DNA from: Arthrobacter oryzae
Lineage (GTDB): Bacteria > Actinomycetota > Actinomycetes > Actinomycetales > Micrococcaceae
Reading direction: 5' to 3'
Length of the DNA stretch: 64,000 nt
Assembly (NCBI RefSeq): GCF_003634095.1
Contig: NZ_RBIR01000002.1
Coordinates: 658,191-722,190 of the forward strand
Shown: positions 1 through 64,000 of the stretch, piece by piece
How the letters are laid out: every line of letters starts with the position of its first letter
Position numbering within the stretch: position 1 is the first letter of the stretch
Position numbers and translations under genes: made by a program
Notes under the pieces: model-generated
What the model saw: only the letters and a program-made list of their open reading frames with translations
What the model was told of the DNA's origin: nothing
Databases searched by the model: none

Positions 1-951
1 CGGCGCGGGATCCAGGGGTCCTTCAAACACCAGCTGGTCCAGGCGGCGGAGGATGAGCCCCTCGCGCAGGGCCCACGGGCAGATTTCCATGCTGGCGAAC
101 TCGAACATTTCCAGGGCCGCTTCGGCGACCAGGGCGCCGGCGAGCACCTGCGGGGCCCTGGCCTCCGAGACGCCGGGCAGGTGGAGCCTGTCGCCTATCT
201 CCATGGCCGAAATGCGCTGCGCCCAGAGTCCCAGGTCGACGGCCAGCAGCTCCCGCTTAACGTAAGGGCCGGCGGCGCTGGGGGCGGCGCCGGCGATCCG
301 GGCGAGGGACCGGAAGGTCTTGGACGTGCCGGCCACGTGGTTGGGCCGGCCCAGTTTCTCGAACTTGCGCACCGCGGGCTTGAGCGTGGCGCGGATGTAG
401 CGGCGCAATTCCTTGATGCTTTTGGCCGACGGCGGGTCCTCCGGGAGCCAGTCCCGGGTCAGCCGGCTGGCGCCGAGCGGGACGGACATCGCCAGCTCGG
501 GCAGCTCGTCCTGCCCGAGGGCCATCTCGAAGGAGCCGCCGCCGATGTCCAGATTCAGGATGGGCCCGGCGCCCCAGCCGTACCAGCGCCGGACGGCGAA
601 GAACGTCATGGAGGCCTCTTCGCTGCCGGTGAGTTCCCGGAGGGTGACCGTGGTTTCGTGCTTGACGCGGGCCAGGACCTCCGCGCCGTTGGTGGCCTCG
701 CGGATGGCCGAGGTGCAGAACGCGAGGAGGTCGTCGGCTTTGTGCTTGGCCGCGAATTCCCATGCCTCCAGGACGAATTCGACGAGCTCATGCTGCCCGG
801 CGTCATTGATGCTGCCGTCGGCATCGAGGAACTGCACGAGGGACAGCGGGCGCTTGTGCGACGCAAACGGGACCGGGCGGGCGCCAGGGTGGGCGTCGAC
901 CAGCAGGAGGTGGACGGTGTTGGACCCGATGTCGAGAACCCCTAGGCGCAT
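1..951 (-). CDS. ppx: Ppx/GppA-family exopolyphosphatase, C-terminus cut by window edge
   Basis: Exopolyphosphatase/guanosine pentaphosphate phosphatase family enzyme that hydrolyses phosphoanhydride bonds in polyphosphate or pppGpp in the cytosol. The 317 visible residues begin MRLGVLDIGSNTVHLLLVDA, the phosphate-1 loop of the ASKHA (actin/Hsp70-like) fold. The second phosphate loop LNLDIGGGSFEMALG lies near residue 135. The open frame runs off the left edge, so the last residues are missing. The start is ATG at 951. An AATAAT hexamer (963-958) sits six bases before it and no Shine-Dalgarno sequence is visible, so the transcript is probably leaderless. Which of the two substrates it prefers cannot be read from the sequence. 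Confidence 0.9.
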   Translation of the reverse strand, partial: MRLGVLDIGSNTVHLLLVDAHPGARPVPFASHKRPLSLVQFLDADGSINDAGQHELVEFVLEAWEFAAKHKADDLLAFCTSAIREATNGAEVLARVKHETTVTLRELTGSEEASMTFFAVRRWYGWGAGPILNLDIGGGSFEMALGQDELPELAMSVPLGASRLTRDWLPEDPPSAKSIKELRRYIRATLKPAVRKFEKLGRPNHVAGTSKTFRSLARIAGAAPSAAGPYVKRELLAVDLGLWAQRISAMEIGDRLHLPGVSEARAPQVLAGALVAEAALEMFEFASMEICPWALREGLILRRLDQLVFEGPLDPAP

Positions 952-1033
952 GCTGCCATTATTGCCCTCACCGGAGCGGCTGGTCTAACTGCGACGGCGG
1001 TTCCCGCCGAGAAGTCGGGCGCCCGGGCGTTGC

Positions 1034-1531
1034 TTAGGCTTGGCCGGCCTCGTGCGCCGGGTGGTCCGCGGCAGCGGCAGCACCGTTAGCGGACCCGTCG
1101 GCGGACCCGTCGGCCGGCTCGTCCGAGGGCTTGAAGTCCCGACGGATGTTGGCCACGCCCTCCGGGTCGATTTCAAAGCCGTAGGCGGCTCCGGGGTTGA
1201 TCACCATGCCGAGATCCTCGCCGAGGTTGCCGATGATCGCGGCGCCCTGCGTGCCGAGCACGTTGGGCGCGGCCGCGAGATACTGCTCGGTGACGCGGCT
1301 GGGATGCGAGAAAACGGCCAGGACCGGCTTGCCGGACGAGTTGGCCAGGACCAGCGGCTCCACCTGGGAGTCGGGACCCTCAAGGGAATCGGAGCTGACC
1401 ACGTAGACCTCGTTGTTGAGGAAGGCCAGGATCACGTCCACGGGGTTGGCGTCCGGCTGTTCCCCCCGGGCGAGCTGGACCTCGAGTTCGTTCAGCGGCT
1501 GGTTGTCCAAGTGTGCGGGCTGTTCAGTCAT
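1034..1531 (-). CDS. SseB-family protein
   Basis: A 165-residue cytosolic protein whose residues 10-120 look like the SseB N-terminal domain (LAFLNNEVYVVSSDS, KPVLAVFSHPSRV, GVANIRRDF). The tail of about 35 residues is rich in Ala, Asp and Gly and looks disordered. SseB domains occur in enhanced-serine-sensitivity proteins whose biochemical role is not settled, so no reaction is assigned. It lies downstream of topA on the same strand. A long imperfect inverted repeat separates the two genes, so it probably has its own promoter. Confidence 0.7.
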   Translation of the reverse strand: MTEQPAHLDNQPLNELEVQLARGEQPDANPVDVILAFLNNEVYVVSSDSLEGPDSQVEPLVLANSSGKPVLAVFSHPSRVTEQYLAAAPNVLGTQGAAIIGNLGEDLGMVINPGAAYGFEIDPEGVANIRRDFKPSDEPADGSADGSANGAAAAADHPAHEAGQA

Positions 1532-1583
1532 GTTCCTACTCGATCACGTCCGCGGCTGGTCCGCAAACGCGAAATCGCCGGAA

Positions 1584-1645
1584 GCCTGCGGGTTCGCCGG
1601 TAGTTTCCGGCGATCCCGCGAGCTTCCGGCGAACCCGGCGCAGGC
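1584..1645 (-). terminator. Long inverted repeat after topA, probable terminator
   Basis: Arms at 1584-1600 and 1626-1645 are near-perfect complements (GCCTGCGGGTTCGCCGG against CCGGCGAACCCGGCGCAGGC). Between them lie further copies of the TTCCGGCGA half-element. It starts 10 bases after the topA stop and has no U-run, like many actinobacterial hairpins. Confidence 0.5.
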
Positions 1646-1655
1646 TGTTTCTTGG

Positions 1656-4394
<2,739 letters not shown>

Positions 4395-4587
4395 GGTGCT
4401 CCTACAGAAAAAGGTGGCTCGGGCAGATGCGCCCATACCCGCCTAGTTCACCATATTTTGCAGAATCCCGCGCATCCGGCCGGAAATGACGGCACCGCGG
4501 GGGCCGGTTCCGGCCGCAATACAAGCCGGCGCCCGGCGGTCCGGAAGGCAGCTTCGGAACCGGCTTCCGCGGCCGCGGGACGAGTTC

Positions 4588-5256
4588 CTAGGCCTTGGCG
4601 TCCCCGGGTTTCGCGGCGGCGTGTCCGCGGTCGTCCGGAATCATCGACCACAGGGTGGCCATGCGCTCGGCGCCCTCGGGCACCTGGTCCGGATCTTCGA
4701 GTTCATAATCGCGGAGGAGGTCGAAAACCTGCCGTGTCAGCTCGGCCCGCTGGTCCGGCGTCAGGTACAGCAGGTTGCTGGCCAGCACCACAGCAGAGGG
4801 GCCGTCGGCGGTGTCGCCCCGCTCGCGCCGTTCGTTGCGGGTCTTGGCGTACGCAAGGACCCGCCGGCGGTAGGCCTCGAGCTCAAGGTCCAGAACGGCG
4901 AGTTCCGGGCTGGCAACTCCCCCCAGCGAGTGGATGGTGAAATCGGTGCCCGCAGCCTTCCAGCGCCGCTCCCGGGCGTCCCCGGCAGTTTCCGCCGGCA
5001 CCACGATCCCCCACTTCTGGAGCGCCCGCAGGTGGTAACTCATGGCGCTGGGCGTCAGGCCGGTCTGCGCTGCGAGTTCGGTAGCCGTTCGGCTCACCTG
5101 GGTGGAATACAGTTCGGAAATGACTTCGAGCCGGGCCGCGTGGGCCAGCGCCCGGATGGCCTTGGGATCGGTGATTTCCACTTGCTTTTCCGGACGATGC
5201 CGGCGCTTGGCGGCCGACGGAGCCGTGGGCTCCGCCGTCGGGGTTTCTGCATTCAC
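4588..5256 (-). CDS. ArsR-type winged-helix transcriptional regulator
   Basis: A 222-residue DNA-binding protein. Residues 28-100 form an ArsR-like winged helix (KAIRALAHAARLEVISELY, then TATELAAQTGLTPSAMSYHL as the recognition region). A basic, low-complexity N-terminus precedes it and a roughly 110-residue C-terminal part may bind a ligand. No metal-binding CxC motif is seen, so sensing an organic compound is more likely than a metal. It is divergent from the MFS exporter at 5336, with 79 bases between the start codons. A perfect inverted repeat over the exporter start is its likely operator. Inference: it represses the exporter until a substrate drug binds. Confidence 0.8.
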   Translation of the reverse strand: MNAETPTAEPTAPSAAKRRHRPEKQVEITDPKAIRALAHAARLEVISELYSTQVSRTATELAAQTGLTPSAMSYHLRALQKWGIVVPAETAGDARERRWKAAGTDFTIHSLGGVASPELAVLDLELEAYRRRVLAYAKTRNERRERGDTADGPSAVVLASNLLYLTPDQRAELTRQVFDLLRDYELEDPDQVPEGAERMATLWSMIPDDRGHAAAKPGDAKA

Positions 5257-5298
5257 TCTTCCAGTGTATCCAGCCGCTCCAAAATATGAAAGAAATGC

Positions 5299-5328
5299 TT
5301 GACATCTATTCCGGGACCGGACTAGCTT
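5299..5328 (+). promoter_or_regulatory. Promoter of the MFS exporter, probably leaderless
   Basis: A perfect -35 TTGACA (5299-5304), an 18-base spacer and a -10-like TAGCTT (5323-5328) end seven bases before ATG 5336. Transcription would start at or next to the A of the start codon. Confidence 0.6.
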
Positions 5329-5333
5329 GCAAT

Positions 5334-5355
5334 TTATGAAACATACACTTCATAA
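5334..5355. promoter_or_regulatory. Perfect inverted repeat over the MFS start codon, probable ArsR operator
   Basis: TTATGAA (5334-5340), eight bases, then TTCATAA (5349-5355). The arms are exact reverse complements and the left arm contains the exporter's ATG. Binding here would cover the predicted transcription start. Confidence 0.6.
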
Positions 5356-6865
5356 GTCCCCTGCTTCCGGGGCAGTGATGCCGGCTGCGGCGCAGCCTCT
5401 GTGGCGCAACCGCGACTTCCTGATTGCCGGGACCGCCCGGTTCGTTGCGACGGCGGGGATGGGCGCCGTCGCTGTCAGCGTCATGCTGCACCTGCAGAAC
5501 GCGGCGGCCGCCGGCGGAACGCCCGTCGCCGGGCCCTGGCTCGTGGCGGCCTACCTCCTGTGTTCAGCGCTGCCGCTGGTCCTGCTGGCCCCGTGGGCCG
5601 GCCGGCTGGCCGACACCCGGGACTCCCGCACGCTGGCGACGGCGGCGTCCGCGGTCAGCGCCGCAGCCGTCGCCGGCATGGGCCTGGCCCTGCAGTACTT
5701 GGAGAACTATCTGCCCGTGCTGTTTGCCATGACGTTCCTGCTCGACGCGGCGCAGGCCGTGGCCGGCCCCACGTGGCAGGCCCTGCTGCCCCGGATTGTC
5801 GGCGAGAAACGCACCCCGCGGGCGATGGGGACCATGCAGGCAACCATCATGATTGCCGGCATGGCCGGTCCCGCCGCGGGAGGCCTGCTCAGCGGCTGGG
5901 GCGGGGCCGGCCTGGTGTTCGCCGTCGCCAGCGGCTGCTACGTCGCCATGGGGCTGGGCGCCCTGCTGATTCGCACCCGGCGCGGCACGGCAGCCGAGCG
6001 GGCCGGCAGGCCGAAGCCGGAACTGCTCGACGGGCTGCGCCTGATCCGCCGGGACGGCCTCGTCTGGGCCCTCGTGCTCGGGGCGATGTTCTTCATCGTC
6101 GTCGGCGAGGCCACGAATGTCCTTGAGGTGTTCCTGGCCCGCGGCGAACTTGGCGCCACGGAGACGCAGTACGGGCTCCTGAGTGCTGCGTTCGGCCTCG
6201 GCATGGCGGGCGGGGCCACGATGGCCGGGAGCATCCGGACACCCCGGGTGCGGCTGCGCGTGCTGCTGGCCTCCATGATCGTGACCTCGGCCTTCCTGGT
6301 CCTCACGGGAGTAGTCCCCAACGTGGAAATGCTGTTTGTGGCCTACGCGGCGACCGGGGCGGCCTGCGGCGGCCTGAACGCCTGCTTCGGGGCCATCGCG
6401 ATCCTGCGGATTCCGGAAAATGGCCGGGGCCAGGCGATGGCGATCGTCGGCGGGATGACACGCGCAGTGTCGATCGGAGCGCTGGCCCTCGGCGGCCTCC
6501 TGGGCGCCGTGGTGCCGGTGCGTGTGAGCTTTCTGCTCACCGGCGCCGTCGGCGCCCTGGTTGCCCTCGCCCTCACCGCCTACGTCCTGCCGCGGTTCGG
6601 CCGGGAGGACTCCGGAGTTAGCGAGGAAGCGGCAGCCGCGGCGCCAGGGGTAGCCGGTACAGCCGCCGCACCGGCCGCGCAAACCGCCGGGGCGGCGGGA
6701 AGCGCCGCCTCAGGCCGGCAGCAGGAAGCCGTCGCGAACCAGGTTCCCGACTTCGGTGAGGAGGCCGGTCCGGAATTCCGCCCCGTCAAACCCCTCGTAG
6801 CCGCCCAGCAGCGCCTCGAGGGCGCCGATGATCTGCCCGACGGAGAGGTCGCCGTCGCACGCTGA
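5336..6865 (+). CDS. MFS efflux transporter
   Basis: A 509-residue inner-membrane exporter of the 12-helix major facilitator type, nearest in look to EntS/MFS_3 proteins (LAPWAGRLADTRDSR loop between helices 2 and 3; regularly spaced Gly/Ala-rich helices). Substrate unknown; probably a small toxic compound pumped out by proton antiport. ATG 5336 is chosen because it fits the leaderless promoter; TTG at 5327 is an in-frame alternative. The last membrane helix ends near residue 425. The Ala-rich tail after it runs 156 bases into the 3' end of the convergent methyltransferase gene. That tail looks unlike a folded domain, so a lost stop or a frameshift is possible. Confidence 0.85.
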   Translation: MKHTLHKSPASGAVMPAAAQPLWRNRDFLIAGTARFVATAGMGAVAVSVMLHLQNAAAAGGTPVAGPWLVAAYLLCSALPLVLLAPWAGRLADTRDSRTLATAASAVSAAAVAGMGLALQYLENYLPVLFAMTFLLDAAQAVAGPTWQALLPRIVGEKRTPRAMGTMQATIMIAGMAGPAAGGLLSGWGGAGLVFAVASGCYVAMGLGALLIRTRRGTAAERAGRPKPELLDGLRLIRRDGLVWALVLGAMFFIVVGEATNVLEVFLARGELGATETQYGLLSAAFGLGMAGGATMAGSIRTPRVRLRVLLASMIVTSAFLVLTGVVPNVEMLFVAYAATGAACGGLNACFGAIAILRIPENGRGQAMAIVGGMTRAVSIGALALGGLLGAVVPVRVSFLLTGAVGALVALALTAYVLPRFGREDSGVSEEAAAAAPGVAGTAAAPAAQTAGAAGSAASGRQQEAVANQVPDFGEEAGPEFRPVKPLVAAQQRLEGADDLPDGEVAVAR

Positions 6866-8404
6866 GACGAAGCCGGCCAGCTCGGTGCTGAGCAGGTTGG
6901 TGCGCCGCAGCCCGGCGCCCTGCCGCAGCAGGATGACACCGGGGTGTTCGGCGCCCGGGCGCTGGTGCCGCTCTTCTGTGACGTCCTCCGCGACGAGCAG
7001 GTGGGCCCCGGCCAGATCGTGGGCGGCCAGCCAGTCGGCACGTTCGACGGCGGCACCCAGGTGCGGCCCCACCGGCTGCTCGATGGGGTAGGTGATCTCC
7101 TCGAAACGGGATAGCACCGGCCCGGCGCCGGCGGCGGGCCGGCGCAGCCAGATCATGCCAAAGCCGATCGCCGTCACGTTGCGCGAGGCGAAGTCATCGA
7201 GGTAGGCCGCGTATGAGTCCTGATAATGCTCCCGGTCGCGGTTTTCCGAGGCGTCCTGCAGCCAGGTCTCGGCGTACTGCCCCGGACCCACCTGCTCGCG
7301 CTGGATGAACCACACATCGGTGGCCGGGCTGGCCCAGCTCTGGGGGCGGTCGGCCCAGCCTGAACCCGCCGGGATCTCCCAGTTGCCCAGGAGCTGGGCC
7401 GTTCCCGCCGGGGCGAGGACCGCGGGCAGGCCGCGGACCAGGGAGGAAACGATCTCGTCCCCCGGCAGGCCGCCGTCGCGGTAGGTGAACTGGTCCCCGG
7501 CGGTCTCGCCGAGGCTGCGGGGCGTAATGACGAACGGCGGGTTGGACACCACCAGGTCAAACTCCTCTCCGGCGACAGGGTCCAGGAGGGATCCATGCTT
7601 CAGGCTCACGCGGGCGTCAAGATCGGCCGGGTCCAGGTGCAGTTCGGCAGCATTGAGCAGAAGGTTGAACCGGGTAAATGCCAGGGCGCGCGCGGAAATG
7701 TCAGTGGCCGTCACGTGCTCCGCGTGATGCAGCAGATGGAACGTCTGAATGCCGCAGCCCGTGCCGAGGTCGAGGGCCCTGGCGACATGCCGCCGGGCGG
7801 TGACCTGGACCAGGGTGGTGGAGGCCTGCCCGATCCCCAGGACGTGGTCATGGCGGAGGACGCCGGAGCGCTGGTGGGCCGCGAGGTCGCTGGCCACCCA
7901 GAGGTCCGCCCCGCCGTCTGCGGCGCCGTCCTCCCCTATCGTCGGATCCCAGCCGTACGGCCTCAGGTCCACCTTCGCCTGGAACAGGCCACCGTCGGCC
8001 GGCTCCACCAGCCCGAGTTCCATCAGCCCGTCCGTGCGGATGCCGGGGAGGGCGGCGTCGAGGATCTCGGCACGCTGCGGCACGGCCAGGAGCCAGAGAC
8101 GCACGACGGCGGCGAGCGCCGCCGTCGCCGTCTCACCGGCAGCGCGGCCGGTGGCGATCAGCGCGGGGATGAGCTGGTCCCGGCCGAGCGCTGAATGCGC
8201 AGCCTCGCCAAGAAGCTCAGCAACGCCGTCCACGGAGTAGCCCACGGCTCGCAGGTCCGCGGCCAGGGCCTCGAGGAGGACGGGGAGATCGCTCCGCGGC
8301 GCCTCCGGGATGCTGCCGGCGGGCACCGGCGTCGGGGTATCCGGAGTCGGGGTATCCGGAGTCGGGGGGACCGGCAGTGAAGGGCCTTGCGCTGAGGAAG
8401 TCAC
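6710..8404 (-). CDS. Class I SAM-dependent methyltransferase
   Basis: A 564-residue cytosolic protein. Motif I ALDLGTGCGIQTFHLL lies near residue 213 and motif IV VVSNPPFVI near 282. The NPPF signature belongs to enzymes that methylate an exocyclic or amide nitrogen (HemK, RlmG and relatives), so rRNA base or glutamine methylation is likely, though the target is not fixed. About 180 N-terminal residues form a separate domain, as in actinobacterial homologues. The start is GTG 8404, with TAAACT seven bases upstream and no Shine-Dalgarno. The N-terminus holds a 15-base tandem repeat (8331-8360) encoding TPDTP-type repeats. The gene lies 35 bases after the MerR gene on the same strand. Confidence 0.8.
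   Translation of the reverse strand: MTSSAQGPSLPVPPTPDTPTPDTPTPVPAGSIPEAPRSDLPVLLEALAADLRAVGYSVDGVAELLGEAAHSALGRDQLIPALIATGRAAGETATAALAAVVRLWLLAVPQRAEILDAALPGIRTDGLMELGLVEPADGGLFQAKVDLRPYGWDPTIGEDGAADGGADLWVASDLAAHQRSGVLRHDHVLGIGQASTTLVQVTARRHVARALDLGTGCGIQTFHLLHHAEHVTATDISARALAFTRFNLLLNAAELHLDPADLDARVSLKHGSLLDPVAGEEFDLVVSNPPFVITPRSLGETAGDQFTYRDGGLPGDEIVSSLVRGLPAVLAPAGTAQLLGNWEIPAGSGWADRPQSWASPATDVWFIQREQVGPGQYAETWLQDASENRDREHYQDSYAAYLDDFASRNVTAIGFGMIWLRRPAAGAGPVLSRFEEITYPIEQPVGPHLGAAVERADWLAAHDLAGAHLLVAEDVTEERHQRPGAEHPGVILLRQGAGLRRTNLLSTELAGFVSACDGDLSVGQIIGALEALLGGYEGFDGAEFRTGLLTEVGNLVRDGFLLPA
8331..8360. repeat. 15-bp tandem repeat inside the methyltransferase 5' end
   Basis: Two exact copies of GTCGGGGTATCCGGA (8331-8345 and 8346-8360) and part of a third. 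The 15-base unit keeps the frame and adds PDTPT blocks to the disordered N-terminus. Confidence 0.8.
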
Positions 8405-8439
8405 CGCACAAGTTTAGTCCCGGGACCGTGCCGTTCCGG

Positions 8440-9237
8440 CTAGAGTTTGGCCTCGGCGTAGATCCGCAGGGCGTCCCGGACGAAGGCCGCGCCGTCGGCG
8501 CCGCCGTAATTCGCGGCGAACCGGGGATCGCCCACGTACATCTCCCCGAGTCCGGTGACGTAGGCCTTGATGTCCGGCGGGGCGCCTGCGCTGCCGTCCG
8601 CTCCCCGGGTGGCGCCTGCTGCCGGGGCCGCCGGCGTTCCGGGGATACCCCTGAGCCAGTCGACGTGGCGGCGGGCCAGATCCTGCGCCTCCGGCCCGTC
8701 CGCCGGAACGCCCGAAGCTGCCGCGGCCGTCCAGTCGGCGCCGAGCTGCCGGGACTGCTCGGCCCAGGCAGCCTTCTGTACCGTCCCCAAGCCGCGCCAC
8801 CACGCGTCTGACTTCGCATAAGCATCCTTGCCCCAGCGCTGTTCGACTTCTTCCCGATACTGGGTCTGGTCGAAGCCATCGAACATTTTCTCGGCCATGA
8901 TCGTTCCTCCCGCTTGCAGTGCCTCAATGGTGTGACGGACGGAGGCGATCTGCCGCCCCAGCCTGTCCTGTTCCTGCTGCAGCCATTCCAAATGTCTGCC
9001 CAGCGCACGCCCGGCGTGCGCCTCGTTGCCAAGCACTCCGGCGATGGCCGGCAGCCCAAGCCCCAGGTCGCGCAGGAGCAGGATCCGTTGCAGGCGGACC
9101 AGGGATTCCTGGTCGTAGTATCGGTAGCCGTTGCGGCCTGTTCGGCTTGGCTTGAGCAGGCCGACGTCGTCGTAATGACGCAAGGTGCGGCCGGTGGTGC
9201 CCGTCATTTTTGCGATCTGTTGAACGGACCAGTCCAT
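8440..9237 (-). CDS. MerR-family regulator with TipAS ligand domain
   Basis: A 265-residue TipA-like activator. Residues 1-70 are the MerR winged helix (MDWSVQQIAKMTGTTGRTLR, then HYDDVGLLKPSRTGRNGYRYY), followed by a long dimerisation helix to about 115. The C-terminal TipAS domain (EKMFDGFDQTQYREEVEQRW, then SDAWWRGLG, ending VRDALRIYAEAKL) binds thiopeptide-like antibiotics in TipAL. The ATG at 9237 is chosen because it follows AAAGG and begins the family's first conserved residue; a 33-residue upstream extension is antisense-like. It is driven by a palindromic 19-bp-spacer promoter at 9373-9403, so it almost certainly regulates itself. Ligand identity is inference. Confidence 0.9.
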   Translation of the reverse strand: MDWSVQQIAKMTGTTGRTLRHYDDVGLLKPSRTGRNGYRYYDQESLVRLQRILLLRDLGLGLPAIAGVLGNEAHAGRALGRHLEWLQQEQDRLGRQIASVRHTIEALQAGGTIMAEKMFDGFDQTQYREEVEQRWGKDAYAKSDAWWRGLGTVQKAAWAEQSRQLGADWTAAAASGVPADGPEAQDLARRHVDWLRGIPGTPAAPAAGATRGADGSAGAPPDIKAYVTGLGEMYVGDPRFAANYGGADGAAFVRDALRIYAEAKL

Positions 9238-9372
9238 CCGTGTGCCTTTCCGTGCCGTCTGGTTAGAAGTGGTGTGCCGTCTGTGATGTGCCGTCCCGTC
9301 GGCTCTGACGTCCGTCCGGGCCCCGCCGTCCGGCACCGCCAGGCTTCCAGGTGCTGCCGGCCTGTTTCTTCG

Positions 9373-9403
9373 ACTCTAGACTTTGACGTTGCGTCAAAGT
9401 CAA
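9373..9403 (-). promoter_or_regulatory. MerR-type promoter with 19-bp spacer and 23-bp palindrome
   Basis: On the minus strand TTGACT (9403-9398), a 19-base spacer and TAGAGT (9378-9373). The spacer holds the perfect inverted repeat GACTTTGAC-N5-GTCAAAGTC (9379-9401). Over-long spacers with a central dyad are the hallmark of promoters untwisted by MerR-family activators. Confidence 0.85.
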
Positions 9404-9487
9404 CCGGCCGCGCCCCGTGTCCGGGAGGGAGGGCCCCGACGAGACAGCGCGGCCGGAGGCGCACCCGTAAGACGGTAAGTTGGAGGC

Positions 9488-9943
9488 ATGGTTTTCCCTT
9501 CCTCCCACGCCCCGGCCGCCGGGCTGGTTCGGCGGACGCTGACGGGTGCGGCTGCCGCCGCCGTCGTGCTGGCCGCAGCGGCATGTTCCCCGGCCGGTTC
9601 GATCGAGAGCGCCGATGTTCCGGCGTGGAAGGCCACGGCCCTGCCCTCTGCCCCCGGAACCGTGCTGGAGGACTCCGGCAAGATCCTGAACCGGGATCCG
9701 ATTGTCCGGACCGCTCACAGCGTCCCCGCCGGCGCCTACACGCTGACCATGACCTGCGACGGCGGCGGGAAGGCGTTCATCGCCGTCAGCCTGGACGGGC
9801 GCCCGTTGGCTGAGGCGGGAGCCGCCTGCAACGGCAGCCGCGAAACCGCCCGCTTCAAGGTGCCCGCCGCAGGCGACGTCACGCTCAGTACCTCCAGTGT
9901 GGATGCCCCGCTCATCTACGCCTATCACCTGGCCGCCGGGTAG
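9488..9943 (+). CDS. Secreted lipoprotein, paralogue of the next gene
   Basis: A 151-residue protein of unknown function. The N-terminus has Arg residues, a hydrophobic stretch and the lipobox LAAAAC (Cys about residue 33), so it should be lipid-anchored outside the membrane. GGAGG lies five bases before ATG. The C-terminal 100 residues match the lipoprotein at 10103 in pattern (PAGAYTLTMTCDGGGKAF against PAGTYSVTLACRSKGRVAF; both end in an A-x-x-Y hydrophobic strand). This suggests a small beta-sandwich domain with two conserved cysteines. It is preceded by the MerR-type regulator transcribed the other way. Confidence 0.75.
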   Translation: MVFPSSHAPAAGLVRRTLTGAAAAAVVLAAAACSPAGSIESADVPAWKATALPSAPGTVLEDSGKILNRDPIVRTAHSVPAGAYTLTMTCDGGGKAFIAVSLDGRPLAEAGAACNGSRETARFKVPAAGDVTLSTSSVDAPLIYAYHLAAG

Positions 9944-10102
9944 AAACCGATCCGGCCGGATCCTGGCGGGCCGTCTCAGCGGCCCCCGAAGTCCGGACGG
10001 ATTGGCCTCCTGAGGGGCCCGGCCCTGCACCGCCGACCGTCCCGTCCGACCCGGGGCTTTTAACCTCTGGCGCTTGATCCCGGGCGGTCCTAATCTCAGG
10101 GT

Positions 10103-10648
10103 ATGCCCACTGTGCCGGCCCGCAGGGTGCCGCGACGGCGCACTCCGGCGGCCGCCGCGTTGCTTTCAGTTGCGGTCTTTTTGGGGACTGCCCTGTCCGG
10201 CTGTGAGTATGAATACAGCGCCGATCACTGGGACGACGAATCGGCTTCAGTTACGGCCTCGCCGCCCACCGACGCCGCCCTGCCGCAGGATCCCCATCTC
10301 AACGAACCCGTAACGGGCGACGAGCTGGACGAATGGGCCGATCACGTACTGCCCGACGCCGGGGGCCGGGTGTTCCAGACCGGATATGGCTCCGTGAAGG
10401 CAGGCGCGGTTCATACGGAGTCGACCACGCCGCTTCCCGCCGGCACCTATTCCGTGACGTTGGCATGCAGGAGCAAGGGCCGGGTCGCGTTCACCGTCCG
10501 CAATGGTCAGGAGCCGCTGGTGGACCTGAGCTTGCGCTGCGGGACCTCACGAGTCAACGTAGTCTCCCTGTCCAAGGACGCCGTGCTCTCCATCCAGGTG
10601 ACCGGACAGACGGCAGCCAACTTCGCCTACCGGGTGAGCCGGATCTGA
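10103..10648 (+). CDS. Secreted lipoprotein, paralogue of the previous gene
   Basis: A 181-residue protein of unknown function with a basic N-terminus, a hydrophobic core and the lipobox ALSGC (Cys about residue 34). An acidic, proline-rich linker follows (residues 35-85), then the same beta-rich domain as the lipoprotein at 9488 (PAGTYSVTLACRSKGRVAF, LRCGTSRVNVVSLSKDAVLS, FAYRVSRI). The two cysteines of the domain align with those of the neighbour. The tandem arrangement and weak identity suggest an old duplication. The 159 bases between the genes leave room for a separate promoter. Confidence 0.75.
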   Translation: MPTVPARRVPRRRTPAAAALLSVAVFLGTALSGCEYEYSADHWDDESASVTASPPTDAALPQDPHLNEPVTGDELDEWADHVLPDAGGRVFQTGYGSVKAGAVHTESTTPLPAGTYSVTLACRSKGRVAFTVRNGQEPLVDLSLRCGTSRVNVVSLSKDAVLSIQVTGQTAANFAYRVSRI

Positions 10649-10791
10649 GGCACACCGCGGCGCGCGACGCCTGGGCAACACCTGCCTCTGGCGGCGCCCC
10701 GGGTCAGCGCGGCCGGAACGGGACGGGCGGCGCACCGGGTGAGCGCGGCCGGAACGGCTGAGTCAGTTCGGAACGGGGTGGGGTGCGCCGG

Positions 10792-11685
10792 TCAGGCGGC
10801 GCAGCCGTCGGGGCATCGCAGGGTTTCGGGGCTTGCGGCGCACTCGGCGCAGTAGAGCGTGAGGGTTCGGCAGATTGGATTGGAGCAGTTTTCGAACTTG
10901 CTCGTGGGCGCCGAGCAACGGACACACTCACCGATGGTCTTGGCGTCCTCGCTGAATTCCAGGTGCATGCGCTTGTCGAACACGTACAGGGAGCCCTCCC
11001 ACAGCCCCTGGTCCTTGAAGGTCTCACCGTAGCGGACGATGCCGCCGTCGAGCTGGTACACCTCTTTGAATCCGCGGTTCACCATGAGGCTGGACAGGAC
11101 CTCGCAGCGGATCCCGCCCGTGCAATAGGTGACAACCGGTTTGTCCTTGAGGGCATCGTATTTACCGGAGTCGAGTTCCTTGATGAAGTCATGGGTGGTG
11201 GCGACGTCGGGGACCACCGCATCCTTGAACTTGCCGATCTGAGCCTCGAAGCCGTTGCGCCCGTCGAAGAATACGACCTCATCGCCCTGCTGTTTCTTGG
11301 CATCGATGAGTTCGTGCAGTTCCTCGGGTTTGAGGTGCGTGCCGCCGCCCACCACTCCGTTAGTGTCGACCCTGAGCTCGCCCGGGGCACCGAAGGACAC
11401 AATCTCGTCCCGCACCTTGACACTGAGCCGCGGGAAGTCCGCCGCGCCGCCGTCGGACCACTTCACGTCGATGCCGTGGAAGCCCCGGTACTCACGCGTC
11501 GTCTTGACGTATTGCTTCACGGCGTTCAGTTCCCCGCCTACCGTGGCGTTGATGCCGTCCCTGGAAATGATGATGCGGCCGGTCAGTCCGAGTTTCTCGC
11601 ACAGGGCGCGCTGCCAGAGCCGGACGGCGTCCGGGTCAGCGAGGGGAGTAAATCCGTAAAAGAGCACAATCCTGTTCAAGGCCAC
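10792..11685 (-). CDS. trhO: tRNA uridine(34) hydroxylase, rhodanese-like
   Basis: A 297-residue enzyme of the TrhO (YceA) family that hydroxylates U34 in certain tRNAs. Family order is visible: an N-terminal acylphosphatase-like domain ([15 protein letters not shown]), a rhodanese domain ([19 protein letters not shown]) with active-site loop YCTGGIRCE, and a Cys-rich C-terminus ([23 protein letters not shown]) that may hold metal. GTG 11685 is chosen: it begins the conserved domain and has TACCCT seven bases upstream, so it is probably leaderless. A longer frame to 11937 adds 84 residues with no family resemblance. Confidence 0.93.
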
Positions 11686-11802
11686 GCATTTAAGGGTACT
11701 GGGTGCGACGAACGGCCGGGCGACAATCACAATTGGATAAGCAAGCGCTGTTCCCCAACCCGGCCACTGTTGCTTGTGGCACGGCTGGAATACGCTCTTC
11801 AC

Positions 11803-12495
11803 ATGAGTCTTGACGCCATGGTTGAAGACACCACTCACCTGCTGGAAATCTGGGTGGCCGGTTGGGCAGGTTGTCGCGGATATGAGACGCGCAGGGAGGG
11901 GCGGTTCCCTGCGGCTTTCCGCGCGGACACCACCCACCAGTGGGAATATTTCGCCTATGACCCGACCGGTGCGGAATTCGCGGATCTGGCGGCCAAGACG
12001 GCCGAGATGCCGGCGAGGGTCCTCACGATCCTCACCAACGATGTGGCACGGTACTCACAGTTGGGCCAGCAGAATGGCCTCCAGGTCACCTCGGCTTCCC
12101 AGACCATGATGATCGTGGACATGGAGACCCAGGACGCGGAGGACCCCTGGCTTTCGGACGACGACCTCAAATTGGAAACCTCCCGGACGGACGGCGTCCA
12201 TCATGCCGTGGTCCGCGCGGCCGACGAGGTGGCGGCAAGCGGGCGCGTATTTGTGGTCGGACACACGGCGATCTTCGACAAGATCATGACCGCGGAGGCC
12301 TACCAGCGGCGAGGATTGGGCAGTTTCATCATGAAGGCCCTGGCGGCGCAGGCCTTTGAACACGACGTCGACTCCGGTCTGTTGCTCGCATCACTGGACG
12401 GCCAGAAACTCTATTCCCACCTCGGCTGGCGCACGGTCTGCCATGTTCTGATGCTGTCAACATCCGATGAAGGTGCCGACCTGTCCGTGGGCTGA
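11803..12495 (+). CDS. GNAT-family N-acetyltransferase
   Basis: A 230-residue cytosolic protein. The acetyl-CoA binding motif A is [20 protein letters not shown] near residues 166-185, followed by [10 protein letters not shown], typical of GNAT motif B. The N-terminal half is less conserved. The acceptor is unknown. The start is ATG 11803: TACGCT lies at 11791-11796, six bases before it, so the transcript is probably leaderless. An upstream in-frame opening across 10783-11802 is antisense to trhO and is not part of the gene. Confidence 0.8.
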
Positions 12496-12753
12496 CGTTC
12501 TGCGGGACTTGCCCCGGAGCGATTCCCTGGACGCGACTGCCGCTGGCAGCCGTCCTGCATATTCCCGCTACGGTCATAGCTGCCGTCATGTTCCCAGGAC
12601 CGGCATGGCACCGGCTCCGACGCCCGGGCAGCGCGCCGTTTCCCCGAACCGTTGGCCGTCTGCTGTGCCGCGGCCAGCGGGGCCGGCGGACTTCCGGGCA
12701 CGGGGGACTGCAGGGCACGGGGTCGATTTGAGGCCGGATGAAAGAATGTGTGA

Positions 12754-15186
12754 GTGAACCCGCATGAGTCCCTGATTCCGCTGCTGGGCCGAGGTCCGGA
12801 CCCGGAACAGCTCCGTCATGTGCGAACCATTCCCGCCCGCCAAGCCGTCAATGCGCCGTGGCCGGACTGGTCCCACCCGGATCTTGTGGCGGCCTACGGT
12901 TCCTTGGGCATCCATGAGCCCTATCTTCACCAGGTCCGGGCCGCCGAGCTCGCCCACGCCGGAGAGCACGTGGTCATTGCCACCGGCACGGCGTCCGGCA
13001 AGTCCCTGGCGTATCAGCTCCCCGCCCTGGACGCGATCCACCGTTCCGAGCTCAGGGTTCTGGCCGATCCCGGGAAGATTCACGACGACGGCGCCGTCAC
13101 CCTTTATCTCTCCCCCACCAAGGCCCTGGCGGCCGACCAGCTGGCCGCTATCCGGTCCCTGAAACTCCCCACCGTCCGGGCCGAAACCTACGATGGTGAC
13201 ACCGACCCCGCCTCCCGGCGCTGGATCCGGGACCACGCGAACTTTATCCTCGCGAACCCGGACATGCTGCACTTCGGCATCCTCCCGAACCATGCTTGGT
13301 GGGCCAGGTTCTTCAGGCGCCTCCGCTACGTGATCGTCGACGAGGCCCACAGCTACCGCGGCGTCTTCGGTTCCCATGTGGCGAACCTGATGCGGCGCCT
13401 GCGGCGGATCTGTGCCTACTACAGCCCAAGCGGATCGCACCCGGGGCCCGTGTTCATTGCGGCCTCCGCCACGGCCTCCGAGCCCGGGAAATCCTTCGGC
13501 AGGCTGATCGGCGCCCCGGTGCGTGCCGTTTCCGAAGACAGCTCGCCCCATGGGTCCACCACCGTGGCGTTCTGGGAACCGGCGCTGACCGAACTCCGGG
13601 GCGAAAACGGTGCCAAGGAGCGCCGGACCGCCGTCGCCGAGACCGCCGATCTGCTGGCCAATCTGGTGTCCTCCCGCACCCGCACGATTGCCTTCATCAA
13701 ATCCAGGCGTGGGGCCGAGACGATTGCTTCCATCGCCAAGCGCCTCCTCGATGAGGTGGACCCCAGCCTGCCTCAGCGGGTGGCCGCCTACCGATCGGGC
13801 TACCTGCCGGAGGAGCGACGGGCCCTGGAAAAGTCGCTGCGCTCGGGAGAGCTGCTGGGTGTCTCAAGCACATCCGCGCTTGAGCTGGGCATCGACATTT
13901 CCGGTCTCGACGCCGTGCTGGTGGCCGGCTGGCCCGGTACCCGGGCGTCCTTGTTCCAACAGATCGGCCGGGCGGGCCGCGCCGGGCAGGACGCAATCGC
14001 GGCGTTCGTGGCCAGCGATGACCCGCTGGACACCTACCTGGTCAATCACCCCGAGGCGATTTTCGACGTGTCGGTGGAGGCCACAGTTTTCGATCCCTCC
14101 AATCCCTATGTCCTCGGCCCGCATCTCTGCGCCGCCGCCGCGGAACTTCCGCTGGGGTTCGCCGAACTGGAACTCTTCGGAGCAACCTCCGAAAGGCTCC
14201 TGGATCGACTGGTTGCGCAGGGCTACCTGCGCAAGCGGCCGGCCGGATGGTTCTGGACCCACCCGCAAAGTGCCGCCGCCATGGTGAACCTGCGGGCAGA
14301 CGGCGGGGGTCCGGTGAGCATCGTCGATGCCGACACGGGCTCCTTGCTCGGCACCATGGATTCGCCCCAAACCCACTACCAAGCCCATACCGGCGCCATT
14401 TACGTCCATCAGGGTGACAGCTACGTGGTGGAAGACCTGAACGAGGACGATCATTGTGTGGTCGTGCGCCGGGCGAACCCCGACTACTACACCACGGCCC
14501 GGGACGTGACCCAGATCGAGGTCCTCGAAACGGAGCGCACCACACAGTGGGGCGACGTGGCCGTACATTTCGGCGATGTGAAAGTCACCACCCAAGTGGT
14601 CTCCTTCCAGCGCAAGGCGTTGATTTCTAACGAGATCCTCGGCGAAGAACCCTTGCAGCTGGGCGCCCGCGACCTGTTCACGAAGGCGGTCTGGTTTGTC
14701 ATGGACAACCGCTCGCTGACCGGGGCGGGACTGATCGAAGCTCAGTTCCCCGGGGCCCTGCATGCCGCCGAGCACGCGGCCATCGGTCTCCTGCCGCTCG
14801 TGGCTTCCAGTGACCGCTGGGACATCGGCGGGGTCTCCACGGCCATTCATGCCGACACCGGAGTGCCCACCATCTTCGTCTACGACGGCCATCCCGGCGG
14901 GGCCGGTTTCGCCGAACGCGGCTACGACAAGGCCCGGTTGTGGCTGACTGCCACGCGGGACGCCATCCAGGCCTGCGAATGCGAGTCCGGCTGCCCGTCC
15001 TGTGTGCAGTCCCCCAAGTGCGGCAACAAGAACAATCCTCTCGACAAGGACGCTGCCGTCACACTGATCGATGTGCTGCTCCACGACGCCGGCGAGCAGA
15101 TGAACCCCGCCCGCCCGGATACGGCATCGGCCGGAACAGCAGCCGGGACGTCGGCAGAGAATCCCGTCCAACCCCTCCGCGCCTGA
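12754..15186 (+). CDS. DEAD/DEAH-box helicase with DUF1998 domain (YprA/MrfA type)
   Basis: A 810-residue superfamily 2 helicase. Walker A is ATGTASGKS (about 76-84), the DEAH box is VIVDEAHSYRG (196-199), and motif VI is QQIGRAGRAG. The C-terminal DUF1998 region carries the cysteine cluster CECESGCPSCVQSPKCGNKN (about 741-760), which binds zinc in MrfA. MrfA works in repair of mitomycin-type DNA lesions, and a repair role here follows from family knowledge. The start is GTG 12754, with AAGAAT six bases upstream. It lies convergent to the tad-like genes, an arrangement seen in many actinobacteria (the helicase/secretion neighbourhood). Confidence 0.92.
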   Translation: MNPHESLIPLLGRGPDPEQLRHVRTIPARQAVNAPWPDWSHPDLVAAYGSLGIHEPYLHQVRAAELAHAGEHVVIATGTASGKSLAYQLPALDAIHRSELRVLADPGKIHDDGAVTLYLSPTKALAADQLAAIRSLKLPTVRAETYDGDTDPASRRWIRDHANFILANPDMLHFGILPNHAWWARFFRRLRYVIVDEAHSYRGVFGSHVANLMRRLRRICAYYSPSGSHPGPVFIAASATASEPGKSFGRLIGAPVRAVSEDSSPHGSTTVAFWEPALTELRGENGAKERRTAVAETADLLANLVSSRTRTIAFIKSRRGAETIASIAKRLLDEVDPSLPQRVAAYRSGYLPEERRALEKSLRSGELLGVSSTSALELGIDISGLDAVLVAGWPGTRASLFQQIGRAGRAGQDAIAAFVASDDPLDTYLVNHPEAIFDVSVEATVFDPSNPYVLGPHLCAAAAELPLGFAELELFGATSERLLDRLVAQGYLRKRPAGWFWTHPQSAAAMVNLRADGGGPVSIVDADTGSLLGTMDSPQTHYQAHTGAIYVHQGDSYVVEDLNEDDHCVVVRRANPDYYTTARDVTQIEVLETERTTQWGDVAVHFGDVKVTTQVVSFQRKALISNEILGEEPLQLGARDLFTKAVWFVMDNRSLTGAGLIEAQFPGALHAAEHAAIGLLPLVASSDRWDIGGVSTAIHADTGVPTIFVYDGHPGGAGFAERGYDKARLWLTATRDAIQACECESGCPSCVQSPKCGNKNNPLDKDAAVTLIDVLLHDAGEQMNPARPDTASAGTAAGTSAENPVQPLRA

Positions 15187-15201
15187 GCGCGGTCTTCGGC
15201 A

Positions 15202-15289
15202 GGTCACCGGCCGTCACGGGAGGGACCCTTTCCCAGACCCCGGCGGGTCACCGGCCGTCACGGGAGGGACCCTTTCCCAGACCCCGGCG
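15202..15289. repeat. Exact 44-bp tandem duplication at the helicase/tad junction
   Basis: 15202-15245 and 15246-15289 are identical over 44 bases. The second copy holds the last codons and stop of the TadE-like gene; the first lies just past it, 15 bases after the helicase stop. Confidence 0.95.
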
Positions 15290-15695
15290 GCGGTCCGGCC
15301 CGGGCCAGCCCGGTGGCCGTGCCGAGCACCGGTCCGGCGCTGAGCTGCGTGCGGACCTGAACTGTCGCGTCCGGGCCCTCAATACAGGCGACCAGTGTGG
15401 CGTTGTTCTGCAGGGCGACCTGCCGGGCCACGGTACAGGGCTCGCCGGGGGTGATTCCCCGGGCGGCGTCCGCGGCAGCGAGTGCCGCGAGGTCGGCGGC
15501 CGCCGCAGCCTTGGACGCCGCAACGGCCGACTGGGCGAGTAGCAGCAGCAACACCGTCGCCATGATGACGAGGAGCCCGAGACCCAGGGCCAGGACCGTT
15601 CCGGAGCCACGCTCCCGAGGCCGCCGGCGGCAGGGGTCACGGGGAACGTGCGGATACCGGGGCGACGCGTGGTTCCGGACAGCAACCGAAGTCAT
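15258..15695 (-). CDS. Rv3654c-family TadE-like pseudopilin
   Basis: A 145-residue protein with a basic N-terminus, then RERGSGTVLALGLGLLVIMA, a glycine followed by a hydrophobic helix as in TadE-like pseudopilins, and a short periplasmic part with two cysteines. It is the last gene of the tad-like operon. ATG 15695 overlaps the preceding stop by four bases (ATGA), which implies coupled translation. It corresponds to the helicase/secretion-neighbourhood TadE-like family. The exact role in the pilus or secretion apparatus is not known. Confidence 0.8.
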   Translation of the reverse strand: MTSVAVRNHASPRYPHVPRDPCRRRPRERGSGTVLALGLGLLVIMATVLLLLLAQSAVAASKAAAAADLAALAAADAARGITPGEPCTVARQVALQNNATLVACIEGPDATVQVRTQLSAGPVLGTATGLARAGPPPGSGKGSLP

Positions 15696-16147
15696 GCGGG
15701 CTGCCGCGAAGCACCGGCGGCGCCCTCTGACCGCGGCTGGGCCGCCCCGGCGGCCTCCGATCGGACCCAAGCACTGGCGCTGAGGGTCCACGGAATGAGC
15801 GCCCCGACCGCCCCGGGGACGCGGCCGGAAACCGTGACCCTGAGCCAGGCGCCGTCGAGGGCCACCTCCGACCCTGCCGTTTCGCCGGCGAGCCGGCGGA
15901 CGATGCCGCCGACTTCGCCAGCCGGGGCGCCCCTCGCCAGCGCACGGGCACCGCCCCGGGCCGCCTCTTCGACGCGGAGCTGCGTCACGCCGGCTGCCGA
16001 GCCCGCGAGCAGAAGGGCGAGCAGGAGGACGACGGCGGGCAGCGCCACGGCAAACTCCGCAGTGACGGCACCGCGGCAGTCCGGGGCAGGCGCCGGATCC
16101 GGCCGAGCGCTGCCGCCACCACCCCTGCCGAGCCAGTCCGCCTTCAT
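15692..16147 (-). CDS. tadE: TadE-family pseudopilin
   Basis: A 151-residue membrane pseudopilin. DCRGAVTAEFAVALPAVVLL shows the prepilin-like pattern: Gly, a Glu at position +5 (counting after Gly), then a hydrophobic helix that anchors the subunit until it enters the fibre. A periplasmic domain of about 80 residues follows. Its ATG overlaps the stop of the upstream pilin-like gene by four bases. In Tad systems such minor subunits initiate or cap Flp-type pili. No prepilin peptidase gene is present in this locus, so processing would need one encoded elsewhere. Confidence 0.82.
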   Translation of the reverse strand: MKADWLGRGGGGSARPDPAPAPDCRGAVTAEFAVALPAVVLLLALLLAGSAAGVTQLRVEEAARGGARALARGAPAGEVGGIVRRLAGETAGSEVALDGAWLRVTVSGRVPGAVGALIPWTLSASAWVRSEAAGAAQPRSEGAAGASRQPA

Positions 16148-16428
16148 GGCAGCGTCAGCGCAGTCCGGATGAGGTTCAGGAGGAAACCTCGGACCTCATC
16201 GCTGCGCATGATGAACACGAGGATCCCGGCGAACCCCACGGCGGCGAGAGTTGCGATGGCATACTCGGCGGTCGCCATTCCCGCCTGCGCCGAGGGCGGC
16301 CTCCTCCGCCCGTGGGGCTGAACCGGAACAACCGAGCTGGCGCCCGGGTAAATCTCGTACACCTTGGCAACGCCGTCCTCCCCGGCGTCGATGCGATTCG
16401 CAGCGGGAGTGTCCTGATTGATTGACAT
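16144..16428 (-). CDS. DUF4244 Flp-like pilin candidate
   Basis: A 94-residue protein with a roughly 50-residue hydrophilic leader, then AGMATAEYAIATLAAVGFAG and a single hydrophobic helix near the C-terminus. G-M-A-T-A-E-Y-A resembles the cleavage site and Glu+5/Tyr+6 of Flp pilins, and the mature part of about 40 residues is Flp-sized. It is therefore the best candidate for the major fibre subunit. ATG 16428 is preceded by a GAAGGAAAG Shine-Dalgarno, the strongest in the locus, which fits a highly expressed subunit. The 291 bases upstream (16429-16719) contain no gene and probably its own promoter. Confidence 0.8.
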   Translation of the reverse strand: MSINQDTPAANRIDAGEDGVAKVYEIYPGASSVVPVQPHGRRRPPSAQAGMATAEYAIATLAAVGFAGILVFIMRSDEVRGFLLNLIRTALTLP

Positions 16429-16719
16429 CTGCTTTCCTTCCACGGGACGCCGGCAGGATTGCCGGCTGATCCGACTCTCCCGGCTTCGGGGTTGCGCGGT
16501 AAGCCCTGAAGTCCGCCAAGTGGAAAACTTCGGCGTCACCATAGCCACGGCGTGCTGTGGGGGAGAACTCACCGGCTGCCGCTCTGCAGAACAACGAACG
16601 ACCACTGAACGACCAGCGACCCAACTACTGCCCGACAGCCGACCGTCAACGGGCGCCGCCGGGCAGGCTGGACCCCGCCCCCCCGGCGTTGGCCCGCGAC
16701 GCTGCCGGGACGGCCCGCA

Positions 16720-17322
16720 TTAGTGCGGGAGCAGCCCCAGGAGCACGGGGACGACGCCGAGGCATACAAACGCCGGCAGGGAGCACAGGCCCAGGGGCAC
16801 TACGAGCTTCACGCCGAGGGCCGCCGCGCCCTGCTCGGCGGCCCTGTTCCGTTCGCGGCGAAGGCGGGCCGCCTGGGCGTAGAGGAGAGCCGCGGAAGGG
16901 GCGCCCGTAAGCGCCGCAAAGGCCAGGGCGTCGCGCAGGGCAAGAAGCTGGGACGACTGGGCCCCTGAACTGCGCCATGCCGTGTCCCAATCCGCGCCGA
17001 TGGCGAGGGCTGACACAACCGGCCGAAGCTGGCGCTCGAGTTCCGGTGGCACCAGCGCGGCGATGAGCTCCAGGGAACGGCCAAGCCCGGCTCCGGCATC
17101 CAGCATGGCGCCGACCAGTTCCAGCATCATGGCGGTGTCCCGCAAACCCGGGAAGCCTTCACGCCCGTGCCCGCCGACGTAGGGATCACCGCGGGTCCCG
17201 TCGGCGGGAGCCTGAACCTGGCGCCGGAGCCGTCGGCGCCCACGGCCCGGGTGTGCCAGGATCACAACGGCAGCACTGGCAAGGCTCACTGCCACGAGGG
17301 CACCGGCGAGTCCCGGCCTCAT
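16720..17322 (-). CDS. tadC: Type II secretion F-domain protein (TadC-like)
   Basis: A 200-residue inner-membrane platform protein. It has an N-terminal membrane helix, a cytosolic T2SSF four-helix domain (DTAMMLELVGAMLDAGAGLG, LERQLRPVVSALAIGADWDT) and two C-terminal membrane helices (VKLVVPLGLCSLPAFVCLGV). It is shorter than canonical TadC, as usual in the Rv3657c-like family. It lies 16 bases after the TadB-like gene and probably pairs with it to form the assembly platform. Confidence 0.85.
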   Translation of the reverse strand: MRPGLAGALVAVSLASAAVVILAHPGRGRRRLRRQVQAPADGTRGDPYVGGHGREGFPGLRDTAMMLELVGAMLDAGAGLGRSLELIAALVPPELERQLRPVVSALAIGADWDTAWRSSGAQSSQLLALRDALAFAALTGAPSAALLYAQAARLRRERNRAAEQGAAALGVKLVVPLGLCSLPAFVCLGVVPVLLGLLPH

Positions 17323-17338
17323 GGCGGCGGTCGGGGAA

Positions 17339-18256
17339 TCATGTCGGATCTCCCGCCGCGGCCCTGACGAGCCCCGAGGACCACAACCGACCGGCGGCGG
17401 TCAGGGCTGCACCGGCGGCCAACGCCGCGAGACCCCACGGGTTCTGCACGAGTGTCGCTGCCGGATCCACGCCGAGCAGCAAGCCAAGGCCCAGCCCCGA
17501 CAGGGGCAGCCACGTCAGCAGGCGCACGGTGGCCCGCGGGCCCGCCAACGCGGTCTGCCGGGCGGCCTCGGCGTCATCCTCGGTCTCCAGATGCGCTGCA
17601 AAGCGGGTCAGCACGTCGGCCAGCGGGCACCCGCTGGCCTCGGCGGTGTCGAAGCATGCGCCGAGCTCGCCCCACACCCGCCGGTCGCGGCCGAGACGGA
17701 CACGCCCCGCCGCCTTGGCGGCTGTTCCGTCGCTGCCACCGCCGGCGGCTTCCCCGGAGACCTCGCGGCGGATGGCCTCGGCCACGGAGGACCCCCGCAG
17801 GGCGGCCCCGCGTGCGGCCGCGAGGATCCTGAGCGATCCGGGGTCCAGCACCGGTCCGGAGACCTCACCGGTCCCGTCGCGGTCACGTCCGTGGGCCGCG
17901 CGGTTGACCGCAGACCCCTCCCGGCGTGCAGCCCCGCCGTACAAAATCCACAATTCGTCCCACAGCCGGGCTGGGCTGCGCCCTCCTTTCAGGAGTGCGG
18001 CCAGTTGCTGGACCACCACGGTCATCGGGACGGCCTCCGAGGGTCCCCCGCCAAACCAGCGGCCCGCGCCGGGGAAGGCCTCCCGGACAGCCCGCAGCGG
18101 CCGGGGTCGCCGTTCCTCGCCGGCCGCGGAGCTCCGCAGGCTCGCCCCCGTCAGTGCCCTCCGGGCCCGGCGGGCCGCGGCGCCCGGGGCGGCAAGTGCC
18201 AGCCACAAGGCCGGGACCAGAACCAGCCCAAGGACGACGACCAGGGGCCCGGTCAT
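17339..18256 (-). CDS. tadB: Type II secretion F-domain protein (TadB-like)
   Basis: A 305-residue inner-membrane protein with an N-terminal helix (MTGPLVVVLGLVLVPALWLA), a large cytosolic T2SSF domain (QQLAALLKGGRSPARLWDEL, DTAEASGCPLADVLTRFAAH) and C-terminal helices. ATG 18256 overlaps the ATPase stop by one base (TGATG), so translation is coupled and stoichiometry with the ATPase is likely fixed. A longer open frame reaching into the ATPase gene is rejected in favour of this start. It is expected to dock the TadA-type ATPase. Confidence 0.85.
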   Translation of the reverse strand: MTGPLVVVLGLVLVPALWLALAAPGAAARRARRALTGASLRSSAAGEERRPRPLRAVREAFPGAGRWFGGGPSEAVPMTVVVQQLAALLKGGRSPARLWDELWILYGGAARREGSAVNRAAHGRDRDGTGEVSGPVLDPGSLRILAAARGAALRGSSVAEAIRREVSGEAAGGGSDGTAAKAAGRVRLGRDRRVWGELGACFDTAEASGCPLADVLTRFAAHLETEDDAEAARQTALAGPRATVRLLTWLPLSGLGLGLLLGVDPAATLVQNPWGLAALAAGAALTAAGRLWSSGLVRAAAGDPT

Positions 18257-19593
18257 CACGGGGTCGACGGCAGCGGCGTTTCGCCGCCGCACTCCGCCAG
18301 GTGCGCCGCTGCCCGGGCCAGATGCGGCGCGGAGCCGGTTGCTGAGGCCATCCCGGGATCCAGCCCGAGCCGGCCCGCCAACTGCGGCCACGCCGGCCCG
18401 AAGGACACATGGCCCCTCAGCAGTTCCAGGGCGGCGGTGACAGCCAGCCCGGACTCCTGTGCTTCCAGAACAGCGATGCTTGCGACCTGGCGTCCCGTCG
18501 CGGTCCGTTCGACGTGGACCACGGCGTCGATGGCACTCGCCACCTGCAGGCGCACGGCGTCCTGGCCCATGCCGGCGAGCGCACCGAGCGCCGCGAGCCG
18601 GGCGGGAACGGCCGCCGCCGCATTCGCGTGGATGGTCCCGCCGCCTCCGGCATGTCCGGTATTCATGGCGGAAAGCAGTTCCCGGACCTCCGCGCCGCGG
18701 CATTCGCCCACCACCAGACGGTCCGGCCGCATCCTGAGTGCCTGCCGGACCAGCTCGCCCAAGTCCACGGCACCGCCGCCCTCCAAGTTCCCGTGCCGGG
18801 ACTCGAGCGAGACGACGTGCGGGTGGACGGGATTCAGTTCCGCGGCATCCTCAATCAGGACGAGCCGTTCCCGGGGATGGCACAACCCCAGCAACGTGGC
18901 CAGCAATGTGGTTTTCCCCGAGCCGGTGGCCCCGCTAATGAGAAAGCTCAGCCTGGCCGCCACCATGCGCTCGAGGACAGCCTGGACCAGGGCACCGAGC
19001 GCTCCCGGTCCGAACATGCCGTCCCGCCTGAGCTCGGGCATGGAGAAGACCGTGGCCCGGCGGATTCGGACGCTCAAGAGAGTTCCCGCGGTGGAAATCG
19101 GCGGCAGCACCGCGTGCACCCTGAAGCCGCCGTCCAGCCTGACGTCGACGCAGGGCGAGCCGTCATCCAGGCGGCGGCCGCCGGCTGCCACTAGCCTCGC
19201 GGCAAGGGCACGGATCTGCTGCTCCCCGGAAAACACGACCGGGGCCCGTTCCAGCCCGTCGCCGCGGTCCAGCCAGACCGAGTCCGGTCCGTTGACGAAA
19301 ATATCCGTCACGGCCGCATCCCGGGTCAGCGGTTGCAGGAGCCCCAGTCCGTTCAGTTCGGCGCTGATGCCCTCCACCGCGGCCAGCGCGCCGGCCGTGC
19401 CGAGCAGCCGTCCGCTCGCCTGGACCGCCGCGGCGACCCGCGACGGGGTTACCGGAGCGGCATCGGCCATGACCGACGCGCGCACGGATTCGAGCAGCTT
19501 TTCGTCGAAAAATCCCGGCGGGCGGACGCGCGCCCGCGCGCGGCGGAAGGCCTGATCCGGTTCAGCAGGTTCCGCAGCCGAATGGGCGCTCAT
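18256..19593 (-). CDS. tadA: TadA/CpaF-family secretion ATPase
   Basis: A 445-residue hexameric ATPase that powers Tad pilus assembly at the cytosolic membrane face. The N2 domain has DIFVNGPDSVWLDRG near residue 97. Walker A is GATGSGKTT (221-229), the Asp box LVLIEDAAEL follows, then Walker B-like RPDRLVVGECRGAEVRELL and the His box GGTIHANAA. All catalytic elements look intact. The start overlaps the upstream gene's stop by one base. With the F-domain proteins and pilin-like genes downstream it forms one operon. Confidence 0.95.
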   Translation of the reverse strand: MSAHSAAEPAEPDQAFRRARARVRPPGFFDEKLLESVRASVMADAAPVTPSRVAAAVQASGRLLGTAGALAAVEGISAELNGLGLLQPLTRDAAVTDIFVNGPDSVWLDRGDGLERAPVVFSGEQQIRALAARLVAAGGRRLDDGSPCVDVRLDGGFRVHAVLPPISTAGTLLSVRIRRATVFSMPELRRDGMFGPGALGALVQAVLERMVAARLSFLISGATGSGKTTLLATLLGLCHPRERLVLIEDAAELNPVHPHVVSLESRHGNLEGGGAVDLGELVRQALRMRPDRLVVGECRGAEVRELLSAMNTGHAGGGGTIHANAAAAVPARLAALGALAGMGQDAVRLQVASAIDAVVHVERTATGRQVASIAVLEAQESGLAVTAALELLRGHVSFGPAWPQLAGRLGLDPGMASATGSAPHLARAAAHLAECGGETPLPSTP

Positions 19594-20699
19594 CAGCTCT
19601 CACCCCGGTCCGGATCAAGGAGTGCCGCGACGAAACGGCGGACAGCGCGCTGCCGCCCCGATTCCAGAAGACGGCCGAGTTCCGTTGCCGCGGCCAGACC
19701 CTTGATTTCCGGCATGATCCCCTGAAGGGGCAGGCCCACTGATTCGGCGATCAGAGGCGCGTCCAGGGCACCGCCGGGACTTTCCCGGACCACCAGCAGC
19801 GTCTCCACCGGAGGAAGCTCCTGCAATAGCTTGGCCGTGGCGACGGCGGCCCGCAGCCGGGCCGGCGCCACGACCACGATCCGGTCGCATTCCCAGGCGA
19901 AAGCCCGGAACGCCTCCCGTCCCCGGCCGATGTCCAGCACGACCAGCTCGCAGCCGCGACGGGCGGCGTCGAGAACCCCGGCCACCGTCGCGGCCTCCAC
20001 GCCGGCTGCGCCGTCCCGGGTGCCGGGCCACGACAGGAAGGAGAACCCGCCGGCCGTCGGCAGGGCGTGGTCCAACTGGGCGGGGTCGATGGTTCCGCTC
20101 GCGCCGGCAAGATCCGGCCAGCGGAGCCCGGGGGCGGCCTCGGCGGCCAACGCCAGTTCCAAGCCCCCGCCCCAGGGGTCGCCGTCAATGAGGAGCACCC
20201 GGACGCCAAGCCCGGCGGCGGCCTGCGCGATCCAGACGGCGGTTGTCGTGGCACCGGCCCCTCCGCAGCCGCCGGTAACCCCGACAACGAGCCCGCCGGC
20301 TTCCGGCGCGCGCGACCGGCTCAGGTATTCGGCCAGCCAGGCGGCGGCGTCGGGCAGCACCGCGACACGTTCGGCCCCGATGGCGGCGGCCAGTTGCCAC
20401 AACCCGTCCCCGTCACCTTTGAGCCCGACCAGCACGGCCGGCGCCCTCCCCCGCAGCGGCAGCTCGCGGATGTCGCTGCCCACCAGCACGGCGGCCGCGG
20501 CATCCCAGAACGGCGCGGCAGCCGCCACATCGTGCACCGTCCGCAGCTGGCCCCCGGCCGCCGCGACGATGCGCTCCACCTCATTGCGCAGCACATCGAC
20601 CCGGGTGACGAGCAACGTCTGGTTGGACTCCCCGGGAATCCAGGGTCCCGTCGCCCGCGCCGGCGGCAGGCCTGGATCTGGTTGTTGATGCCTGTTCAT
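19593..20699 (-). CDS. CpaE/SsD-like septum-site protein of the tad locus
   Basis: A 368-residue MinD-superfamily protein, first gene of the tad-like operon, matching Rv3660c (SsD) in position and layout. An N-terminal receiver-like region (residues 25-130) precedes the P-loop fold. The deviant Walker A, normally KGGxGKTT, reads GVTGGCGGAGATTTA (140-154): both lysines are gone, replaced by Thr and Ala. Later MinD motifs remain (VLLIDGDPWGGGLELAL, LVVLDIGRG). It probably positions the pilus machine at the membrane or links it to division. Whether it still hydrolyses ATP is doubtful. Confidence 0.82.
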   Translation of the reverse strand: MNRHQQPDPGLPPARATGPWIPGESNQTLLVTRVDVLRNEVERIVAAAGGQLRTVHDVAAAAPFWDAAAAVLVGSDIRELPLRGRAPAVLVGLKGDGDGLWQLAAAIGAERVAVLPDAAAWLAEYLSRSRAPEAGGLVVGVTGGCGGAGATTTAVWIAQAAAGLGVRVLLIDGDPWGGGLELALAAEAAPGLRWPDLAGASGTIDPAQLDHALPTAGGFSFLSWPGTRDGAAGVEAATVAGVLDAARRGCELVVLDIGRGREAFRAFAWECDRIVVVAPARLRAAVATAKLLQELPPVETLLVVRESPGGALDAPLIAESVGLPLQGIMPEIKGLAAATELGRLLESGRQRAVRRFVAALLDPDRGES

Positions 20700-20834
20700 G
20701 GTCTCACTGTGCCCGCGCCGGAAGCGCGGCGTAACCGCCGTCGTCGGCTATGTGGACAAGGCGGACAAGATGACGGCGGCCGCCGCCGTCCGAGGCGCAC
20801 GGACCACTCCCCGGAGCAGGGCAGAATTGATCCT

Positions 20835-22562
20835 ATGTACCTGCTGCTCGCCGCCCATGCCGACGGCGCGGCCCTCCAGGAAATCACCGCGGAAGGCGTC
20901 CCCGAACCGTCCAATCCGGAACCGCGCGTTGTCAGCGCCGGCGACCTGGCCGGCGTCGTGCGCGGGATTGAGGGGCGGCACCCGCGCTGGATCTGGCACC
21001 GCACGCAGGACTGGTACCCCGCGCTGCTGCGCGCCGGGGTGGAGCTCGAGCGCTGCTACGACCTCACGCTGTGCGGCGCGATCCTGGCCCACTCGGAATT
21101 TACTGCCCACACCGGCTATGCGCAGGCGGCGGAGAAGCTGACGCAGGATGACGAGCTGAACCAGCCGCCGCGGGCGCTGCAGCCTCCTCCCCCGCCGCCG
21201 GAACAGGGCGCCCTCTTCGACGCCCCGGCGCCCGGCCGGCGGCCCGGCCAATCGCTGGAGGCTCTCCGCGCCGAGTATGCGGCCCAGCAGGAGTCGCTGG
21301 GCCAGGCGGGAACGGACTCCGGCGCGGCGGGCGCCGACGCCACCCGCCGGCAGCGGCTCCAGCTGCTGCTGGCGGCGGAATCCGCCGGAGCCATGATCGC
21401 CGCCGAGATGCAGCACACCGGCGTCCCCTGGCGTGCGGAACTGCATGAGCAGATTCTCGCCGAACAGCTGGGACCCCGGCCGGCTCCAGGCCAGCGGCCG
21501 GCCAAACTCGAATCGCTCACGGCCGAATTACGGCGGCTGCTGCAGTCGCCGGCGCTGAACCCGGACTCGCCCCAGGAGCTTATGCGCGCCCTGCACCGCA
21601 ACGGCATCGAGGTCAAGACCACCCGTCAATGGGAGCTGAAGGAATCCAGCCATCCCGCGATCGTGCCGTTGCTGACGTACAAGAAGCTGTCCCGCCTGCA
21701 CGCGGCCAATGGCTGGACGTGGCTGGATACGTGGGTCAGCAACGGCAGGTTCCAGCCCGAATACGTGGTTGGCGGCGTGGTTTCCGGGCGATGGGCGTCG
21801 CGGGGCGGCGGGGCGCTGCAAATCCCGCGCCAGGTCCGCGGGGCCGTGCACGCTGATCCCGGCCACAAACTGATCGTTGCCGATGCCTCGCAGCTGGAAC
21901 CGCGGGTGCTGGTGGCGCTCGCGCAGGATTCCAAAATGGCCGAGGCGGCCCGGGACAAGGACCTCTACGCCGGCATCGCCGCGCAGGGCTTCGGCGGCGA
22001 CCGGGCAAAGGCGAAGGTGGCCCTCCTGGGCGCCATCTACGGTGCCACCACCGGCGAGTCCGGGCGGCTGATGCCCCAGCTCGCCCGCACCTATCCCCGG
22101 GCGGTGGGCTTCGTGGAGCAGGCGGCCCGCGACGGCGAAGCCGGCCGGACAGTCACGTCGCGCTTGGGCCGGAGCAGCCCGCCGCCGTCGGAGCGCTGGC
22201 TGCAGAGCCAGCAGTCCAGCACCGCGGAAGAGCAGCGCCGGGCAGACTCGATCGCCCGCTCGCGCGGCCGCTTCACGCGCAACTTCGTGGTGCAGGGTTC
22301 GGCCGCCGACTGGGCGGCGTGCTGGCTGGCCGAACTGCGACGCCGGCTGCGCGCCATGCGGTCAGCCGGCACCGCCGCGGGCCAGCTCGTGTTCTTCCTG
22401 CACGACGAAGTAATGGTGCAGTGCCCCGAAGACGACGTCGCGGACTGCATCCGGGCCATCGAAGACTCCGCAGCCGCGGCCAAAGAACTGCTGTTCGGCC
22501 GCATTCCAGTGGAATTCCCGGTCAGTGTGGCCGTTGTGGACTCCTACGACAACGCCAAATGA
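20835..22562 (+). CDS. Bifunctional 3'-5' exonuclease/DNA polymerase (Pol I-like)
   Basis: A 575-residue family A polymerase without the 5'-nuclease domain. The N-terminal 200 residues replace the proofreading domain. Motif A is LIVADASQLEPRVL (about 348-361; DYSQIELR in Pol I), motif B is KAKVALLGAIYGATTGESG, and motif C is FFLHDEVMVQ (about 520-529), with the catalytic Asp kept in both A and C. Such small polymerases are widespread in actinobacteria beside a full polA. Gap filling or repair is inferred. ATG 20835 is chosen, with CAGAAT seven bases upstream. A further 256 codons of open frame upstream are antisense to the SsD-like gene. Confidence 0.88.
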   Translation: MYLLLAAHADGAALQEITAEGVPEPSNPEPRVVSAGDLAGVVRGIEGRHPRWIWHRTQDWYPALLRAGVELERCYDLTLCGAILAHSEFTAHTGYAQAAEKLTQDDELNQPPRALQPPPPPPEQGALFDAPAPGRRPGQSLEALRAEYAAQQESLGQAGTDSGAAGADATRRQRLQLLLAAESAGAMIAAEMQHTGVPWRAELHEQILAEQLGPRPAPGQRPAKLESLTAELRRLLQSPALNPDSPQELMRALHRNGIEVKTTRQWELKESSHPAIVPLLTYKKLSRLHAANGWTWLDTWVSNGRFQPEYVVGGVVSGRWASRGGGALQIPRQVRGAVHADPGHKLIVADASQLEPRVLVALAQDSKMAEAARDKDLYAGIAAQGFGGDRAKAKVALLGAIYGATTGESGRLMPQLARTYPRAVGFVEQAARDGEAGRTVTSRLGRSSPPPSERWLQSQQSSTAEEQRRADSIARSRGRFTRNFVVQGSAADWAACWLAELRRRLRAMRSAGTAAGQLVFFLHDEVMVQCPEDDVADCIRAIEDSAAAAKELLFGRIPVEFPVSVAVVDSYDNAK

Positions 22563-22704
22563 GTCGACGCGGTCACCGTCTGTAACGTACCCGTTGGTAG
22601 CTTTGTGTGGTCTCCGTCACCGGGCTAGGCTCGAAAATGGCCGGCTAATTTCCCGTACTCCGCCGGCCATTGCAAAGACGCAAGTACATTGGGGAGGCAG
22701 CGGT

Positions 22705-22983
22705 TTGGCTGGCATTTTTGAGATTGCACAAGCAGGCGACAAAGCTTATTACTTCAGGCTGACAGCGGCGGACGGCACGGTTGTGGCCGTGTCACCGCTG
22801 TTCAGCTCCATCAAAAGCGCGGCGGCGGGCATCACCGCCGTCCGCGAAAACGCCGCCACCGGCCTGGTGGTGGACCGTTCCGAAACACACAGCATACGGG
22901 CCGCCACCATCAGGCCCGGAGGGCGGGCAATAGCGCCGACGCTGGCCAGCAGGCGCACGGGCAGCGTCGCGGTATCCCGCTAG
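22705..22983 (+). CDS. DUF1508 (YegP-like) small protein
   Basis: A 92-residue protein starting at TTG 22705, seven bases after a strong GGGGAGG. FEIAQAGDKAYYFRLTAADG and SSIKSAAAGITAVRENA are the DUF1508 pattern, a small alpha-beta unit that often occurs in tandem; here it is single, with a basic Arg/Ala-rich tail. Function is unknown. A second copy of the family lies at 49567-49875 on the other strand. Confidence 0.75.
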   Translation: MAGIFEIAQAGDKAYYFRLTAADGTVVAVSPLFSSIKSAAAGITAVRENAATGLVVDRSETHSIRAATIRPGGRAIAPTLASRRTGSVAVSR

Positions 22984-23075
22984 CGGCGCCCAGCTTACGG
23001 CGCCCAGCTGGCGGGAGGCCCGACGGCGCGGGCCCTGATACTCAACTCGCGCGGCTGACCTTAGATGGGCTCACC

Positions 23076-23756
23076 TTAGACATCGATCCCATACAGCCGT
23101 GCGCGGTCCCAGGCGACCGCCCAGCCCAGCTGTTCAAAAAGCTGGTTCAGGATCATCCCGGTAAACCCCCACACCACCACGCCGTTGACGGTGAATGCGG
23201 GGCTCTGGAATGTCTGGCCGGCCCGGCTGACCGTAGCCATGACCCGGTTGTCGGGGTCCAGCAGATCACGGACCGGAACACGAAAAACCTGCGCAGATTC
23301 GCCGTAATCCACGACCCGGACCGGGGACTGGGAGGCCCACCAGGCCAGGACCGGAGTGACGAGGAAATTGCCCCGGGGCAGCGCCAGTTCAGGCATGGCC
23401 CCGAGCACTTCCACGCCGGTGGGGTTCAGGCCGGTCTCCTCTTCCGCCTCGCGGAGGGCCGCGGCGACCACGGATTCACCCGGGTCGATGCCGCCGCCGG
23501 GAAAAGCCACCTGCCCGGGATGGTCATCCAGCGTCTGTGCCCGCTGCAGCAGCAGGACGTCCAGGTCGGCCGGCGCCAGCAACTTCTCGGACACCGCCGG
23601 GACGTTGTCCAGTGCGCCGAACAGCATGAGTACCGCGGCCCTGCGGACGCGTTCACCGGGTTCGACGGCGAGTTCCCGCCAGCGCGGATCCGGGGGCGGC
23701 GCCGTCCCCGCCTCCACCGCGGCGACCAGATCGATCAGCTCCTGGCGTGCGGTCAC
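23076..23756 (-). CDS. NUDIX hydrolase, CoA pyrophosphatase type
   Basis: A 226-residue hydrolase. The NUDIX box [20 protein letters not shown] (from residue 87, continuing ETGL) is complete. The upstream motif [20 protein letters not shown] is the CoA-specific signature of the PCD1/NUDT7 branch, so cleavage of CoA or acyl-CoA to phosphopantetheine and 3',5'-ADP is likely. GTG 23756 overlaps the nth stop by four bases (GTGA), which fixes the start and implies coupling to nth. The product is cytosolic. Confidence 0.9.
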
Positions 23757-24640
23757 CGCGGCTTCCTCTGCGATTCCATCCGGATTTCGGCGGCGCGGTG
23801 CGTCTCGGCCTGCAGGCGGGCCAGCAGTTCCTCCTGCCCCGGCGCGAGCTCGTACTTTAACAGCTTCCTGGCCTTGTCCGGGTCGGTTTCGCCCATCCCG
23901 TAGCTGGGACACCAGTTGGCCACGGCACAGGCGCCGCAGGCCGGCTTGCGCGAGTGACAGACGCGGCGGCCGTGGAAGACGACACGGTGCGAGAGCATGG
24001 TCCAGTCCCGGGGCTCGAACAGTTCGGCGACGTCGGACTCGATCCGGACCGGATCATCGGATTCCGTCCAGCCGAACCGCCGGGCCAGGCGGCCGAAGTG
24101 GGTATCCACGGTGATGCCCGGAATGCCGAAGGCGTTGCCCAGCACGACGTTCGCGGTCTTCCGCCCGACGCCGGGCAACGTCACGAGGTCCTCTAGCCGG
24201 CCCGGCACCTCGCCGTCGTATTCGTCCACCAGCCGGTTGCACAGCGCCAGGAGGTTCCTGGTCTTGGCCCGAAAGAAGCCGGTGGGTTTGATGATGGCTT
24301 CCAGCTCTGCCGGCTCCGCCTCCGCCATCCGCCGCGCATCCGGGTAGCGCGCGAACAGCAGGGGCGTGATCTGGTTGACCAGCACGTCCGTGGTCTGGGC
24401 GGACAGCACGGTAGCGACCACGAGCTCGAACGGGCTGCGGAAATCCAGTTCGGCGTGGGCATACGGGTACTGCTCCGCGAGGGCCCGGTTTATCCGGCGG
24501 GCTCGGCGCTTGAGTGCCAGGGACGACTCCCCCGGCGCCCGCGCGGGCCCGGGCCCGGTAGTGCCGGGGGCCGGCGCGCCGGATGCCGCACTTGCGGATT
24601 CCGTAAGCGCCGATTCCATGCTGCCCGGTTCCGTGGTCAC
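23753..24640 (-). CDS. nth: Endonuclease III
   Basis: A DNA glycosylase/AP lyase of base-excision repair that removes oxidised pyrimidines. HhH-GPD motif [18 protein letters not shown] contains the catalytic Lys, and the catalytic Asp is in [10 protein letters not shown]. The 4Fe-4S ligands are C-x6-C-x2-C-x5-C in [17 protein letters not shown]. It has about 295 residues from GTG 24640, eight bases after the upstream stop; ATG 24619 is an equally plausible start. The N-terminal 40 residues are Ala/Pro/Gly-rich. It is coupled to the NUDIX gene downstream. Confidence 0.95.
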
Positions 24641-24647
24641 AGGCCGG

Positions 24648-26042
24648 CTAACCGCGTTCGATGTTGCTGAGGTCCCGCAGCACGCCGAGTCGGCCGTCGG
24701 TGTGCTGGACCAGGAACGAGGTACCCCGGTCCTCGAGGGCAAGGACCCAGCCGCCCGGTTCAATGACGAACGCCGGCGCCCCGGTGCGCTCGTCGACGGC
24801 GGTGCGTGGCTGCGCGACCGCGAACCAGAAGGCCTCCTGCGCAGGGTGGACCTCGTCCTCCGAGGGCCGGCTGGCGGGATCGACGGTGGCGCCGATGGGC
24901 TCCTGCGGCCTGACCTGGGGGTTGACCGTGGTGGGCGCACTGCCGCCCGCCGGCGCCGGAATGTCGGCGGCGCGGGTCTGTTCGGCGTCGCTTGAGGCGG
25001 CAGGCCCGGCGGCGGCAGCAGCGGCCGCCGCGGCGGCGCCGGTGGCTGGCGAGGCGGCCGCGACGCCTGTGGCCGGTTTCTGGTCCGCGACGGGCGCCGG
25101 GGCGCCCGCAGACTGCGCCGGTTCAGCGGACTGAGCCGTCGACGGAGCCGTCGACCCGGCTGCAGACGAGGCGGCCGCAGGGGACGCGAACGGGGCGGGG
25201 CCAGCCGTGCCGGCTGTCGGCACGACGCCGGAAATCTGGGTCGCCGGCGCGCCTGTTGCCGCAGCGCCCGGCGCCGCGGCGGGCGTCCCGGCCCCCGTAG
25301 TCGCTTCGGCCGGCGGCACGACGGGTGAAACGGCCGCCGGTGCGGCGGCGGTCTGGGTTCCGGTTCCCGGACGGTTGGCCCAGCCGGCGGAGGCCCCGGA
25401 AGCGGCCGCGGAGTCCTTGACCGGCTTGGGCTGCTTCGGCTTTTTGGGCGCACGCGGCTTTTGTACCGGGGCAACGGCCTCGCGGGCCACGACGTGGGCA
25501 GGCGTTTCCTCCCGGCCCGCGAAGTCACTGGCGAAGAACGGGATCCAGCGGCCCAGCACCGTGGCGGCGAACAGCCCGGCTGCGCCCAGGAGGGCTATCA
25601 GCATGCTCGGAACGAATGCTTCGGCGGCGGCGAGGAAGAAGAAGGCGAGTGTGAAGGAGGCGACGACGGATGCGAACTGGTCGATCGACAGGGATCCGAT
25701 CCGGATCCTGGTCGCCGGGCTGAGGCGGCGGGCCACGAACAGGGCGGTGACAATGAGCGGCAGCACGATGCCCAGCCCCAGGAAGAACAGGCTACCCAGG
25801 TTCCACAGGTTGTAGGCGAGCGCGAACATCGGAATCAGCGAGGCGATGAAGAGCAGCAGGGTGGAACCGAAGACGGTGAGGTCCCGGATGGTGAAGGGGC
25901 CGAGGACCGCTTCGTGCTTCTTCGCGGACTTCTTGTCCACGGTGAAGCGCGGGGCGGCACCGAACCCGGCGGCACCGGGCTGAGCCGATCCGTCCTGGCT
26001 CTGGGCGGGGGCCCGGACCTGCCCGTTGTCTTGCTCGTTCAT
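24648..26042 (-). CDS. Membrane protein of unknown function with Ala/Pro-rich linker
   Basis: A 464-residue protein. Residues 1-50 are polar. Residues 55-165 hold four hydrophobic helices ([76 protein letters not shown]). A basic [13 protein letters not shown] stretch follows, then about 200 residues of Ala/Pro/Thr/Gly low complexity. A small C-terminal domain ([40 protein letters not shown]) ends at the stop. I do not recognise the family. ATG 26042 has AAGGAGAT at ideal spacing. It sits divergent from acs and eight bases before nth. Confidence 0.7.
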
Positions 26043-26473
26043 TCCGTATCTCCTTAGCATGGCGGCACTCTGGACAGCGCCGTCTAACGGCAGGCAAAGA
26101 CAGGACCGCCAGCGGGTCCCGTCGCCTCCATCGGATGTCGCAACTTCATCTCAGCCTAGCCAAGTGAATGGCCGATCACTAGCTGACAAGCCGTGGGCGG
26201 ATGGAGCAGAACTCCCCGGTTTTGCAGATCCGGAACAGGCGCAGGAGTGCCCTTCAGCGCCGCCCCACAAACCATTCGGCGCTTAACAAACACCGCTCAC
26301 GGCGCTCTTTGTGACGGGGCGCACGTTTAGTCGGACCCGCGTATTAGTGTTTAGTGCAGAACAGCTATTGCGGTACCGCCGTGATCTGCCGCCGCCCGAC
26401 GTCGCGCACGCTGCCCGGCGCGGAGGCGCCACGACCGTACCGCAGCACGGATCGATGAATGATGAGGTTCACC
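26043..26473. other. Divergent intergenic region between the membrane protein and acs
   Basis: This 431-base spacer must hold promoters for both genes. It contains AGTGA-N8-TCACT (26163-26180), a dyad with an inner GGCC, and a doubled TTAGTG near 26343-26355. I see no ORF with coding character and cannot assign exact promoters. Confidence 0.5.
26163..26180. promoter_or_regulatory. Inverted repeat upstream of acs, operator candidate
   Basis: AGTGA (26163-26167) and TCACT (26176-26180) flank ATGGCCGA. The spacing between GTGA and TCAC is eight bases, not the six of CRP/GlxR sites, so the binding protein is unknown. Confidence 0.3.
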
Positions 26474-28480
26474 ATGTCCCAGCAGACCCCCGGATCCACG
26501 GCAATGCAGGCGCCTCAGGGCGATGCCTTCGAAAACCTGTCCCAGGAGAACCGCCGTTTCGCGCCATCGGCCGAGTTCGCGGCGAACGCAGTGGTCACCG
26601 CCGGCGAATACGCCGAGGCCGACGCCGACCGCCCCGCTTTCTGGGCGAAGCAGGCCCGCGAGCTGCTGAGCTGGTCCAAGGACTTCACCCAGACCCTGGA
26701 CTGGTCCAACCCGCCGTTCGCGAAGTGGTTCGTCGGCGGAGAGATCAACGCCGCGTACAACGCCCTGGACCGCCACGTCGAGGCCGGGCACGGTGACCGC
26801 GTGGCCATCTACTTCGAGGGCGAACCCGGCGACACCCGCACCTACACCTACGCGCAGCTGACCGAAGAGGTCAAGAAGGCCGCGAACGCCTTCGAGTCCC
26901 TGGGCGTGACCAAGGGCGACCGCGTCGCCGTCTACCTGCCCATGATCCCCGAGGCCGTCATCACGCTGCTGGCGTGCGCCCGGATCGGCGCCATCCACTC
27001 CGTGGTCTTCGGCGGGTTCTCCGCCGAGGCCCTGCGGTCCCGGATCGACGACGCCGAGGCCAAGCTCGTCGTCACGGCCGACGGCACCTACCGCCGCGGC
27101 AAGCCCAGCGCACTGAAACCGGCCGTCGACGACGCCCTGGCCCACGACGGCCACACCGTGCAGAACGTCGTGGTGGTCAAACGCAACGGCCAAGACGTGG
27201 ACTGGCACGAGGGCCGGGACCACTGGTGGGCCGACACCGTCGGGGCCGCGTCCGCCGAGCACACCGCCGTCGGGCACGACGCCGAACACCCGCTGTTCAT
27301 CCTCTACACCTCCGGCACCACGGGAAAGCCCAAGGGCATCCTGCACACCACCGGCGGCTACCTCACCCAGGGCGCCTACACCCACAAGGCGGTCTTCGAC
27401 CTCCACCCGGAAACCGACGTCTACTGGTGCACCGCCGACGTCGGCTGGATCACCGGGCACTCCTACGTCGCCTACGCCCCGCTCATCAACGGCGCCACCC
27501 AGGTCATGTACGAGGGCACACCGGACTCTCCGCACCAGGGCCGATGGTGGGAAATCGTGGAGAAGTACAAGGTCTCCATCCTCTACACGGCCCCCACCGC
27601 CATCCGCACCTTCATGAAGTGGGGCAAGGAGATCCCGGCCAAGTCTGACCTCTCCTCGATCCGTGTCCTGGGGTCGGTGGGCGAACCCATCAACCCGGAG
27701 GCCTGGATGTGGTACCGCGAGGTCATCGGCGGCAACGGCGGCCGGAAGCAGACCCCGGCACCGATCGTGGACACCTGGTGGCAGACAGAGACCGGGGCGC
27801 AGATGATCGCTCCGCTGCCGGGCGTCACGGCCACCAAGCCAGGCTCAGCCCAGGTCCCGCTCCCCGGCATCGCCGTGGACGTCGTGGATGAGCTCGGCGA
27901 GACCGTTCCCAACGGCCACGGCGGGTTCCTGGTGATCCGAGAGCCCTGGCCGGCCATGCTCCGCGGGATCTGGGGCGACCCGGAGCGGTTTAAGGAAACC
28001 TACTGGTCCCGCTTCGAGAGCATGTACTTCGCCGGCGACGGCGCCAAGAAGGATGAGGACGGCGACATCTGGCTGCTCGGCCGGGTCGATGACGTCATGA
28101 ACATCTCAGGGCACCGCCTGTCCACCGCCGAAATTGAATCCGCACTCGTCTCCCACCCGGCGGTTGCCGAGGCCGCCGTCGTGGGCGCAGCCGATGAGAC
28201 CACCGGCCAGGCCGTCGTGGCCTTCGTGATCCTGCGCGGGGACGCCGTGGACACCGGCGACGACATCGTCCAGGAACTCCGCAACCATGTCAGCAAGGAA
28301 ATCGGACCGATCGCAAAGCCCAAGACCATCCTCGTGGTCCCGGAACTGCCCAAGACCCGCTCCGGCAAGATCATGCGCCGCCTGCTCAAGGACGTCGCCG
28401 AAGGCCGCGAGGTCGGCGACGCCACCACCCTCGCCGACAACACGGTCATGGCCCAGATCGCGAGGTCCCTGAAGAAGTAG
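26474..28480 (+). CDS. acs: Acetyl-CoA synthetase
   Basis: A 668-residue AMP-forming ligase that turns acetate, ATP and CoA into acetyl-CoA in two steps. The adenylation motif [11 protein letters not shown] is at about 277-287. The A5 core [10 protein letters not shown] and the C-terminal [11 protein letters not shown] are intact; the catalytic lysine (about K632) is the one acetylated in homologues. GAGG at 26464-26467 supports ATG 26474. It is monocistronic: a strong hairpin follows at 28500-28523. It lies in the same window as a GlxR-type cAMP regulator, but no consensus GlxR site is seen upstream. Confidence 0.97.
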
Positions 28481-28499
28481 CCGGCAGAATCAGCCGCCG

Positions 28500-28523
28500 C
28501 GCCGGCGTGTTACGGCGCCGGCG
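28500..28523 (+). terminator. Hairpin after acs
   Basis: CGCCGGCG occurs at 28500-28507 and again at 28516-28523. Being self-complementary, the copies form an 8-bp stem with an 8-base loop, 20 bases after the acs stop. Confidence 0.5.
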
Positions 28524-28673
28524 AACAGACGACGGCGGCGCCCCCGGCGGGCCAAGCCGGCGTCGTCGCGGGTCCTGCCTGTCGCACGAATCGGGGGCGG
28601 GACGATCCGCCGTTTAGAACGTGCGGTAGTAACGAACAGCGTGGGCGGCCTGCGGCGCGATAGATTGGCAGAC

Positions 28674-29150
28674 ATGACTGAAGCCACCCCCGCCAGCGGT
28701 GCCGGCCGCGGCACCATCTTGGTTCTCAACGGACCGAATTTGAACCTGCTCGGCACCCGCGAGCCTGAGAAGTACGGGACGGCCACGCTGGCCGACGTCG
28801 AGCAGCTCGCCAAGGACGCGGGTGCGGCGCACGGCCTGGACGTCGAGTGCTTCCAGTCCAACCATGAGGGTGCCCTCGTGGACGCCATCCATGCCGCCCG
28901 GGGGAAGGCGGTGGGAATCGTGCTCAATGCGGGGGCCTACACGCACACGTCCGTGGCCATCCGGGACGCCATTTCCGCGGTTGCCCTGCCCACGGTCGAG
29001 GTGCACATCACCAATGTTCACGCCCGCGAACATTTCCGGCACCATTCCTACCTTTCGGATATCAGCAAGGCCGTGATCGCAGGCGCCGGCATTATGGGCT
29101 ACCGCTTCGCGGTGGAATACCTCGCCGGACTGGACACGGCCAGGGGCTGA
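28674..29150 (+). CDS. aroQ: Type II 3-dehydroquinate dehydratase
   Basis: A 158-residue dodecameric enzyme of the shikimate pathway (3-dehydroquinate to 3-dehydroshikimate). [20 protein letters not shown] holds the catalytic Tyr. [27 protein letters not shown] and the catalytic His region [20 protein letters not shown] are complete. It has an N-terminal extension of about 18 residues. ATG 28674 has TAGATT seven bases upstream, so a leaderless transcript is likely; an in-frame GTG at 28641 is less convincing. It is not clustered with other aro genes here. Confidence 0.95.
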
Positions 29151-29186
29151 GCACGTCCCCACCGTCGTCCCCGTTGCGCTACCCGG

Positions 29187-30371
29187 TTATTTTTTGACGC
29201 ATTGTCCGGACGAGACGGCGCTGCCCAGACCCGGCGCCTGCGCCGCTACGGGGCGGAGGTCATGCATGGTGATGGCAAACCCGAGCGAGGACTCGGTGGT
29301 GGCCTTGGCAAAAACAACCCCGGCCACCTGTCCGTCCATGGTCAGCAGCGGGCCTCCGGAGTTGCCCGGCTGCACGTCCCCGGCGAGCCGGTAGACGTCC
29401 TCGGGGGCAGCATTCTTGCCGTAAATGTCGGGGACGAGCACGGTAGTGATGTCCTGAATCCGGGCCGGCTTGGACTGGAAGGGGCCGCCGTGCGGATAGC
29501 CGGCGAAGGCCGCGGCGGTGCCGGAGTGCAGGTCTGACGTCAGGGGAAGCGGCGCCGCTTGGAGGCCGTCCACCGCCACGACGGCGAGGTCATGCTGGGT
29601 GTCAAAGTACACAATGCGGCCGGGCAGGGCGCCGCCGCCGGGCGTCTCCACGACCGGTTCGTCGACTCCGGCCACGACGTGGGCGTTGGTCACCACTCGC
29701 CCGGGGGCGACCACGAAGCCGGTTCCGGTCTGGTTCTGGCCGCACTGGTACGCTGTGCCTGCGATTTTCAGCACCGACGCGGCGGCCTTGTTCAGCGCCG
29801 GGGTGTCCGTGTTGGTGTCCGGGACGGCGACGGGCTGGCCGTGGCCGAATCCGTCGAGCAGGGTGGGTATGCCCTCGCCGATCACGGCGGACCGCAACTG
29901 CGCCATCGACGCCTTGACCGGCGTCGGCGTCACGCCGTCAATGAATCCGATCACCTTGGACTCGGCGAGCTGCTGCGAAACGAACGGCACCCCGAGGGCA
30001 CCGATGCTGAACGCGAGCATCGACATCACGAGGGCGGACACCACCACGTTCACGCCTCCCCCGACGAGGCGGTCGGCCGCCCGCAGGGGCGTGAAGGGAA
30101 CCACACTGCGGATCCGCCGCCCGATCATGGTGCCGAGGCCGTTCCCCACGATCATCAGCACGACGGCGGTGGCAACAATCGCCGTCAGGCGCCAGCCGCT
30201 GTCCTCCACTAGTCCGCTGACAATGGGAACGGACACGAACGCGGCCACCGCGCCTGCCGCGAAGCCAGCGATTCCCCCGAGCGTCACGAGGAAACCGTTG
30301 CGAAGGCCATGTATGAGGTAGGACAGCAGCGCCACAACCAACACCAGGTCCAAAATGGTCAAGCCAAACAC
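29187..30371 (-). CDS. marP: MarP-family membrane serine protease
   Basis: A 394-residue protein with a CvpA-like membrane domain of four helices (residues 1-145) and a periplasmic trypsin-like protease domain. The catalytic triad is H231 (TNAHVVAG), D261 (DTQHDLAVV) and S338 (GDVQPGNSGGP). C210 and C391 match in position the disulfide known in mycobacterial MarP (Rv3671c), which helps survival in acid and under oxidative stress. GTG 30371 follows AAGGAG. It is convergent with aroQ and divergent from the GlxR-like gene. Confidence 0.92.
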   Translation of the reverse strand: MFGLTILDLVLVVALLSYLIHGLRNGFLVTLGGIAGFAAGAVAAFVSVPIVSGLVEDSGWRLTAIVATAVVLMIVGNGLGTMIGRRIRSVVPFTPLRAADRLVGGGVNVVVSALVMSMLAFSIGALGVPFVSQQLAESKVIGFIDGVTPTPVKASMAQLRSAVIGEGIPTLLDGFGHGQPVAVPDTNTDTPALNKAAASVLKIAGTAYQCGQNQTGTGFVVAPGRVVTNAHVVAGVDEPVVETPGGGALPGRIVYFDTQHDLAVVAVDGLQAAPLPLTSDLHSGTAAAFAGYPHGGPFQSKPARIQDITTVLVPDIYGKNAAPEDVYRLAGDVQPGNSGGPLLTMDGQVAGVVFAKATTESSLGFAITMHDLRPVAAQAPGLGSAVSSGQCVKK

Positions 30372-30594
30372 CGGGGCTCCTTACAGACAGGTCAGCCACG
30401 ATTCTAGCGGTGTAAGCTGAACGTTTGCCGATCGGCCGCCATGCCTGGCGGGTCTGCCGGGATCGGCGGGGACTTCGCAGGTGGCGAGCATTCGGGCCCT
30501 TCGGGCGTTTCGCTGCCAACTACGTCACAGAAGCGCAGAAATTCTGAAAGAATGGCTGAAGCGCCCCAGCCGACACAGCTAGTCAGGAGATTTC

Positions 30595-31272
30595 ATGGAT
30601 ATCGAGGTATTGCGCCGCGCACCCCTTTTCGCCACGCTCGACGACGAGGCGTTCCGTCTGCTGACGGACGAACTCACCGAGGTGGACCTTTCACGCGGTG
30701 CCTCGGTATTCCGGGAAGGCGATCAGGGCGACCAGCTCTACTTCATCGTCTCCGGCAAGGTAAAGCTCGGCCGCACGTCGCCGGACGGCCGCGAATCGCT
30801 GCTGGCAATCCTCGGCCCGGGTGAGCTTTTCGGCGAAATGGCACTCTTCGACCCCAGCCCGCGGACGGCCACGGCAACCGCCGTATCCGAGACGCGTCTC
30901 GCCGGCCTGAAGAACGAAAGCCTCAACGCACTGCTGCGCACGCGCCCCGAGGTTTCGGCCCAGCTGCTGCAGGCCCTGGCCCGCCGCCTGCGCCGCACGA
31001 ACGATTCCCTCTCCGACCTCGTCTTCTCCGACGTGCCGGGCCGTGTGGCCAAGGCACTGCTGGATCTGGCCGACCGCTTCGGCCGCCCCGCGACCGACGG
31101 CGTCCTGGTTGCCCACGAACTGACGCAGGAAGAGCTGGCCCAGCTGGTCGGCGCCTCCCGTGAAACGGTCAACAAGGCCCTCGCCGAATTCGTGCAGCGC
31201 GGCTGGCTGCGCCTGGAAGCCCGCGCCGTCGTCATTCTAGACATGCAGCGCCTGCGCCAGCGTTCCCGCTAG
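30595..31272 (+). CDS. glxR: Crp/Fnr-family cAMP regulator (GlxR-like)
   Basis: A 225-residue global regulator. The cyclic-nucleotide domain covers residues 10-125, with the phosphate-binding cassette GELFGEMALFDPSPRTATAT. The C-terminal winged helix has the recognition segment LTQEELAQLVGASRETVNKA. The protein should bind cAMP and TGTGA-N6-TCACA sites controlling carbon metabolism. AGGAGAT precedes ATG at 30595. A convincing hairpin terminator follows. Divergent marP leaves 223 bases of promoter space. Confidence 0.92.
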   Translation: MDIEVLRRAPLFATLDDEAFRLLTDELTEVDLSRGASVFREGDQGDQLYFIVSGKVKLGRTSPDGRESLLAILGPGELFGEMALFDPSPRTATATAVSETRLAGLKNESLNALLRTRPEVSAQLLQALARRLRRTNDSLSDLVFSDVPGRVAKALLDLADRFGRPATDGVLVAHELTQEELAQLVGASRETVNKALAEFVQRGWLRLEARAVVILDMQRLRQRSR

Positions 31273-31292
31273 GAACCCCAGCAGCACGCACG

Positions 31293-31323
31293 AAGGCCGG
31301 CCCCGGACAACGGGACCGGCCTT
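31293..31323 (+). terminator. Terminator of the GlxR-like gene
   Basis: AAGGCCGG (31293-31300) pairs with CCGGCCTT (31316-31323) around a 15-base loop that can pair further. A short T-containing tract follows. It lies 20 bases after the stop. Confidence 0.7.
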
Positions 31324-31362
31324 CTGTCGTTCCGCCGCGGACTGCTGGTCGGCTGGTCCGCG

Positions 31363-31559
31363 GGACATGCTGGCCGGCTGGTCGGCTGGACATGGCCATT
31401 TTCTGTTGCCGCGACACCGGGACATGCCCAGCCCTGACACTGAGGACTGGACATAGTCCCACTATGTCCAACGGTCGGCGCCCACGAAGGGCATGTCCCG
31501 GGCCGACGCGCGGCACGGAGGGACATGCCCAGTCGCGGCAAGCAGAGAGGGGCATGTCC
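31363..31559. repeat. Array A of GGRCATGYCC near-palindromes
   Basis: Fills the 337-base convergent gap between the GlxR-like gene and a NUDIX gene. Cores start at 31363, 31388, 31420, 31489, 31521 and 31550. A perfect 23-bp dyad lies at 31448-31470 (TGGACATAGT-CCC-ACTATGTCCA). Cores left of the dyad read GGACATG; those to the right read GGGCATGTCC, with one exception at 31521. Centre spacing is mostly 29-35 bases, about three helical turns. No ORF with coding character is present. Confidence 0.85.
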
Positions 31560-31609
31560 CCCGGGCCGGCGGCCTCACAAGCCCACGCCAGCGGGCCGCG
31601 CCGTGTGGC

Positions 31610-32521
31610 CTAGCGCTCCCGCTGCGGTTCGCCGGCCACGGTCTTGGCGGCCTCGACTTCGAGCATGAGCCGGCCCTCTTCCTCGACGAGCTTCGGCTGG
31701 TACACGTGGGCTTTGCGCTTGTAGCTGAGGTAGGCGATGCAGCCGTTGGCCTTGGCCATCTTTTCAAGCATGATTTCCGAGCCCGGAACCAGGAGTTCGC
31801 CCAGGGTGCGGCCCACGGTGTTCTCCTGACCGACCTCGTCGCCCAGCACGGTGCTGTCCCGGTCGCTGACCACCTTCCGGACGCACACCCACCGGCCCCA
31901 GACGCCCTTGCTGGCCAGCAGCGAAGGCTGCTGGTTCACGGGCACGGTGGCGGCGAAGTAGCGGGTGTTGAACCGGCGGTGCGCAAAGTCGGGGCTGAGC
32001 CAGTTGACCAGGGGCTTGAGCAGGTCCGTGCGGACCGAAAGCCCCCGCTTCGCCAGCACGTCGGTGAAGGATTTCTCCTGATCCGCCACGGCCTCGCGGG
32101 CCCGCATCCATTCGGCACTCGATGTCGATTCCACCGTCGTGGACAGGTCCGGGCCGGCCAGCAGGATTCCGGTCTCCTCGAAGAGTTCACGGATGGCGCC
32201 GACCACATGGCGGCGCGCCAGCCCGACGTCGGTCATCCCCATCTGCTCGGCCCAGTGCTGCGGCGACGGGCCAAGCCAGCCGACGGCGTCGCCGTCGGAC
32301 CCCTCCAGGGATCCGCCTGGAAAGGCGAGAACGCCGAGCGGGGAGGACCCCGTCCGGTACCCGAGCCAGGTTTCCAGGCCCGTGGGCGAGTCCCGCAGCA
32401 GAACCACTGAGGAGGCAAAACGCGGCGCGCGGGGCGTGCGTTCACCATGTTCAAGCCAGCTGCGCGCTGCTCCTTCGAGATCGGGGGGCAGAACGAACAG
32501 GCGGCGTGCTAACTGAGGCAA
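31610..32521 (-). CDS. NUDIX hydrolase with long insertion (NUDT19-like)
   Basis: A 303-residue hydrolase. FASSVVLLRDSPTGLETWLG and VLAFPGGSLEGSDGDA open the fold. The second half of the NUDIX box, VVGAIRELFEETGILL, comes only after a roughly 30-residue insertion, as in the NUDT19-like branch. CoA or acyl-CoA is the usual substrate there, but this is not proved. TTG 32521 lies 16 bases after the RidA stop; the weak start makes the first few residues uncertain. It is the third gene of the DUF4177-RidA-NUDIX operon. Confidence 0.75.
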   Translation of the reverse strand: MPQLARRLFVLPPDLEGAARSWLEHGERTPRAPRFASSVVLLRDSPTGLETWLGYRTGSSPLGVLAFPGGSLEGSDGDAVGWLGPSPQHWAEQMGMTDVGLARRHVVGAIRELFEETGILLAGPDLSTTVESTSSAEWMRAREAVADQEKSFTDVLAKRGLSVRTDLLKPLVNWLSPDFAHRRFNTRYFAATVPVNQQPSLLASKGVWGRWVCVRKVVSDRDSTVLGDEVGQENTVGRTLGELLVPGSEIMLEKMAKANGCIAYLSYKRKAHVYQPKLVEEEGRLMLEVEAAKTVAGEPQRER

Positions 32522-32537
32522 AGAAGTGACCGGCCTT

Positions 32538-33140
32538 CTAGGCGAATTCGGCGATCAGTTCGACTTCAACAGGAGAGTCGAGCGGGAGGACGGATACCCC
32601 GACTGCGGAGCGTGCGTGCTGACCGGCGTCGCCGAGCACCTGGCCCAGCAGCTCCGAGGCGCCGTTGATGACACCGGGCTGGCCGGTAAAGGAGGGATCG
32701 GAGGACACGAACCCGACCACCTTGACGATCCGCGTGATGCGGTCGAGATCCCCGATCACGCTCTTGACGGCCGCGAGGGCGTTGACGGCGCAGACCGCGG
32801 CGTAGGCCTTGGCCGCTTCCGGAGACACCGTGGACTCGTCCGAGGCGCCTTCGGAGCCGGCAGAGACCTTGCCGGTGGCCTCGAGCTTGCCGTTGATGAA
32901 CGGCAACTGGCCGGAGGTGTAGACGTGGTTGCCGGAAATGACGGCAGGAACGTAGGCGGCCACCGGTGCTGCGACGTCGGGGAGCGTCAGGCCAAGCTCG
33001 GCCAGACGCTGTTCGACGGCGGACGACGCGCCCGCGCCGCCAACCTGGGTCGCTGCGCCTGCTGTCGGGGCGGCTGCGGTTTCGGTGACGTTTGCCGGGC
33101 TTGCGGGCATAGCCGGAACTGCTTCTGAGGGGGTGCTCAT
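32538..33140 (-). CDS. RidA-family protein
   Basis: A 200-residue protein. The RidA fold starts near residue 42 after an Ala/Pro/Thr-rich extension (EQRLAELGLTLPDVAAP, VYTSGQLPFINGKL, AVNALAAVKSVIGDLDRITR). RidA enzymes hydrolyse reactive enamine/imine intermediates from PLP enzymes. The C-terminal segment GVSVLPLDSPVEVELIAEFA lacks the canonical Arg (usually R before the final acidic motif), so this may be a divergent subgroup without deaminase activity. The start lies two bases after the DUF4177 stop, with GGGAGAAG upstream. Confidence 0.8.
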   Translation of the reverse strand: MSTPSEAVPAMPASPANVTETAAAPTAGAATQVGGAGASSAVEQRLAELGLTLPDVAAPVAAYVPAVISGNHVYTSGQLPFINGKLEATGKVSAGSEGASDESTVSPEAAKAYAAVCAVNALAAVKSVIGDLDRITRIVKVVGFVSSDPSFTGQPGVINGASELLGQVLGDAGQHARSAVGVSVLPLDSPVEVELIAEFA

Positions 33141-33142
33141 GA

Positions 33143-33298
33143 CTACTGCTTCTCCCGCTTCAGGTAGGCAACCAGGCCGTTTCCGTCAGGGCCGGGAACA
33201 ACTTGGACCAGCTCCCAGCCGTCCTCGCCCCACTGGTCCAGGATCTGCTTTGTGGCATGGATAATGAGCGGAATCGTGGCGTACTCCCATTTGGTCAT
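33143..33298 (-). CDS. DUF4177 small protein
   Basis: A 51-residue protein (MTKWEYATIPLIIHATKQIL, GWELVQVVPG), a typical DUF4177 unit of unknown function. ATG 33298 has TAGGCT (33311-33306) seven bases upstream, so it seems leaderless. It is the first gene of the three-gene operon with RidA and NUDIX, divergent from the penicillin-binding protein only 37 bases away. Confidence 0.8.
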   Translation of the reverse strand: MTKWEYATIPLIIHATKQILDQWGEDGWELVQVVPGPDGNGLVAYLKREKQ

Positions 33299-33335
33299 GA
33301 CATAAAGCCTAGTCGTTGCCGGTAAAGTGGAAAAC

Positions 33336-35714
33336 ATGGCGACTGGCAAGAACCCTTTATTTGACACGGCCACCACCCTCGGAAAGATCATTCTTTTCCT
33401 GGGCGTGAGCGCAATTTGTGGCGTCCTGGTGGCAGGCCTCCTGGTCCCCGCGGCAGCCGTTTCCGGCAGCGCGGCGAGCGGATCCATCCAGTTCTTTGAC
33501 ACGCTTCCAGCCGAGCTGAAGGTCGATCCGCCCAGCCAGGCGACCACCGTCCTCGCCGCCGACGGCAGCGTCATCGCCAACCTCTACACGGAAAACCGCA
33601 CCCGTGTCTCGCTCGACCAGATGTCCCCGAACATCAAGAACGCCATCATCGCCATCGAGGACAACCGCTTCTACGAGCACGGCGGCGTGGATACCACGGG
33701 CATCCTGCGCGCCCTCGTCAGCACCGCCCGCGGCCAGAAGCAGGGCGCGTCCACCATCACGCAGCAGTACGTGAACAACGTCATCAACTCCTCGCTCGAG
33801 GCCGAGGGCAAGGGTGACCAGGTCCTCCTCAACGGCGTCAACAAGGGCGTCGGCGACAAGCTCCGCGAAATGAAACTTGCAATCGCGCTGGAAAAGAAGT
33901 TCACCAAGGATCAGATCCTTGAGGGCTACCTGAACATCGTGTTCTTCAACCGCGACGCCTACGGCATCGAAGCCGCCTCCAAATACTTCTTCAGCACCAC
34001 GGCCAAGAATCTGACCCTGCCGCAGGCCGCCCTGCTGGCCGGTGTGGTGAACAGCCCCTCTTTCTACGACCCGATCGCCCACCCGGACAACGCCAAGGTC
34101 CGCCGCGATCTGGTCCTCAAGGCCATGGTCACCCAAGGCAAGATCAAGCAGGCCGAGTACGACGCCGCTGTTGCGACGCCGGTGACAACCAAGGTCACCC
34201 AGCCGCACCAGGGCTGCGCCTACGCGTCGACGGCGCCGTACTTCTGTGACTACGTGGTGCACCTGCTGCTGAACAACCCGGCCTACGGCGCTGACAGCGC
34301 CGAGCGCGAGCGGAAGATCTTCCGCGGCGGCCTGACCATCAAGACCACCCTGGAACCCAAGGCCCAGGCCGCGGCCCAGACCCAGGTGGACGCCGCAGCC
34401 GGCGCCAACCCCGATAAATGGGGCGCCGCGCTGGTCTCCGTGGAGCCAAAAACCGGCAAGATCACCAACATGGCCCAAAACACCTCGTGGCTGTCGCTCA
34501 AGGGGAAGTTCGACACCGAACTCAACTTCAACGTCGACAAGTATGACGACAAGGGCAATGACCTCAACGGCCTTGGCGGTGCCCAGCCGGGCTCCACCAT
34601 GAAGCCGTTCACGTTCGCCGAATGGCTAAACGAGGGCAAATCCATGAACACTGTGGTGGACGGCAGCGTGCGCGAGTACCCGACGGGCTTCCCGTGGAAG
34701 AACTCCTGCGGCACCACCACCGGCACCTACAGCACGAGGGAACATGCCGCGAACCCGGACGGCATCGCGGAAGACCTCCAGAATGCCGACCCGAATTACT
34801 ACCACCCCATGACGGTCCTGAAGGGCCTCTACAACTCAATCAACACGATCACCTTCGCCTCCGCCGCGCAGCTCGACTTTTGCGGTATTCAAAAAATCAT
34901 GGACGCCGCCGGCCTGCACTCCGGTCTACCCACCGTGGACAAAGACGGGAAAATAGTCGATCCGCACCCAAAGATCAACATGTCGTACGTGCCTAACCTG
35001 CTGGGTTCCACCCAGACCTCCCCCCTGACCATGGCCAGCGCGTTCGCCACCTTCGCGAACGATGGCCGCTACTGTGCACCCATCGCCATCACCTCCGTGA
35101 CGGACGCAACCGGCGCCAAGCTGCCCGCCCAGAACACGGACTGCCGGGACGCCATCAAGCCCGAGGTCGCCCGCGGCGTGAACTACGCCCTGCAGGAAGT
35201 CCTGAACCGCGGCTCCGGTGCGCTCATTGTGCCCCGCATTTCCACCAAGACCAGCTTCCCGATCGCGGCCAAGACCGGTACCTCGAACACCAACGGGTCG
35301 ACGTGGGTGGTGGGCCACACCACCGGGCTGGCCACGGCCGCCTGGTTCGGCGACCCCCTCGGCAACCAGGGGCGCTCCGGGCAGAACATCACCGTGAACG
35401 GCCAGTTCTACACGGGCATTGACGGGTACATGATCGCCGGGCCGATGTTCTCCAGGTTCATGGCCGAGATCGCCCCGTCACACGGCACCGATCCGTTCCC
35501 GGAGCCGCCGTCGAACCTGCTGGGCGACACCAACCCGTACCAGCAGCCCAGCGACAACGGCGGTTACACCAACAACTTCGTGCCTCCGGCAACGCAGAAC
35601 CCGGTTCCGTCCACGGCACCTACGGCCAACCCGGCGCCGACGGCCAACCCCGTGCCGGCACCGGCACCGACGTCGAATCCGGTGCCCGTGCCGAAACCCA
35701 CCAAGACGAAGTAG
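33336..35714 (+). CDS. Bifunctional penicillin-binding protein (class A)
   Basis: A 792-residue peptidoglycan synthase. There is one N-terminal membrane helix (residues 15-45). The glycosyltransferase domain has catalytic Glu in EDNRFYEHGGVD (about 108). The transpeptidase domain carries SXXK in GSTMKPF (about 420), SxN in YNSINTI (about 500) and KTG in AAKTGTS (about 646). The C-terminus is a roughly 50-residue PNPVP-type proline-rich tail, probably wall-spanning. ATG 33336 has TAAAGT (33323-33328) seven bases upstream, so it is probably leaderless; GTG 33327 is an in-frame alternative. The metallophosphoesterase follows after three bases. Confidence 0.95.
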   Translation: MATGKNPLFDTATTLGKIILFLGVSAICGVLVAGLLVPAAAVSGSAASGSIQFFDTLPAELKVDPPSQATTVLAADGSVIANLYTENRTRVSLDQMSPNIKNAIIAIEDNRFYEHGGVDTTGILRALVSTARGQKQGASTITQQYVNNVINSSLEAEGKGDQVLLNGVNKGVGDKLREMKLAIALEKKFTKDQILEGYLNIVFFNRDAYGIEAASKYFFSTTAKNLTLPQAALLAGVVNSPSFYDPIAHPDNAKVRRDLVLKAMVTQGKIKQAEYDAAVATPVTTKVTQPHQGCAYASTAPYFCDYVVHLLLNNPAYGADSAERERKIFRGGLTIKTTLEPKAQAAAQTQVDAAAGANPDKWGAALVSVEPKTGKITNMAQNTSWLSLKGKFDTELNFNVDKYDDKGNDLNGLGGAQPGSTMKPFTFAEWLNEGKSMNTVVDGSVREYPTGFPWKNSCGTTTGTYSTREHAANPDGIAEDLQNADPNYYHPMTVLKGLYNSINTITFASAAQLDFCGIQKIMDAAGLHSGLPTVDKDGKIVDPHPKINMSYVPNLLGSTQTSPLTMASAFATFANDGRYCAPIAITSVTDATGAKLPAQNTDCRDAIKPEVARGVNYALQEVLNRGSGALIVPRISTKTSFPIAAKTGTSNTNGSTWVVGHTTGLATAAWFGDPLGNQGRSGQNITVNGQFYTGIDGYMIAGPMFSRFMAEIAPSHGTDPFPEPPSNLLGDTNPYQQPSDNGGYTNNFVPPATQNPVPSTAPTANPAPTANPVPAPAPTSNPVPVPKPTKTK

Positions 35715-35717
35715 CCA

Positions 35718-36665
35718 ATGACACTGGGGAATGATCTGGCAAGCCGCGTTCGAAGCATCGGACGCGGCTTTGCCGTGACCGCCGCGATCGGAACGGCGGC
35801 GGCGACCGCGGCCACCGGCTACGGCCTGTGGGAGAAAAACCAGTTCGAACTCCGCGAGGAAACCCTTCCCGTCCTGCCGCCCGGCTTCGGCCCGTTCCGG
35901 ATCCTCCACCTCTCCGACATCCACTTCGTGCCGGGCCAAGACCGGAAGGCCCGGTGGCTGTCGTCCCTGGCGGAGCTGCGGCCGGACCTCGTTGTGAACA
36001 CGGGCGACAACCTCAGCCACGCCAACGCCGTGGCCCCCCTGGTGGCGGCTCTGCGTCCCCTGATGGAATTCCCGGGCGTGTTCGTTCCAGGTTCCAATGA
36101 CTACTTCGGCCCGCGGTTCAAGAACCCCGCCTCATATTTTCAGGGCCCCTCCGTCCAGCGTAAGGACCCCGAGAAACTGGACTGGGCCCGGCTGCGGTCT
36201 GAATTCGGCATGTCCGGTTGGGTGGATCTGACCAACCGCTGCCAGTCCCTCGTGCTCAAGGGCATCCGCTTCGACTTCTCCGGGGTGGACGATCCCCACC
36301 TGCGGCTGGAACGGTACGCCGGCTGGCCGCGCGGCACCAAGGGCCGCGACGCCGACCCGCACCTGCGCGTCGCCGTGGCGCACGCCCCCTACCAGCGCGT
36401 CCTGGACCACTTCACCGAAGACGGGGCCGATCTCCTCCTGGCCGGCCACACCCACGGCGGCCAGATCTGCATCCCGGGCTTCGGGGCCCTTGTCACCAAC
36501 TGCGACCTTCCCACCTGGCGGGCCCGGGGCCTGCACGCGTGGGAAGTCAACGGCCGGACGACGCCGGTAAACGTCTCCGGAGGCATCGGCACCTCCCGCT
36601 TCGCCCCGGTCCGCATCGCCTGCCGCCCGGAAGCCGTCCTGCTCACACTGACCGCCCGCGCCTAA
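35718..36665 (+). CDS. Metallophosphoesterase, membrane-anchored
   Basis: A 315-residue calcineurin-like phosphoesterase. One membrane-anchor helix (GRGFAVTAAIGTAAATAATG) precedes the dinuclear-metal motifs ILHLSDIHF, VVNTGDNLSH, GSNDYFG (where many relatives have GNHD) and LLAGHTHGGQ. Relatives act on UDP-sugar lipids or cyclic nucleotides; the substrate is unknown. It starts three bases after the PBP stop, so the two are co-translated and a role in envelope metabolism is plausible. The Ser in place of the His of GNHD is a notable change in a usual ligand or catalytic position. Confidence 0.85.
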   Translation: MTLGNDLASRVRSIGRGFAVTAAIGTAAATAATGYGLWEKNQFELREETLPVLPPGFGPFRILHLSDIHFVPGQDRKARWLSSLAELRPDLVVNTGDNLSHANAVAPLVAALRPLMEFPGVFVPGSNDYFGPRFKNPASYFQGPSVQRKDPEKLDWARLRSEFGMSGWVDLTNRCQSLVLKGIRFDFSGVDDPHLRLERYAGWPRGTKGRDADPHLRVAVAHAPYQRVLDHFTEDGADLLLAGHTHGGQICIPGFGALVTNCDLPTWRARGLHAWEVNGRTTPVNVSGGIGTSRFAPVRIACRPEAVLLTLTARA

Positions 36666-36736
36666 GCCTGTTGGCCGGCCGGCCCTCGGGCTGGCCCACC
36701 GACCGGGCGCGTCCCCGCTTGGAGCTCCTGCCCGCG

Positions 36737-36879
36737 GGACATGCCCTCCTTTCGTCGCGAGCACTGGACATATGGGCACAGTGTCCATCCCGCGGAGCCA
36801 AGACTGGACATGTCCCCCCGGAGCTGGCACGAAGACTGGGCATGTCCCCCCGGAGTTGGCACAACGACTGGGCATGTCC
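36737..36879. repeat. Array B of GGRCATGYCC near-palindromes
   Basis: Within the 387-base gap between the metallophosphoesterase and the ABC exporter. Cores start at 36737, 36806, 36838 and 36870. The central 23-bp element is 36765-36787 (arms TGGACA and TGTCCA). The last three cores sit in exact 32-base units starting at 36802, 36834 and 36866. The core at 36806 is the perfect palindrome GGACATGTCC. No ORF with coding character is seen in the gap. Confidence 0.85.
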
Positions 36880-36988
36880 CGCCGGAAGGCAGGTCCGGGC
36901 ACCCACGTCTTCATTGCGGATCGTAATGACTGCGCCAGATTCCGGGACCGACAAATACCCTGTGAATCCGCTCACTGCATGGCCTAGG

Positions 36989-37009
36989 GTAGTTGCTACA
37001 GGAAACTAC
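36989..37009. promoter_or_regulatory. Inverted repeat upstream of the ABC exporter
   Basis: GTAGTT (36989-36994) and AACTAC (37004-37009) flank nine bases, 44 bases before the ATG. A candidate operator only; no regulator gene is adjacent. Confidence 0.3.
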
Positions 37010-37052
37010 ATTCAACGGTGCTATGTATGCACGGGCGTCCTAAGAAGCAGGC

Positions 37053-38876
37053 ATGGCCAAGCAGAGTTCATTTTTCACCTCCATCAGCCGTCTCTATCCG
37101 CATGTCCGGCCCATCCTGCCCCGGCTGGTCATGGGGCTGCTCAGCGCGCTGCTGGCCAGCGTGGTTGCGCTGGCCATCCCCCAGGTCCTCCGTGTCCTGG
37201 TCAACGAGTCCCTCAAACCCGGCGGCAGCGCGACCGCCGTCTGGACCTCGTCGCTCGTAATCTTGGGCCTGGGCGTCGCCGAGGCCGGGCTCGTGGCGCT
37301 GCGCCGCCAGTTCGTCATCAATCCGGCCACCACCGTGGAGACCCGGATGCGGGTCTCGCTCTACGGCCATCTTCAGGACCTCACGGTCTCCTTCCACGAC
37401 CGCTGGGGTTCCGGGCAGCTGCTCTCCCGTGCCATGACGGACCTGAACTTCCTGCGCCGCTGGATGGCGTTCGGCGCCATCATGCTGGTGGTCACCACGC
37501 TTACCGTGGTGATCGGCGTCGCGGTGATGTTCTCCATGAGCTGGCAGCTGGCCCTGATCTTCCTGGCCGCCGCCGTGCCGATCATGATCTACGGGTTCCG
37601 CTTCCGCACGAGTTTCAGCAAGGTGGCCCGGCGCAGCCAGGACCAGGCCGGTGACCTCGCCACGACGGTCGAGGAATCCGTCCACGGCATCCGGGTCCTG
37701 AAGGCGTTCGGCCGCAGCCGCGAGGCGCTGGAGAACTTCAATGAACAGGCCGAGGGGCTGCGGCAGACCGAGATTGCCAAGGCCAAGCACCTGGCGACCT
37801 TCAGCCTGGTGGTGACGCTCCTGCCCGAGCTCGCCCTCGGCGCCGGACTCGTCGTCGGGATCCTGCTGGCCTCCACGGACCAGCTCTCCATCGGCTCGCT
37901 CGTGGCCTTCTTCGCCACCGCCGCGGTGGTTGCCGCGCCCGTCGAGTTCTGCGGCATGCTGCTGGCGATGGCCCTCACCGCGAAATCCGCGGTGGACCGG
38001 CACTTCGAGGTCATGGACGCGCAGAACACCATCACCAGCCCCGGCCAGCCGCGCCGGCCGGCCGAGCTCAAGGGCGCCCTCAGCTTCCGCAATGCCGGAT
38101 TCGCGTTCGAGGACGCCCCGGACAAGCCAATCCTCAAAAACATCAGCCTGGACATCCGGCCCGGCGAAACGATGGCCCTCGTGGGCATCACCGGCAGCGG
38201 CAAGAGCGCCCTGCTCCAGCTGGTCCCCCGCCTTTACGACGTCACGGACGGCGCCATCACCATCGACGGCGTGGACCTGCGCGAGTTCGACGTGGAGGAC
38301 CTGCGGACGGTGGTTGCCGTCGCGTTCGAGGACACCACCTTGTTCTCCAGCTCCGTCCGGGACAACGTCCTGCTCGGCGCGCCCGACGCCGGGTCGGCGG
38401 AAGGCCGCGACGCGGCCCTGGCGGAAGCCCTCGACGTCGCCCAGGCCCACTTCGCCTATTCCCTGCCGGACGGGGTGGACACCCTGATCGGCGAGGAGGG
38501 CCTCAGCCTCTCCGGCGGGCAGCGCCAGCGCATCGCCCTGGCCCGCGCCATCGCAGCGAAACCGTCCGTGCTGGTCCTGGACGACCCGCTCTCGGCCCTG
38601 GACGTGAACACCGAGGAACTGGTCGAGAGGCGGCTGCGCGAGGTCCTCGCGGACACCACCACGCTGATCGTGGCCCACCGGCCCTCCACGGTCGCCCTGG
38701 CCGACCGGGTGGCCCTGCTCGAGGACGGCCGGATCACCGCCGTCGGCACCCACACGGAACTGCTCGCCACGAACAGCCACTACCGGTACGTAATCGCCAG
38801 CCTCGACACGGAACCGCGGGACCTGGATTCAGAACTGTCCGCCCTCGAAGACCAGTCCGAGGAGATTTCCCGATGA
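37053..38876 (+). CDS. ABC exporter half-transporter with degenerate ATP site
   Basis: A 607-residue type IV ABC exporter subunit: six membrane helices (residues 15-310), then the nucleotide-binding domain. Walker A is GITGSGKSA (about 378-386) and the signature is LSGGQRQR. Walker [13 protein letters not shown] has Asp where the catalytic Glu should be. It forms a heterodimer with the next gene, whose ATG overlaps its stop by four bases. The substrate is unknown; lipids or drugs are usual. The promoter region carries a 6-bp inverted repeat. Confidence 0.92.
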
Positions 38877-40738
38877 GCAGCGCAACGTTCGGCACCGCCA
38901 ACGAGGACAACGCCCACCTCAGCCGGAACGAAAGCCAGGCCGTCCGGCGGCGCTCCCTGGCCCTGCTGGGTTCCCTGATCCGTCCCGTCCGGGCCCGTTT
39001 CTGGCTGACGATCGTCGCGGTCGTCCTCTCCCAGGCCGCCCGGGTGGCGGGGCCGGCACTGATCGCCTTCGGAATCGACCACGCCCTGCCGGCCCTGCGC
39101 GCCGGCGACAGCGTTCCGCTGATGATCGCCGGCGTCTTGTATGTGGCCGCGGCCGCCGTCACCGCCGGACTGACCGCGCTCTACGTCACGTCAACGGCCC
39201 GGCTCAGCCAGGCCATGCTGCTGGACCTCCGCGTCCGGGTCTTCCGCCACACCCAGCGGCTGAGCCTGGAATTCCACGAAAAATACACCTCCGGGCGCAT
39301 CATCGCCCGGCAGACCTCGGACCTGGAGGCCCTGCGCGAGCTCCTCGATTCCGGCGTGAGCTCACTGGCCTCGGGCATCCTCTTCATGACATTCACGGCC
39401 ATCACGGTATTCGCTCTGGACTGGCGCAGCGGGGTCCTGGTGCTGGCCGCCGGCGTCCCGATGTATTTCCTGACCCGCTGGTACCAGAAGCACTCGCAGG
39501 CCGCCTTCCGTGAATCCCGGGTGGTCTCGGCCCGGCTGATCGTGCACTTCGTGGAGACCATGACCGGAATCCGTGCCGTGAAGACGTTCCGCAAAGAACG
39601 CGAAAATGCCGCGCGCTACGCCGGCCTCTCCGAGGACTACCGCCGCGCGACCGTCCGCACCATCAACCTCAACGGCATTTTCCAGCCCGGCCTGGTGCTG
39701 ATCGGCAACGTCTGCGTCGCCGTCGTGCTGCTCACCGGCGGCTTCCGGGTCCTCAGCGGCGACCTCGCTGTCGGCGTGCTCCTGGCCCTGATGCTGTCCA
39801 CCAAACGCTTCTTCCAGCCGGTGGACCAGATGGCGATGTTCTACAACTCCTTCCAGAGCGCCCAGGCGGCCCTGGAGAAGGTCTCGGGCCTGCTTGAGGA
39901 AATCCCCACCGTCCGGCCGCCGAAGACACCGGTCGCTCTGCAGGACGCGCGGGGCACCATCGACTTCGACGGCGTCGAATTCCGCTACGGCGACGGCCCG
40001 GTCATCATTCCGCGGCTGGACCTGCACATTCCCGCCGGCCAGACGGTCGCGCTCGTCGGGCAGACCGGCGCCGGCAAGTCCACCCTCGCGAAGCTGATCG
40101 CACGCTTCTACGACGTCTCCGCCGGCTCCGTCACCCTCGACGGCGTGGACCTGCGCCAGCTCTCGACCGAGGACCTGCGCCGCAACGTCGTTATGGTCAC
40201 CCAGGAGGCCTTCCTGTTCAGCGGCTCCGTGGCGGACAACATCGCCCTGGGCCGGCCCGACGCCTCCCGCGCGGAGATCGAGGACGCCGCCCGGGCGGTG
40301 GGGGCGCATGCCTTCATCACGGAACTTCCCGACGGCTACGACACCGACGTCAACAAGCGCGGCGGCCGCGTCTCCGCCGGGCAGCGCCAGCTGATCAGCT
40401 TCGCCCGCGCATTCTTGGCCCGCCCGGCCGTCCTGATCCTGGACGAGGCGACCTCCTCGCTGGACATCCCGTCCGAACGCATAGTTCAGCAGGGCCTCGC
40501 GGGGCTCCTGCGCGGCACGCGGGAGGCAAGCATCCGGGAGACGGGCCCGGACGGGGTCCGCGGCGCCGGACGGACCGCCCTCATCATCGCCCACCGGCTC
40601 TCCACCGTGGAGACGGCGGACCGGGTGCTGGTGGTGCACGACGGACGCGTCGTCGAAGACGGCACGCCCCAGCAGCTGATCGGCGAGGGCGGCGCCTTCG
40701 CCCGCCTCCACGGCGCCTGGAAGGACTCGCTGGTCTGA
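38873..40738 (+). CDS. ABC exporter half-transporter with canonical ATP site
   Basis: A 621-residue partner of the previous subunit. Six membrane helices precede a nucleotide-binding domain with Walker [10 protein letters not shown] (about 395-403) and Walker [12 protein letters not shown] with the catalytic Glu. The signature is altered, VSAGQRQL instead of LSGGQ. The intact ATP site therefore pairs this Walker A/B with the LSGGQ of the partner, and the degenerate site pairs the two altered motifs, as in known heterodimeric exporters. A roughly 20-residue insertion precedes the H-loop AHRLST. Confidence 0.92.
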
Positions 40739-40825
40739 GCCGCCCGCGGTCCCTGTTTCACGCCCGATTTCGCATCCGGGGCCTTGATCGGATACTCTTG
40801 TGAAGTTGCTTTTGAAGCAGCGGAT

Positions 40826-40902
40826 CGGGATGTGGCGCAGCTTGGTAGCGCGCGTCGTTCGGGACGACGAGGTCGCAGGTTCAAATCCTGTCATCCCGAC
40901 CA
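40826..40902 (+). tRNA. tRNA-Pro (anticodon CGG)
   Basis: A 77-base cloverleaf with CCA encoded. The acceptor stem CGGGATG pairs with CATCCCG. The anticodon arm is CGTCG-TTCGGGA-CGACG, giving CGG (reads CCG), and the T-arm has GGTTCAAATCC. A strong terminator follows at once. Confidence 0.97.
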
Positions 40903-40907
40903 GTAAT

Positions 40908-40941
40908 AAAAGAGGACCCTCCACGCGGAGGGTCCTCTTTT
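40908..40941 (+). terminator. Intrinsic terminator of tRNA-Pro
   Basis: A perfect 15-bp stem (40908-40922 with 40927-40941, arm AAAAGAGGACCCTCC) and an ACGC loop, with the T-run inside the 3' arm. Confidence 0.9.
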
Positions 40942-40996
40942 CGTTGCGGCGGTGCCGGGGCCCGCCCCCAGGATCGGCCAGGATTGGCCCGGGCGC

Positions 40997-41034
40997 ACTG
41001 CGGCCCCGGAGGGGATCCTCCGGGGCCGCAGTGG
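40997..41034 (-). terminator. Perfect 17-bp hairpin downstream of the peptide gene
   Basis: CACTGCGGCCCCGGAGG (40997-41013) and its exact complement (41018-41034) flank GGAT. It lies 57 bases past the peptide stop. There is no U-run, as in many actinobacterial terminators. Confidence 0.6.
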
Positions 41035-41090
41035 AAATGCGTGCTGCAGATACCGGCGCGTGCTGCGCTGGACCTGTCACATCGGGCGTC

Positions 41091-41309
41091 TTACATCGGG
41101 TCGGGCCAGTTGCCGACGTTCGTCGATGCGGTCATCGGGTCGGGCCAGTTGCCGACCGCCTGCGCCGTGCGCATGGGATCGGGCCAGTTGCCGACAGCGG
41201 CAACGTGGGAGCCATCGGTCAGTGAAGCAGCGGACAGCACGGCCGGGGCCGCGGCGGAGAATGCCAGTGCGCCCGCCAGGACGGCGCCGGCTGCAATCTT
41301 CTTCAACAT
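41091..41309 (-). CDS. Secreted pro-peptide with three VGNWPDPM repeats
   Basis: A 72-residue precursor. M-L-K-K and a hydrophobic stretch (IAAGAVLAGALAF) form a Sec signal peptide with likely cleavage near APAVLSA. After a short linker the octapeptide VGNWPDPM occurs three times at an exact 13-residue (39-base) period: 41195-41172, 41156-41133 and 41117-41094. Spacers are RTAQA and TASTN, and the last copy ends at the stop. ATG 41309 follows GAGG; TTG 41321 is an in-frame alternative. It is divergent from an HTH-TPR regulator. By analogy with RRNPP pheromone precursors it probably releases a small signalling peptide. A multi-copy antimicrobial or a structural peptide is the alternative. I know of no named family. 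Confidence 0.8.
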   Translation of the reverse strand: MLKKIAAGAVLAGALAFSAAAPAVLSAASLTDGSHVAAVGNWPDPMRTAQAVGNWPDPMTASTNVGNWPDPM

Positions 41310-41369
41310 AGAGTTCCTCAATAAGCGTTGGGGTCCTTAACCAAGTCATCACTACCCTTGTTGACACAC

Positions 41370-41400
41370 ATTGTAAAATGGTTTCCACAGAGACTGTCAA
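41370..41400 (-). promoter_or_regulatory. Promoter of the pro-peptide gene
   Basis: On the minus strand TTGACA (41400-41395) and TACAAT (41375-41370) are 19 bases apart; TTTACA (41377-41372) gives a 17-base alternative. A facing TTGACA on the plus strand (41361-41366) makes an inverted TTGACA/TGTCAA pair across the region, a plausible regulator site. Confidence 0.55.
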
Positions 41401-41439
41401 GCATTTAGTACAAAGATTGTCCGGAATTAGGAGGTATCC

Positions 41440-42705
41440 GTGGGGAACGGATTTGGGGAGAAGCTCCGCGCGGAACGGCTCGAACGCGGGCTGACGCAAG
41501 CGGAGCTGGGCCGCGACCTTTACTCCCCCAGCTACATTTCTCTGCTGGAAACCGGACGCCGCGAGCCCACTGCCGACGTCATCGAGGAGCTGGCCCACAG
41601 GCTCGAGCTGGCCCCCAAGGCGCTTGAGGCCTGGAGCCAGCCGGTGTCCATCAGCGACGCAGAATATGTGCTCGCCGGACTGTATGCCCGGCAGGCCTGG
41701 GACCTCCGGGACTACCCGGTAGCCGCCGCCCACGCCGCCGCCGCGGCCAAGATCGCCCTGGAGGCCAAGAACACCAGCGCGTGGTGGAACATGACCTACA
41801 TGCAGGCCGAGTGCCTGATCAAACAGGGCCTCTGGCAGGAGTGCAAGGACGTCGTCCAGAATCTTCTGGAGCACCCGATGGCCGCGGAGTCCGCCGGGCT
41901 CGGCGTCCGGGCAGAACAGATGCTCGCCGCAGCCTCCCAGGGCCAGGGCCAGCTGACCGCCGCCGTCGAGCACGCGCAGGAAGCCGTGCGGCTCTGCGCC
42001 GGGCTGCCCAAGGGCTCCACCATGATCATCGGGGCCCTGCGGGCCCTCATCGGCGCCCTGGCCGAGAGCGGCCGGCTGGATGAGGCGTGGGAATACTGCC
42101 AGGCCATGAACGCGCAGATGGATGACCACTCCATGTCCCAGCTCGCCGGCGAGGTGGCCTGGGTGATCGGCAACGTGGCCTTCATGCGCCACGACTACGC
42201 GGAGGGCATCAAGTACCACGAGCGCGCCGGCCGGCTGCTTTCCCCGGCCAACGACATCGACCTGTGGGCCCGGTTCAACAAGGCCTCCGCGGCCGTCCGC
42301 CTGTCCTCGGGAATTGTGGAACCCGAAACCCTGTCATCGATCGAACGCGCCGAACTGGCCCTCTCGATTGTGGGCGGCAACAGGACCGACCAGCTGGAGG
42401 TGGCCTTCATCCGGGCCCGCTGGCTCTACCTCACCGGGGACATCGTCGCCGCGGTCCAGAAGCTGCGGGAGATCCACGCGGAACGGCAGGTCCTGGCCCG
42501 GCACACGGCAGGGGAGGTCTCGCTGCTGCTGGGCAAGGCCCTCAAGGCCGCGGGCGAGTCCGCCGAGGCGCTGGTCTACCTTGAGGAAGCCCAGAAGGAG
42601 TTCAGCGCGGCAGGAGCCTCGGACCGGGTCCAGCAGGCGCTGGATGCCGTGCTGGAGATCCGGCTCGCCCAGCGGCGCGCCGAGGCTGCTTCCACCGAGG
42701 CCTAG
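41440..42705 (+). CDS. HTH-TPR transcriptional regulator, RRNPP-like receptor candidate
   Basis: A 421-residue protein. Residues 8-60 are a Cro/CI-type helix-turn-helix (LRAERLERGLTQAELGRDLY, then ISLLETGRREPTADVIEEL). Residues about 75-415 are helical repeats of TPR type (VLAGLYARQAWDLRDYPVAA, AWWNMTYMQAECLIKQGLW, ALVYLEEAQKEFSAAGASDR). This DNA-binding plus TPR plan is that of Rgg/PlcR/PrgX peptide receptors, though longer. GTG 41440 has TTAGGAGGT upstream, a near-perfect Shine-Dalgarno. The 130-base divergent spacer shared with the pro-peptide gene strongly suggests that the peptide is its ligand and that it controls the peptide promoter; that is inference. Confidence 0.88.
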   Translation: MGNGFGEKLRAERLERGLTQAELGRDLYSPSYISLLETGRREPTADVIEELAHRLELAPKALEAWSQPVSISDAEYVLAGLYARQAWDLRDYPVAAAHAAAAAKIALEAKNTSAWWNMTYMQAECLIKQGLWQECKDVVQNLLEHPMAAESAGLGVRAEQMLAAASQGQGQLTAAVEHAQEAVRLCAGLPKGSTMIIGALRALIGALAESGRLDEAWEYCQAMNAQMDDHSMSQLAGEVAWVIGNVAFMRHDYAEGIKYHERAGRLLSPANDIDLWARFNKASAAVRLSSGIVEPETLSSIERAELALSIVGGNRTDQLEVAFIRARWLYLTGDIVAAVQKLREIHAERQVLARHTAGEVSLLLGKALKAAGESAEALVYLEEAQKEFSAAGASDRVQQALDAVLEIRLAQRRAEAASTEA

Positions 42706-42742
42706 CCCCGCGGGCGGCGGCCCGGCAGGCGCTCCGCCGCGG

Positions 42743-43723
42743 CTAGGCGAACGTCCGGCCGGTGAGCTTCTCGTAGGCCTCCACGTAGCGGCTACGCGTG
42801 CGCGCCACGACGTCGGCGGGCAGCGGCGGCGGGGGTGTGTCCGAGGCCTTGTCCCAGCCGGACTCCGGCGAGGTCAGCCAGTCGCGCACGTACTGCTTGT
42901 CATAGGACGGCTGCGCCTGCCCGGGCCGGTACGTGGCGGCATCCCAGAAGCGCGAGGAGTCCGGGGTCAGCACCTCATCGCCCAGGGTGATCACGCCGTT
43001 CGCCGCGTCGAGGCCGAACTCCACCTTGGTGTCGGCCAGGACGATCCCGCGGCCACGGGCGATGCCCTCGGCCTTGGTGTAGATCTCCAGGGTGAGCTCG
43101 CGCAGCCGGGCCGCGACGTCCTCACCCACGAGGCCCACGACGGCGTCGTAGGTGATGTTCTCGTCGTGCTCGCCCACCTCGGCCTTCGCCGAGGGCGTGA
43201 AGATGGGTTCCGCCAGGCGCGATCCGTCCACCAGGCCGGCGGGCAGCGGGATGCTGCACACGGTGCCCGATGTGCGGTACTCCAGAAGCCCGGAGCCGGT
43301 GAGGTAGCCGCGGGCGATGCATTCGACCGGGAACATGTCCAGCTTCTTGCAGATCATCGCCCGGCCCTCGACGGCGGCCGGAACACCGCCCTCGGCCGTG
43401 GAGGCGAGGACGTGATGGGCGACGCCGAGCTGTTCGAACCACCACAGGCTCAGCTGGGTCAGGATGCGTCCCTTGTCCGGGATCTCGCTGGCCAGCACGT
43501 GGTCGTAGGCGCTGATGCGGTCGCTTGCCACCACCAGGACGCAGTCCTGGCCGACGCGTTCGGTGATGGCGGCGTCGGCGGGGATGTATAGGTCACGGAC
43601 CTTGCCGGAGTAGACGTGCTGCCAGCCCGGGAGGTCCTGCGTAGCAGTGTCCAGACCGCCCTTGGGCTGGGAATTGGGCTGGGCGGGGCCGGGCGTCGAG
43701 GCTGCGGGTTCCGTCACGGTCAT
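42743..43723 (-). CDS. purC: SAICAR synthetase
   Basis: A 326-residue enzyme of purine biosynthesis joining CAIR and aspartate with ATP. GKVRDLYIPAD (phosphate-binding loop), ASDRISAYDHVLASEIPDKG, PVECIARGYLTGSGLLEY and DTKVEFGLDAANGVITLGDE are the family blocks. The N-terminal 30 residues are a Pro/Gln-rich extension. ATG overlaps the purD stop by four bases (ATGA), so purD-purC form a coupled unit. Confidence 0.96.
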   Translation of the reverse strand: MTVTEPAASTPGPAQPNSQPKGGLDTATQDLPGWQHVYSGKVRDLYIPADAAITERVGQDCVLVVASDRISAYDHVLASEIPDKGRILTQLSLWWFEQLGVAHHVLASTAEGGVPAAVEGRAMICKKLDMFPVECIARGYLTGSGLLEYRTSGTVCSIPLPAGLVDGSRLAEPIFTPSAKAEVGEHDENITYDAVVGLVGEDVAARLRELTLEIYTKAEGIARGRGIVLADTKVEFGLDAANGVITLGDEVLTPDSSRFWDAATYRPGQAQPSYDKQYVRDWLTSPESGWDKASDTPPPPLPADVVARTRSRYVEAYEKLTGRTFA

Positions 43724-45030
43724 GCCTTCGCTTTCGACGCGGCCGGTGCGCCCGGCGTCGTCACCTGGATTTGGCCGCGCGCGGCTTTGCGGCCGATGTC
43801 GGTGCGGAACTGGCTGCCGTCCAGCTGGACGAGCTCGACGCCGTCGTACGCCCGTTCCCGGGCCTCCACCAGGTCGGTGCCCAAAGCCACGACGGCGAGG
43901 ACGCGGCCGCCGGCGGAGACCACCCGGCCTTCGTCGTCCAGCTTCGTGCCGGCGTGGATGACGTGGACGCCTTCCAGCGCGTCAACCTTCTTCAGGCCGC
44001 GGATCCGGTCGCCCGTCCGCGGGGTGTCTGGATAGTTTTCGGCGGCCACGACGACGGCGACGGCGGTGTCCTTGGACCAGCGCAGCGGCTGCACCTTGTC
44101 CAGTTCGCCCTTCGCGGCGGCCATGAGCAGCCCGCCGAGGGGCGTCTTTAGCCGGGCGAGGACGGCCTGGGTTTCGGGATCGCCGAACCGGACGTTGAAT
44201 TCGATGACCCGGGTGCCCCGCGGGGTCAGGGCGAGGCCGACAAAGAGCACACCGACGAAGGGCGTCCCGCGGTGGGCCATCTGGTTGACCGTGGGCTGGG
44301 CGACGCGGTCGATCACTTCCTGGACCAGGCCTTCGGGGGCCCATTCCAGCGGGGTGTAGGCGCCCATGCCGCCGGTGTTGGGGCCTTCGTCGTTATCGAA
44401 GATGCGCTTGAAATCCTGCGCCGGGGACAACGCCACGGTGTTGCGGCCGTCGCAGAGGACGAACACGGAGACCTCGGGACCGTCCAGGAATTCCTCGATG
44501 ACCACGGCGCCGCCGGCGTCGAAGCAGGTCTGCGCGTGCGCCAGGGCCTCGTCCCGGTTGGAGGTGACCACCACGCCCTTGCCGGCGGCGAGCCCGTCAT
44601 CCTTGACGACGTAGGGGGCGCCGAAGGTGTCGAGGGCGTCGGCGGCTTCCTCGGCGTTGGAGGCCACGCGGGCCATGGCGGTGGGGACACCGGCCTCGGC
44701 CATGACTTCCTTGGCGAAGGCCTTGGAGGCTTCCAGCTGGGCCGCGGCCTTGCTGGGCCCGAACACCGGGATGCCGGCGGCACGGACGGCGTCGGCCACA
44801 CCGGCGGCGAGGGGCGCCTCGGGGCCGACCACCACCAGGTCCACGGTGAGCTTGACCGCCAGCGCGGCGACGGCGTCGGGATCGTTCGCGTCGATCGCGT
44901 AGGTGGGGACGAGCGCGCTGATACCGGCGTTGCCCGGGGCCGCGTGGACCTCGGAAACGTTGGGGTCTGCAAGCAAGGATCGGACAATGGCGTGTTCGCG
45001 GCCGCCGGGGCCGATGACAAGTACCTTCAC
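43720..45030 (-). CDS. purD: Phosphoribosylamine-glycine ligase (GARS)
   Basis: A 436-residue ATP-grasp enzyme of purine biosynthesis. [16 protein letters not shown] opens the N-domain; [20 protein letters not shown] binds nucleotide; [31 protein letters not shown] and [18 protein letters not shown] are the catalytic blocks. GTG 45030 is chosen because it starts the conserved domain and follows GGAG; a 51-residue upstream extension would run through repeat array C. It is the first gene of purD-purC. Confidence 0.96.
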
Positions 45031-45084
45031 AGTCTCCAAGGGTACGTGGTGGACCCCGCAGGCTCCTAAGCTGTGTCGGCCGCT

Positions 45085-45461
45085 GGACATGCCCGTTCCC
45101 GCGCCCGGGCATGCCCAGCGCGGGCGTGATCCACGGGACATGCCCACTCCCCGCCCCGTCTGCCAGGCACCCCCACGGGACATGTCCAGTCCCCGCCCCG
45201 CCCGCTGGGCACAATGCCATCATGCTCACGCCCCGGCCCTAGGGCTGGGCATGTCCCTCGGAGCCCGGTGAGCATGTCCACTCGCGTGGTCCGGGGCTGA
45301 GCATGTCCAGGCACGGGGTCCAGGGCCGGGCATGTCCCTCGGAGCCCGGTGGGCATGTCCACTCACGTGGTCCGGGGCTGAGCATGTCCAAGCGCGGGGC
45401 CCGGTGAGCATGTCCAGGCACGGGGCCCAGGGCTGGGCATGTCCCTCGGAGCAGGGAGTTT
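45085..45461. repeat. Array C of GGRCATGYCC near-palindromes
   Basis: Fills the 479-base divergent gap between purD and the molybdopterin oxidoreductase. Left cores start at 45085, 45107, 45136 and 45178. The central 23-bp element is 45206-45228. Right cores start at 45247, 45270, 45299, 45328, 45351, 45380, 45406 and 45435. Left cores read GGACATG or are symmetric; all right cores read G(G/A)GCATGTCC. Cores at 45247/45270/45299 recur exactly 81 bases later, showing a tandem duplication. A degenerate TTTGTCC copy ends near 45461. No convincing gene is present. Confidence 0.88.
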
Positions 45462-45509
45462 GTCCACTCGCCTGACAATCCGGCGGGCGTGCGGCTACGA
45501 ATGGCCTGT

Positions 45510-47099
45510 ATGAACAAGCCCAGCATGAAGTCCAGCAAGCGGCCCCGCGGCGCCACCGCCCTGGCCGCGGTGGCCGGAGTTGCCGCCGCCGCCGTCGTCC
45601 TCTCCGTCGCGGAACTGATCGGCGCGTTCTTCACCACGCGGGCGACGCCCCTGATCGCGCTGGGCTCGACGTTCATCGACTTCACGCCCCTGTGGATGAA
45701 GAACTTTGCCGTTGAAACGTTCGGCACCAACGACAAGGCGGCGCTCTTTGTCGGGATGGCGGTCACGATTCTGCTCCTCGCGTGCGTGCTCGGCATCGTG
45801 GCCTACCGGAAATGGGGCCTGGGCGTGGCCGGAGTGCTGCTAATGGGCGCCGTGATCGTCGGCAGCGTCGTGACCCGGGCCGGCGTCAAGCCCGTCGATG
45901 CCATCCCCTCCCTGATCGGCACCATCTCGGGGCTCGTGGTGCTGCGGTTCCTGATCACCCGGCTGTGGCGCATGCAGGAGTGGCCGGACCGGGCGGCGGA
46001 CCTCGCCGCGAAGGAACCCGAACGCCCGGCAACCACGCGGCGCGGATTCTTCGCCGCCGCGGGAATCACGGCCGCTGCCTCGGCCGTTGCCGCGACCGGC
46101 GGCCGGATGCTCAGCTCCGCCCGCAGCAACGTGGCCGCGGCCCGGGAGTCCCTTCAGCTGCCCGCCCCCGCCAAAGCCGCCGCTGCGGTCCCGGCCGGCG
46201 TCCAGTCCAAGGTCCCCGGCGTGGTGCCGTGGCTGACCCCGAACAAGGACTTCTACCGGATCGACACGGCCCTCAGCGTTCCGGAGATCAACGTCCAGGA
46301 CTGGGAACTGCGCATCCACGGCATGGTGGAACAGGAGGTCCGGCTGACCTTCCAGGACCTGCTCGACGCCAAGCTCATCGAATCCCATGTCTCCCTGACT
46401 TGCGTGTCCAATCCGGTCGGCGGAAACCTGGCCGGCAACGCCAAATGGCTGGGCATGCCCATCCGCGACGCCCTGAAGATGGCTCGTCCCAAGGCCGGTG
46501 CGGACATGGTGCTTTCCACCTCTATCGACGGTTTCAGCGCCTCCACCCCTCTGGAGGTCCTCCAGGACGGCCGCGATGCAATGCTGGCAATCGCCATGAA
46601 CGGCGAAGCCCTCCCGCTGGAACACGGCTACCCGGTGCGGATGGTGGTCCCCGGGCTGTACGGCTTCGTCTCCGCCACCAAGTGGGTAGTGGACCTGGAG
46701 GTCACCCGGTTCGCCGACAACAAGGCGTACTGGACCCAGCGCGGCTGGTCCGAGCGCGGCCCGATCAAGACCATGGCCCGGATCGACGTGCCGAAGTCCT
46801 TCGCCAAGGTCCCGGCCGGCAAGGTCGCAATCGGCGGCACCGCATGGGCCCAGACCCGAGGCATCACCAAGGTTGAGGTGCAGATCGACAGCGGCCCGTG
46901 GACCGAGGCCGTGCTCTCGGATGAGGCCTCCCTCATCACGTGGCGGCAGTGGTCCCTGGACTGGGATGCCACGCCCGGCCCGCACTACCTCAAGGTCCGC
47001 GCCACGGACGGCTCCGGCGAGGTCCAAACCGACAAGCGGGCGGATCCGGTGCCCGACGGCGCATCCGGTTGGCAGTCGGTGATGGTCACCGTGGAGTAA
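45510..47099 (+). CDS. Membrane-bound molybdopterin oxidoreductase (sulfite oxidase family)
   Basis: A 529-residue protein. Residues 1-150 have about five hydrophobic helices. A twin-arginine-like TTRRGFFAAAGITAAASAVA (about 175-195) precedes the extracytoplasmic domain, which has the sulfite-oxidase molybdopterin fold. The Mo-ligating Cys is in VSLTCVSNPVGG (about C298). The C-terminal dimerisation domain ends WQSVMVTVE. The physiological substrate is unknown; the membrane part may pass electrons to the respiratory chain. Start candidates are GTG 45489, ATG 45501 and ATG 45510; the last fits ACGAAT seven bases upstream. Confidence 0.88.
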   Translation: MNKPSMKSSKRPRGATALAAVAGVAAAAVVLSVAELIGAFFTTRATPLIALGSTFIDFTPLWMKNFAVETFGTNDKAALFVGMAVTILLLACVLGIVAYRKWGLGVAGVLLMGAVIVGSVVTRAGVKPVDAIPSLIGTISGLVVLRFLITRLWRMQEWPDRAADLAAKEPERPATTRRGFFAAAGITAAASAVAATGGRMLSSARSNVAAARESLQLPAPAKAAAAVPAGVQSKVPGVVPWLTPNKDFYRIDTALSVPEINVQDWELRIHGMVEQEVRLTFQDLLDAKLIESHVSLTCVSNPVGGNLAGNAKWLGMPIRDALKMARPKAGADMVLSTSIDGFSASTPLEVLQDGRDAMLAIAMNGEALPLEHGYPVRMVVPGLYGFVSATKWVVDLEVTRFADNKAYWTQRGWSERGPIKTMARIDVPKSFAKVPAGKVAIGGTAWAQTRGITKVEVQIDSGPWTEAVLSDEASLITWRQWSLDWDATPGPHYLKVRATDGSGEVQTDKRADPVPDGASGWQSVMVTVE

Positions 47100-47135
47100 C
47101 CGGGGTATCCGCGTCCGGCACCATAGACTTGCTGC

Positions 47136-48152
47136 ATGGCTTTGAACCCGCATGCAACTTTCACAGTCGACTCCGCCGTCGAACTGGCAGTCATCGAACG
47201 CAGCGGCTTCGTGGAGTCCCGTCACATCGGCTCGGCCGTCGTGATGGCCGCAGACGGAACCGTGGTGATCGAGCTCGGCGATGTCACCGCCCCCATCTTT
47301 GCCCGGTCCACCCTCAAGCCGCTGCAGGCCCTCGCCTCGATGCAGTCCGGCGTGCCCCTGCGCGGCGCCCAGGTGGCCATCGCCTGCGGTAGCCACGTCG
47401 GCTCGCTGGACCACATGGACGTCGTGGAAGGCATGCTCAAGGCGGCCGGGGCCAAGGAAGACCAGCTCCAGTGCCCGGCCGACTGGCCGCAGGACGAAAC
47501 CGCCCGGAACTGGCTCGTCCAGACCGAGCGCGGCAAGTCCAGGCTCGCCTTCAACTGCTCCGGCAAGCACGCCGCCTTCCTCTGGGCGTGCACTGAGAAC
47601 GGCTGGGACAAGAACAGCTACCTCGAGCCCAACCACCCGCTGCAGCAGCGCATCCGCTCCGTGATCGAGGAGTATTGCGGCGAGCACATCTCGCATCTGG
47701 GCATCGACGGCTGCGGCGCACCCGTGGCCGCCGTCTCCCTGACCGGCTTGGGCCGGGCCTACTCGAAACTGGCGAAAGCTCCCGGCGACAAGAACTCCAA
47801 CGCGCGCGCCGCCACGATCGCCACGTCCATGCTGGATTATCCGTGGGCCGTCCAGGGCCGCGGCCAGGCCAACACGATCGTGATGGACGAACTCGGCATC
47901 CTGGCCAAGATCGGCGCCGAGGGCGTGCTGGTCATGGCCACCCGCCAGGGCGTCTCGGTTGCCATCAAGATGCTTGACGGCAACATCCGGGCCGCCACGC
48001 TCGTCGGCCTGACCCTGCTCGCAGCCTCCGGCGCCGTCGAAATCCCCGAGGTGTCCAGCGTGCTGGACAAGGTGGTGGACCCCGTCCTGGGCGGCGGCCG
48101 CCCGGTGGGCAAGATCCGGCTGGGCCGGGCCGTCGCGGCCCTGCTGGACTAG
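47136..48152 (+). CDS. L-asparaginase II family protein
   Basis: A 338-residue cytosolic amidohydrolase of the thermolabile/ReAV-type asparaginase family, distinct from bacterial EcAII. The serine and lysine motifs are [12 protein letters not shown] and [13 protein letters not shown]; the [15 protein letters not shown] block is also complete. It turns asparagine into aspartate and ammonia. ATG 47136 has TAGACT (47124-47129) six bases upstream and no Shine-Dalgarno, so it is probably leaderless. The next gene follows after 17 bases. Confidence 0.88.
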
Positions 48153-48169
48153 CAGGCGGAGGCAGGTCA

Positions 48170-48646
48170 GTGGCTGTATCGCGCCGTCGAATCGCCGTGG
48201 ACGAGGGCCGCGCGGCCCTCGCCGCCTGGCAGGACGCCAACCCGGCACCCCGCCCCGCAGGGACTAACGGCCCCGGGACAGGCGGCGCAGGGACTAACGG
48301 CGCCGGGACAAACGCCGGGACAGCCGCCAGCAGCACAAGCGGCCCCGGGACAGGCCGCACCGTCCCGCGCAACACGATCGCGACGGCGGTGCGCTACTCC
48401 CTGGAGGAAGTCACCGCCCGCGCCCCCGGCAACTCCGTGGAGGTGCGCGTCCCACCGTACGGCGTCACGCAGTGCGTGGAGGGACCGCGGCACACGCGCG
48501 GCACGCCCCCGAACGTCATCGAATGCGACGCCGCCACCTGGCTGGCAATGGTCAGCGGCCAGCTGAGCTGGGCAGACGCCGTCGCGGCTGGCAAAGTTGC
48601 GGCCTCGGGGCTCCGCGCGGACCTGTCCGCCCTCCTCCCGCTCTAG
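48170..48646 (+). CDS. Sterol-carrier-like family protein
   Basis: A 158-residue cytosolic protein. The C-terminal 95 residues ([57 protein letters not shown]) match the bacterial SCP-2-like family often found beside purine genes in actinobacteria. A Gly/Thr/Asn-rich repeat ([17 protein letters not shown]) is inserted near residue 32, encoded by short direct repeats at 48262-48325. GTG 48170 follows GGAGG. Ligand and role are unknown. Confidence 0.7.
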
Positions 48647-48705
48647 GCTTGGCGGCCAGGCGGCCGGCGGCCCCGGTCGCCTGGCAGACCCTGGGTCCCG
48701 GCGCC

Positions 48706-49467
48706 TCAGCCGCGCCCGATGAACGGCATGCCCGCAGCCGTGACCACGAGGGATCCGACGTTGGCCGACGCCGGCATGCCCGCCATCAGCAGCACGGCCC
48801 GGGCGGCGTCCTGCACCGGAAAGGTCGGCTCTGCCTTGCGGCTGCCGTCCGCCTGCACGGCACCCGAGCCGACGCCGATCTCCTCCATGAGATCTGTGGC
48901 CGCGTTGCCGATATCGATCTGTCCGCAGGTGATGCCGAACCCGCGCCCGTCGAGTTCGATGCTCTTGGTCAGCCCCGTGATCGCGTGCTTGGTCACCGTG
49001 TAGGCCACGGTCCGCGGCCGGGGCGAAAGCGCCGCGATCGAGCCGTTGTTGATGATCCGCCCGCCCTGGGGGGACTGGAGTTTCATGGCCCGGACGGCGG
49101 CGGCGGCGCAGAGGAGCGATCCGGTGAGGTTTACCGCCACAGTCGCGTCCCAGTCGGCCAGCTCGATCTCGTCCACCGAGGCCGCGGGGCCGAACACTCC
49201 CGCGTTATTGAAGAGCACGTCCACCCGTTCCCACTGCCCCAGCGCCGCGGCGAAGAGCCGCTCGACGTCGGCGGGGACGGTGACATCGCAGGGGACCGAG
49301 AGCGCCTGGCGGTGGCCGGCCGCCGTCTCCAGGAGCGGCTCCTCCCGCCGTCCAGCGAGCACCACCCGATAGCCCTCGGCCAGCATGAGCCGGGCCACCG
49401 CACGGCCGATGCCGGATCCTGCTCCGGTGACGACGGCGACCCTTCCGGGGGTATGGTGCTGGCTCAT
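48706..49467 (-). CDS. Short-chain dehydrogenase/reductase
   Basis: A 253-residue NAD(P)-dependent oxidoreductase. The cofactor motif is VVTGAGSGIGRA; NNAG is intact (LFNNAGVFGP). The catalytic Ser is in NNGSIAALS and Tyr/Lys in AYTVTKHAI. An Arg after the second strand (LAGRREE) suggests NADP preference. The substrate cannot be inferred. GAGGAGA precedes ATG 49467. Confidence 0.92.
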   Translation of the reverse strand: MSQHHTPGRVAVVTGAGSGIGRAVARLMLAEGYRVVLAGRREEPLLETAAGHRQALSVPCDVTVPADVERLFAAALGQWERVDVLFNNAGVFGPAASVDEIELADWDATVAVNLTGSLLCAAAAVRAMKLQSPQGGRIINNGSIAALSPRPRTVAYTVTKHAITGLTKSIELDGRGFGITCGQIDIGNAATDLMEEIGVGSGAVQADGSRKAEPTFPVQDAARAVLLMAGMPASANVGSLVVTAAGMPFIGRG

Positions 49468-49566
49468 GCGGTTCTCCTCGACGGTTGCACGGTTGCCTGC
49501 CAGCGTACCGCCGGGAAGGGACCCCGCGGCAGTGTTTCGTGCTGCGGCGGACGTCCACCCGGAGGA

Positions 49567-49875
49567 TCAGTGGCGGGCGCGGGCCCGCTTTCCCGCGGCC
49601 AGCGAGCCACCGGTCGCGGACATTGAACGCCCCGCACCGCCGAGGGGCCGCCTGATGACCCGGGGCGTCGAGCCGGGCGCGGCGGGCCGGGCATCGGAAC
49701 TGCCGTCCCTGATCAGCCCGGTTCCGGCGATCTCCCGCGCCTGGGCGACCCCGGCAACCGCCGCCTTCTTGGTGGGAAACGTGACGGAAACTGCCATCAG
49801 GCTTCCTGCTCCGTCCATCATCCGAATGCGGTAGCCGCCGTCGGGCGCGTCCACGAGCTCAAAATATCCCGCCAT
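49567..49875 (-). CDS. DUF1508 small protein, second copy
   Basis: A 102-residue protein. MAGYFELVDAPDGGYRIRMM and FPTKKAAVAGVAQAREIAG are the DUF1508 pattern, followed by a basic Ala/Gly/Arg tail, the same plan as the protein at 22705. GAGGAAT precedes ATG 49875. A 16-bp perfect palindrome (49915-49930) lies 40 bases upstream. Function unknown. Confidence 0.75.
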   Translation of the reverse strand: MAGYFELVDAPDGGYRIRMMDGAGSLMAVSVTFPTKKAAVAGVAQAREIAGTGLIRDGSSDARPAAPGSTPRVIRRPLGGAGRSMSATGGSLAAGKRARARH

Positions 49876-49914
49876 TGCACATTCCTCGTTCCCTGTATCC
49901 CCCGCCGAATTATT

Positions 49915-49930
49915 AGTAAGTATACTTACT
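49915..49930. promoter_or_regulatory. 16-bp perfect palindrome upstream of the DUF1508 gene
   Basis: AGTAAGTATACTTACT is its own reverse complement and contains a TATACT -10-like hexamer on both strands. It stands out as AT-rich in a GC-rich region and could be an operator. Confidence 0.55.
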
Positions 49931-50074
49931 TGGCTTCGGGAGGGAAGCACTGGGGGTACCGGCAGGGCGGCAGCCGCCGCCCTGAGCGGGGCCCGGGGCC
50001 GGCGCCGGGTTGGGTCGGAGGGGCCGGTCCAGAGGGCCGGTCCGGGCCGGGCCATCCCCGGGCCGGGCCGCAGG

Positions 50075-51928
50075 CTACGGGTGCGGGACGGCGCCGTGCG
50101 CAGGGTGCCCCGGCCGCCCGGCGCTGCTTCCGGCCGGGCCGGGGGGCGTTGGCGCATCACTGCGGCGGACGCCGTCGTCATGCAGATCCAGTGCGCTCAT
50201 CACCAACGCGAAGTGGCTGAACGCCTGCGGGGTGTTGCCCAGCTGCCGGCCGGCTTCGACGCCCCACTCCTCACTGAGGAGCCCGACGTCGTTGCGCAGC
50301 GCCAGCAGGCGCTCGAACAGTTCCCGGGCCTCGTGACGGCGGCCCGCCCCGATCAGTGCCTCCACCAGCCAGAAGGAGCAGGCCAGGAACACCCCTTCGT
50401 CGCCGGGAAGACCGTCGTCGCTTTCCGACGGCAGATACCGGCGCAGGAACCCGTCATGCGTCAGCTCACTCTGGACCGCGTCGATGGTTCCGATGATGCG
50501 CGGATCATCCGGCGGGAGGAATCCCACCCGCGGCAGCAGCAGCAGGCTCGCATCCAGCTCGGGCCGCCCGTAGGACTGCACGAAGGTGTTCCGGTCGGCG
50601 TCGAACCCGTTGGCCATGACCTCGGCGTGGATGGTGTCCCGCAGCTCTTCCCAGCGGTCCGCCGGGCCGACCAGGCCGAAGTCCCGGACGCCTTTGACCA
50701 TGCGGTCTGCCGCCACCCAGGCCATCACCTTGGAGTGGGTGAAGTGGCGCTGCGGACCCCGCATTTCCCACAGGCCGTTGTCAGGCTGGCGCCACGCCGT
50801 CTCGAGGTGTTCCATCAGGGCCACCTGCACATCCCAGGCGTCGTCGCTGTGCTTCAGGAGCGAGTTTCGCGTCAGGGACAGACAATCGAGCACCTCGCCC
50901 CAGACGTCGAGCTGCAGCTGCCCGGCCGCGCCGTTCCCGGTCCGGACCGGAGCGGAATTTTCGTAGCCCCTGAGCCAGGGAAGTTCGAGCTCGGGAAGCC
51001 GGCGTTCGCCGTGGAGTCCGTACATGATCTGCAGGTCCGCGGGGTCCCCGGCGACGGCGCGCAGCAGCCAGTCGCGCCAGGCGCCGGCCTCCTGCGTGTA
51101 GCCCGCGGCCAGCAGCGCCTGCAGTGTGAGGGTGGCGTCACGGAGCCAGCAGAAGCGGTAGTCCCAGTTCCGGGTGCCGCCGATCTCCTCCGGCAGGGAG
51201 GTCGTGACGGCGGCGACGATGCCGCCCGTGGGGGCAAAGGTCAGGGCCTTGAGGGTGATCAGGGAGCGCTGGACCGCGTCGCGGTACGGCCCGGTGACCG
51301 TGCACTTGGCGGACCAGTCGTGCCAGAACTTCTCGGTCGAGGCCAGCACTGCTTCCGGGTCCACGGACCGCGGCCGGGACAGGTGGCTGGGGCTCCACGT
51401 CAGCACGAACGGGACGCGGTCCCCGGCGGAGACCGTGAAGTCGCTGACGGTGTGCATCCGTTCGCCGCGCAGGGGCGCCTCGGTCACGAGGTACGCGGCA
51501 TCGGGCCCGGCGACCGCGTGGATCCCGTGCTCGTCGTGGCGGACCCACGGCACGATGTGGCCGTAGTCGAACCGCATGGCCAGTTCGCCGCGCATCCGCA
51601 CGGTGCCGCGGACGCCCACGACGATCCGCACAATATCCGCCACCTCGTCGCGGGGCGGCATGAAGTCGATGACCCGGACCTTGCCTTCGGGCAGGTCCCA
51701 CTCCGTCTCCAGGATCAGTGTTCCCTTGCGGTAGCGGCGCCGGGTGCATTCGCCGCCGCCGGCCGGGGCCAGCAGCCACCGGCCGGCCGCGGGGGTGTCC
51801 AAGAGCGCGCTGAAGCAGGCGGGCGAGTCGAAGCGCGGCAGGCACAGCCAGTCGACGGACCCTTCGGTGCTGATCAGGGCGGCCGTGTGCAGATCCCCGA
51901 CCATTGCGTAATCCTCGATGCGTACCAT
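50075..51928 (-). CDS. Glycoside hydrolase family 15 protein (trehalase/glucoamylase type)
   Basis: A 617-residue cytosolic enzyme. The N-terminal trehalase-like domain (IEDYAMVGDLHTAALISTEG, DWLCLPRFDSPACFSALLD) precedes the (alpha/alpha)6 barrel with GTRNWDYRFCWLRDAT, and the general-base Glu in LLSEEWGVEAG. In actinobacteria close relatives are often trehalases. ATG 51928 is chosen because the conserved VRIEDYAMVGD follows at once. It is divergent from the aldo/keto reductase with 84 bases between starts. The Pro/Ala/Gly-rich C-terminal 40 residues look disordered. Confidence 0.9.
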   Translation of the reverse strand: MVRIEDYAMVGDLHTAALISTEGSVDWLCLPRFDSPACFSALLDTPAAGRWLLAPAGGGECTRRRYRKGTLILETEWDLPEGKVRVIDFMPPRDEVADIVRIVVGVRGTVRMRGELAMRFDYGHIVPWVRHDEHGIHAVAGPDAAYLVTEAPLRGERMHTVSDFTVSAGDRVPFVLTWSPSHLSRPRSVDPEAVLASTEKFWHDWSAKCTVTGPYRDAVQRSLITLKALTFAPTGGIVAAVTTSLPEEIGGTRNWDYRFCWLRDATLTLQALLAAGYTQEAGAWRDWLLRAVAGDPADLQIMYGLHGERRLPELELPWLRGYENSAPVRTGNGAAGQLQLDVWGEVLDCLSLTRNSLLKHSDDAWDVQVALMEHLETAWRQPDNGLWEMRGPQRHFTHSKVMAWVAADRMVKGVRDFGLVGPADRWEELRDTIHAEVMANGFDADRNTFVQSYGRPELDASLLLLPRVGFLPPDDPRIIGTIDAVQSELTHDGFLRRYLPSESDDGLPGDEGVFLACSFWLVEALIGAGRRHEARELFERLLALRNDVGLLSEEWGVEAGRQLGNTPQAFSHFALVMSALDLHDDGVRRSDAPTPPGPAGSSAGRPGHPAHGAVPHP

Positions 51929-52012
51929 GACACTTACAGTGCCACACCCGCTCCCCGTCCTCGATGAAGGGAGCAGGGAGTGGGAGTTTGAGGAAGGGAC
52001 TAGGATCCATCC

Positions 52013-52894
52013 ATGCTGCAACGAAACTTCGGACTGTCATCCCTGCAGGTCTCCGCCCTGGGCTTCGGCGCCGGCCACATCGGCTACGACGGCGTGTCGG
52101 AGCGCCAGGCCCACGAACTCCTGGACCGGGCGCTGGAGCTGGGCATCACGTTCATTGACACCGCCCGGGGCTACGGATTGTCCGAGAAACGCATCGGCAG
52201 CTGGCTCCCGGCGCACCGCGGGGACGTCGTCCTGTCCACGAAGGTGGGTTACGACGTCGAGGGCGCCACCAACTGGAGCGCCGCGGCGGTGACGCGAGGC
52301 GTGGACGAGGCGCTGGCGACGCTCGGCACCGACGTGATCGACGTCGTCTTCCTGCACTCCTGCCCCCTGGCGGTGCTGGAGCGGGGCGAGGCCGTGGAGG
52401 CTCTGCTTGCCTGCGTGACCGCCGGCAAAGTCCGGGTGCCGGGCTACAGCGGCGAGAATGAGGCCCTCGCCTGGGGCGCCGGGGCCGGCGTCTTCGGAGC
52501 CGTGCAGTCCTCCGTGAACCTGGCCGACCAGCGTTCCCTCCGGGAGGTTCTGCCTGTCGCGGCACGCAACGGGCTGGGCGTTGTTGCCAAGCGCCCCCTT
52601 GCCAACGCGCCGTGGCGGCATGCTGAGCGCCCCTCGGGGGTCTACGGCGAGACGTATTGGGAGCGGCTGCGCGAGATGGGCCTGGAACCCGACGTCGACG
52701 ACTGGACGGGCACGGCCCTGCGTTTCTCGGCGTTCAGCCCGGGTGTGTCCACCGCGATCGTGGGAACCTCCAATCCGGCCAACCTGGAAGCTGCGGCAGC
52801 CGCCGTCGCGCGCGGCCCGCTGCCCGACGCCGAGCGGCAGCGCTGGGAGGCGGCCTTTGCCGGGCATGCCGGCGACTGGGTCGGGGAGGTCTAG
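52013..52894 (+). CDS. Aldo/keto reductase
   Basis: A 293-residue NADPH-dependent reductase of the TIM-barrel family. FGLSSLQVSALGFGAGHIGY, TFIDTARGYGLSEKRIGSWL (catalytic Asp and Tyr), VVLSTKVGY (Lys) and VFLHSCPLAVLERGEAVEAL are present. The usual catalytic His is LHSC. AIVGTSNPANLEAAAAAVA binds cofactor. ATG 52013 has TAGGAT (52001-52006) six bases upstream, so it is probably leaderless. The substrate is unknown. Confidence 0.9.
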   Translation: MLQRNFGLSSLQVSALGFGAGHIGYDGVSERQAHELLDRALELGITFIDTARGYGLSEKRIGSWLPAHRGDVVLSTKVGYDVEGATNWSAAAVTRGVDEALATLGTDVIDVVFLHSCPLAVLERGEAVEALLACVTAGKVRVPGYSGENEALAWGAGAGVFGAVQSSVNLADQRSLREVLPVAARNGLGVVAKRPLANAPWRHAERPSGVYGETYWERLREMGLEPDVDDWTGTALRFSAFSPGVSTAIVGTSNPANLEAAAAAVARGPLPDAERQRWEAAFAGHAGDWVGEV

Positions 52895-52929
52895 GCGGTC
52901 CGGAACCCGACGGCACGGGGCGGGCTGGC

Positions 52930-53691
52930 ATGGCTGACCACGAGCGGCCCGGCCACACAGGGGCCGTGCGGATCGGGACGTCAGGCTGGAGTTATGACCA
53001 CTGGCAGGGGGTCCTCTACCCGCCGGGCCTGCCGGCCCGGGACCGGCTCGCGCATTATGCGGCCCGGTTCGACACCGTGGAGCTGAACGCGAGTTTCTAC
53101 CGCTGGCCCCGGGATGACACATTCGCCGGCTGGCGCCGCCGCCTGCCCGCCGGCTTCACCATGTCCGTCAAGGCACCGCGCGGCCTGACGCACGGCAAGA
53201 AGCTCTACGACCCGGAGGTGTGGGTGGGGCGCATCACGCGGGGCTGGCACGAACTCGGCGACAAACGGGCCGTCCTGCTCGTCCAGCTCCCCCCGGACTT
53301 CGCGCGGGACGACACCCGGCTGGACTACTTCCTGGCCGCGCTGCCCGAGTGGATCCGCGTCAGTGTTGAGTTCCGCCACCCGAGTTGGGACGATGCCGGC
53401 GTCTACGCCCTGCTGGAGCGGCGCGGCGCGGCCTACTGCATCATGAGCGGTGCCGGGCTGCCGTGCGTCCTGCGCGCCACCGCTGCGTTCGTATACGTCC
53501 GGTTGCACGGCCCGGACCCGGATGTCCTCTACCGCGGATCGTATTCGGACGAGGACCTGGCGTGGTGGGCCGGGCGCATCTCCGAATGGCGGACGGCAGG
53601 CAAGGACGTCTTCGCGTATTTCAACAACGACGGCGGCGGCAACGCCGTGCGCAACGCCACCACACTGCGCCGGCTGCTGGGTGCCGGCTGA
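52930..53691 (+). CDS. DUF72 domain protein (YecE-like)
   Basis: A 253-residue TIM-barrel-like protein. VRIGTSGWSYDHWQGVLYPP, FDTVELNASFYRWP, FTMSVKAPRGLTHGKKL, VSVEFRHPSWDDAGVYALLE and VFAYFNNDGGGNAVRNATTL are the full DUF72 series. Biochemical function is unsettled. ATG 52930 lies 35 bases after the aldo/keto reductase stop, so the two may share a transcript. Confidence 0.88.
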   Translation: MADHERPGHTGAVRIGTSGWSYDHWQGVLYPPGLPARDRLAHYAARFDTVELNASFYRWPRDDTFAGWRRRLPAGFTMSVKAPRGLTHGKKLYDPEVWVGRITRGWHELGDKRAVLLVQLPPDFARDDTRLDYFLAALPEWIRVSVEFRHPSWDDAGVYALLERRGAAYCIMSGAGLPCVLRATAAFVYVRLHGPDPDVLYRGSYSDEDLAWWAGRISEWRTAGKDVFAYFNNDGGGNAVRNATTLRRLLGAG

Positions 53692-53743
53692 GCCGTTCCC
53701 TGGTTCGCCGGCGTTACGGACGCCCCGCTCCCCGGGCCACGGC

Positions 53744-53841
53744 GGAATGTGGAACTGAAAAAAATATCGGCCGAAAGGAATATGGAACTGCAGGAATATG
53801 GAGCTGCAGGAATATGGGCCGTCCGGAATATGGGACTCGCA
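53744..53841. repeat. 16-bp tandem repeats upstream of the DUF2183 gene
   Basis: Four consecutive 16-base units start at 53777, 53793, 53809 and 53825 (consensus GGAATATGGANCTGCA). A related copy lies at 53744-53759. They occupy most of the 242-base gap before the next gene. Confidence 0.85.
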
Positions 53842-53933
53842 GGATCTGACGCTCCGGGGATCCGGCGCCGCGGGAGTCGGGGGCCGCGGGAGTCCGGGGC
53901 GCCGGGGATTCGGCACTGTGAAAGAGTGGGGGC

Positions 53934-55001
53934 ATGGAATTGGCGTCTCAACCAGCGCAGCAGCTGCCCGTGTCCGGCAACAGGGCCTTCCGGCTCGCCC
54001 ACTGGGTGTCGGACACCGTCAACAGGCTCCGGCTCAAGACGGCCCGGCGCTGGAAGTTCGCCCCGCAGACGGTCGCCTATCAGGGCTACGGCTCGACGCA
54101 GTGGGTCCGGGTGCTGGGCCGCGTGGTGCTCACCAGCAAGCCCGTGCCCGGCAGCAAGGCGGAGCGGCTGGCCCAGAACGGCAACCAGAACGTCCGGGGC
54201 TGGCGCGCCTTCACGAGCGTCCCGGTCCAGTTCACCGCGGTGGAGATCGAGATCGGCGGCATCACCACCCGCGTGCATGCGGACCGCGGCGGCCTGGTGG
54301 ATACGGTGGTGCCCGTGGAGTTGACGCCGGGCTGGCATACTGCCCTGCTGCGGGCCGAGGGAACACCAGCGGTGGAAACCGCGATTTTCGTGATCGGCCC
54401 GGACACCCGCCTGGGTATTGTCTCGGACATTGACGACACCATCATGGTCACGGCCCTGCCGCGGCCATTTCTGGCCCTGTGGAACACGTTCGTGCTCAAC
54501 GAACGCGCCCGGATGGCGACGCCCGGCATGGCCGTCCTGATGGACCGCCTGAAGGTGGAGCACCCGGATGCGCCGGTGATCTACCTCTCCACCGGCCCGT
54601 GGAACGCCGCTCCCACCCTGGCCCGGTTCATGGCCCGGAACCTGTACCCCTCAGGCGCGCTGTTGCTCACTGACTGGGGCCTGACCAACGACCGCTGGTT
54701 CCGCAGCGGCCAGGAACACAAACGGCGGAACCTGGAATTGCTCGCCGAGGAGTTCCCGAACATGCGCTGGCTGCTGTTCGGGGACAACGGCCAGCACGAT
54801 GAGGAGATCTACTCCGGCTTCGCGCAGGAGCACCCGGACCTGGTGGCCGCGATCGGCATCCGGCAGCTCTCGGCCAGCGAGGCCGTGCTCGCCGGCGGCC
54901 ACTCCGATTCCGGCGACCACTCAGGATCATCCGTGCCCTGGATCTACGCGCCCGACGGCGCCGGCCTGGCCAAAGGACTGCAGGATTTGGAGCTGCTCTG
55001 A
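53934..55001 (+). CDS. DUF2183 (App1-type phosphatase) protein
   Basis: A 355-residue protein. The C-terminal half is the APP1 catalytic domain of the HAD superfamily: DxDxT in IVSDIDDTIMVTALPRPF, VIYLSTGPWNAAPTLARFMA and WLLFGDNGQHDEEIYSGFA. Yeast App1 is a phosphatidate phosphatase, so a lipid phosphate is a likely substrate. The N-terminal 160 residues form a beta-rich domain. The stop lies inside the first unit of a second 16-base tandem repeat. Confidence 0.88.
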   Translation: MELASQPAQQLPVSGNRAFRLAHWVSDTVNRLRLKTARRWKFAPQTVAYQGYGSTQWVRVLGRVVLTSKPVPGSKAERLAQNGNQNVRGWRAFTSVPVQFTAVEIEIGGITTRVHADRGGLVDTVVPVELTPGWHTALLRAEGTPAVETAIFVIGPDTRLGIVSDIDDTIMVTALPRPFLALWNTFVLNERARMATPGMAVLMDRLKVEHPDAPVIYLSTGPWNAAPTLARFMARNLYPSGALLLTDWGLTNDRWFRSGQEHKRRNLELLAEEFPNMRWLLFGDNGQHDEEIYSGFAQEHPDLVAAIGIRQLSASEAVLAGGHSDSGDHSGSSVPWIYAPDGAGLAKGLQDLELL

Positions 55002-55072
55002 TCCGGACCTGCTCTGATCCGGACCTGCTCTGACCCGGACCTGCCCTAAGCCGGGCCTGCCTTAGGCCGGGG
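54993..55072. repeat. 16-bp tandem repeats at the DUF2183 3' end
   Basis: Five 16-base units begin at 54993, 55009, 55025, 55041 and 55057. The first two are identical (CTGCTCTGATCCGGAC) and later ones drift. The TGA stop is in unit one. Confidence 0.85.
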
Positions 55073-55086
55073 CGGCCCCGCGGGCC

Positions 55087-56640
55087 TCAGCCGGCCTGGC
55101 GGGGCGGCTCGACGTCGGCGGTTACACCCTGCTGTCCGACGGTTGCGGACGCGACGGCGGCAGCACCGGTCGCGACGGCGGCGTTACCGGAGAGCGCCGT
55201 ATTGCGGGCCGCGATCACCTCCTGGAGCCAGTAGTAGGAGGCCTTCGGGGTGCGGACCAGGGTGTCGAAGTCGACGTGCACCAGCCCGAACGGCTGCTTG
55301 TAGCCAGCCGACCACTCGAAGTTGTCCATGAGGGACCACACGTAGTACCCCCGGAGGTCCACGGATTCGGCGGCACCACCGGGACGCGTCGCTTCCAGCG
55401 CCGTGCCGATATGGTCCGCCAGGTACTGCACCCGGCGCTCATCCGGAATGATCCGCCGGCCCGCCGCGGCATCCTGGACCACGACGTCCTCGAAACTGGC
55501 ACCGCCCTCGGTAATGTAGACCGGCGGCAGGTCAGGGTAGCGCTCGGCCATCTCGGACAAGGCCACGGACATGTATTCGGGCTTGATCGGCCAGCCATAT
55601 GCCGTGGTCTCGGTGTCGGGAAACGATGCCACGTGGAAGGGCGCGCCGGGCGTTCCGCTGAGGTCGTCCCCCATGGCCTCGGCCATGCCGGGCGGCACGG
55701 CACCCTCCCCCGGACCGGCCCCGACCCGGGTAGGCATGTAGTAGTTCAGGCCGTAGAAGTCCAGGGGCTGGGAGATCAGCTCCAGGTCTTCGGCGGAGGG
55801 GTTGAAGGACGACGAAAAGATCGTTGCTGCCCGGATGACCTCGGGGTACTTGCCGAGCAGGACGGGGTCGGCGTAAAGCCTGTTCTGCGCCACGTCCATG
55901 AGCCCGGCGCTGAGCTTGTCCAGCGGATTAGCGGTGGCCGGGACCATCGGAGAGTAGACATTGGTGATGCCGATTTCACCGCCCACATTGGCCGCGCGCA
56001 GCGCCTGGAGCGCCAGGCCGTGGCCCAGCAGCTGATGGTGCACGCTGGGGAGCCCCTTGAGCATGAGCGCCTCGCCGGGGGCGTGCATGCCCAGGACATA
56101 GCCGTTGGTAGTGACCGTGGCGGGTTCGTTGACCGTCACCCAGCGCGCCACGCGGTCTCCGAAGGCGGCCGCGGCGATGGCGGCGAACTCCCCCAGCCGG
56201 TATGCCGTGTCCCGGTTCATCCAGCCGCCCGCTTCATCCAGGGGCAATGGCGTGTCCCAGTGGTAGAGCGTGGCCATGGGGGCAATGCCATTGGCGAGCA
56301 GGAGGTCGATCAGCCGGTCATAGAAGTCCAGCCCGGCCGGGTTCACGGGGCCGCTGCCACCGGGCTGGATCCTGGACCAGGACAGCGAAAACCGGTACGA
56401 ATCGATCCCCAGTTCCTTCATCAGGGCCACGTCCCCGGGCATCCGGTGGTAGTGGTCGCAGGAGACGGCGGGGCTGTGGTCCCCCACGATCGAACCCGGC
56501 TTCGCGGCGAAGACGTCCCACCCGGACGGCCCGCGGCCGTCTTCGTCAAGCGCACCCTCAATCTGGAAGGCCGACGTCGCCACACCCAAGGTGAAGCCGG
56601 GCGGAAGCAGCGAAGCCAGATCATTGGCGGAAGTGTTCAT
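55087..56640 (-). CDS. Glycoside hydrolase family 1 beta-glucosidase
   Basis: A 517-residue cytosolic enzyme. FTLGVATSAFQIEGALDEDG opens the barrel; the acid/base Glu is in TVNEPATVT; the nucleophile Glu is in VYITEGGASFED, where most relatives have TENG. Sugar-binding YGLNYYMP and WSLMDNFEWSAGYKQPFGLV are intact. The 35-residue Ala/Val-rich C-terminal extension is unusual. ATG 56640 follows GAGGG. It is divergent from tspO and probably releases glucose from cellobiose-like oligosaccharides; the exact sugar is unknown. Confidence 0.94.
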   Translation of the reverse strand: MNTSANDLASLLPPGFTLGVATSAFQIEGALDEDGRGPSGWDVFAAKPGSIVGDHSPAVSCDHYHRMPGDVALMKELGIDSYRFSLSWSRIQPGGSGPVNPAGLDFYDRLIDLLLANGIAPMATLYHWDTPLPLDEAGGWMNRDTAYRLGEFAAIAAAAFGDRVARWVTVNEPATVTTNGYVLGMHAPGEALMLKGLPSVHHQLLGHGLALQALRAANVGGEIGITNVYSPMVPATANPLDKLSAGLMDVAQNRLYADPVLLGKYPEVIRAATIFSSSFNPSAEDLELISQPLDFYGLNYYMPTRVGAGPGEGAVPPGMAEAMGDDLSGTPGAPFHVASFPDTETTAYGWPIKPEYMSVALSEMAERYPDLPPVYITEGGASFEDVVVQDAAAGRRIIPDERRVQYLADHIGTALEATRPGGAAESVDLRGYYVWSLMDNFEWSAGYKQPFGLVHVDFDTLVRTPKASYYWLQEVIAARNTALSGNAAVATGAAAVASATVGQQGVTADVEPPRQAG

Positions 56641-56721
56641 TGACGGGCCCTCTATGTAGTTTCGTTCGTCGTGGACTGATCTTAGGCCTCCGCCGGCGCC
56701 ACGCGCCACGAGCTCCGCAGT

Positions 56722-56750
56722 TTGACGGACCGTGCCCAGTTGGTCAGTGT
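56722..56750 (+). promoter_or_regulatory. Promoter of the TspO gene, probably leaderless
   Basis: TTGACG (56722-56727), a 17-base spacer and CAGTGT (56745-56750), ending six bases before GTG 56757. Confidence 0.5.
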
Positions 56751-56756
56751 TGATCC

Positions 56757-57305
56757 GTGCACGTGAGAATTGAACAAGGCGTCCGGCAGCCGCCGGCGCG
56801 GCCCGGCCCCGGCCGGCAGGCGGCGGCCCTCCTCGGATTCCTGGCGGTCTCCCACGCGGTGTCCTATGTGGCTTCGCTGGCCATCATCAGCAATGCCGAC
56901 GGGTGGTATGCCGCGGCGGAGAAGGCGCCGTGGACTCCGCCGGGCTGGGCCTTCGGATCGGTTTGGATGATGCTGTACACCTCCGTGGCGGTGGCCGCGT
57001 GGCTGGTATGGCGGCAGAAACCGGGAGCTCTCACCGGGGAGAAGCGGGTAGCCATGACCGTGTATGGCATATTGTTGTTCGTGAACCTGGCCTGGGCACC
57101 CCTGTTCTTCGGCATGTATCCGATGATCGGAACCGCCGCGCTCTGGCTGGCCCTCCTGGTTATCGCCGCCCACGCGGTGGCCGCCTCCGCCACCGTGATC
57201 GTGTTCGGCCTGATCAGCCGGGCCGCCGGGCTCCTGATGCTGCCCTACGTCTCGTGGATTGTGTTCTCGTGCAGCCTCAACGTCTACGCGGCCGCCAGGA
57301 ACTGA
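56757..57305 (+). CDS. tspO: TspO/MBR-family membrane protein
   Basis: A 182-residue five-helix membrane protein. EKAPWTPPGWAFGSVWMMLY is the family signature near residues 55-75, followed by VAAWLVWRQKPG, LLFVNLAWAPLFFGMYPMIG and VSWIVFSCSLNVYAAARN. TspO binds porphyrins and related ligands; its bacterial role is in stress or tetrapyrrole signalling. GTG 56757 fits the promoter above. A second GTG at 56763 is possible. Confidence 0.9.
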   Translation: MHVRIEQGVRQPPARPGPGRQAAALLGFLAVSHAVSYVASLAIISNADGWYAAAEKAPWTPPGWAFGSVWMMLYTSVAVAAWLVWRQKPGALTGEKRVAMTVYGILLFVNLAWAPLFFGMYPMIGTAALWLALLVIAAHAVAASATVIVFGLISRAAGLLMLPYVSWIVFSCSLNVYAAARN

Positions 57306-57348
57306 TCCTCGGACCCGGCACCGGTCGCTTTTGCCAGGCGCCGGCCGC

Positions 57349-57738
57349 TCAGAACACCGAAGTCTCCGGCCCCATCAGGAAGTCCTTGGCGTGCGCCACC
57401 GCCTTGCGGAAGGCGTCGTTGCGCAGGCCCACGAGCTGCTCCGCATCGTCCGCGGACGGTTCCAGATACTCGGTGAAGCCGGGCCTCAGCACCCAGATAT
57501 CACCTGCGGGCGGCAGGTAGAACACGCCAAAGGACCGGTGCTGGCTGTCGTCGGCCGTCCACACCGGAACTACGGCCAGCGCCGCGCCGGTGTCAACGTT
57601 GATCCATTGCGCCCTGGGCAGGGGAGCCTCGTGCGCCTCTGGATCCAGGAACGGGGCCGTCCCCTTGCCCCAGCGCTCCTCGAAGCGTTCGTGGAACACC
57701 GGCATCAGGTGCGAATCGTAACGACGCCATGCGCTCAT
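57349..57738 (-). CDS. Hypothetical protein, last gene of the hsp20 operon
   Basis: A 129-residue soluble protein I do not recognise. MSAWRRYDSHLMPVFHERFE, AQWINVDTGAALAVVPVW and FRKAVAHAKDFLMGPET show a charged N-terminus, a beta-rich middle and a C-terminal helix. AAGGAGGAGATC gives a very strong ribosome site for ATG 57738. It follows the DnaJ-like gene by 61 bases on the same strand, so a stress-related role is possible from context only. Confidence 0.65.
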   Translation of the reverse strand: MSAWRRYDSHLMPVFHERFEERWGKGTAPFLDPEAHEAPLPRAQWINVDTGAALAVVPVWTADDSQHRSFGVFYLPPAGDIWVLRPGFTEYLEPSADDAEQLVGLRNDAFRKAVAHAKDFLMGPETSVF

Positions 57739-57799
57739 GGGCGATCTCCTCCTTGGGACGTGGACTGGTGGGGTGCTGCTGCTGCGGCGGGGGCCCGGC

Positions 57800-58252
57800 T
57801 CAGCGGCCCCCGCGCCGGTGTTGATCCGGCCATGGACCGGTTTCCCAGCGCACGGGGAGCACGCGCAGGAGCGGCTCCCGACGCCGGACAATGCGCACGG
57901 GGATATCGCGCCCGACCGCTGTGGTGCTGTCCGCTGCGGTACCGCCCGTGCCGGCTTCTTCAGCGCCAGGACTGCCGGCGCCCGCGCCTCCCGTGACGAC
58001 GACGCCGCCCGTATGGCCGCCGCTGGCGTCGTAGCCCGCCCTGGCCCGCGGGTCGCGCAGCACGGAAAAGGCATCCAGGATCGCGTGCACGTCGACCTCG
58101 TCGTCGGGGTGGCCGGTGCCGGGATGGCCGACGTCGGGATGGCCCCGGCGCATCAGCGCCCGGAAGGCGCGCCCGATTTCCTGCCGGCTCGCGTCCGGGG
58201 AGACGTGCAACAGCGCATAGTAACCGCGGGGATCAGGGTTGATTCCGGGCAT
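57800..58252 (-). CDS. Small J-domain protein
   Basis: A 150-residue protein. Residues 8-75 form a J domain (GYYALLHVSPDASRQEIGRA, then RRGHPDVGHPG with HPD intact, and DAFSVLRDPRARAGYDA). It has no zinc-finger or C-terminal substrate domain, so it would only stimulate DnaK. The rest is Gly/Ala-rich with a basic end. GGAGG precedes ATG 58252. It is the second gene after hsp20. Confidence 0.85.
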   Translation of the reverse strand: MPGINPDPRGYYALLHVSPDASRQEIGRAFRALMRRGHPDVGHPGTGHPDDEVDVHAILDAFSVLRDPRARAGYDASGGHTGGVVVTGGAGAGSPGAEEAGTGGTAADSTTAVGRDIPVRIVRRREPLLRVLPVRWETGPWPDQHRRGGR

Positions 58253-58318
58253 CGTCGGCCTCCGTTGCAGACAGCCGGAGCCGGCGCAGTGCCGGGTGCA
58301 CGGCGCCGGCTCATGGGG

Positions 58319-58747
58319 CTACTTGCCGATCTCGTGCATCGTGTCCTGCGACCGGGTGATTTCAATCTTCCGCGGCTTGGCGGTCTCCGCCACGGGGATG
58401 CGGAGCGTCAGGACTCCGTCGGCGTAGTGCGCCTTGACGTGCTCGGTGTCCAGGCTGTCGCCAAGGATCAGCTGGCGGCTAAAGACGCCGCGGGGGCGCT
58501 CCGATACCGTCAGCTCCACGTTGGGCTGCGTCGGGTCCCGGCGCTCGGCCCGGACCGTCAGGACATTGCGTTCCATATCCAGCCCGATCGAGTCAACGTT
58601 GACCCCCGGGAGATCAAACACGACGACGAATTCGCCATCCTCCTGCCACGCGTCCATGGGCATGGCCGCAGGGCGTGCCGCCGTCCCGAACACCTGCTGG
58701 GCGAGCCGGTCAAAATCACGGAACGGGTCCGTCCGGATTAGCATCAT
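58319..58747 (-). CDS. Hsp20/alpha-crystallin small heat-shock protein
   Basis: A 142-residue holdase chaperone. The alpha-crystallin domain covers residues 34-125 ([50 protein letters not shown]). The C-terminal IEI-like motif is KIEITRS. AAGGAG lies six bases before ATG 58747. It is the first gene of a three-gene stress operon and is divergent from its likely MerR-type repressor. Confidence 0.95.
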
Positions 58748-58789
58748 TTCCCACTCCTTCAGCGCGAATTGATCTGCATTTCCTGTTCA

Positions 58790-58819
58790 ACCCACCACAA
58801 CTTTTCTATGGTGGTGGGT
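58790..58819. promoter_or_regulatory. 9-bp inverted repeat at the hsp20 transcription start, operator candidate
   Basis: ACCCACCAC (58790-58798) and GTGGTGGGT (58811-58819) are exact complements around 12 bases. They lie just downstream of the predicted hsp20 start. The CIRCE and HAIR consensus sequences are absent. Confidence 0.6.
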
Positions 58820-58827
58820 ATAGATTT

Positions 58828-58856
58828 TTTATAGCACCGGTGAAAAAATGATGCAA
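58828..58856 (-). promoter_or_regulatory. Promoter of the hsp20 operon
   Basis: On the minus strand TTGCAT (58856-58851), a 17-base spacer and TATAAA (58833-58828), a near-consensus housekeeping promoter. Confidence 0.75.
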
Positions 58857-58887
58857 GGGAAAATTGTCCCAACGGAAAGGAGCCATA

Positions 58888-59172
58888 ATGGACCGCAGCT
58901 CTGGGGCAGGCCTCTATGCCATCTCTGTGGTGGCGCAGCTGGTCGGCACGGGACAGCAGAATATCCGGCTCTATGAGCGCCGGGGGCTGCTCGCCCCGGA
59001 CCGCACGGCCGGCGGCACGCGGCAGTACAGCGACGCCGACCTCGTGGTGCTGCGCCGGATCGGCGAGCTCCTGGAGGAGGGCCTGAACCTTGCCGGGGTG
59101 GCCAAGGTACTGGAACTGGAGGCGGCCAACGCCAGGCTGCGGGCCGATCTACAGCGGGCGAGCCGCCGCTGA
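58888..59172 (+). CDS. MerR-family regulator, HspR-like
   Basis: A 94-residue protein with one MerR winged helix: LYAISVVAQLVGTGQQNIRL, YERRGLLAPDRTAGGTRQYS and DLVVLRRIGELLEEGLNLAG, then a short coiled coil (LELEAANARLRADL). HspR proteins share this small size and repress heat-shock genes. The location opposite hsp20 and the inverted repeat between them suggest it represses that operon. AAAGGAG precedes ATG 58888. Confidence 0.85.
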   Translation: MDRSSGAGLYAISVVAQLVGTGQQNIRLYERRGLLAPDRTAGGTRQYSDADLVVLRRIGELLEEGLNLAGVAKVLELEAANARLRADLQRASRR

Positions 59173-59261
59173 CGGGCTCTGTCAGAATCGGCGCCCGATT
59201 CGCACAGGCGCACAGTCGGTGCCGCGGCCGGTCAGCGCCCGCGCTGAGTCAGTGCCGGCGC

Positions 59262-60044
59262 TCAGTCAGTGCCGACGTCGGCGGTGGACAGCGTGCCGGT
59301 GACCTGTTCGCCCGGGATCCGCGCCGTGCGCCAGGTGTCCAGCGCGATGACGCCGCCCAGCACAACGAGCGAGATCGAGAAAGCCCCCAGGGCATCGGTC
59401 AGCCAGTGGTAGCCGAGGTAGAGCCGGCTGATGGCGGCGAAGAACATGCCGATAACTGCCACGATGAAGGCGATGACGGCGGACCTGGGGTTGTTCCGGC
59501 GCGAAAAGACCAGGAACGTCGTGACCAGCAGGAAATCGCAGGCGCCCAGGACGTGCCCGGAGGGGAAAGAGAACGTGGTGTCGGCGCCGAAGAGCATCAG
59601 GTCCACCGGAGGGCGGTGGCGTTCCACGATCCGGCCGATGACCTGGGCCAGGATCACGCCGGTCAGCATGGCACCGGCCAGGAGCATCGGCCGCCAGGCA
59701 TGCTTGGCGAGCAAACCCCAGGTTACTGTCACGATGAGGACGATGATCGGCAGGCCGATGGGGCCGAAGACGATCGCAAGGATGATCATGATGGTGGTGG
59801 CGGGTTGCCCGCGCAGGGTCACGAGCCATGACCGGACGGGCTCGTCCGCCGAGGAAATGCCGTTGTGCTGGAGGACGCCGGTCAGGATGACCACGAACAG
59901 CACCAGGCCCGCGATCATGAGGGCGACGGCGGTGCGGTAGAGGTTCCGGCGCGCCGGCACGCTCATGTAGCGCTCCTCCACAACGAACTTCTCGTTGAAG
60001 TTCCGCCACCAGCCCTGCTGCTTGCCTGTCTGAGCCTCTGCCAT
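59262..60044 (-). CDS. PAP2-family membrane phosphatase
   Basis: A 260-residue membrane protein with about six helices. Phosphatase motifs are GRIVERHRPP (K/R-x6-RP type), FSFPSGHVLG and SRLYLGYHWLTD, all intact. It probably dephosphorylates undecaprenyl diphosphate or phosphatidate outside the membrane. Its final residues face the MerR gene, 90 bases away. Confidence 0.9.
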   Translation of the reverse strand: MAEAQTGKQQGWWRNFNEKFVVEERYMSVPARRNLYRTAVALMIAGLVLFVVILTGVLQHNGISSADEPVRSWLVTLRGQPATTIMIILAIVFGPIGLPIIVLIVTVTWGLLAKHAWRPMLLAGAMLTGVILAQVIGRIVERHRPPVDLMLFGADTTFSFPSGHVLGACDFLLVTTFLVFSRRNNPRSAVIAFIVAVIGMFFAAISRLYLGYHWLTDALGAFSISLVVLGGVIALDTWRTARIPGEQVTGTLSTADVGTD

Positions 60045-60347
60045 GTCGCCGTGCCGCCTTTGCGCCGAGTTGTCGAGCCGTGTTGTGGACCGTTTTTCGT
60101 TTGTCTCCGCAGAACATTATCCCCGTTATCCGCAGGGACATAGGCAATCGGCCCGCGGGGAACCCCCGCCGTGGGATTCCTGGCCGGGCCGCCGGCCCGC
60201 GTAACCTGCCGGGCGGGGACGGAAGGGGTGTTGCTGTGAGCCGTTTCACAAGGTAGCCTCCTACACAATGTAGCCTTCTACACAACTTGTGATGCTTAAT
60301 AAGCAACAGGCCCGCGATGAAACCGGACGGGCTGGACGGAGAACCTG
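60045..60347. other. Divergent intergenic region between PAP2 and the NCS1 permease
   Basis: A 303-base spacer. It holds the duplicated GTAG-N4-CTAC element (60253-60281) and promoters not precisely assignable. I see no gene. Confidence 0.5.
60253..60286. promoter_or_regulatory. Tandem dyads upstream of the NCS1 permease, operator candidate
   Basis: Two 17-base direct repeats start at 60253 and 60270 (GTAGCCTCCTACACAAT and GTAGCCTTCTACACAAC). Each has an inner inverted repeat GTAG-N4-CTAC. They lie about 65 bases before the permease ATG. Confidence 0.6.
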
Positions 60348-62045
60348 ATGGCCGAAACACGGCAGGCAAATGGCGGTACCGGGCGGACCCGCGGCAAAGG
60401 GACCCGGGGCAAAGAGACCCGCGGCAAAGAGACCCGCGGCAAGGAGACCGGAGGCAAGGTGACCGAGGTGGAGACCTACGGCATCGAACGGATACCGGAG
60501 AAGGACCGCACGGCGAGCCCCTTCGACCTCTTCCGCGTTTCGTTCGGCGGGGCAAACACGTTTGCCACAGCCTTTCTCGGCGCCTTTCCGATCCTGTTTG
60601 GGCTTTCCTTCTGGCAAGGCCTGGCAGCCACCGTGACCGGACTCGTCGTCGGTGCACTCCTGCTGGCCCCGATGGCCGTCTTCGGGCCGACCAACGGCAC
60701 CAACAACGCCGTTTCGTCCTCGGCACATCTGGGCGTCCACGGCCGGATCGTCGGCTCGTTCCTGTCCCTCCTCACGGCGACGGCGTTCTTTTCGATCTCG
60801 GTGTGGAGCTCCGGCGATGCCCTGGTGGGCGGCCTGAACCGGATGGTCGGCCTGCCGCAGGACATGGGTTCGTTCGCCGTCGCCTACGGCCTCTTCGGCG
60901 CCCTGGTCCTGGTGGTCTGCGTTTACGGCTTCAAGTTCATGCTGCTGGTCAATAAGATCGCCGTTACCGCCGCCACCCTGCTCTTCGTCGTCGGTTTTAT
61001 TGCCTTTGCGGGGGAACTGAACCTGAACTTCGAGGGCGCGTTCGGCATTGGATTTGACGGGGTGAGCCTTCCCGGGTTCATTCCCGCGTTCATTGGCGCG
61101 GCACTGATTGTGATGTCCAACCCGATCTCCTTCGGCGCGTTCCTCGGCGACTGGGCACGGTACATCCCGACGGCCGCACCGAAGCGCCGGGTGATAGGCG
61201 CCGCGCTGCTGGCCCAGCTGGCCACGCTGATCCCCTTCGTCTTCGGGCTCGCCACGGCGTCCATCATCGCCACCAAGGCGCCGGAGTTCATGGACCCCGC
61301 CGCGCCCAACTATGTCGGCGGCCTGCTGGCCGTCTCCCCCGCCTGGTACTTCATCCCGCTCTGCGCCATTGCCCTGATCGGCGGCATGTCCACCGGGGCG
61401 TCATCGCTGTACGGGACCGGCCTGGACTTCAGCAGCGTCTTCCCGAGGTTCAACCGGGTCCAGGCCACCCTCTTCATCGGGATCCTGGCAATCGCGTTCA
61501 TCTTCGCCGGCCGGTTCGCGTTCAACCTCGTCCAGAGCATATCCACCTTCGCCACCCTGATCGTGACGTGCACCGCGCCGTGGATGGTGGTCATGACTAT
61601 CGGGTTCATCACCCGCCGCGGCTGGTACGACGCCGATGCGCTGCAGGTGTTCAACCGCCGCCAGACCGGCGGACGCTACTGGTTCAACCACGGCTGGAAC
61701 CTGCGCGGCATGACCGCCTGGCTGGTGAGCGCCGCCCTGGGCCTGAGCATGGTGAACATGCCCGGCCAGTTCGAGGGGCCCCTCGGAAACCTCGCGGGCG
61801 GCGTGGACGTCAGCCTGCCGGCGGCGCTGGCGCTGGCCGCCGTCCTGTACCTGGGCCTGCTGTGGATCTTCCCGGAGCCCCGCGGAGTCTTCCCGGCCGC
61901 GGGACCCCGGTGGGTCCCGGCAGGAAACACCCCGGTTCCGCCCGTGCTCGACGCCGCCGGCAATGTTGTGCCGGACGCCGAGGGGGTCCCCGCGGACCCC
62001 GGGACGCCCCGCGCGGGCGAAGCCGAACTGGTGGGCCAGCTGTGA
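60348..62045 (+). CDS. NCS1-family cytosine/purine permease
   Basis: A 565-residue 12-helix transporter. DLFRVSFGGANTFATAFLGA, MAVFGPTNGTNNAVSSSAHL, IVMSNPISFGAFLGDWARYI and GGMSTGASSLYGTGLDFSSV are NCS1 blocks. The substrate is a nucleobase, hydantoin or related cyclic amide. The N-terminus has four 15-base repeats (60391-60450) giving an RGKET tract. GGAG precedes ATG. Its stop overlaps the start of the cyclase gene (GTGA), so uptake and hydrolysis are probably linked. Confidence 0.92.
   Translation: MAETRQANGGTGRTRGKGTRGKETRGKETRGKETGGKVTEVETYGIERIPEKDRTASPFDLFRVSFGGANTFATAFLGAFPILFGLSFWQGLAATVTGLVVGALLLAPMAVFGPTNGTNNAVSSSAHLGVHGRIVGSFLSLLTATAFFSISVWSSGDALVGGLNRMVGLPQDMGSFAVAYGLFGALVLVVCVYGFKFMLLVNKIAVTAATLLFVVGFIAFAGELNLNFEGAFGIGFDGVSLPGFIPAFIGAALIVMSNPISFGAFLGDWARYIPTAAPKRRVIGAALLAQLATLIPFVFGLATASIIATKAPEFMDPAAPNYVGGLLAVSPAWYFIPLCAIALIGGMSTGASSLYGTGLDFSSVFPRFNRVQATLFIGILAIAFIFAGRFAFNLVQSISTFATLIVTCTAPWMVVMTIGFITRRGWYDADALQVFNRRQTGGRYWFNHGWNLRGMTAWLVSAALGLSMVNMPGQFEGPLGNLAGGVDVSLPAALALAAVLYLGLLWIFPEPRGVFPAAGPRWVPAGNTPVPPVLDAAGNVVPDAEGVPADPGTPRAGEAELVGQL
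60391..60450. repeat. 15-bp tandem repeat inside the permease 5' end
   Basis: Four units start at 60391, 60406, 60421 and 60436 (consensus GCGGCAAAGAGACCC). They keep the reading frame and encode a basic, hydrophilic cytosolic tail. Confidence 0.85.
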
Positions 62046-63169
62046 GCTGGATCGACCTGAGCGTTCCCCTGCACTCCGGAATGCCCGTCTATCCCGGAGA
62101 TCCCGAGGTCAGGATTACGCCCGCGCTGACGGTGGCCGCGGACGGCGCGAATGTGCTCTCCCTGGACATGGGAACCCACTCGGGCACGCATGCGGACGCG
62201 CCACTGCATGTGGACGATGCCTGGGATCCATTGGAGAAGCTGCATCTGGCGGCGTTCAGCGGGATCGCGGAGGTCGTCGATCTCCGCGGTGCCGGCGGCG
62301 GTGCCATCACGGCATCGCACCTTGCCGGCATTCGGCCGGCCGAAGGGGACGGCAGCGCTGACGGGGGCAGACGGATCCTGGTGCTGCACACGGGCTTCTC
62401 CGGCCGCTGGGGCACTCCCGGCTATCTGGCCCACCCCTGGCTCGAGGCCGGTGCGGCACGGCTGATCGTCGAACGCGGATACCGCACGGTGGCTATCGAC
62501 GCGCTGAGCGTCGATCCGAGCACGGCCGGCCCTGCCGCCGATTCGACCGCCCCGGCGGCGGCCGCCCACGGGTTCCCCGCCCACCTCATCCTGGCGGGCA
62601 ACGGCTGTGTCATTGTCGAGAACCTGACCGGGCTGGACCGCGTCCAGCAGCTGGCGGCGGCGGGCACCGCCGTCGAGGTCTTCCTCTTTCCGCTCAATAT
62701 CCCCGGAGCGGACGGCGCCCCGATCCGGGCCGTGGCCCGCCCGCTTCCTGAGCCCCGGCAACCCGGCGCGCTGAGCCGCGCCGAGGTGCAGAGCGCCGCG
62801 GAGACCCTCATCGCCGCCTTCGCCGCGAATGACGCCGAGGCGTACTTCGGCGCGTTTGCCGCCGAGTCGACGTTTATCTTCCACTCGGAGGGCGCCAGAT
62901 TGCAGTCCCGGGCGGCCTACCGCAGCCTGTGGGAGAGCTGGACCGCAGCCGGCTGGAGGGTCGAAGAGTGCTCCAGTTCCGAGCAGGACATCCAGCTGCT
63001 GGGCACCAGCGCAGTCTTCTCGCACCGGGTGGGCACCACCGTGCGGACCAGCTGGGCCGGCGCCCGCGAGGTTAGCGACGAACGCGAAACCATTGTCTTC
63101 GTGAAGACCGCGGACGGCCGCATCCTCTGCGTGCACGAGCACCTTTCAGTTGCGCCGGCAGATATCTAG
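62042..63169 (+). CDS. Cyclase-family hydrolase fused to an NTF2-like domain
   Basis: A 375-residue protein. Residues 1-235 are a cyclase/kynurenine-formamidase-like metal hydrolase: WIDLSVPLHSGMPVYPGDPE, the metal motif THSGTHADAPLHVD, ILVLHTGFSGRW and HLILAGNGCVIVENLTGLD. Residues 245-375 form an NTF2/SnoaL-like fold (QSAAETLIAAFAANDAEAYF, ESTFIFHSEGARLQSRAAYR, ERETIVFVKTADGRILCVHE). The first domain hydrolyses cyclic or N-formyl amides in relatives. GTG 62042 overlaps the permease stop by four bases, so its substrate is probably what the permease imports. Confidence 0.85.
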   Translation: MSWIDLSVPLHSGMPVYPGDPEVRITPALTVAADGANVLSLDMGTHSGTHADAPLHVDDAWDPLEKLHLAAFSGIAEVVDLRGAGGGAITASHLAGIRPAEGDGSADGGRRILVLHTGFSGRWGTPGYLAHPWLEAGAARLIVERGYRTVAIDALSVDPSTAGPAADSTAPAAAAHGFPAHLILAGNGCVIVENLTGLDRVQQLAAAGTAVEVFLFPLNIPGADGAPIRAVARPLPEPRQPGALSRAEVQSAAETLIAAFAANDAEAYFGAFAAESTFIFHSEGARLQSRAAYRSLWESWTAAGWRVEECSSSEQDIQLLGTSAVFSHRVGTTVRTSWAGAREVSDERETIVFVKTADGRILCVHEHLSVAPADI

Positions 63170-63340
63170 GGCCGAAGGTCCCGGGTCGAATGGATCCGCA
63201 GGTCAAGGACCCGCAGGGGTGCATGACCGGATTTCCGGTCCGAAACATGCTCCCGGAGCGATTTGACGGCCCGATAAATATGACGTTATTGTTCCTTCAA
63301 CTATTGGGGCCAAGAACAGAACTCCAAGAAGGAACGTGCC

Positions 63341-63550
63341 ATGACCGAAGTTACCCAGACCATTGAGATCCAGGTCGACAGCCGCGAGGTCCTCGATGAG
63401 CGCCTCGATGATGCCGTGCGCGGCCTCCAGCAGCTCGCAATGACCACAGGAACACAGGGCATCCTGCTGACGCGGCACAAGGCAGGCCACTACACGGCGG
63501 CCCTGTCGGATCAGGTGCCCTTCGGCATGACCCGCGAGCTCGTTCACTAG
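63341..63550 (+). CDS. Small hypothetical protein
   Basis: A 69-residue protein I cannot place (MTEVTQTIEIQVDSREVLDE, GIQ-like strand TQGILLTRHKAGHYTAALSD). AAGGAAC supports ATG 63341, and base composition in all three codon positions fits coding. A terminator hairpin follows. It looks like a small soluble alpha-beta protein; no function is offered. Confidence 0.6.
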   Translation: MTEVTQTIEIQVDSREVLDERLDDAVRGLQQLAMTTGTQGILLTRHKAGHYTAALSDQVPFGMTRELVH

Positions 63551-63578
63551 GGGAGACTCCGCGGGAGCCTTACAAGCC

Positions 63579-63619
63579 AGGTCCCGGGCAGCTGAGCTTT
63601 GACTCGCTACCCGGGACCT
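63579..63619. terminator. Bidirectional terminator between convergent genes
   Basis: AGGTCCCGGG (63579-63588) and CCCGGGACCT (63610-63619) form a 10-bp stem; further bases in the loop can pair. It sits between the small protein and the ManD-type gene. Confidence 0.7.
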
Positions 63620-63655
63620 TCTTGCATCTACCGGCCGATCACCCGTCGCAGCTGA

Positions 63656-64000
63656 TCACCAGTCATGGACGGTGCCGTCGACGAGGCGGTTGTAGGGCAG
63701 GTAGGCCTGCTGGTACGGGAACGCCGCGGCGGCTTCCTCATTGAATTCGACGCCGATGCCGGGCGACTCGCCCGGGTGCAGGTAGCCGTCCTTGAAGGTC
63801 ATGGACTGTTCGAAGACCTCGTTGGTCTTCTCGGAGTGCTGCATGTATTCCTGGATGCCAAAGTTGTGGATGGCCAGGCCCACGTGCAGCTGCGCGGCGA
63901 AGCCCACCGGGGAGATGTCGGTGGGGCCGTGGAAGCCGGACTTGACCTGGTACTGCGCGGCGAAGTCCATCACCTTCTTCAGCGGGCTGATCCCGCCGAA
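63656..64000 (-). CDS. ManD-type mannonate dehydratase, 3' part only
   Basis: The last 114 residues of an enolase-superfamily sugar-acid dehydratase, cut by the right edge. GGISPLKKVMDFAAQYQVKS, GFHGPTDISPVGFAAQLHVG, IHNFGIQEYMQH and ESPGIGVEFNEEAAAAFPYQ are the C-terminal blocks of the D-mannonate dehydratase (RspA/ManD) group, including the His and Glu of the barrel's last strands. D-mannonate or D-gluconate dehydration is the family reaction; the actual substrate cannot be fixed from this fragment. Confidence 0.88.
   Translation of the reverse strand, partial: FGGISPLKKVMDFAAQYQVKSGFHGPTDISPVGFAAQLHVGLAIHNFGIQEYMQHSEKTNEVFEQSMTFKDGYLHPGESPGIGVEFNEEAAAAFPYQQAYLPYNRLVDGTVHDW

Follow-up and report, generated by a model that had tools for sequence, protein, structure and literature searches.

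A likely peptide-pheromone module in Arthrobacter: a repeat-bearing precursor facing an HTH-TPR regulator

Arthrobacter oryzae encodes, from two divergent genes, a small repeat-bearing precursor and an HTH-TPR regulator which most probably together make up a peptide-pheromone module working like the RRNPP systems of Bacillota, a reading to which we give a probability of about 0.8. The genes occupy positions 41091 to 42705 of the window, the 64,000 nucleotide stretch of contig NZ_RBIR01000002.1 that was analysed. On those features testable from sequence the pair looks and covaries like RRNPP, and since single residues of both proteins change in step, the two are likely a peptide signal passed between cells and the receptor for it. 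What is new here is likely an actinobacterial peptide-receptor pair of a kind known from Firmicutes. The RRNPP-like working proposed in the original prediction gains support from a pairing kept at 140 of 140 loci, from the covariation, from an HTH-less paralogue with its own precursor and from a shared promoter-like element, the last two of which fit such a reading. If true, a genetically encoded peptide language, readable directly from the genome, is present in abundant soil bacteria and in many further actinobacteria, and there is a handle on density-dependent traits in the relatives of Arthrobacter.

The precursor and its facing regulator

The precursor gene lies on the minus strand at 41091–41309 (stop codon 41091–41093, coding part 41094–41309) and its ATG at 41309, with GAGGAA upstream, gives a protein of 72 amino acids, an alternative TTG at 41321 giving 76. 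Its layout is that of a Lys-Lys N-terminus followed by a hydrophobic stretch and then the small-residue sequence VLSA, and residues 1–27 (41229–41309, minus strand, starting MLKK) are a predicted Sec-type signal peptide, found with a hydropathy rule and with its cleavage judged by eye. Three copies of VGNWPDPM follow on the same strand at residues 39–46 (41172–41195), 52–59 (41133–41156) and 65–72 (41094–41117), the third being the exact C-terminus, and Tandem Repeats Finder scores the array (41094–41195) at 124. The 72-residue Sec-type precursor with three identical octapeptides described beforehand is therefore confirmed. Homologues of the precursor number 365, and among the 120 listed most are nameless or a “hypothetical protein”, with a few carrying other automatic names.

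Across the genus loci described below the 140 precursor genes amount to 116 distinct DNAs, with one, two, three and four core copies in 6, 51, 35 and 24 of these respectively. The cores comprise 309 of the form [IVT]G[NI]WPDP[MAV] plus one SGNWPYPV, and their DNA varies synonymously; even copies within one precursor that specify the identical peptide differ in DNA in 254 of 274 pairs, and the spacers separating the copies are of 131 distinct kinds. Within a multi-copy precursor the first core position is uniform in 108 of 110 cases and the eighth in 104 of 110, and in 112 of the 116 distinct precursors the C-terminus is exactly the last core residue, a placing that agrees with the RRNPP(A) feature of a signal at or near the propeptide C-terminus. 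Since the cores are kept while their codons vary synonymously, selection seems to act on the peptide itself. VGNWPDPM is the conserved core only, and the mature signal would be about this octapeptide.

Around the precursor gene a tRNA-Pro (CGG) adjoins at 40826–40902, and a perfect 15-bp inverted repeat with a 4-base loop was seen by eye at 40998–41031, just beyond the stop codon; it is not called a terminator because a T-run is absent. A scan of 40900–42800 for sigma-70 promoters and terminators found none. Intergenic arrays of imperfect repeats built around a GCATGTCC core occur in both orientations at 36800–36895 and 45080–45489.

The regulator, a predicted cytoplasmic receptor of 421 amino acids, is encoded on the plus strand at 41440–42705 from a GTG preceded by AGGAGG, and it faces the precursor with 130 bases between the start codons. 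Its Cro/CI-type HTH (residues 5–64; 41452–41631) is matched above the Pfam cut-offs by HTH_31 (E 3.9e-11) and HTH_3 (E 1.8e-10), and its TPR matches all fall under the curated cut-offs, with better TPR matches in relatives. The AlphaFold2 (AF2) model, made from 35 sequences, has a mean pLDDT of 78.2; the HTH is poorly modelled at low confidence, and a TPR superhelix is modelled at fair to high confidence from around residue 70 onward (residues 71–420; 41650–42699; pLDDT mostly above 70 from residue 80). The claimed regulator with a Cro/CI HTH, a TPR-like part and a divergent gap of 130 bases thus stands, and in these two domains, an HTH and a C-terminal TPR superhelix, it has the receptor architecture of RRNPP(A). 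Invariant in 23 family members are W115, W116, M118, W241, N245, F248, W276, F279, N280, R287, R325 and W328, which in the model fall in helices 112–128, 233–249, 273–289 and 315–331. Many of them sit in the first helices of TPR repeats, the helices which line the inner groove.

By profile the best natural HTH-TPR match in the PDB is PlcR (E 2.4e-7, over residues 3–202), with four designed pentatricopeptide chains ranking above it. Membership of RRNPP by fold was considered and dropped, because LGN and other TPR proteins score above NprR or Rap; the fold match of the regulator to the Bacillota receptors is within the general TPR range.

Conservation and covariation of peptide and receptor

A survey of 59 genomes, the source genome included, had 37 from the window's genus, and the regulator is present in all 37 (75–100% identity), the matches beyond the genus being weak in this survey (best E 1.4e-9). 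A facing precursor accompanies it in all 37, in 35 through the NWPD motif and in two through variant cores, one locus (L034) having GIWPDPM twice and the other (L037) being degenerate and ending in SGNWPYPV. Chance is ruled out by this joint presence in every genus genome. The facing precursor also occurs at 103 of 103 further loci (L051–L153), which are the best-matching loci only, at 83% identity or more, the 80 of them with organism names being Arthrobacter, Pseudarthrobacter and Paenarthrobacter. Overall the pair is kept in the same orientation at 140 of 140 loci of Arthrobacter and close relatives, and so a regulator mostly without its peptide gene, which the original prediction had named as the outcome that would speak against it, is not what the genus contains. 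The two sets overlap and together hold 116 distinct receptors. By one hydropathy rule all 116 have a Sec-like ORF upstream in divergent orientation, as expected of the adjacent small propeptide with export signal of RRNPP(A), and the same rule applied to same-strand and antisense control stretches finds 11, 5 and 12 of 116.

Beyond the genus the picture is more mixed. From the listed matches 40 loci were picked by hand to span other Micrococcaceae genera, their receptors being 45–76% identical; 13 have an HTH-type receptor with a precursor, five an HTH-less receptor with a precursor, and 22 an HTH-type receptor without a visible precursor. The suggested search of Micrococcaceae for HTH-TPR genes beside GNWP-type ORFs is therefore positive throughout the genus and only in part outside it (18 of 40, one of them doubtful). 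Cores at the HTH-type loci are AIGNWPDPM, VGNWPDP[SATF], VGNWPDAV, TGNWPN, PGNWPD, PGIWPD, VWIWPD, VGIWPNS, VGEWPH, VGDWPH and a doubtful IGDWPH, and those at the HTH-less loci are IGNWPD, IGNWPH, IGDWPN, MGNWPH and IDDWPH. The hydropathy rule also returns 18 of the 40 (controls 2, 5 and 0), as a set that differs from the reading by eye in adding L178 and L187, which are without a W-P core, and in missing L175 and L180. The 22 loci without a peptide are made up of eight extra paralogues in one genus, 11 of 13 receptors in another, and three more. The 11 (L170–L172, L183–L187 and L191–L193) have neither a facing peptide nor, at up to two substitutions, the intergenic element described next, and in the same genus L168 and L169 have both; the 11 may be orphan receptors or have signals encoded elsewhere.

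Between the two genes lies a promoter- or operator-like element, TTGACA...CATTGTAAAATG...TGTCAA (41361–41400), that came from the alignment of 101 distinct intergenic sequences, in which its consensus TTGTTGACAyaCATTGTAAAATgtTTTCCACAGnGaCTGTCAAG is near-invariant. The gap between the facing start codons is 124–146 bases at 138 of 140 genus loci. Allowing up to two substitutions, the element is present at all 140 genus HTH loci and at 12 of the 13 other-genus loci having both HTH and peptide, the exception being L175 with only a doubtful short peptide ORF. At the same threshold it is found at none of the 22 other-genus HTH loci without visible peptide (a 4-substitution likeness is seen in L170, L177 and L191) and at none of 18 HTH-less receptors with a peptide, 13 from the genus and five from another genus. 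In the loci read beyond the genus, then, the element occurs only with both the HTH and the peptide gene. A 22-base form (up to three mismatches) is found once in the source genome and a 20-base form once per genome in five of five genomes, and so the regulon search with these forms found no second target in the genomes searched. Such a distribution suggests that the element may well be the autoregulatory site of the receptor.

Peptide residue 1 covaries with three receptor residues (plus strand), namely 127 (I here; 41818–41820), 132 (W here; 41833–41835) and 167 (Q here; 41938–41940). The set comprised 112 distinct receptors, each labelled with the commonest first core residue of its precursor. 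Isoleucine goes with H167 in 60 of 60 cases, valine with Q167 in 46 of 46, and threonine or serine with Q167 in six of six, and bar one V-type case the other two sites agree with the type, I-type receptors having M at 127 and L at 132 and V-type receptors I at 127 and W at 132. On the receptor tree the label changes on seven branches holding 10.9% of the tree length, one of them weakly supported (0.198), and all six changes of residue 167, all four of residue 132 and four of six of residue 127 fall there. Amino acid change on the label branches is raised only in blocks 121–140 (0.25) and 161–180 (0.24), other blocks having 0.00–0.16 and third codon positions 0.00–0.10. To avoid circularity the tree was rebuilt from the DNA of codons 181–410, on which the peptide residue changes 12 times, on branches making up 10.1% of the tree length, and 10 of 10 changes at 167, nine of nine at 132 and 10 of 12 at 127 coincide. 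A tree from codons 1–110 has 15 label changes, with coincidence in 12 of 12 changes at 132, 11 of 12 at 167 and 10 of 13 at 127; distant columns are also high there (308 in 5/5, 314 in 5/6, 223 and 202 each in 4/5), as a short and poorly resolved tree would allow. In the AF2 model residues 127 and 167 end helices 112–128 and 152–168, and residue 132 begins the following helix. At position 8 of the peptide the covariation is weak (best p 0.002 before any correction for the 162 columns) and is not put forward. The covariation of residue 1 supports the view that the TPR domain recognises the peptide, and with so few receptor residues following it the signal specificity could be addressed with few swaps.

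Proposed mechanism, rival explanations and known systems

In the proposed pathway the 72-residue precursor, predicted to leave by Sec, would be cut outside the cell to free the repeated core, several signal copies coming from each precursor. The freed core would re-enter through an oligopeptide permease; the source genome has seven SBP_bac_5 proteins, with which oligopeptide import is simply possible. Inside, the core may bind in the concave groove that the TPR part of the regulator forms, and the peptide-bound protein is proposed to change its hold on the element between the genes, the probable main direct output being autoregulated expression of the peptide gene.

The strongest rival is that the small protein acts locally or in the envelope, for instance as an antimicrobial or by sensing stress of export or of the envelope, and that within the producer the HTH-TPR protein recognises the precursor or pieces of it, with no communication between cells. 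A predicted-exported precursor adjoining the regulator at every genus locus read suits this, and covariation, which indicates recognition, is silent on where the peptide originates; against it, the signal region, the multiple cores, the 131 kinds of spacer and the placing of the core exactly at the C-terminus are like those of exported pheromone precursors, and neither an immunity gene nor a modification gene is evident nearby in the window, the neighbours being ABC transporters, a tRNA and purC. We regard local action as improbable. That the regulator binds some other ligand or protein and has the precursor as its main target, the covariation then reflecting the linked inheritance of neighbours, is less probable still. 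Adjacent genes can move together by recombination, the element sits between the two, and some distant columns do follow the label on the codon 1–110 tree. However, had one exchanged tract stretched from the peptide gene as far as codon 167, the intervening codons would be expected to be coupled too, and this coupling is not seen, change on the label branches being concentrated in blocks 121–140 and 161–180 and reaching only 0.00–0.15 in blocks 1–120, situated between the peptide gene and the sites that covary. Even on the codon 1–110 tree nearly all changes at 132 and 167 coincide with the 15 label changes, and HTH-less paralogues, too, face a precursor. An ordinary XRE regulator beside a fortuitous repeat ORF hardly needs to be entertained; although XRE regulators are common and short ORFs are easily found in GC-rich DNA, the conservation of the pair, the selection on the core and the covariation all contradict it. 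The pheromone module is therefore the reading we retain.

PlcR-PapR, NprR-NprX and Rap-Phr, the RRNPP systems of reference, are all from Bacillus. In contrast to PlcR-PapR and NprR-NprX, which belong to Bacillota and have the precursor gene downstream, the window pair is from Actinomycetota and has a divergent precursor whose C-terminal part holds one to four copies of a Trp-Pro core, and no copy of the element was found outside the locus in the genomes searched. Tandemly duplicated RRNPPA propeptides have been described for Bacillota (PLoS Biol 2024, PMC11343458), and from what the available part of that paper gives they share with the window precursor more than one pheromone copy per precursor, and differ in that here variable spacers part the copies and the final copy coincides exactly with the C-terminus in 112 of 116. 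The small-molecule and LuxR-type signalling known in actinobacteria, reviewed in PMC4748050, is like the proposed system in phylum and in being cell-to-cell, but the available part of that review contains no description of an HTH-TPR receptor paired with a linear propeptide. The RRNPP_detector paper (PMC10075063) has, in its available part, Actinomycetota signals as typically small enzyme-made molecules, and the RRNPP papers, in the parts available, treat linear-peptide signalling through intracellular TPR receptors as a trait of Bacillota (Firmicutes). No actinobacterial HTH-TPR/peptide pair was among the papers listed from open-licence PubMed Central.

The HTH-less branch and distant relatives

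A second TPR match, 39–47% identical and beginning past the HTH, is present in 18 of the 37 genus genomes. Thirteen of these 18 loci were read (L038–L050, L038 being that of the source genome at G000:C10:24684-25691), and the HTH-less protein faces its own small precursor in all 13, of which the hydropathy rule finds 12; the Rap-Phr arrangement of a TPR receptor without HTH and with its own peptide gene is thus present at every one of the loci read. The cores are GWWP[NDH], NWWP[DN]ST, EYWPNST or GSWPN, and since these differ from the HTH-type cores, two receptors within one genome face different peptide types. A GGDEF-EAL gene is near all 13 loci by tblastn (Pfam checked on four), a DUF7793 gene near 11 and a GAF-HisKA-HATPase kinase near six, and four HTH-type control loci had none of these three as neighbours. 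In the other genus one of five HTH-less loci (L180) has GGDEF-EAL within the stretch read. Rap-Phr of Bacillus has Spo0F or ComA as targets, whereas here the GGDEF-EAL neighbour points to c-di-GMP, and the precursor is divergent with a GWWP[NDH]-like core. The HTH-less branch would accordingly be seen as a Rap-like receptor that acts on the turnover of c-di-GMP, suggesting a link between such a receptor and this second messenger.

Across the class a profile of the family matches 102 of 394 genomes and 38 of 137 genera at E ≤1e-20. From part of these matches 83 distinct distant receptors had their upstream DNA read. A receptor was left out if its first 150 residues were the same as in one counted before, as were L273, L280 and L284 of the own genus; L234 and L285, within the 83, have short upstream DNA and were counted as having no facing ORF. 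A Sec-like small ORF faces 52 of the 83 (controls 9, 1 and 6 of 83). Cys-Cys at the end or within six residues of it marks the facing ORF of 38, seven of which have W-P as well; five others have a W-P core, nine some other sequence and 31 none. The nine are at about the control rate and so some may be chance, and among 17 control ORFs such a Cys-Cys occurs in two and WP in two. On a tree of 124 rows the peptide classes cluster, needing 29 changes against 61.9 when shuffled (none of 200 shuffles as low), a result that near-copies help. The Cys-Cys facing ORFs are found among L223–L241 and L255–L324, mostly from other orders, with ends such as ASPGDFCC, QPQWPGMCC and GPTWCC. In a large-genome family (f37) DI[EGS]WP-repeat precursors face HTH-TPR regulators at L246, L249 and L305, the DISWP repeats of L249 having been seen by eye and missed by the hydropathy rule.

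It seems somewhat more probable than not that the window pair belongs to a superfamily of intracellular peptide receptors and facing signal precursors that spans the actinobacteria, with Trp-Pro and C-terminal Cys-Cys classes and a Rap-like HTH-less branch gating c-di-GMP turnover, which may be sister to RRNPP or independent of it. Were this so, Actinomycetota would possess an entire layer of communication by peptides.

Among phages there was no match to the window receptor. An unannotated record of 11.9 kb named “Bacteriophage sp.” (MT836207.1) has a partial distant HTH-TPR receptor at 275–1069 with 35% identity, and may be a phage or mis-binned. In the plasmid collection 14 and 30 records, mostly from Streptomyces, contain distant HTH-TPR genes, and six Streptomyces plasmid loci (L253, L254, L325, L327, L328 and L329) have no facing Sec-like ORF. 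One of the seven plasmid-collection records read, that of Nonomuraea gerenzanensis (L326), has, with the receptor start set roughly, a facing ORF which ends in GDAGCC.
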